Program-made: the position numbers and the translations under genes
Shown: positions 1 to 20,745 of the stretch, in pieces
How the letters are laid out: every line of letters begins with the position of its first letter
How positions within the stretch are numbered: position 1 is the stretch's first letter
Virus record (IMG/VR): IMGVR_UViG_3300010354_000855
Coordinates: 1 to 20,745 of that record
DNA length: 20,745 bases
Reading direction: 5' to 3' (one strand)
DNA from: a virus
Notes under the pieces: generated by a model
Seen by the model: only the letters and a program-made list of their open reading frames with translations
Databases searched by the model: none
Told to the model about the DNA's origin: nothing

Positions 1-186
1 CCAATCTGCGCGGTATTGCCGTTCTACCTTTTCCGAAAATCCCCGCGACGTATTCGAAAATTCGCGCGGGGTCATATCGTAGAACTCGGACGGCGACAAC
101 CCAATTTGACCAAACGCATACGCCTCTAATGAATCCCACGTTGGCAATTCAAAATCGGCGTTGCCGTCGATGCTTTGGCCGTTTAC
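1..186 (-). CDS. Tail assembly chaperone, C-terminal extension reached by -1 frameshift (partial)
   Basis: This is the GT-like extension of the tail chaperone. From base 186 the minus strand stays open in the -1 frame to the window edge, about 62 codons, and includes the stretches LPTWDSLEAYAFGQIGLSPS and MTPREF. The only ATG in the frame is at 75, inside MTPREF, so independent initiation would lose most of the conserved-looking part. In lambda (gpG/gpGT) and HK97-like phages the extended form links the tape measure protein to tail subunits. That role is inferred here from position directly downstream of the major tail protein and chaperone. The MTPREF-type sequence resembles the small tail-assembly-chaperone domain that other phages encode separately. 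The end lies outside the window. Confidence 0.72.
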
Positions 187-491
187 TTTTTTTCGCCTTC
201 GGCGCTGAATTGTCGGCCGAAAATTTCAAACGCCTTTTCGAGAATCGTTTGATCTTCGTCCAACAAATCGGCGACGTCGTCGATTTCCATTTTGAACGGC
301 ATTTTGTCCTTGCGGGCGCCGTCTTTGAATCCGCACCAAACCAAGGTGATGGCTTGGTCAAGGGTGATTTCGTTTTGCAACGAGGTTAGTGCCGCCAGCG
401 GCATACCGGTTACGCGCGTGAATTCGCGCAATGCGTTGAACCCGAATCGTACGGGGTAACGCTTGTTGTTTGTTTCGATGTATTCAACCAT
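183..491 (-). CDS. Tail assembly chaperone (G-like, zero-frame product)
   Basis: A 102-residue protein that begins with a short beta-like segment (VEYIETNNKRYPVRFGFNAL), followed by helices rich in acidic residues and ending GEKK. Size, composition and place (right after the major tail protein, before the expected tape measure gene) match the zero-frame chaperones of HK97-type and TP901-type siphophages, which coat the tape measure during tail assembly. The gene ends at a slippery run of A, so a minor longer product is expected. The start at 491 lies directly behind the T-rich tail of a terminator hairpin, so its transcription should be below that of the major tail protein. Confidence 0.7.
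   Translation of the reverse strand: MVEYIETNNKRYPVRFGFNALREFTRVTGMPLAALTSLQNEITLDQAITLVWCGFKDGARKDKMPFKMEIDDVADLLDEDQTILEKAFEIFGRQFSAEGEKK
186..192 (-). promoter_or_regulatory. Programmed -1 ribosomal frameshift slippery heptamer A AAA AAG
   Basis: Seven A residues followed by G on the minus strand form the heptamer A AAA AAG in the zero frame of the chaperone gene (codons GAA AAA AAG, then the stop TAA at 185-183). This is the same efficient slippery sequence used in E. coli dnaX. After slippage the ribosome reads GTA AAC GGC and stays open to the left edge. The stop immediately after the site is typical of tail chaperone frameshifts. No stimulatory hairpin was confirmed downstream. Confidence 0.72.
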
Positions 492-492
492 A

Positions 493-524
493 AAAAGAAA
501 ATAAGAGGGGTCGAAATCGACCCC
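493..524 (-). terminator. Intrinsic (partial) terminator after the major tail protein gene
   Basis: On the minus strand GGGGTCGA-TT-TCGACCCC forms an 8-bp GC-rich stem with a 2-nt spacer, followed by the T-rich stretch TCTTATTTTCTTTTT. It begins 10 bases after the major tail protein stop and ends against the chaperone start codon at 491. Since the chaperone has no visible promoter, this is probably a leaky terminator that lowers downstream expression. Confidence 0.7.
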
Positions 525-533
525 CCGTTAATT

Positions 534-968
534 TTAGGCGTTGGCAGCCTCGGTCAGAACGCCAGTTCCCTCGAATGAGAACGAGAATGTTGCGTTGTCC
601 TCAACACCCGCCTCTTGGTCAAGCGAGGTGATGAATCCACGACCCGAGTACACCTTTTCGCCGCTGGCAACTGAACCAAACTTGACGTACAAATTGGTTC
701 GGCCGTTAAGGTAGCCAAACAAATCGGAATATCCGTCGGCACCCGTGAGCGAGTACACAACCAATCCGTCGCCGGACAAAGACCACGAACGTTGGCCGCT
801 TAAAAGTTCACGCCATCCGGCTGAATCTTTGGTCGACGTGTCGCGGGTTTCCATTGAAATTGACAATGATGCGTTGGTCATACGTCCAACCTCATCGTAA
901 GTAGTGCCGTCCGTGCTGAATTGAATCAATACGTCCGTCGCATTCATAATAGCGGTAGATGCGGGCAT
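534..968 (-). CDS. Major tail (tube) protein, TP901-1 family
   Basis: A 144-residue, mostly beta protein. The signature features are an N-terminal strand (ATDVLIQFSTDG), a central region with METRDTSTKDSAGWRE and GQRSWSLSGDGLV, and a C-terminal strand pair around GRGFITSLDQEAGVEDNATF. The central pattern (distinguish from tag-like sequence, then S-W-x-L/V-S-G-x-G) is characteristic of the phage tail tube family Phage_tail_2/TP901-1. It is expected to assemble as stacked hexamers around the tape measure. It lies between neck/tail terminator genes and the tail chaperone, as in most siphophages, and is followed by a strong hairpin, which fits a highly expressed structural protein. Confidence 0.8.
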   Translation of the reverse strand: MPASTAIMNATDVLIQFSTDGTTYDEVGRMTNASLSISMETRDTSTKDSAGWRELLSGQRSWSLSGDGLVVYSLTGADGYSDLFGYLNGRTNLYVKFGSVASGEKVYSGRGFITSLDQEAGVEDNATFSFSFEGTGVLTEAANA

Positions 969-970
969 TG

Positions 971-1144
971 TTATTGTTTTTTAGGGGTTTTGTTTTCGGG
1001 TTTTGCGACGGGTTCGTCGGTGACGAGGTACCCGGCGTTTTCTAATTGCTTGGCGGTATGCGGCGGAACCATAACGAATGAACCCGCAACAACGACGCGT
1101 TCGTTCATTACCTCCCAATCCTTTACCAACTGAATTTTGATCAT
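971..1144 (-). CDS. Small protein of the neck/tail module, unknown function
   Basis: A 57-codon gene: it starts at 1144 with an ATGA overlap of the tail terminator stop and ends two bases before the major tail protein start at 968. The protein begins MIKIQLVKDW, has a middle segment VVVAGSFVMVPPHTAKQLEN, a Gly-rich turn and a Lys/Pro-rich C-terminus (KPENKTPKKQ). The pattern of a short beta region, then P-x2-A-x2-L-x2-AG, resembles the 61-residue gene at 3100-3285. The tight fit between neighbours argues that it is real. Function is not known; small structural or assembly proteins are common at this position. Confidence 0.65.
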   Translation of the reverse strand: MIKIQLVKDWEVMNERVVVAGSFVMVPPHTAKQLENAGYLVTDEPVAKPENKTPKKQ

Positions 1145-1530
1145 AGTCGAATGATTCTAAAGGTTAGGTCAACTTGCTTGGCGAAGTATCGTTCGTCGTC
1201 CGAAAACAAATCCCTTTCGCCTTCAAATTTACAACTTTGAACGGCAACGTCCAAAATGATTTCGCGCATTCGTACGAATGCAGAACGCACGTATTCAATG
1301 CCGTTCGCGGTGTCGGAATAGTTCGTCGAAATTAGGGTGATGCGAACGTCGACCTCGTCAATGTGCGAATCCGAATCTTTGGATCGGGACGGCGTGTTGT
1401 TTATCACCTCGTAAACGGCGAACGGCGTCGTTTGGCTTTGGGCGCCAACGGACGGGAACACACGACCGCCGAACAACGAATTCAAATTCGTGTCGGTCGT
1501 GAACTTTGATTTGATAACCTTGCCAATCAT
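1141..1530 (-). CDS. Tail terminator / tail completion protein (DUF3168-like)
   Basis: A 129-residue protein. The N-terminus is a helix with a loop (KFTTDTNLNSLFGGRVFPS), followed by TTPFAVYEVI, then beta strands around DEVDVRITLIS and a final strand VDLTFRIIRL. This arrangement matches the DUF3168 / lambda gpU-like tail terminator fold, which caps the tail tube and joins it to the neck. Its order (after the gp10-like neck protein, before the major tail protein) is the usual one. The start overlaps the upstream stop by ATGA. Confidence 0.7.
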   Translation of the reverse strand: MIGKVIKSKFTTDTNLNSLFGGRVFPSVGAQSQTTPFAVYEVINNTPSRSKDSDSHIDEVDVRITLISTNYSDTANGIEYVRSAFVRMREIILDVAVQSCKFEGERDLFSDDERYFAKQVDLTFRIIRL

Positions 1531-2075
1531 TTCACAACTTTGTTGAATTCACGTTCGAGGTATGCCTTGGCGTTCGCCGTGAATTGCGCCAATACCAATG
1601 GCATCGTGCGCGATTTTGCGCGGTCAGCGAATCCGCGGTTTGAACCGGAATAGTTGCCCGATTTGATGTTCCCGTAGTTGATAAAATGCGCGAACCATCC
1701 GCCCTTTTCGGGGTCTTTAAATGCGTTTTTTACGCGTGGCCCTACCCAGTATGCGGAAAACAAACGGGCTGGGCCGTTGGTTTTTGAACGTCCAATACCA
1801 ATGGAACGTTTCAACGTTCCCGGTTCGATTTCCGCATACAAACCGCCATTGCGGTAAACTTTGATCGTTTCGGTTGAATCGGTGATTTCGGAACGCATCG
1901 CATCGCGCGTCAAACGCATTGCGTTGCGTTGTAGTGCGCCCAAATCGCGTGCGTCGATACTCTTTGCATATTCCGACAATTCGTGCAATACGCGCGAAAT
2001 TTCGCGGTTCAATTCCGCACCATCGATACCAATGCCCGACGTGTCGCCACCCTTATGAACATACGTGCGCGCCAT
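1527..2075 (-). CDS. Neck / minor tail protein, HK97 gp10-like
   Basis: A 182-residue protein. Residues 20-70 are predicted helical (ELNREISRVLHELSEYAKS...), followed by SEITDSTETIKVYRNGG, a GTLKRSIG segment, a YWVGPRV strand, an aromatic-rich region (GGWFAHFINYGN), and a C-terminal helix (MPLVLAQFTANAKAYLEREF). The LKRSI ... VGP ... HFxxYG ... FANA order is typical of HK97 gp10 family neck/minor tail proteins. The start at 2075 shares one base with the preceding stop (TAATG), implying translational coupling. It is expected to act at the head-tail interface. Confidence 0.72.
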   Translation of the reverse strand: MARTYVHKGGDTSGIGIDGAELNREISRVLHELSEYAKSIDARDLGALQRNAMRLTRDAMRSEITDSTETIKVYRNGGLYAEIEPGTLKRSIGIGRSKTNGPARLFSAYWVGPRVKNAFKDPEKGGWFAHFINYGNIKSGNYSGSNRGFADRAKSRTMPLVLAQFTANAKAYLEREFNKVVK

Positions 2076-2512
2076 TAGTCCGACAATTTGGTATGGATTC
2101 GCAACGTCTTTTTGCGGTCGTCGCCCGAAATGATGGATTGGATTTCGTAAATGTTGCCGCGGTAAACGATACGCATTTGCTCGTTTACGTCCGTGCGGTA
2201 ACGAATCAAAAACTCAACCATCCGTGTGGCGACAATTTGATTTGATTGTTCGCCCTCGATGCCGCGTTTTTCCTCGACCTTCGCCCATACAATAGCCAAC
2301 GTCGTGAAATCGATTGTACGTTGGCCGAAATAATCTTGCTCAACGCCACCAAGGTCGTTTTGAATATCGTCGACAACGCATTCGGTATTGTTCACCTCGC
2401 CCGAATCGGACGTGACACGTTGACCGAATGCGTCAACGACGGCGGTTGTATTCGCCAACGCTGGCACATACGTTTGAATCGTTATGCGCTGATCGAAATC
2501 GCCCGGATTCAT
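2075..2512 (-). CDS. Head closure / head-tail joining protein
   Basis: A 145-residue protein read from MNPGDFDQRITIQTY. A longer reading from 2542 exists, but the ATG at 2512 overlaps the connector stop by one base (TAATG), as in neighbouring genes, and places the family-typical DQRITIQ motif at the N-terminus. The rest is beta-rich, with TTLAIVWAKVEEKRG, a helix, then MVEFLIRYRTDVNEQMRIVYRG and YEIQSI. This W-A-x-V-E-x-x-x-G ... F-x-I-R-Y-R ... I-x-Y-x-G-x-x-Y-x-I order is characteristic of Phage_H_T_join/SPP1 gp16-like closure proteins that plug the connector after packaging. Confidence 0.78.
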   Translation of the reverse strand: MNPGDFDQRITIQTYVPALANTTAVVDAFGQRVTSDSGEVNNTECVVDDIQNDLGGVEQDYFGQRTIDFTTLAIVWAKVEEKRGIEGEQSNQIVATRMVEFLIRYRTDVNEQMRIVYRGNIYEIQSIISGDDRKKTLRIHTKLSD

Positions 2513-3093
2513 TAGAATGAAAATACGCGGTAGGGATTCCAAAGGTATTCCGCGGCCGTCGGCAAACGCTTGACCGAATCGGTGCGGTTTTCATACATAT
2601 CGCCAATCACCAACAACATTCCGTGTTTCAACGGCGCGGGGACGGACGCGGCGTTGGCATATCCCGCAACGTAGCGAATAAACACCGCGTTGATTGTTTC
2701 GTATGTTCCGAACCAACCATTGTCGGGTGAAATGCGTGCGGGTTGCGAAATCAAATCGGTTTTGTAATCGGACGCGCTCGCCGTGATCGTGGTTTCGTTG
2801 CCGTCGATGTATTTCACATAGGTAACGGCCGAAACGGGCGACCGCGACAAACGAATTTCGTCCTTATAAGTTCCCGTGTATTGCGGGAAATCGTCGAAAT
2901 ATTCTTCGAACGTGGTCGGCATCAAAGCCAACCGCGTGTATGATTCGCACAATTGACGCGCCGCGGTGATAAAAATCGCCAACGTCGTGTCGTCATCCGA
3001 ATGGTCAACGCGCAAAAATTCCTTCACCTCGGCCAGCGTTAGCGGTTCCGATGCGGGCGGCGTGACAACTTGAATGGTTTTTTGTGCGTTCAT
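2512..3093 (-). CDS. Head-tail connector (adaptor) protein, HK97 gp6-like
   Basis: A 193-residue protein. Residues 14-27 (SEPLTLAEVKEFLR) and 32-56 (a helix DDDTTLAIFITAARQLCESY...) form the helical part expected of gp6/SPP1 gp15 adaptors. A middle beta section (LSRSPVSAVTYVKYID) and the late helix (APLKHGMLLVIGDMYENR) complete the family pattern. These proteins form a ring under the portal. Order capsid - small protein - connector - closure protein is standard. Confidence 0.8.
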   Translation of the reverse strand: MNAQKTIQVVTPPASEPLTLAEVKEFLRVDHSDDDTTLAIFITAARQLCESYTRLALMPTTFEEYFDDFPQYTGTYKDEIRLSRSPVSAVTYVKYIDGNETTITASASDYKTDLISQPARISPDNGWFGTYETINAVFIRYVAGYANAASVPAPLKHGMLLVIGDMYENRTDSVKRLPTAAEYLWNPYRVFSF

Positions 3094-3099
3094 TGTTTT

Positions 3100-3285
3100 T
3101 TAGCGCTTTTGTGCTTTGGCTTTGGGAACGGCGCGTTCAGCACGCTCGGCGGCCGGCTTGGCTATAATTTCAGCCAAACCAGCGCCGACGTACTCCATCG
3201 CCGCCTCGGCGGTAAGGGTATGCACCTCGCCTTCGCGAAATGCAAACCCGTTACCAACCAAGGTTTTGAGGAATCGAATTTCCAT
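3100..3285 (-). CDS. Small protein next to major capsid gene, unknown function
   Basis: A 61-residue gene immediately downstream of the major capsid gene (4 bases between). It reads MEIRFLKTLVGNGFAFREGE, then VHTLTAEAAMEYVGAGLAEI, then an Ala/Lys/Arg-rich tail ending KAQKR. Small proteins with a short beta segment, an A-x3-Y/L-x2-AG-x-A helix and a charged tail are frequent between capsid and connector genes of HK97-type phages; a function has not been assigned that I can name. It shares layout with the 57-residue gene at 971-1144, possibly a paralogue. Confidence 0.65.
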   Translation of the reverse strand: MEIRFLKTLVGNGFAFREGEVHTLTAEAAMEYVGAGLAEIIAKPAAERAERAVPKAKAQKR

Positions 3286-3289
3286 TCGA

Positions 3290-4492
3290 TTAGGCAGTTT
3301 TCATCGTGATGAACTTGATGGCAGAACCATTGATGGCACCAGCGTCAGAACGCTTGTACGCAATGAAACCAACCAACAAGGCGTCAGCGTAGCGCTCGTT
3401 CAAGCGAAGCATTTGAACACCACCGGCGTTGCGAACAACGTACTTGCTGAAATCAGCTGCGATAAGCGGCTTGGCGGCAGAACCGATAGCGGCCATATCG
3501 TTGTTCACGTAGAACGGAACACCGAATACGCGGTCGGGTTCGCCAGCGGCCATACCCGGAATGAACACGGGGAAGTCGTTAGATGAACCAACACCAAGTT
3601 TGCGGATAGCGGCGGCGGTAGAATCGGCACCCATCAAAGCGAATTTCGCAGAGTTGCGGTACGATTTGTCAACGCTATGGATAAGGGTCAAGATTTCGTC
3701 GGCCGTGATAGCGGTTGCGCTGGCGGTCGTGAGGGCGCTCGATCCAGCGGTAACGATACCGGTCGGCTTGCTTGAACCATCACCAGTGGTGAAGTGTGCG
3801 TTTTGGCCACGTGCGATGCGCGTGCCAAGTGCGTCAACCAAGAATGCGTCGAGGTCGAAGGCGGCGTCTTGCAAAAGTTGGTACGAAACCTTTACGATTT
3901 TAGACGAGTACGTGTAGGCGCCGAGGTTAAGGGCGGCAAACGTCATATCGCTAACAACGTCGGCAGAACCTTCGCTCAAGATAGCACCAACAACGCTCGT
4001 GTCGTCAACCTTCGGGTAGGGAAGGGTTGCGCCGCTTTGCGTGTTCAGCACTTGGGCAAGACGCTCAACCTCACCGGTGAACTTGCTTGCAACGTCAAGG
4101 GCGTATGAAAAATCCTCGGGAACCAAGAATCCACCAGCGCTTCCGGGCGTGGTCAATTGCGGGTCGGTACCGCGTTGCTCGACAACGGCACGCTCCTCGG
4201 CGTTCAGACCGCCAAGGCCGTGGCGAAGGTATTTAGAAAACGCCTCACGCTTGGTGATTTCCTTTTGCTCGGCACGTGCCTCGCGACCGGCGGCGATTTC
4301 CTTTTTCATTTGCTCGGCACGCTCGATTTTCTCGACGCTCTCGCCAAGGGCGCGTACGTCGTTTTCGATTGCGTCGAACTTTTGGTTTTCTTCGGCGTTC
4401 AGCGAACGGCCTTCGGTTTGTGCGGCGGCAACGATATGATTCATTTCGTTAACCAACGCGGCGCGCTTTTCGCGCAGTTGAATTGAGTTCAT
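3290..4492 (-). CDS. Major capsid protein, HK97 fold
   Basis: A 400-residue protein. Residues 1-100 are a charged coiled-coil scaffold (delta) domain (LREKRAALVNEMNHIVAAAQ...). The mature shell domain follows from about residue 105 (TPGSAGGFLVPEDFSYALDV), with P-domain helices, the typical SSKIVKVSYQLLQDAAFDLD and GTRIARGQNAHFTTGDGSSK segments, and the A-domain near the end (FGVPFYVNNDM ... ADFSKYVVRNAGG). Cleavage by the upstream protease should occur between delta and shell domains; the GTDPQLTTPGSAGG region is the likely boundary but the site was not determined. It begins 3 bases after the protease gene. Confidence 0.92.
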   Translation of the reverse strand: MNSIQLREKRAALVNEMNHIVAAAQTEGRSLNAEENQKFDAIENDVRALGESVEKIERAEQMKKEIAAGREARAEQKEITKREAFSKYLRHGLGGLNAEERAVVEQRGTDPQLTTPGSAGGFLVPEDFSYALDVASKFTGEVERLAQVLNTQSGATLPYPKVDDTSVVGAILSEGSADVVSDMTFAALNLGAYTYSSKIVKVSYQLLQDAAFDLDAFLVDALGTRIARGQNAHFTTGDGSSKPTGIVTAGSSALTTASATAITADEILTLIHSVDKSYRNSAKFALMGADSTAAAIRKLGVGSSNDFPVFIPGMAAGEPDRVFGVPFYVNNDMAAIGSAAKPLIAADFSKYVVRNAGGVQMLRLNERYADALLVGFIAYKRSDAGAINGSAIKFITMKTA

Positions 4493-4495
4493 TTT

Positions 4496-6007
4496 TTAGG
4501 AATGAAGGTTAATAATTCGTAAGATAAAAGAGCGCAAATTCGGCCGTTCGACCTCGTTCACGTTTTCGGTAGTTGCTTCGGCGGCGGCCGAAATTTCAAT
4601 ATCGGTGATCAAATCGGTGTCGGCGTTTAATGCGCGCGAAACCAATTTGGACGTTGCCGCTGGGTAGGCTGGAATTACCACGGGCGCGACGTCAATCAAA
4701 CGCGACACCTTGGTGATGGTGCGAATGTTTTGTTTGCCTTTGGTTTCCCATTTGTCGGCTTCGATCATAAACGCGAACGACGATTGATTGACGTCGCCGC
4801 GCTTCATAAGTTCCACCAAATCGTTGGCGTATGACGTGTTCGGTAGGTCGATTTCATAACCCAAACCAACCTCGTCGACAAAAATGCGAAGGGTTCCCGA
4901 CGACACGCGGCCGAGTAGGTAGTTCCAGTCGTGGTTGTAAAACCCACGAACGTCGTCGTTCATTACGGCGTCAAACGCACCCGGCGCGATGTACTCAACG
5001 AAACCGCCCAAATCTTCGGACGGCGAATTGAACACGGCGGCATAACCACGAATGGTGTTGCCCGTTACGTCGGCGCGTTGCGTCGTGATGCGGCGCTCCA
5101 TTACGGGTGCGCCCTTGCGAACGTCGGCGTCGAATTCCTCAAGCGTCGAGAATCGGTGAACGACGTTCAACGGCGGTTGTTGTTCGACGAATGCGCCGAT
5201 TTCCTCGTCGAATTCGTACACGCGGATTTTGGCGGCGGGGTCGTCGGGCGTACCCGTTACCACGAAGCCCGAATCGGCCTCTAAATCGCCGTCCATTGCG
5301 ATTTCGATGACACGACCATAGGCATACCCGTTCGACGTATTCCAGCGAACGAAATCGCCCAATTCCAATTCGTCGGGCATTGCGCGGTCGGCAACCAACA
5401 CGCCAACGCCACCGATTTCAGCGATCACGTCGACGTTGTTGTCGTAGTGACGCACGATACCAAGTTCGTTCACCTTTTCAATCTTTTTTTCGTTTGATCC
5501 CGTAGCGTACACGTGCGACGCCGGGATATTGTGTTCGGCCGCGAACGTCAACAATTCGTCGTCGTTGTCGCGCGCGGAAATGATATAGATTTCGGAACCA
5601 TCGTTTTGCTCCTTTTCCAGCAACTCGCGTCCCGTGGCGGTCGTCAGCGTGCCGTCGTAATCGAACGACACACGCTCGCCGGCGGCGCGGTTGTATTCCT
5701 CGGACGTCTTGTAGATTTCCGTCGCCCATTCGAGCATTTCGTCGCCACCCCACGCGGCGAACATTACCGACCCGCAAATTTCCTTTCCGTCGGAATCGAC
5801 GAAATCGCCTTGGTCGTATACCTTGGCGCGGGATAAAAACGAATAAATGCGCGGCAGACGTTCGACCGATACCTCCTCGCGGTTGGCCAATATGCGTGCG
5901 GTTTCCCAACCAACGGCGGTGCCACACTCCGAATCGTATTCGGCGCGGTGATCCAACGCGCGTTGTGCGTTGTCCGTTGCGGCTTGGGGATAATTAGACC
6001 ACGGCAT
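4496..6007 (-). CDS. Multidomain prohead protease with HAD-phosphatase-like and Tudor/SH3-like domains
   Basis: A 503-residue fusion, far longer than simple HK97 proteases (about 200). Residues 1-96: W-x-N-Y-P, CGTAVGWETA and AAWGG motifs of a linker domain seen in phage head proteins. Residues 112-205: HAD-like, with motif I DYDGT (D116, D118), motif II S144 in ISAR, lysines K174/K175 and motif IV HYDNN (187-191). Residues 215-285: GDFVRWNTSNGYAYGRV and DDPAAKIRVY, like the DUF2945/Tudor-SH3 domain. Residues 303-455: S78-type protease with H359 (FYNHDW), S409/S410 (VNQSSFAF) and D439 (IDVAPVVIPAYPA). The protease matures the capsid; the role of the extra domains is unknown. No frameshift is seen, so this is one continuous protein. 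Confidence 0.85.
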   Translation of the reverse strand: MPWSNYPQAATDNAQRALDHRAEYDSECGTAVGWETARILANREEVSVERLPRIYSFLSRAKVYDQGDFVDSDGKEICGSVMFAAWGGDEMLEWATEIYKTSEEYNRAAGERVSFDYDGTLTTATGRELLEKEQNDGSEIYIISARDNDDELLTFAAEHNIPASHVYATGSNEKKIEKVNELGIVRHYDNNVDVIAEIGGVGVLVADRAMPDELELGDFVRWNTSNGYAYGRVIEIAMDGDLEADSGFVVTGTPDDPAAKIRVYEFDEEIGAFVEQQPPLNVVHRFSTLEEFDADVRKGAPVMERRITTQRADVTGNTIRGYAAVFNSPSEDLGGFVEYIAPGAFDAVMNDDVRGFYNHDWNYLLGRVSSGTLRIFVDEVGLGYEIDLPNTSYANDLVELMKRGDVNQSSFAFMIEADKWETKGKQNIRTITKVSRLIDVAPVVIPAYPAATSKLVSRALNADTDLITDIEISAAAEATTENVNEVERPNLRSFILRIINLHS

Positions 6008-6010
6008 AGT

Positions 6011-7216
6011 TTAGATACCTTCGTCGGTTCCGGCGTTGACCATATTCAGCGGCTGAAGGTACACGTCGCCACCTTCAACGTCGCCGAGGTTTTCTTTTTT
6101 GCGAATGTCGTTCACCGACAACCAACCCCATTGGCGGCCGACGGCGTACGCATCGTATCGTGATTTAATGTCACCACGAAGCAAACCTTGGAGGTTGAAC
6201 TGAACGAACAACGTTGAATCCATACCGAACAATTTGTCGGTGAATTCTTGTTCCCAGCGAACCGCCCACGGACGAATCGTATTGCGGACGAATTGAATGC
6301 CTTGTTCCTCGATGTTCGCGCGCGTTGACGATTGCGACAAATCGCCGAGCATATGCGGCGGGATCAAAAACCAGCGTGCGACCTCTTGCGTTTGGAATTG
6401 GCGCGTTTGTAGAAACTGCGCTTGGTCGGGCGGAATCGTCATTTTCTCGATTCGCATCCCCTCTTCGAGGATTGCCGTTTTGTGCGAGTTGCCCAAACCG
6501 CCGTACGAGTTGGCCCACGATTGGCGCAAACGAACGTATGCTTCGTCGGACAAACGACCGGGGTGCGTTAACACGCCACCGACGTTTGCGCCGTTGCCGA
6601 AGAATTCGGCACCGAACTGATTTGCCGCCAAACCAATTCCAAAGGTTTCGCGGGCGGCCTTAATCGGTGACAAACCGACGACGCCGTCGAACGACAATCC
6701 GCAAACGTGGATCATTTCGAAATCGGCGTAAACCTCTTTTTTGTCGACGTGGTAAAATTTCTCGCCGTCGACGACCTTCACCTCAACGCGCAACGGGTGA
6801 ATCGGAACCATTTTGGTTGGTTTGCCCGTGCCGTCGCGCTCGATGAATGCGTACGCGTTGCCGTGAAGGCACAAATGCGCCATCATCGTTTCGCGGAAAA
6901 CCATTGACGTCATCATCGCGTTCGGGCGATGCAACAATTGACCAATCGGGTTTCCAGTTACCACGACGGGCGATTCGCCCTCGATGGTGTAAACGTTCCA
7001 CGGCAATGAACCGATTGTTTCCGATAAAATGCGAACTGATGCCCAAACCGCGGAAAATGTCATCGCGGATTTTTCGTTGACCGAAACACCCGTTTTCGAA
7101 CGCTCGTCCGAGAACAACCATTCGGCGGGTTTAGCCAACGACGTCGACGGGTTGTTCGGTGACGCGCGGAACAAACCGCGAACGCGGTCGAGGAATGTGG
7201 TTTGTGTTTCGGCCAT
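6011..7216 (-). CDS. Portal protein, HK97 family
   Basis: A 401-residue protein. Recognisable segments: AMTFSAVWASVRILSETIGS at 51-70, the wing/stem region LLHRPNAMMTSMVFRETMMA, GNAYAFIERD, FEMIHVCGLSFDGVVGLSPI, the GANVGGVLTHPG loop, and the C-terminal VARWFLIPPHMLGDLSQSST. All follow the HK97 (Phage_portal) family. The protein forms the dodecameric DNA channel at one capsid vertex. The start at 7216 follows an AT-rich leader without Shine-Dalgarno. It is the first gene after repeat element R1, so a transcript start for the head genes may lie between 7217 and 7283; only an imperfect -7-like box (TACATTCG) is visible. Confidence 0.92.
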   Translation of the reverse strand: MAETQTTFLDRVRGLFRASPNNPSTSLAKPAEWLFSDERSKTGVSVNEKSAMTFSAVWASVRILSETIGSLPWNVYTIEGESPVVVTGNPIGQLLHRPNAMMTSMVFRETMMAHLCLHGNAYAFIERDGTGKPTKMVPIHPLRVEVKVVDGEKFYHVDKKEVYADFEMIHVCGLSFDGVVGLSPIKAARETFGIGLAANQFGAEFFGNGANVGGVLTHPGRLSDEAYVRLRQSWANSYGGLGNSHKTAILEEGMRIEKMTIPPDQAQFLQTRQFQTQEVARWFLIPPHMLGDLSQSSTRANIEEQGIQFVRNTIRPWAVRWEQEFTDKLFGMDSTLFVQFNLQGLLRGDIKSRYDAYAVGRQWGWLSVNDIRKKENLGDVEGGDVYLQPLNMVNAGTDEGI

Positions 7217-7283
7217 TGTATAGGTTTCCCGTGCGAATGTACAAACTAATTCCCAACCAAGTGTAGGAATTGACCGAAAAAAT

Positions 7284-7375
7284 TTATTGACACGCGTTGT
7301 TGATTTTATTTTTATTTATATATCCCTTTAGGGATATATAAATAAAAATAAAATAAACGGCGCATCAATACGAAC
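7284..7375. repeat. Repeat element R1 with 52-bp perfect palindrome
   Basis: This 92-bp element matches R2 at 19201-19291. It has a 19-nt left flank beginning TTATTGACACGCG, a 52-bp palindrome at 7303-7354 (two 25-nt arms, AT-rich, meeting at CCCTTTAGGG) and a 21-nt right flank AAACGGCGCATCAATACGAA plus C. The flanks are identical in both copies. Within the palindrome the copies differ by one T/A change in the left arm with the matching A/T change in the right arm, and by one base at the centre. The flanks are themselves related as an inverted pair (TATTGA-CA-CGC against TATTGA-TG-CGC). It lies between the Nmad1-like gene and the portal gene. Role unknown: terminator, origin, regulator-binding site or small mobile element are all possible. 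Confidence 0.88.
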
Positions 7376-7397
7376 GATGATAACTTATCGACAAACG

Positions 7398-7706
7398 TCA
7401 AAGTTCACGCTCGTACGCAATGATAAGGTGAATGTAATACCCCATCAAATCGTAAATCGTGTCGATGGTATCGTCGTTCACGCCCACGGCCGCAATACGG
7501 GACAATTTGTCGTCGATGCGTCCGCAAATGGATTCAACCGACGACGCCTTCGAGAAAACCCGAACTGGGTTTTGTAGTGAATCGCCGTACGTGGTGTTTT
7601 TTGACAATACCAAATCCTCGAGTTTTTCAATGACGGCTTGGATTCGTTCATTCGTTGTTGCTGATGTGTCGGTTCGCATTTTTGATTGAGTTTTGGAATG
7701 ATTCAT
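7398..7706 (-). CDS. Nmad1/DUF1599-like small protein (nucleotide-modification associated)
   Basis: A 102-residue protein if read from MNHSKTQSK at 7706; MRTDTS at 7679 is an equally possible start and would reduce the overlap with the preceding gene from 59 to 32 bases. The conserved-looking core is IEKLEDLVLSKNTTYGDS, then RVFSKASSVESICGRIDDKL and DTIDTIYDLMGYYIHL. The K-x2-x-YGDS, RIDDKxxRI and D-x-I-x-D-L-x-x-Y elements fit the helical nucleotide modification associated domain 1 family, related in fold to MazG-type pyrophosphatases. Family function is poorly known; the neighbouring modification genes make a link with modified DNA plausible. It is followed by R1. Confidence 0.6.
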   Translation of the reverse strand: MNHSKTQSKMRTDTSATTNERIQAVIEKLEDLVLSKNTTYGDSLQNPVRVFSKASSVESICGRIDDKLSRIAAVGVNDDTIDTIYDLMGYYIHLIIAYEREL

Positions 7707-7860
7707 ATCGGGAAAAACGGCGGCGTCCGTAAATCGAAACGTGCATCGATTCGACCGCCTCGTACGCCACGATTTTTGGCGTACCCTCGTCCGTGTAAAG
7801 GTTAAACAATCGCTTGAAGGATTCAAGCGTCGCGCATTGATTTTCAAATTGTTGTGTCAT
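7648..7860 (-). CDS. Small conserved-looking protein after the large terminase, unknown
   Basis: A 70-residue protein starting with an ATGA overlap of the large terminase stop. It reads TLESFKRLFNLYTDEGTPKI, VAYEAVESMHVSIYGRRRFS, then RYESFQNSIKNANRHISNNE. The helix-rich composition and Y-G-R-R-R-F-S-x-Y-x-S-F end give the look of a conserved phage protein, but no function is recognised. Its C-terminus overlaps the next gene in a different frame; coupling to the terminase suggests a structural, packaging or modification accessory role. Confidence 0.6.
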   Translation of the reverse strand: MTQQFENQCATLESFKRLFNLYTDEGTPKIVAYEAVESMHVSIYGRRRFSRYESFQNSIKNANRHISNNE

Positions 7861-9425
7861 AAATAACGAATGCCAGTTGTTTCGTAAACGGACGACGTGT
7901 CCCCACCCGACCGCGTCGCGGTCATATATTCACCGACCGCCATCGCCAGCGCCACCACGCCGTCGATTTTGTCGCCCGATTTGTTCTTTACGAACTTGAC
8001 GTTCATCGCCTCGTCCATTTTCGTTTGCACGTTCGAAACCATCCAACGAAGCATCGCATTGCCGCCGTGGTGAAGTAATTTTTTCTTTACCAGTATTTCG
8101 ATTTCCCGAATTGGTTGGGTCATCGACGCAACCCCTTGGCCGAACGGATCCATATCCAAACCCGCCTCGCCCAACTTTTGAACCAATGCCGACGAGTTCC
8201 ACCGGTCAAAGGCGATTGACCGAATGTCGAACATTTCGCGAAGTTTAAGTATTTCTTTAAATAACACGTCGTAATCGGTTGAATTTCCATCCGTTACAAT
8301 CAACTCACCACGCGAAACGAATTGGTCGTACGACGCACCGGTTCGACCGCGCCGTTGTTCGACGGCGGCGGCGGAAACGAAAAACCGCGTGACGACCTTC
8401 ACCTCGCCGTCGTCCATTGGAAACACCAACACGAACGCCGTCACGTCGGACACCGACGCCAAGTCCAAACCGCCGTAGCACGGCACGCCGACGAGTTCCT
8501 CCAGTACGACGTCGCCAGCCGACGCCATCCAATCGGTGTCGGTCAACCATCCGTCAAACGCCGAAATCCATTGGTTGAGGTGCAGTTGCTTGAACGCGAT
8601 TTCCGACGTCGGCAATATGCGCGCCTCGGCCGCCATTTTCTCGAAATAATCCAACCGCACCGACACCCCGAGGTTCGGGTTTGCCACCGCCCACGTTTCG
8701 GGCGAAAACGGGTCGGCATCCATTGGCGCCTCGTAAATCACGGGCAAAAACGTTCGGTCGTCAATCGCGCCCGTCAACACGCGTTTGCCGTATTCGTACA
8801 ATTCACGACACAAACCACCGCGGTCGATACCCGCCGTACTGATTCCCAAAATCAATGGTTGGGAACGTGCGCCCGTCGAGGTCGTCAAAACCTCCCACAA
8901 TTCACGATTCGGTGCCGAATGCAATTCATCGTACAACACCGCCGACGCGTTGAATCCGTGCTTTGTCGATGCGTCCGCGGAAATGGCCTTGATGAACGAA
9001 TTTGAATTGTTCAGCACGATCGAGTTGCGGTAAATTTTGCATTTGCCGCGCAACAACGCGTTGTTTTGCACCATTTGTTTTTGCACCTCGAAAATGGCGT
9101 TCGCTTGTTCGCGGTCGGCCGCGGCGACGTAGATTTCCGCACCGGGTTCGTTGTCGCCGAATAATAGGTACAAACCAATCGCGGCAATGAGGTTCGATTT
9201 GCCGTTTTTACGCGGTAGAAACACGAACGACGTGCGGTACTGGCGTAACCCATCCGAACCAAGGGTTCCGAATAGTTGTTCAATATACGTGCGTTGCCAT
9301 TGTTCCAATAGGAACGGCTTGTTCGCCAAATCGCCCTTCACGTGCGTGCATAGGCGTTCAATGAAGTTCACCGCCCGCGCCGCACGCGCGGGGTCGATGG
9401 TTGGTTTGGTTTTACGTTTGGCCAT
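7857..9425 (-). CDS. terL: Terminase large subunit (ATPase and nuclease)
   Basis: A 522-residue protein of the Terminase_1 family. Walker A is PRKNGKS at 71-77, Walker B VLYDE at 163-167, followed by the TTSTGAR coupling segment at 181-187 and GISTAG. The RNase H-like nuclease half carries GGLDLASVSD (D321), AFDRWN (D407) and GDKIDGVVALAMA (D488), the three expected metal-binding acidic residues. It drives DNA into the prohead and cuts concatemers; partners are the small terminase at 10216-10671 and the portal. The start ATG shares one base with the methyltransferase stop (TAATG). The methyltransferase gene between the two terminase genes is unusual. Confidence 0.93.
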   Translation of the reverse strand: MAKRKTKPTIDPARAARAVNFIERLCTHVKGDLANKPFLLEQWQRTYIEQLFGTLGSDGLRQYRTSFVFLPRKNGKSNLIAAIGLYLLFGDNEPGAEIYVAAADREQANAIFEVQKQMVQNNALLRGKCKIYRNSIVLNNSNSFIKAISADASTKHGFNASAVLYDELHSAPNRELWEVLTTSTGARSQPLILGISTAGIDRGGLCRELYEYGKRVLTGAIDDRTFLPVIYEAPMDADPFSPETWAVANPNLGVSVRLDYFEKMAAEARILPTSEIAFKQLHLNQWISAFDGWLTDTDWMASAGDVVLEELVGVPCYGGLDLASVSDVTAFVLVFPMDDGEVKVVTRFFVSAAAVEQRRGRTGASYDQFVSRGELIVTDGNSTDYDVLFKEILKLREMFDIRSIAFDRWNSSALVQKLGEAGLDMDPFGQGVASMTQPIREIEILVKKKLLHHGGNAMLRWMVSNVQTKMDEAMNVKFVKNKSGDKIDGVVALAMAVGEYMTATRSGGDTSSVYETTGIRYL

Positions 9426-10219
9426 TAGAACAATGTCGGTTGGTTGAGTATTTCATTGATTCTCGACGTTGCCAACGAAACGTAATCGGGCGAAATGTCG
9501 ATGCCGACGAATTCGCGTTTCGTCTTTGCCGCCATTCGACCGGTTGTTCCCGATCCGAGAAACGGATCCAAAACGACGTCGCCCTCATTCGACCACGACA
9601 AAATCATATCGTGCGCCAGTCGTTCGGGCATCATTGCGGGGTGACCCACCGCGGACGATTGTTTTTCGGTTGGGATTTGCCACACGTTGAAACGCATTCC
9701 GGTTTCTTTTACCTCGGTTTTGTTGTTGTTTGATTTCTCGTACATAGTGCCGTCGGCCTTGCGTGAAGTGCCGTGAACTTTGGTTCCGGCCCATTTGTTT
9801 TTTCGGTCGCAAATCGGGTTGAATACACGCGGTTTTCCCTTCGAAAAAACGAACACATATTCGAACGTGTCATAATAACGAACGACGTCGGGATATGCGA
9901 ACGTATCTTTTGACCAAATCATTGTGTCGTGAAGGTTGAATCCGCATTCCATCGCGAACAACGCTTGACGAAACGACGTTCCCGTTTCCGAACCATTGTT
10001 GTTTGAATCTTTGACGTTCCACACAACGACGCCGCCGTCGCAAACGACGCGGTGCAGTTCGCGAATGATTTGTTCCCAAACCAATTGGTTCCAGTTTGAA
10101 CCCACGCCCGTGTCATACGTGCGAAGGTTGTCGTAAGGCGGTGAGGTCACGACCAAATGAATGGACGCGTCGTCCATCGAACGCAAGACCTCGACCGAAT
10201 CGCCGCAATGTATTTTCAT
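9425..10219 (-). CDS. DNA methyltransferase (N4-cytosine or N6-adenine, beta-type motif order)
   Basis: A 264-residue protein. The catalytic motif TSPPY is at 25-29 and the AdoMet-binding motif DPFLGSG at 218-224, with EFVGIDISPDY following. Catalytic motif first and AdoMet motif last is the beta-class order. TSPPY occurs mainly in N4-cytosine and N6-adenine enzymes; which base is modified cannot be told from sequence alone. The middle region (about 125-190) contains the likely target-recognition part. It is coupled by ATGA to the small terminase and by TAATG to the large terminase. It probably protects phage DNA from restriction, or marks it for packaging; no partner restriction gene is present. 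Confidence 0.88.
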   Translation of the reverse strand: MKIHCGDSVEVLRSMDDASIHLVVTSPPYDNLRTYDTGVGSNWNQLVWEQIIRELHRVVCDGGVVVWNVKDSNNNGSETGTSFRQALFAMECGFNLHDTMIWSKDTFAYPDVVRYYDTFEYVFVFSKGKPRVFNPICDRKNKWAGTKVHGTSRKADGTMYEKSNNNKTEVKETGMRFNVWQIPTEKQSSAVGHPAMMPERLAHDMILSWSNEGDVVLDPFLGSGTTGRMAAKTKREFVGIDISPDYVSLATSRINEILNQPTLF

Positions 10220-10671
10220 AATAACAAATCGTCAATGTCTTGAACCTCATCTTTGGCGTCAATTTTTGCGCGTGAACTCGGCGTCAATCCGAATTCCGGT
10301 ATGATTTTTTTCAACCGATCCCACGCATTGTTCATCATCGCCAGTTCGGGACGCGGGCGCCACATAGTATCGCCCGTGTTGGTCGTCGTGGCGTACGTTG
10401 GGCCGTCGCGACGTATAACCTCGCGCGCGGCGATGTAATCTTCCCACGCGTCGGAAAACATTTGAAGCGCGAACGTGTCGATTTCCGATACCACACCAAC
10501 GCCCATCAAACGGGACGCGATGAACTCGTATGCGTCGCGTGAAATATCGCCGACGGACGCACGCGGCGTGGGCGACCCCAATGGTAGGGTCATTTTGTTT
10601 GCGTGTCGGTCGTCGCGGTACGTTCCCGCGGCTTTGAGCATTTCAGTTGGTTTGCGTTTTCTGCCCGGCAT
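10216..10671 (-). CDS. terS: Terminase small subunit (P27-like)
   Basis: A 151-residue protein. The N-terminus MPGRKRKPTEMLKAAGTYRD is characteristic of P27-family small terminases, as is the PTPRASVGDISRDAYEFIAS segment, the helical DAWEDYIAAREVIRRDGPTY and the end FGLTPSSRAKI. It should recognise the packaging site and recruit the large subunit. Its start lies inside the end of the Mom-like gene (29-base overlap), and its stop overlaps the methyltransferase start by ATGA. P27-type small terminases often travel with HNH endonucleases, and an HNH gene is present about 1.3 kb upstream. Confidence 0.85.
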   Translation of the reverse strand: MPGRKRKPTEMLKAAGTYRDDRHANKMTLPLGSPTPRASVGDISRDAYEFIASRLMGVGVVSEIDTFALQMFSDAWEDYIAAREVIRRDGPTYATTTNTGDTMWRPRPELAMMNNAWDRLKKIIPEFGLTPSSRAKIDAKDEVQDIDDLLL

Positions 10672-11359
10672 CGTTGTAATGTTTTGGATATGGTTGTTGT
10701 TTCAATGTGCAGTTTTTTTTGACGCGTTGGTCGAGCCATTTAATGTATCGGAATTGGCGCAATTGATGTGGTATCGCACGTTCCTTGTTTTGTTGTAACA
10801 CCATTTCGCGCGGTGATATTTTTGCCGGATCACGCGTCGTCATCGCCTTGTTGTGATACCATTCGCCGTCGAGTTCCCAAAACGTATTCACGTGCATTCC
10901 GTAAAAATCAAACGAACACGCTTGATACACAATTCCCAAACCGCCGCAACGCTCGTCGGCAAATGACTGAATCCATTTCACGCGCGGGTGCGTTCGTCGA
11001 ATGAATTTTATTGCATACGATACCGCGCGCGATTCTGAATTCCGCGGCGCCTCGTCGCCCAACCACATTCGGTTGAGTTCAAGGTATTCGTCTTGTTGCG
11101 TCCCGGTCACGACCGACGAACACGATGCTGGATTCATTGCCGGCCCGAATTGTAACGCGCCAACGTTTTGGTTGTTTATGAAGACACCGAGGTGAACGAA
11201 TGAACCTTGAACAATCGTTCCCGAATAATGTTTCGAACGAATGATTTTGTTGGCGTCGTTGCGCGGAATTTCGCGCACGCAAAATTCGTCAGTTCCAAAA
11301 CCAATTGGTTCGGGTTCGCCCCACAATGACGATTGATTGGAATAAATATATCCGGCCAT
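10643..11359 (-). CDS. Mom-like DNA adenine modification protein (GNAT-related)
   Basis: A 238-residue protein. The stretches SKHYSG (42-47), SFVHLGVFINNQNVGALQFG, ELNRMWLGDEAPRNSES (94-110), IQSFADERCGGLGIVYQA (130-147) and SFDFYG follow the Mom family of adenine methylcarbamoylation proteins, typified by phage Mu Mom. These modify adenines in DNA to block restriction. The conserved E/N-S-E-S and S-F-A-D residues are in place. The C-terminal part (about 175-238, with many basic residues) is less conserved and could contact DNA. It lies at the head of the packaging gene block. A 124-base gap upstream (11360-11483) has no clear promoter. The substrate and activity are inferred, not shown. Confidence 0.72.
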   Translation of the reverse strand: MAGYIYSNQSSLWGEPEPIGFGTDEFCVREIPRNDANKIIRSKHYSGTIVQGSFVHLGVFINNQNVGALQFGPAMNPASCSSVVTGTQQDEYLELNRMWLGDEAPRNSESRAVSYAIKFIRRTHPRVKWIQSFADERCGGLGIVYQACSFDFYGMHVNTFWELDGEWYHNKAMTTRDPAKISPREMVLQQNKERAIPHQLRQFRYIKWLDQRVKKNCTLKQQPYPKHYNDAGQKTQTN

Positions 11360-11483
11360 ATTATATGTGTTTAAACAAATGATGTTGGAACCCTCAAAAG
11401 CACCCTACAAATTGACACCGCGTGTTTCGGGTTGGGGCGTCGATGAATCTACGTTTTGTTTTTTTGATTTAGACCCCCCCTCC
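11360..11483. other. Intergenic gap upstream of the Mom-like gene
   Basis: This 124-base gap has no gene that I can support. It contains a run of seven C (11474-11480) just after the stop of the upstream gene, an A-rich stretch on the minus strand, and an AT-rich leader (minus strand ...AACACATATAAT) before the ATG at 11359. I found no TAnnTTTG box with correctly placed TTG, no clear hairpin terminator, and no repeat. Confidence 0.5.
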
Positions 11484-11957
11484 CTATGTGTACGAGAACA
11501 TTTCACCATCAATTCGGCGGCAATACGTGAACCCGTTGGTGAGGTAATCTTTGCCGCCGTTGTGCATTTCAACTTCGTCTTCGTACGTCCTCGGTACGCG
11601 ATAGAATTCTCCCCATTTATAATCGAACACGCGCGTTTCCCAATCAATCAAATCGTTCGACACCTCGACGATTTCACCGCGCTTCGGTATGTAGTCAATT
11701 GTCGCGGTCGGATCGTGTTCGAAAAACTCACGCGCAATGTTCCCGCCCAACAACGCGTCGGCCGCGGCGATGTACGCGTCGTGGTCGCCGTCACCGCCTT
11801 CGTTGTCAATACATACGTTGACGTAATCAAACCCAGCGGCGCGCATTGCACGTTGGAATAGTTCGACGGCCTCGGCGGCGGTCACGTCGGAATGGTCGAC
11901 CTCGACGGACACGCGTTGGTCGTAATGCTCGATCGTGATGCGGAATGGTTGGTTCAT
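11484..11957 (-). CDS. Unknown protein, 157 residues
   Basis: The protein starts with an ATGA overlap of the HNH gene stop. The N-terminal half (RITIEHYDQRVSVEVDHSDV followed by helix TAAEAVELFQRAMRAAGFDY) looks like a small alpha-beta domain. The C-terminal half is rich in aromatic and acidic residues, e.g. DYIPKRGEIVEVSNDLIDWE and VFDYKWGEFYRV, reminiscent of small SH3-like beta domains. The segment AAGFDYVNVCIDNEGGDGDH in the middle is strongly acidic. No family is recognised. It closes the small-gene block before the modification/packaging genes. Confidence 0.65.
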   Translation of the reverse strand: MNQPFRITIEHYDQRVSVEVDHSDVTAAEAVELFQRAMRAAGFDYVNVCIDNEGGDGDHDAYIAAADALLGGNIAREFFEHDPTATIDYIPKRGEIVEVSNDLIDWETRVFDYKWGEFYRVPRTYEDEVEMHNGGKDYLTNGFTYCRRIDGEMFSYT

Positions 11958-12259
11958 TTGTCGGTTGGTTTGTTGTGCGCCTCACGCCCCGATTTGGCGT
12001 TGTGGCACGGGTGACACATTGTTTGAAGGTTTGCCCATTCCAACGCTTTGGTTGGGTCGTCATTGACGCGAACGATGTGGTCGACGACGGCACCGACGCG
12101 ACCGCATAGGACGCACGTTGGGTTCTCGCGGATAAACATTGCACGCAGTTTGCGCCACGGCGACGACTGGTAAAACGTTGAGTTGGCGTTGCGGCGTCCT
12201 TTGTCGAATCCCGATCCCGTCAACCACGGACGTTGTTTGCGTTGCGGTAGGTTAGGCAT
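11954..12259 (-). CDS. HNH endonuclease
   Basis: A 101-residue protein read from MPNLPQRKQR at 12259; the longer reading frame upstream overlaps other genes and looks random. The HNH/zinc core spans residues 47-90: C49-x2-C52, D60-H61-I, W-A-N-L-Q (N77), C82-x2-C85-H86. This is the compact phage HNH type, related to HK97 gp74, in which the nuclease supports terminase cleavage of DNA. It sits upstream of the terminase genes, separated by two genes. It overlaps the preceding gene by 8 bases and the next by ATGA. There is no sign that it lies inside an intron or interrupts a gene, so a packaging role is more likely than homing. Confidence 0.82.
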   Translation of the reverse strand: MPNLPQRKQRPWLTGSGFDKGRRNANSTFYQSSPWRKLRAMFIRENPTCVLCGRVGAVVDHIVRVNDDPTKALEWANLQTMCHPCHNAKSGREAHNKPTDK

Positions 12260-12548
12260 AATGCTCGCCGGTATTGCCGTTTTGGCCAATGACGTCCATT
12301 CGGCGGTTGAGTTCGTCTTCGACGGCCGCCCAATCGAATGGTTCGTCGGCCGCGGTATATTTATATTCCGAACCAATGGTTTGGACGCACGACAATTGTT
12401 TGGTGCGGTCGTCGACCCGACGCGGCGTGGCCGCCGCTTGGTCGTCGTCCGCCAATCGTTGCAATGCGCGTTCAACGGCGGGTTTGTTTGCGCGGTGTAC
12501 GTTGCCCACGTACGCCAGCCAATCGATGAATCCTTTACGCGTGTTCAT
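12252..12548 (-). CDS. Unknown protein, 98 residues
   Basis: Read from MNTRKGFIDWLAYVGNVHRA at 12548, which overlaps the end of the preceding gene by 14 bases. A longer frame to 12752 exists but its N-terminus is out of frame with the coding neighbours. The protein has a helical N-terminal half (PAVERALQRLADDDQAAATP) and an acidic, aromatic C-terminal half with DEPFDWAAVEDELNRRMD. No family is recognised. It is tightly packed with flanking small genes, which supports its reality. Confidence 0.55.
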   Translation of the reverse strand: MNTRKGFIDWLAYVGNVHRANKPAVERALQRLADDDQAAATPRRVDDRTKQLSCVQTIGSEYKYTAADEPFDWAAVEDELNRRMDVIGQNGNTGEHYA

Positions 12549-12774
12549 TGCACGTTTCGTTGTTGGTTTTGTTGTTGCGGCAGTTGCACACGACGCACTT
12601 TGGTTCGGGTGTGAACGTGTCGGTTTGTTGTTGTAGGGCGCGAACGAGCGTGAATTTGAATTGCATTTTGGCGCGTATGACCAAACGCGCGGCGGCGCGC
12701 CAGTTGTCGCCAACGAGGTATCGGCGATGCAAACGCAAAATGGCGTTTTCAAATGGGGTGAGTAATGGGTTCAT
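12535..12774 (-). CDS. Small Cys-rich protein, unknown
   Basis: A 79-residue protein starting with an ATGA overlap of the upstream 51-codon gene. Residues 1-50 are helical and basic (NAILRLHRRYLVGDNWRAAA, then RLVIRAKMQFKFTLVRALQQ). The C-terminus has C60-x2-C63-x-C65 ... C75-N-E-H77, which could bind a zinc ion. No family is recognised; a small nucleic-acid-binding protein is possible but is only an inference from the charges and cysteines. Confidence 0.55.
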   Translation of the reverse strand: MNPLLTPFENAILRLHRRYLVGDNWRAAARLVIRAKMQFKFTLVRALQQQTDTFTPEPKCVVCNCRNNKTNNETCNEHA

Positions 12775-12926
12775 CGGATCAGTTGTTTGATGGTTGCAAT
12801 ATCGATTGTTCCGTATTTGTTGTGGAACTTGAGCAATACCTTTTCGGCTTTGTAGAACGCGGCCTCGGACGTTGGGTACGTGTACGCCGACCACGCGGCG
12901 GTCAGTTCGGTGATTTCGGTTTTCAT
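12771..12926 (-). CDS. Small unknown protein, 51 residues
   Basis: A 51-codon gene. It starts MKTEITELTAAWSAYTYPTS, continues with a helical middle (EAAFYKAEKVLLKFHNKYGT) and ends with a short helix (IATIKQLIR). The stop overlaps the following ATG as ATGA. The frame uses codons like the neighbours and begins 15 bases past the hairpin at 12944-12961. No function is recognised. Confidence 0.6.
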   Translation of the reverse strand: MKTEITELTAAWSAYTYPTSEAAFYKAEKVLLKFHNKYGTIDIATIKQLIR

Positions 12927-12940
12927 CGTGTGTAACGTTT

Positions 12941-12961
12941 AAAGGGCGCCCGAAGGCGCCC
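12941..12961 (-). terminator. Probable intrinsic terminator, UUCG-capped hairpin
   Basis: Minus-strand GGGCGCC-TTCG-GGCGCCC forms a perfect 7-bp GC stem closed by a TTCG loop, 8 bases after the stop of the 83-residue gene at 12970. The following tract is only TTTAAACG, so termination may be weak and allow read-through into the gene at 12926. Confidence 0.65.
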
Positions 12962-12969
12962 CGTTTGGT

Positions 12970-13221
12970 TTAGGCGATTCGAACGATGATTCCCTTTGAC
13001 TTATTGTTGTCGCGGTTCGGTTGGAAATACATACTCTCGTCAACCTCAAGTTTGATGACGTGTTCGGCCAGTTCGTGAAGGGCGTACACGAATTCCCAAT
13101 CGTGGCCTTCTTCGGTTTTGTTAAGGAACAACTTTTCGAACGAATAGGTGTGAATGTTGGTAACTCCACCTTCGGTCACTACGATGTTGTATTCAATGCT
13201 GGTGATGATGTGAGATTTCAT
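12970..13221 (-). CDS. Unknown protein, 83 residues, with own promoter
   Basis: Read from MKSHIITSIEYNIVVTEGGV at 13221; the longer frame to 13344 runs through the promoter region and is rejected. The protein is beta-rich at first (SIEYNIVVTEGGVTNIHTYS), then helical and acidic (EFVYALHELAEHVIKLEVDE), ending with IIVRIA. No family recognised. It is preceded by a good Bacteroidetes-type promoter and A-rich leader, and followed by a hairpin, so it may be mostly a single-gene transcript with some read-through. Confidence 0.62.
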   Translation of the reverse strand: MKSHIITSIEYNIVVTEGGVTNIHTYSFEKLFLNKTEEGHDWEFVYALHELAEHVIKLEVDESMYFQPNRDNNKSKGIIVRIA

Positions 13222-13250
13222 TTCGTTTTGTGTTTGTTTGTTTGTTGATT

Positions 13251-13280
13251 CAAATGTACAACAATTTGTTGAACCCACAA
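13251..13280 (-). promoter_or_regulatory. Bacteroidetes-type promoter P3
   Basis: On the minus strand a -7 box TACATTTG (13258-13251) lies 19 bases downstream of TTG (13280-13278). This matches the Bacteroidetes sigma-ABfA consensus TTG/TTTG ... TAnnTTTG with normal spacing. It stands in a 115-base non-coding gap, 30 bases before the ATG at 13221. The context TTGTAC-A-TTTG closely matches P2. Confidence 0.65.
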
Positions 13281-13336
13281 CACCCGTCAACACCAAACCA
13301 TCACATTGAACAAAAATGAATATACGTTGAACGAAA

Positions 13337-13645
13337 TCAACCAATCTTCAACGGCTTGCCGCCCATATACGGCGCCAGTCGGTGAATGCGGCATTCCCGA
13401 ACCTTCGTGAACGTACCCGCCGTTTCGTCGATTTCAATCGCGTTGTACACCATCGCCGACCGGTTGGCGGCGCGAATGTGTGGAATCTTGGTCGTGTCTT
13501 TAATCACGACCACTTCGCCGACGGGCAACGCCATCAATCGTTCAATGATTTTGTTCACCAACCGATCGTCCTCGGCGGGGTCGTCCAATATCCACCCCAA
13601 ACCAGCGGCGACGATTTCATCGCGTGTAAGGCCGTTCAGTATCAT
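13337..13645 (-). CDS. Unknown protein, 102 residues
   Basis: The protein begins MILNGLTRDEIVAAGLGWIL, then has DDPAEDDRLVNKIIERLMAL and a beta segment around GEVVVIKDTTKIPHIRAANR and SAMVYNAIEI, and ends PYMGGKPLKIG. Start and upstream stop overlap as ATGA. It closes the replication block. No family is recognised. Confidence 0.62.
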   Translation of the reverse strand: MILNGLTRDEIVAAGLGWILDDPAEDDRLVNKIIERLMALPVGEVVVIKDTTKIPHIRAANRSAMVYNAIEIDETAGTFTKVRECRIHRLAPYMGGKPLKIG

Positions 13646-14088
13646 TTGACAACCTTCATATCGGACACGGGCAAAAACGCGTTGTATCGTTCTACGATGC
13701 CGCCGTAAATGTTCGCACGTGTCGTTGTGCGGTTGACGTCGAACGCGAACAACAAATCGCCGTTGTCGTTTGCGATCCGATATACGACGATGTTTTCCGA
13801 TTTACGCAGATACGCAACTAATATGAACGGCACACCCAGCACGCGGGCGGCGTGGCACCCGTCGGTGATTTTCTCGTACGTCAGCAAAAACGAACCCATT
13901 TTGTTCAGTTCGTCCAACGATAGGTCGCGGCATTTGAATTCGTACACGAACAACATATCGCCGTCGGCGCTGGAAATGATGCCGTCCATTCGGGCGTACT
14001 GGGTTGTTTTTTGTACCCGCCAACCGAATAGGTCGCCGAGCATCAACATTGTGTCCGTTTCGTATTGGAACGTTTCGGCCTTGGTCAT
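13642..14088 (-). CDS. Putative PD-(D/E)XK nuclease-like protein
   Basis: A 148-residue protein if read from MTKAETFQYE at 14088, just after a hairpin (14090-14103); MKSMHH at 14127 would overlap the primase gene by 23 bases. Core features: E10 in the first helix, a strand with YARMDGII (D35), then LFVYEFKCRDLSLDEL (E50-F-K52), then a helix, and VPFILVAYLRKSEN as a late strand. The D ... E-x-K arrangement with a helix after it fits the PD-(D/E)XK nuclease fold, but no close family is named. It could process DNA ends or flaps with the neighbouring primase-helicase; activity is inferred only. Confidence 0.6.
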   Translation of the reverse strand: MTKAETFQYETDTMLMLGDLFGWRVQKTTQYARMDGIISSADGDMLFVYEFKCRDLSLDELNKMGSFLLTYEKITDGCHAARVLGVPFILVAYLRKSENIVVYRIANDNGDLLFAFDVNRTTTRANIYGGIVERYNAFLPVSDMKVVK

Positions 14089-14104
14089 TGGGGCGTTCGC
14101 CCCG

Positions 14105-16090
14105 TTAGAATGGTGCATCGATTTCATCGTTTGTTTCGTTAAATTGTGCGCGTTGCGGGCGTCCCGACGTTAGGGTGACAATACCTTGGTCGAGCATCAA
14201 ATTGAACGCCTTGGTCGCCTCTTTTGTCTTTGCGGATTCCGTGTCGCGAATGAACGGCACGATTTCCGTTTTCATCTTGCCGTCGATTTTGCGGCCTATT
14301 CGCTGAAGGTCGTCGGGCGTCCATACGCGGTCGAGTTCGTAAAAATCCGATTCTTCGTGTTCACCAATGGTGATCGTGTCGTCGTTGTTCACGCGCATCG
14401 TCAGCGTGGGAAATTCAATGTTCCGCGTGTATTCCGGCGTAATGGTTGACGCCGACGCATCGTGTTCGTTTTTGGCCACACCAACGACGGATTCGGCCTT
14501 TTGCACCAAATACGCGCCGAGGTGACCCTTTGCGTTTTTGTCGTTCTTGTTTTCGTGCAGAATCGCCACCATCATACAATTGTAGTCGGTCGTCCATTTG
14601 AGCAGACGCGACGCGATTTCGGTCGCCTCTTCCTCGTCGTTCACGCCCTTCGACGCAAGGTCGACAATGCCGTCAATGATGACCAAACCAATGTTCGGGA
14701 TTCGCGACAATGCGAATTCAACGAACGCCAGTCGTTCGCGGTTGCGTTCCAACCCGCGGAACTTAAAGTATTTCAACCGGTCGTGGTTTTGGTTCGGATC
14801 GAAACCCGCCATTGTGAGGATTCGCTTTTTTCCCTTTGCGGCATGATAGTCGCCTTGCTCCGTGTCGATATACAACACCACGCGGTCGCCGATATACCCA
14901 CGCAACGCCTCGGCGACGACGCCGTCGGCAAGTGCGGCGGCGGCGACGGCCGACACGAAGTACGATTTGCGCGATTTGGCCTTGCCTTGAATCAATACAA
15001 AGTTGCCCAACGAACCCAACACAAACGATTCCACGCCCGTGAACACGTCAACGGCGACGGGCGGGCGTTCGACCGGTATCGTGGAATCCACCTCCAGCGA
15101 CAACAACGTCGCCATCATTTCATCCTCGGTCAGTTCGTCCGCGATCGTTGGTTCGGGTTCGTCCGCGATCGTGTACGTCGCGCCATAGCCGCGTGACCGC
15201 AATTGTTGGTATGCGGCATCAAAGTCGCCGTTGCATTCCAACACGACGAAACATTGAAACGCATCGTACGGGCGCTCGGCGTCGAACTGGGTTGACGTCG
15301 TCCACGGCCAAAACAAACCGGTGTCGTTGAATATCACGCCCGACGTTTTCGCGTCCGTATCACCGGGGCGTTTCAAATATGTATATTTTGCATTTCGCCC
15401 GACGACGCGCCATCCGTTGCCCTCGAGTATTTCCAACGCCGTGTGTGTCGTTCTAAATTCCCCCCACGGCGTTTTGTCGTCAACCTCGGCGGCGACCTTT
15501 TGCGCCGTGGCGCGTGACACGATTTCAATGGTTTTTGTCACCGACCGCGCGCAACGGAACAACACGTCGCGTTCGGCGGGCGTGATGCGCTGAACCATCG
15601 TGATTTTTGATGCCATCCGATACCCCGGTGACGGGAACACCACGATTTGACCGCCGGTGCCACGTGTTTCGAACGTCGTTTCGCCGGCGAGGTTGCGGGC
15701 CAACTTTTGATTCCCCTCGACCGCGTCGCATTTGTATATCCAATGTTGGCCACCCGACCGCGTGTGTTGAATCGTCATTTTGTCGCGCAACCCCGGCGCG
15801 GCGTCGTCCAGCATTGCGGTGAACTCGGTCAGTTCGTCGCCGTCAAAGTGTTTGGCGTCGATGTCCAATACCTCGAGGCCATCGTACCCGCACACGATGC
15901 CGATCGAATCCGTTTCGTTGAACATTTGTTCGGTGTCCGCCCAACTGATTGGTTCCGAACCGAGGCGTTGCCAATTTTTAATCGCGGGGCGCTTTTCACC
16001 GCGAACCAATGGTACGGGGCTAAATCCCGCGGCGAGGTACCGACGCGCGATGTCCGCGATGTCGTGTTTCGAGGTCATTCCAGTTTTCAA
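14105..16090 (-). CDS. Primase-polymerase / RecA-like helicase fusion
   Basis: A 661-residue protein. Residues 10-165 form a prim-pol domain: SPVPLVRGEKRPAIKNW, LDIDAKH (D76, D78), RSGGQHWIY (H116) and ETRGTGGQIVVFPSPGY (R143). About 225-302 contain the linker VGRNAKYTYLKRPG ... NGDFDAAYQQLRSRGYG common in phage primases. Residues 355-560 are a RecA/AAA_25-type ATPase: GKAKSRKS (369-376) as variant Walker A, LVIID (469-473) as Walker B, and GHLGAYLVQKAESV (522-535). It should prime and unwind DNA at the fork, with the SSB at 18267-18782. MTSKHD at 16078 is an alternative start that would shorten the 71-base overlap with the upstream gene. Confidence 0.85.
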   Translation of the reverse strand: MKTGMTSKHDIADIARRYLAAGFSPVPLVRGEKRPAIKNWQRLGSEPISWADTEQMFNETDSIGIVCGYDGLEVLDIDAKHFDGDELTEFTAMLDDAAPGLRDKMTIQHTRSGGQHWIYKCDAVEGNQKLARNLAGETTFETRGTGGQIVVFPSPGYRMASKITMVQRITPAERDVLFRCARSVTKTIEIVSRATAQKVAAEVDDKTPWGEFRTTHTALEILEGNGWRVVGRNAKYTYLKRPGDTDAKTSGVIFNDTGLFWPWTTSTQFDAERPYDAFQCFVVLECNGDFDAAYQQLRSRGYGATYTIADEPEPTIADELTEDEMMATLLSLEVDSTIPVERPPVAVDVFTGVESFVLGSLGNFVLIQGKAKSRKSYFVSAVAAAALADGVVAEALRGYIGDRVVLYIDTEQGDYHAAKGKKRILTMAGFDPNQNHDRLKYFKFRGLERNRERLAFVEFALSRIPNIGLVIIDGIVDLASKGVNDEEEATEIASRLLKWTTDYNCMMVAILHENKNDKNAKGHLGAYLVQKAESVVGVAKNEHDASASTITPEYTRNIEFPTLTMRVNNDDTITIGEHEESDFYELDRVWTPDDLQRIGRKIDGKMKTEIVPFIRDTESAKTKEATKAFNLMLDQGIVTLTSGRPQRAQFNETNDEIDAPF

Positions 16091-16460
16091 GTTTGTTTGT
16101 TTCGTTTTGGTGTATTCTGAATGTTTTTTGCCCGTGTGTTTCCTCGGGACGAAGGAACCGCCACGCGTTCAGCGTGCCGTCGAAAAGGGCGAAAAAATCG
16201 ACGTCCTCATCCGTGTACCGACCCTTCGATTCGGAACCCTTGCCGAGGTTCCATTTCGATTTGCCGTTGTAATCGACGAAGGTCGATTTCACTTGGATCG
16301 TTTGAATGATGTTCCGCTTTGATATGATGAAATCAATCGATGCGGAATCACCAATCGGTCGGAACACGTCAAACCCTTGGCGCATAGCGTCGGCGACAAA
16401 TTGCGCCTCGGCCCATTCGCCGTTGCGTTTATCCGAGCGCCGCGGCGATTTTTCCAGCAT
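16020..16460 (-). CDS. PD-(D/E)XK endonuclease-like protein (PDDEXK_11 type)
   Basis: A 146-residue protein read from MLEKSPRRSDKRNGEW at 16460. Core: helix GEWAEAQFVADAMRQGF (E15, E18), VFRPIGDSASIDFIIS (D43), and TIQVKSTF with Q56-V-K58 in place of E-x-K. Q-x-K after D is typical of the PDDEXK_11/group I intron endonuclease-like family. The C-terminus (about residues 123-146) is basic and read over the start of the primase gene, so its importance is doubtful. It overlaps the VRR-NUC gene by 32 bases. Likely role: structure-specific or restriction-like nuclease in phage recombination; substrate unknown. Confidence 0.7.
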   Translation of the reverse strand: MLEKSPRRSDKRNGEWAEAQFVADAMRQGFDVFRPIGDSASIDFIISKRNIIQTIQVKSTFVDYNGKSKWNLGKGSESKGRYTDEDVDFFALFDGTLNAWRFLRPEETHGQKTFRIHQNETNKLENWNDLETRHRGHRASVPRRGI

Positions 16461-16860
16461 AATCGGTGTACGTTTTCGCGATGAAATAAAAACCGCCCGC
16501 GTTGGTGATTTCCACCTCGACCTCACGTTGGTGTGACGATTGGCGGTCGGTTCCGATTTTTACCTCGATGCCGACGAATCGTCCGCCGACCACACCAATG
16601 ATGTCGGGTATTCCACGGCGGGTGACGCCCGCACGATAAACACCTTTTTTGCCGTCATACGTGGCGCCGTTGTTGATTCGGTATGCCGCGCCACCCCACA
16701 CGTGAACGAGGTCGTATATGATCGCGTTGGTAAGTCCATTTGCCGTCGTGTCACTAAACGTCGGCTTCGGGATCGCCGCCGCGGGAATATGGGCATATTT
16801 CGTCGCGTTCACCCGTGTGGCGAATTGGCGCAGTTCCGGCAAGGTACGTGGTAAGGGCAT
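16429..16860 (-). CDS. VRR-NUC domain nuclease
   Basis: A 143-residue protein. The VRR-NUC core begins with TANGLTNAIIYDLVHVWGGA and contains RRGIPDIIGV (P85-D86), GRFVGIEVKI (E99, K101) and QREVEVEIT, then GGFYFIAKTY. This is the standard phage VRR-NUC pattern, a PD-(D/E)XK nuclease that in other phages cuts branched DNA. The first 35 residues are not conserved and are read across the end of the preceding gene (107-base overlap), so the true start could be later; no other ATG exists, though GTG codons do. Confidence 0.82.
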   Translation of the reverse strand: MPLPRTLPELRQFATRVNATKYAHIPAAAIPKPTFSDTTANGLTNAIIYDLVHVWGGAAYRINNGATYDGKKGVYRAGVTRRGIPDIIGVVGGRFVGIEVKIGTDRQSSHQREVEVEITNAGGFYFIAKTYTDYAGKIAAALG

Positions 16861-17011
16861 AATTTGGTAGGTTCATTTCGCAGAATGCGACCATAATTTC
16901 AATATCATCGCACAACCCGACCAATTCGTCGGATTCCCAACGCTCGGCAATCGACCGCGCGTTGTTGGCGAACTCCGCGACGCGGTTCAGTCGTTCGATA
17001 ACGTCAGCCAT
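16754..17011 (-). CDS. Unknown protein, 85 residues
   Basis: Read from MADVIERLNRVAEFANNARS at 17011, overlapping the exonuclease stop by 25 bases. The first 55 residues are helical and acidic (IAERWESDELVGLCDDIEIM, then VAFCEMNLPNYALTTYL). The last 25 residues (GERDEICPYSRGGDPEADV) are read over the first codons of the VRR-NUC gene. Function unknown. Confidence 0.55.
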   Translation of the reverse strand: MADVIERLNRVAEFANNARSIAERWESDELVGLCDDIEIMVAFCEMNLPNYALTTYLAGTAPIRHTGERDEICPYSRGGDPEADV

Positions 17012-17721
17012 TTCGGCGGCATTAAAACGTTGATGTCGTTGTCGTATGTCGCGGGCATTCCGTCCCATTGTTTGAATCGCTCGGTGATTTGTATCAATTC
17101 AAATATACCGAATTCAATTGACGTTTTGTCCATCAAATAAACCATCACGTTGTGCGGACGGGCGGCCTCGACGCCGACGAAGTAGAATTCGTCCAAACCA
17201 GTTGCCTTGCAATACAATGCCGCTTGCAAATGGTATTTGTTCCCGAACACCCAGCGTTGAAATTCGCGCGGTGAAACGTCTTGCGTGGTTTTTAAATCGG
17301 CCACGAACGTATCGCCGACAAGGTCGACGAATCCGCGGAACGGCAATCCGTTGAATTTGAATTCCACGGCTTGTTCGACCGCCGTTTTGCGTGCGAACAA
17401 TTGTGCGGCGGCGGGGTGTTGGTACAACGCGGCGGCCATATTTTCGATCACCTCGAATTCCGAATCTTTGAGAATTTCACGATCGCCCGCGGCGGATTCA
17501 ACCTCCTTCCACGCGTTCGTTCCGCGGCGAATGTCGGGCGCCACGAGGTAGCGTGTTTCGAATTCGTCGGGTTCCAAAACAAACGTGTGAAGGGCGGATC
17601 CGCGCGTCATCGACGCGGTCGTTTCCCGTTGTTTGTTTTTGTACGCGAGGAAATGGTTGGGCGATTTCGCGAATTCCTTGATCGACGAAAACGACAACGG
17701 CAAAAATGGCGACCGGGTCAT
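16987..17721 (-). CDS. RecB/YqaJ-like PD-(D/E)XK exonuclease
   Basis: A 244-residue protein when started at MTRSPF (17721), where the ATG overlaps the preceding stop as ATGA; an ATG at 17727 adds two residues, and a longer frame to 17844 is rejected. Motifs: SSIKEFAKSPNHFLAYK in helix 1 (12-28), RGSALHTFVL (H45), FRGFVDLV (D133), VADLKTT (D142-L-K144) and YHLQAALY (Q166-x3-Y170). These are the metal and DNA contacts of the lambda-exonuclease/YqaJ/Exo8 group, which resect double-strand ends to load a recombinase. A single-strand annealing protein was not recognised beside it; the SSB-like gene or a gene beyond the window could serve. Confidence 0.8.
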   Translation of the reverse strand: MTRSPFLPLSFSSIKEFAKSPNHFLAYKNKQRETTASMTRGSALHTFVLEPDEFETRYLVAPDIRRGTNAWKEVESAAGDREILKDSEFEVIENMAAALYQHPAAAQLFARKTAVEQAVEFKFNGLPFRGFVDLVGDTFVADLKTTQDVSPREFQRWVFGNKYHLQAALYCKATGLDEFYFVGVEAARPHNVMVYLMDKTSIEFGIFELIQITERFKQWDGMPATYDNDINVLMPPKWLTLSND

Positions 17722-17861
17722 TTCCATTTCGGTATCGACACCAACATTGTGGCGAACGTGAACGATGCGACGATGTATCGGGTGTCGACGTCGGCGAACA
17801 CGACGACGGACGGCGTGAGGAAAAATGCGTCCTCGTTGCGCCAAGTGAATTCGATGGTCAT
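17718..17861 (-). CDS. Small unknown protein, 47 residues
   Basis: A 47-codon gene. The start at 17861 overlaps the DnaA-like stop as ATGA and its stop overlaps the exonuclease start as ATGA, so it is held precisely between two real genes. It reads MTIEFTWRNEDAFFLTPSVV, then VFADVDTRYIVASFTFATML and ends VSIPKWK. The sequence is strongly beta-prone and aromatic, without a transmembrane segment long enough to call. Function unknown. Confidence 0.6.
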   Translation of the reverse strand: MTIEFTWRNEDAFFLTPSVVVFADVDTRYIVASFTFATMLVSIPKWK

Positions 17862-18286
17862 TTTGTTTCGTTTTGTAAATCGTTTAACAACATTTGTAAA
17901 CGGGCAATTTCCCGTTGTAGGTATTCCGCGTCTTGTACGCGTGAATGGTACGCAACGTCCTCGCAGAACATTTTGTAATTCCGCACGTACGTCGCATCGA
18001 GGTGTCGGTTGGTGTTCCCAACCAATTCGTGCGCCTCGTTGTGAACCATCAATTGATGATGGATTGACGAATGGTTGCGGTTGACCAATGAACCGGTTTG
18101 CATTTGCGACAAACCGATTTCCCAGTACGCATAGGCGATAACCATACGACGTACCTCGTTGACGTTCGCCATCCGCGATTTGCGTTTGATAACGCCCGCC
18201 GGTAGGCCGGCCCAGTTCTCGGCGAACTGAACCAACCATTCGGCTTGCATTACGCGTTCGGCAACGTTAGAACGGGAAATTGTCAT
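17858..18286 (-). CDS. DnaA domain IV-like DNA-binding protein
   Basis: A 142-residue protein lacking the ATPase part of DnaA. Residues 37-84 have the DnaA domain IV form: a helix (NVNEVRRMVIAYAYWEIG), a helix-turn-helix (LSQMQTGSLV) and the signature NRNHSSIHHQLMVHNE, which corresponds to GGRDHTTVLHAVRKI of DnaA. This signature contacts DnaA boxes. The remainder is helical (QDAEYLQREIARLQMLLNDL at the C-terminus, a possible coiled coil). Sitting after the SSB gene in the replication block (20-base overlap), it might mark the phage origin or recruit host replication proteins. R1 and R2 contain a DnaA-box-like sequence, so they are candidate targets. Confidence 0.68.
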   Translation of the reverse strand: MTISRSNVAERVMQAEWLVQFAENWAGLPAGVIKRKSRMANVNEVRRMVIAYAYWEIGLSQMQTGSLVNRNHSSIHHQLMVHNEAHELVGNTNRHLDATYVRNYKMFCEDVAYHSRVQDAEYLQREIARLQMLLNDLQNETK

Positions 18287-18782
18287 CGGGCGTTGCGTTC
18301 ACGGGTTCGTTGCTAAACGACGGGGTCGTCGGTACCACACCATCGAAAAAATCCGACGGCGTACCGCCACCATCGCCACGCTCGGCGAGCGTTAGAACGA
18401 TGACGTCGTTCACCCATACGGACAAACCTTTTTTGCCATTGTATTCGTACGCCTTGACGATGCAATTAGTTTTTAGGGTTGATCCGTTGTTGATGTAATC
18501 GTCGAACGTCGCCTTGTGCGTGTCGAACACGTTGGGCGCATTGTTCGCCTTGATGCGAACGGCGGGAACCTCGTATTTGGGTTTGCCGTCCACACCTTTG
18601 ATTTGAACGAACTTGTATGCGCCAAGCGCCTCAAGTTGCGCCACGGACGCATCGTCCAGCATCAAATCGCATTGGTACTTGTTGGCCATTTTGTTTGGGC
18701 CGGATTTGGGCGTCAGTTGCGCCCATTGTGCGGTGCCGGACAAAATGACGCGGACACCTTTTTGGAAATCGGGTTTGTTCAT
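18267..18782 (-). CDS. Single-stranded DNA-binding protein (gp2.5-like)
   Basis: A 171-residue protein. The N-terminal 30 residues (FQKGVRVILSGTAQWAQLTP) and KMANKYQCDLMLDDASVAQL suggest the OB-fold seen in T7 gp2.5-type or DUF2815 SSB proteins, with VRIKANNAP in the middle and YNGKKGLSVWVNDVIVLTLA as late strands. The C-terminal end DDNFPF (166-171) is the acidic/hydrophobic tip by which SSBs bind partner proteins. It is the first gene of the replication operon and has its own promoter (P2), which fits a protein needed in quantity. Confidence 0.75.
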   Translation of the reverse strand: MNKPDFQKGVRVILSGTAQWAQLTPKSGPNKMANKYQCDLMLDDASVAQLEALGAYKFVQIKGVDGKPKYEVPAVRIKANNAPNVFDTHKATFDDYINNGSTLKTNCIVKAYEYNGKKGLSVWVNDVIVLTLAERGDGGGTPSDFFDGVVPTTPSFSNEPVNATPDDNFPF

Positions 18783-18813
18783 AATTAAAATGCGTTTGTT
18801 TGTTTACGCTTGA

Positions 18814-18845
18814 CAAACGTACAACGGATTTTTCAACAAACCAAA
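18814..18845 (-). promoter_or_regulatory. Bacteroidetes-type promoter P2 for the replication operon
   Basis: On the minus strand TACGTTTG (18821-18814) lies 20 bases after TTTG (18845-18842), matching TTTG-N19-21-TAnnTTTG. It is 32 bases before the SSB start at 18782, with an A-rich leader (AAACAAACAAACG) and no Shine-Dalgarno. It lies just past the terminator at 18873-18900, as expected of an operon start. Confidence 0.7.
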
Positions 18846-18872
18846 CAACGGGTGTGCAAATTATTAACAAAT

Positions 18873-18900
18873 AAAAAACCCCGCCGTTTGACGGGCGGGG
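18873..18900 (-). terminator. Intrinsic terminator after the 59-residue membrane protein gene
   Basis: Minus strand CCCCGCCCGTCAAACGGCGGGG forms a GC-rich stem, followed by TTTTTTATTTGTT. It starts about 40 bases after the stop at 18942. It isolates that gene from the replication operon. Confidence 0.82.
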
Positions 18901-18941
18901 CTGAATCGCGGGTTCGGAAATAAGAAACAAACAAACAAACG

Positions 18942-19121
18942 TCACCCGCGACGTTCGTATTTGTTGAAGTTGTCGTGTGCGGACGCACCCCATACCATAC
19001 CAAGGGTACCGAGTATGATTGTCCACGTCATTGATTCGTGGGCGACGGCGCAGAACGTGAAAATGACGGCGACCGACAATTGAATCATTGCTTTGCCGAG
19101 GTAGGTGTCTTTGTTTTCCAT
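18942..19121 (-). CDS. Small membrane protein, unknown function
   Basis: A 59-residue protein read from MENKDTYLGKAMIQLSVAVI at 19121. A reading from 19178 would span the promoter P1 and is rejected. Two hydrophobic segments are visible (MIQLSVAVIFTFCAV at 12-26 and MTWTIILGTLGMVWGAS at 31-47), followed by a polar, charged tail (HDNFNKYERRG). A two-pass inner-membrane protein is likely. It has its own promoter and terminator, so it is a one-gene early unit by position; superinfection exclusion or an anti-host role is conceivable but not supported by a recognised family. Confidence 0.6.
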   Translation of the reverse strand: MENKDTYLGKAMIQLSVAVIFTFCAVAHESMTWTIILGTLGMVWGASAHDNFNKYERRG

Positions 19122-19146
19122 TGTTGACGTTTGTTTTTGTTCGGGG

Positions 19147-19179
19147 CAAACATACGACGAAAATTCATTCCAAACCAAA
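19147..19179 (-). promoter_or_regulatory. Bacteroidetes-type promoter P1
   Basis: On the minus strand TATGTTTG (19154-19147) is preceded by TTTG at N21 (19179-19176); another TTTG lies at N16. The -7 box matches TAnnTTTG exactly. It is 26 bases upstream of the ATG at 19121, supporting that start for the 59-residue membrane protein. Confidence 0.62.
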
Positions 19180-19200
19180 TGGATTGTTTAACCTCAAAAG

Positions 19201-19291
19201 TTATTGACACGCGTTGTTGATTTTATTTTTATATATATATCCCTTAGGGATATATATATAAAAATAAAATAAACGGCGCATCAATACGAAC
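19201..19291. repeat. Repeat element R2 with 51-bp palindrome
   Basis: This 91-bp copy of R1 (7284-7375) has identical outer flanks (TTATTGACACGCGTTGTTG on the left, AAACGGCGCATCAATACGAA on the right) and a 51-bp palindrome at 19220-19270 whose arms meet at CCCTTAGGG. Compared with R1 it has one paired substitution in the arms and one base fewer at the centre. It lies between the lysis cassette terminator and promoter P1, outside any gene. Confidence 0.88.
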
Positions 19292-19334
19292 CAAATAAAT
19301 AAACAAAAACTTTCCAACAAATTGGTTTGACCAT

Positions 19335-19356
19335 AAAAAAACCCGCACGCGGCGGG
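19335..19356 (-). terminator. Intrinsic terminator of the lysis operon
   Basis: Minus-strand CCCGC-CGCGT-GCGGG is followed directly by TTTTTTT, a standard hairpin and T-tract. It begins 22 bases after the u-spanin stop at 19378, marking the end of the lysis cassette and insulating R2 and the early unit from late transcription. Confidence 0.82.
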
Positions 19357-19377
19357 CTGAACCAATTGGTTTGGCAA

Positions 19378-19812
19378 TCACCAACGACGTCGGTCGTCGC
19401 GATATTTGAACACGGCGAACACGATCGTGAACACCAATGCAATGAACGACACCCACGCGGCAACGCGGTCACGTGCGCGACCGAAAATGGTGCGGCGTTG
19501 GACAACTTGCGGAATTTCGCGTATAACGTCGATTCGTATCGTGTCGGGTAGGCACGTACCCTCGACCATCAAAGTATCGTAGGAACGCACCAAACGCACC
19601 CGTACGCGGTCGTTTTCAATCGTGATGGTATCAACGTCGTTCATCACGATCGTGTCGGTGATTTTTCGTTCCCGCGTCACGACGATGGTGTCGAACCGAA
19701 TCGGTTGCGCCCGAACAAGTGTCGGGTCTTTTGCAATCGCACGTTTTAGGTGCCAGTCCGCACCACACGACGCGACAACCATCGCGAGGGGAATCAATAG
19801 CCAACGAGCCAT
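19378..19812 (-). CDS. Unimolecular spanin-like lipoprotein
   Basis: A 144-residue protein. The N-terminus has a hydrophobic signal and lipobox V-A-S-C16, and a transmembrane segment WVSFIALVFTIVFAVF at about 120-135 followed by a basic end KYRDDRRRW. Between them is a beta-rich periplasmic part with recurrent D-T-I/L units (41, 53, 61, 79, 90). A lipoylated N-terminus plus C-terminal inner-membrane helix is the u-spanin architecture of phage T1 gp11 (131 residues), which joins outer and inner membranes and completes lysis. It directly follows the amidase gene (19-base overlap) and ends the lysis cassette. Sequence alone does not prove the function. Confidence 0.68.
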   Translation of the reverse strand: MARWLLIPLAMVVASCGADWHLKRAIAKDPTLVRAQPIRFDTIVVTRERKITDTIVMNDVDTITIENDRVRVRLVRSYDTLMVEGTCLPDTIRIDVIREIPQVVQRRTIFGRARDRVAAWVSFIALVFTIVFAVFKYRDDRRRW

Positions 19813-20210
19813 TCGAATTTTTGTTTTACGTTAAATGACGGACACGCCTTCGCGGCGTATTCATTGTGGCCGTGCAGCGTCAACGCGCCGTATTTGTCGC
19901 GCAACGCCTTGACCAAATTCACGAACGCCGTTTGCTGGGCATCGTTCATCGTGTCCTTTGCTTTGCCGGCGTTGTCCGTTCCACCGACGTACACCACACC
20001 AATGGTATCGGCATTGTGTCCAACGACGTGGGCGCCCGCCTTTGCGACGTCACGCCCAACGTGAACCGACCCATCGAGGTAAATCACGTAGTGATAACCA
20101 ATATCCGACCAACCGCGTTTTTTGTGCCACGAACGAATCGTGTCAACGTCAACGTGGCGCCCGTCGGGCGTCGCCGTGCAATGCAAAATGATTCGGGTCA
20201 GTTTACGCAT
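19794..20210 (-). CDS. N-acetylmuramoyl-L-alanine amidase (T7 lysozyme-like endolysin)
   Basis: A 138-residue amidase_2 domain protein. Zinc ligands correspond to H10 (IILHCTAT), H115 (HGHNEY) and C123 (AKACPSF); Y39 (DIGYHYVI) and K121 match the catalytic Tyr and Lys of T7 lysozyme, with the same H-x5-K-x-C spacing. It cuts the amide bond between muramic acid and the peptide stem. There is no signal peptide, so export depends on a holin. Preceded by holin-like genes and followed by the spanin-like gene, it is the endolysin of the lysis cassette. Confidence 0.9.
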   Translation of the reverse strand: MRKLTRIILHCTATPDGRHVDVDTIRSWHKKRGWSDIGYHYVIYLDGSVHVGRDVAKAGAHVVGHNADTIGVVYVGGTDNAGKAKDTMNDAQQTAFVNLVKALRDKYGALTLHGHNEYAAKACPSFNVKQKFEWLVGY

Positions 20211-20224
20211 AAATACGGATCACG

Positions 20225-20353
20225 TTAAACGCGACCTTGGCCGCGGTATGCCTTCGCCTTATTTCCGTGCTTCACGGATTTGGCGTGCTTGCGCCGTTTG
20301 CGTGATTTCGAAACGTAGGTCGAAACCGACTGCGATTTAGTTTTTGCCGCCAT
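20225..20353 (-). CDS. Small basic protein with YRGQGR end
   Basis: A 42-residue gene read from MAAKTKSQSVSTYVSKSRKR at 20353; a longer frame to 20434 exists but overlaps a membrane protein gene. The protein is extremely rich in Lys and Arg (SRKRRKHAKSVKHGNKAKAY) and ends YRGQGRV. From memory, a tiny basic protein with H-A/S-K ... Y-R-G-Q-G-R occurs in many Bacteroidetes-associated phages, with no known function; this could not be checked here. It overlaps the upstream 59-codon gene by 17 bases. It may bind nucleic acid, judging only from charge. Confidence 0.6.
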   Translation of the reverse strand: MAAKTKSQSVSTYVSKSRKRRKHAKSVKHGNKAKAYRGQGRV

Positions 20354-20516
20354 CGTCTTTGGGGTCTTTGAGGAACAACATTGCGAATCCGCCGGTGATG
20401 AAAATACCAAGTTCCGACAACGTCGCCTTGCCAAACCAAACGAACAAGAAACAAACGACCATCACCAGCGAACCAATGATGGTCGTTTTAGGGTTGCGGA
20501 ACAACCGGTCAATCAT
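20337..20516 (-). CDS. Small two-helix membrane protein, holin-like
   Basis: A 59-residue gene, start at 20516 with an ATGA overlap of the previous stop. The protein reads MIDRLFRNPKTTIIGSLVMV, then VCFLFVWFGKATLSELGIFI, then TGGFAMLFLKDPKDDGGKN. Two hydrophobic segments (about 12-28 and 33-50) separated by a short polar turn and charged tails give the usual class II holin-like layout. It lies in the lysis cassette upstream of the endolysin, so a holin or holin-partner role is plausible, but small proteins with this form are common in Bacteroidetes phages without proven function. Confidence 0.62.
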   Translation of the reverse strand: MIDRLFRNPKTTIIGSLVMVVCFLFVWFGKATLSELGIFITGGFAMLFLKDPKDDGGKN

Positions 20517-20701
20517 TGCTTGTCCTTTTTGCGAAGTTCGTGCCGGTATTTGATGTCAAGGTACGCCTTGTAAATCAGCATCGACGACAATACCAACGCG
20601 AACAACGACGCGAGGGCCGACAATATCGGGTTGATTTCCAACGTCAACCACGATGCGATCGTGGAACCCCACGCCAAACCAGTTTGTTCGCCGCGTGTCA
20701 T
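20513..20701 (-). CDS. Small membrane protein, possible holin
   Basis: A 62-residue protein. It has a hydrophobic stretch at about 24-45 (NPILSALASLFALVLSSMLI), possibly preceded by a shorter one (GLAWGSTIASWLTL), and a strongly basic C-terminus (KYRHELRKKDKQ). The start follows a stop at 20704 by two bases, and its stop overlaps the next start by ATGA. Position at the head of the lysis genes suggests a holin or holin regulator; the family is not recognised. Confidence 0.58.
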   Translation of the reverse strand: MTRGEQTGLAWGSTIASWLTLEINPILSALASLFALVLSSMLIYKAYLDIKYRHELRKKDKQ

Positions 20702-20703
20702 TG

Positions 20704-20745
20704 TTATTCAATCACGGGTTCAACGGGCGGAACCGGCGGTTGGCA
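20704..20745 (-). CDS. C-terminal end of an upstream gene (partial)
   Basis: The minus strand is open from the right edge to a TAA at 20706-20704, giving a short end ...QPPVPPVEPVIE. Proline/valine-rich tails are common at the ends of phage structural or late proteins. It stops two bases before the next start. Too little is present to name the gene. Confidence 0.4.
   Translation of the reverse strand, partial: CQPPVPPVEPVIE

Follow-up and report, generated by a model that had tools for sequence, protein, structure and literature searches.

Every gene in the window, by which we mean the whole 20,745-nucleotide stretch of viral DNA analysed here (IMG/VR virus record IMGVR_UViG_3300010354_000855), lies on the minus strand, and two of its intergenic gaps carry almost the same long palindromic element. 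The locus raises the question of what such a pair does, and whether it acts as DNA or as RNA.

Two copies of a hairpin element at the borders of the gene blocks

The window derives from the genome of a small siphophage with a terminase, a portal and an HK97-type major head protein, together with Prim-Pol, exonuclease and ssDNA-binding proteins. Cellulophaga and Flavobacterium phages encode the nearest named relatives of its primase, which makes a host among the Bacteroidota probable; a terminase search for copies in host chromosomes found no prophage. The genes are arranged as two blocks. The early block runs from behind R2, the second copy of the element, to the terminase, and the late block runs from behind R1, the first copy, through portal, capsid, tail and lysis genes to a terminator at 19358-19340 that closes it. 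Only both ends of the late block fall inside the window, with the middle missing. From this layout, R1 and R2 are the two block borders. The features concerned are as follows (plus-strand coordinates).

6011..7216, minus strand: portal gene (phrog_12), with which the late block begins behind R1
7285..7370, minus strand: R1 hairpin element, whole, with outer stem, internal loop, perfect inner palindrome and tip
7285..7295, minus strand: 3' side of the R1 outer stem (as coding-strand RNA), GCGUGUCAAUA
7303..7354, minus strand: R1 perfect palindrome, 25-bp arms at 7303-7327 and 7330-7354 with a 2-nt centre
7360..7370, minus strand: 5' side of the R1 outer stem (as coding-strand RNA), UAUUGAUGCGC
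7857..9425, minus strand: terminase large subunit gene (phrog_9), lying late in the early block, ahead of R1
18942..19121, minus strand: first gene behind R2, conserved, for a small membrane-like protein of 59 aa
19202..19286, minus strand: R2 hairpin element, whole
19220..19270, minus strand: R2 perfect palindrome, 25-bp arms at 19220-19244 and 19246-19270 with a 1-nt centre

R1 occupies a 181-nt gap preceding the portal gene, and R2 the gap preceding the first early gene. Comparison of the two copies bore out the earlier note on several points: the element is duplicated in these gaps, its flanks are identical, the single T/A difference in one arm has its A/T counterpart in the other, and the centres differ by one base, that of R2 being one base shorter. 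The note had also placed both copies at module borders, which was correct, but R1 lies within the usual head module, dividing the terminase and a small gene from the portal, and does not simply precede the head genes. The flanks, previously taken for an imperfect dyad, are better described as an outer stem in which minus-strand UAUUGAUGCGC pairs with GCGUGUCAAUA via two adjacent G-U wobbles. Folded as coding-strand RNA, R1 reaches -42 kcal/mol compared with -11.2 +/- 2.5 kcal/mol for dinucleotide shuffles (z = -12.3), a stability far above chance expectation.

Several known classes of element were examined, and most were rejected. Simple terminator function had been judged unlikely in the earlier note, and for an intrinsic (rho-independent) terminator this held: the 3' arm is A-rich, the stem has no U-tract of its own, and a terminator scan lists 19358-19340 and 18902-18877, not R1 or R2. 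No Rfam family matched above its gathering score in the window. The protelomerase domain of hairpin-telomere phages (PF16684) was found in 0 of 12 records, mostly incomplete, with the control matching in one genome. The single-subunit RNA polymerase expected with N4-like hairpin promoters (PF00940) was found in 0 of 12 records, but the control genomes gave no match either. A transposon-derived repeat (MITE/REP) does not fit exactly two copies confined to operon borders. A DnaA-box reading was also set aside: TTATYGACA occurs exactly three times in the window, always at R1 or R2, and with one mismatch allowed it is no commoner than chance. When the R1/R2 flank pattern was run against 257 Gb of sequence, 8 bacterial contigs from unrelated phyla matched, which is compatible with chance, and the hairpins of the near clade and of clade 3 had no significant match among named phages.

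Symmetric rewriting of the arms in near relatives

Pattern and protein searches recovered 29 copies from near relatives (clade 1) and later a thirtieth (n = 30). Each near relative whose contig spans both borders has two copies, which precede the portal gene and the same small early gene, respectively. The ends of IMG/VR contig 3300035665_000199 (L126 + L127) overlap by 1222 bp at 95% identity; this genome of ~26 kb is therefore near-complete, and it still has only two copies. A 32.9-kb relative (L116 + L117) has an end overlap of 175 bp.

All 30 copies contain a perfect palindrome of 23-27 bp, built from about ten different arm sequences that consist almost exclusively of A and T outside the tip. 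No half-changed, asymmetric arm was found among the 30 copies, and loops were seen in both orientations (TAC/GTA, TAAA/TTTA). A tree of the R1 copies built from flanking coding DNA required at least 7 arm changes and at least 5 loop changes. The flanks are nearly invariant apart from L020 and L145, where their pairing is partly lost. The search of relatives proposed earlier revealed the paired substitutions and border siting it was meant to look for, and found no copy away from the borders.

Template switching during replication produces multi-base compensatory changes and loop inversions without intermediates (PMC8794818). About ten arm types, no intermediate and inverted loops favour such single events here, and the mutation pattern leads us to infer that the arms are kept perfectly paired mainly by template switching that copies one arm from the other. 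The matched T/A-A/T change between R1 and R2 would then probably be one template-switch mutation and not two selected substitutions. The proposal of selection for pairing thus stands in part: pairing is kept in every relative found, but the compensatory change cited for it probably arose in one step. Since two-sided changes without intermediates and loop inversions are template-switch products, perfect pairing owes something to mutation in addition to selection, and read by itself it would exaggerate the latter. The likeness to the published cases (PMC8794818) extends to multi-base compensatory changes, loop inversions and missing intermediates; those cases are RNA genes (rRNA and microRNA genes), whereas R1 and R2 are an intergenic phage element in which whole arms are rewritten. 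As a clear example from nature of symmetric, single-step rewriting of both arms and loops, the element opens the template-switch explanation of how RNA stems evolve to tests in a virus that changes quickly.

Hairpins of other sequence at the same borders in distant clades

Clades 2, 3 and 4 carry hairpins of other sequence at both borders. The R1-border hairpin of clade 2 (terminase 79% identical) differs from that of the window and has the outer stem GGGAUGUGU/ACGCGUCCC; at the clade 2 R2 border, of which only one was found, the same inner hairpin stands on a different outer stem, CCGGCGU/GCGCCGG. Clade 3 (terminase about 64%) has an 82-nt hairpin at both borders. An ungapped alignment of 11 clade 3 sequences gave 14 pairs with 154 of 154 cells paired, and contained 8 two-sided changes compared with 2.0 +/- 1.0 in shuffles (0 of 500 reached 8; none were counted when slid). 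Outer stems differ between clade 3 members yet pair in each (UCUGC/GCAGA, UUUGUC/GACAAA, UUUACC/GGUAAA). A covariance model built from the clade 3 hairpins detected both border copies in clade 4, and further subgroups have another hairpin behind the same upstream block described below.

These data indicate an element conserved for its structure, with no sequence kept apart from the lower helix, and such conservation makes RNA its most likely form of action. The lower helix is common to R1 and R2 within one lineage and different between lineages, a pattern suggesting either a single trans factor for the two copies or gene conversion between them. The earlier note had proposed protein-binding sites in the flanks. 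Other clades change the flank sequence completely and still pair it as an outer stem, which makes a pair of protein half-sites the less likely description; a bound protein is possible in the near clade, where the flanks are nearly invariant.

We also compared the folding energies of the two strands. Every variant of clades 2 and 3 folds more stably as the coding strand than as its complement. Of the 16 clade 1 variants, 11 do so too and four tie within 0.1 kcal/mol; for the R1 and R2 of the window itself the difference is negligible. This preference favours RNA, or single-stranded DNA of the coding strand, over a double-stranded DNA site. The choice between cruciform and RNA hairpin, left undecided in the note, is thus shifted towards coding-strand RNA by the energies in clades 2 to 4 and only weakly so in the clade of the window. 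GC skew along the window gave no origin signal and no skew switch.

Promoter-like signals and terminators beside the hairpins

The sigma-A -7 consensus of flavobacteria is TAnnTTTG (PMC9723704). Inspection of the regions beside R1 and R2 gave the following features.

7242..7249, minus strand: weak Bacteroidota-type -7 box TTAGTTTG, one mismatch, between R1 and portal; TATTTTTG in 16 of 21 R1 copies
18814..18821, minus strand: separate promoter box TACGTTTG, before the SSB gene
18877..18902, minus strand: strong terminator after the first early gene, between it and the SSB gene; kept in all nine clade 1-2 genomes examined
19147..19154, minus strand: perfect -7 box of Bacteroidota type, TATGTTTG, preceded at 16 nt by TTG and lying between R2 and the first early gene
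19287..19326, minus strand: T-rich block immediately ahead of R2, common to R1 and R2 in several relatives for about 40 nt, after which similarity ends
19340..19358, minus strand: intrinsic terminator at the end of the late/lysis block, shortly ahead of R2

A TAnnTTTG box lies 25-37 nt ahead of the ATG, behind the hairpin, in 24 of 29 near copies, so that the gene-proximal box has the form and position of a Bacteroidota sigma-A promoter. No perfect TAnnTTTG was present upstream of the hairpin in any of the 29. Distant clades have another, unusual and promoter-like arrangement at each border, in which a TTAACA-N6-TGTTAA dyad and, exactly 18 nt after it, TATATATAG closely precede the hairpin (for example in L132 at 2258 and 18652, and in L131, L169, L176 and others). 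The spacing of 18 nt between the dyad and TATATATA is fixed, and the block lies where a T-rich setting gives way to an A-rich one. No such dyad block was seen upstream of the hairpin in clade 2, where a terminator ends about 30 nt ahead of the R1 hairpin. The terminator after the first early gene is absent from most clade 3-5 genomes.

Possible roles of the paired hairpins

The fixed-spacing upstream block is most simply a promoter, and if it is read as one the hairpin would be part of an untranslated leader. We consider it nearly an even chance that R1 and R2 are a structured cis-element forming a hairpin in untranslated minus-strand RNA, most likely the leader of both operons. Each copy would mark the head of one of the two transcription blocks and would be transcribed from the signal just upstream of the hairpin. 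In the predicted transcript a long U-rich/A-rich helix would stand on the outer stem with its asymmetric internal loop, and it could shield or process the 5' region of the RNA or bind a factor common to both operons, placing the two blocks under joint control. The host-type promoter between hairpin and gene would supply a second transcript without the hairpin. Four observations count against a leader. None of the 29 near copies has a perfect TAnnTTTG ahead of the hairpin, the clade 2 terminator is so close to the R1 hairpin that it leaves scant room for a promoter, the conserved upstream blocks and AT-rich region would also suit a DNA function, and the strand preference rests on clades 2 to 4, the strands being near-equal in the clade of the window.

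The stem-loops of ompA-type 5' leaders are untranslated, lie near the mRNA head and stabilise the mRNA. R1 and R2 likewise form an untranslated hairpin near a putative mRNA head, but they belong to a phage, occur twice and also precede a second promoter. A bolder form of the leader reading, which we think unlikely, is that they represent an undescribed family of paired phage RNA regulators, in which a lineage-specific factor would force the hairpins of both leaders to co-evolve and one RNA-binding event would switch early and late genes.

Other roles at the same borders were weighed against a leader. Hairpins of phage T7 cut by RNase III consist of long dsRNA with an outer stem and an asymmetric internal loop, lie between gene blocks and give separate mRNAs. 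R1 and R2 share this build, with dsRNA of about 20 bp or more, and with it the features of an RNase III site, at which cleavage is putative; they differ in having a perfect A/U helix (near clade) and only two sites, both at operon borders. Read-through RNA might accordingly fold at the border and either be cut by RNase III or have its 3' end shielded, separating the two operon mRNAs. The element invariably comes after the final gene of a block (and after the terminator of that block, if present), and at R1 of clades 1 and 3 the early block has no other closing signal. However, a strong terminator precedes the hairpin at several borders, so that little RNA would arrive although the hairpin is equally conserved there, and the fixed-spacing dyad/TATATATA block is left unexplained; we regard this role as possible but on the improbable side. 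A DNA element, in which a strand-specific hairpin or cruciform would serve the primase or initiator of the phage (as an origin or a site of single-strand initiation) or else a regulator acting on the downstream promoter, appears quite unlikely. The perfect palindromes are very AT-rich, the dyad and AT-rich block adjoin the hairpin, which is directly upstream of a promoter, and the phage encodes Prim-Pol/helicase, SSB-like and weakly DnaA-domain-like proteins. Yet there are two copies per genome, each at an operon head, the GC-skew switch is absent, and dsDNA binding does not fit the changing outer stems or the more stable folding that the coding strand shows in clades 2 to 4.

Lambda nut and HK022 put are hairpin RNA sites present twice per genome, once per operon head. 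Copy number and operon-head siting are the same for R1 and R2, whose hairpin RNA is predicted; the helix here is much longer and A/U-rich, and downstream terminators are not universal. An antitermination site of this type, at which a nascent-RNA hairpin lets RNA polymerase pass later terminators, would suit the strong terminator behind R2. We demoted it to a distinctly improbable reading because the genes behind that terminator have their own promoter box at 18821 and most clade 3-5 genomes lack the terminator. It is least probable of all that R1 and R2 are a neutral inserted repeat (MITE-like) or a recombination linker without function of its own: duplicated sequence does sit at module borders, but no copies occur elsewhere in these genomes, clades with unrelated sequence use the same two borders, and the stems covary.

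The element is real, family-wide and outside Rfam, and is best described as a variant of known hairpin control elements. The data establish its position, copy number, pairing and symmetric evolution and the promoter-like boxes beside it; its transcription, its place in a leader and its role are inferred. Gene regulation has been little mapped in small Bacteroidota siphophages, and here a family-wide cis-element with covariation support stands at both operon heads.

Other genes and repeats in the window

The product of the gene at 10643-11359 (minus strand) strongly matched the Mom DNA-modification family (Pfam PF25680, E 2.6e-67). The neighbouring gene at 9425-10219 probably encodes a DNA methyltransferase, to judge by sequence only, and the phage may modify its own DNA. 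A 142-aa protein encoded at 17858-18286 (minus strand) has a weak likeness to the DnaA DNA-binding domain, its match to Pfam Bac_DnaA_C falling below the cut-off, with a best E of 1.1e-4 among relatives; a search for a solved relative of it found none. This protein is conserved in clade 1 and has weak matches elsewhere in clade 3-4 contigs. A short palindrome, AACCAATTGGTT, recurs in similar surroundings at 10072-10096, 11292-11316 and 19359-19377 (repeat families D13 and I11).
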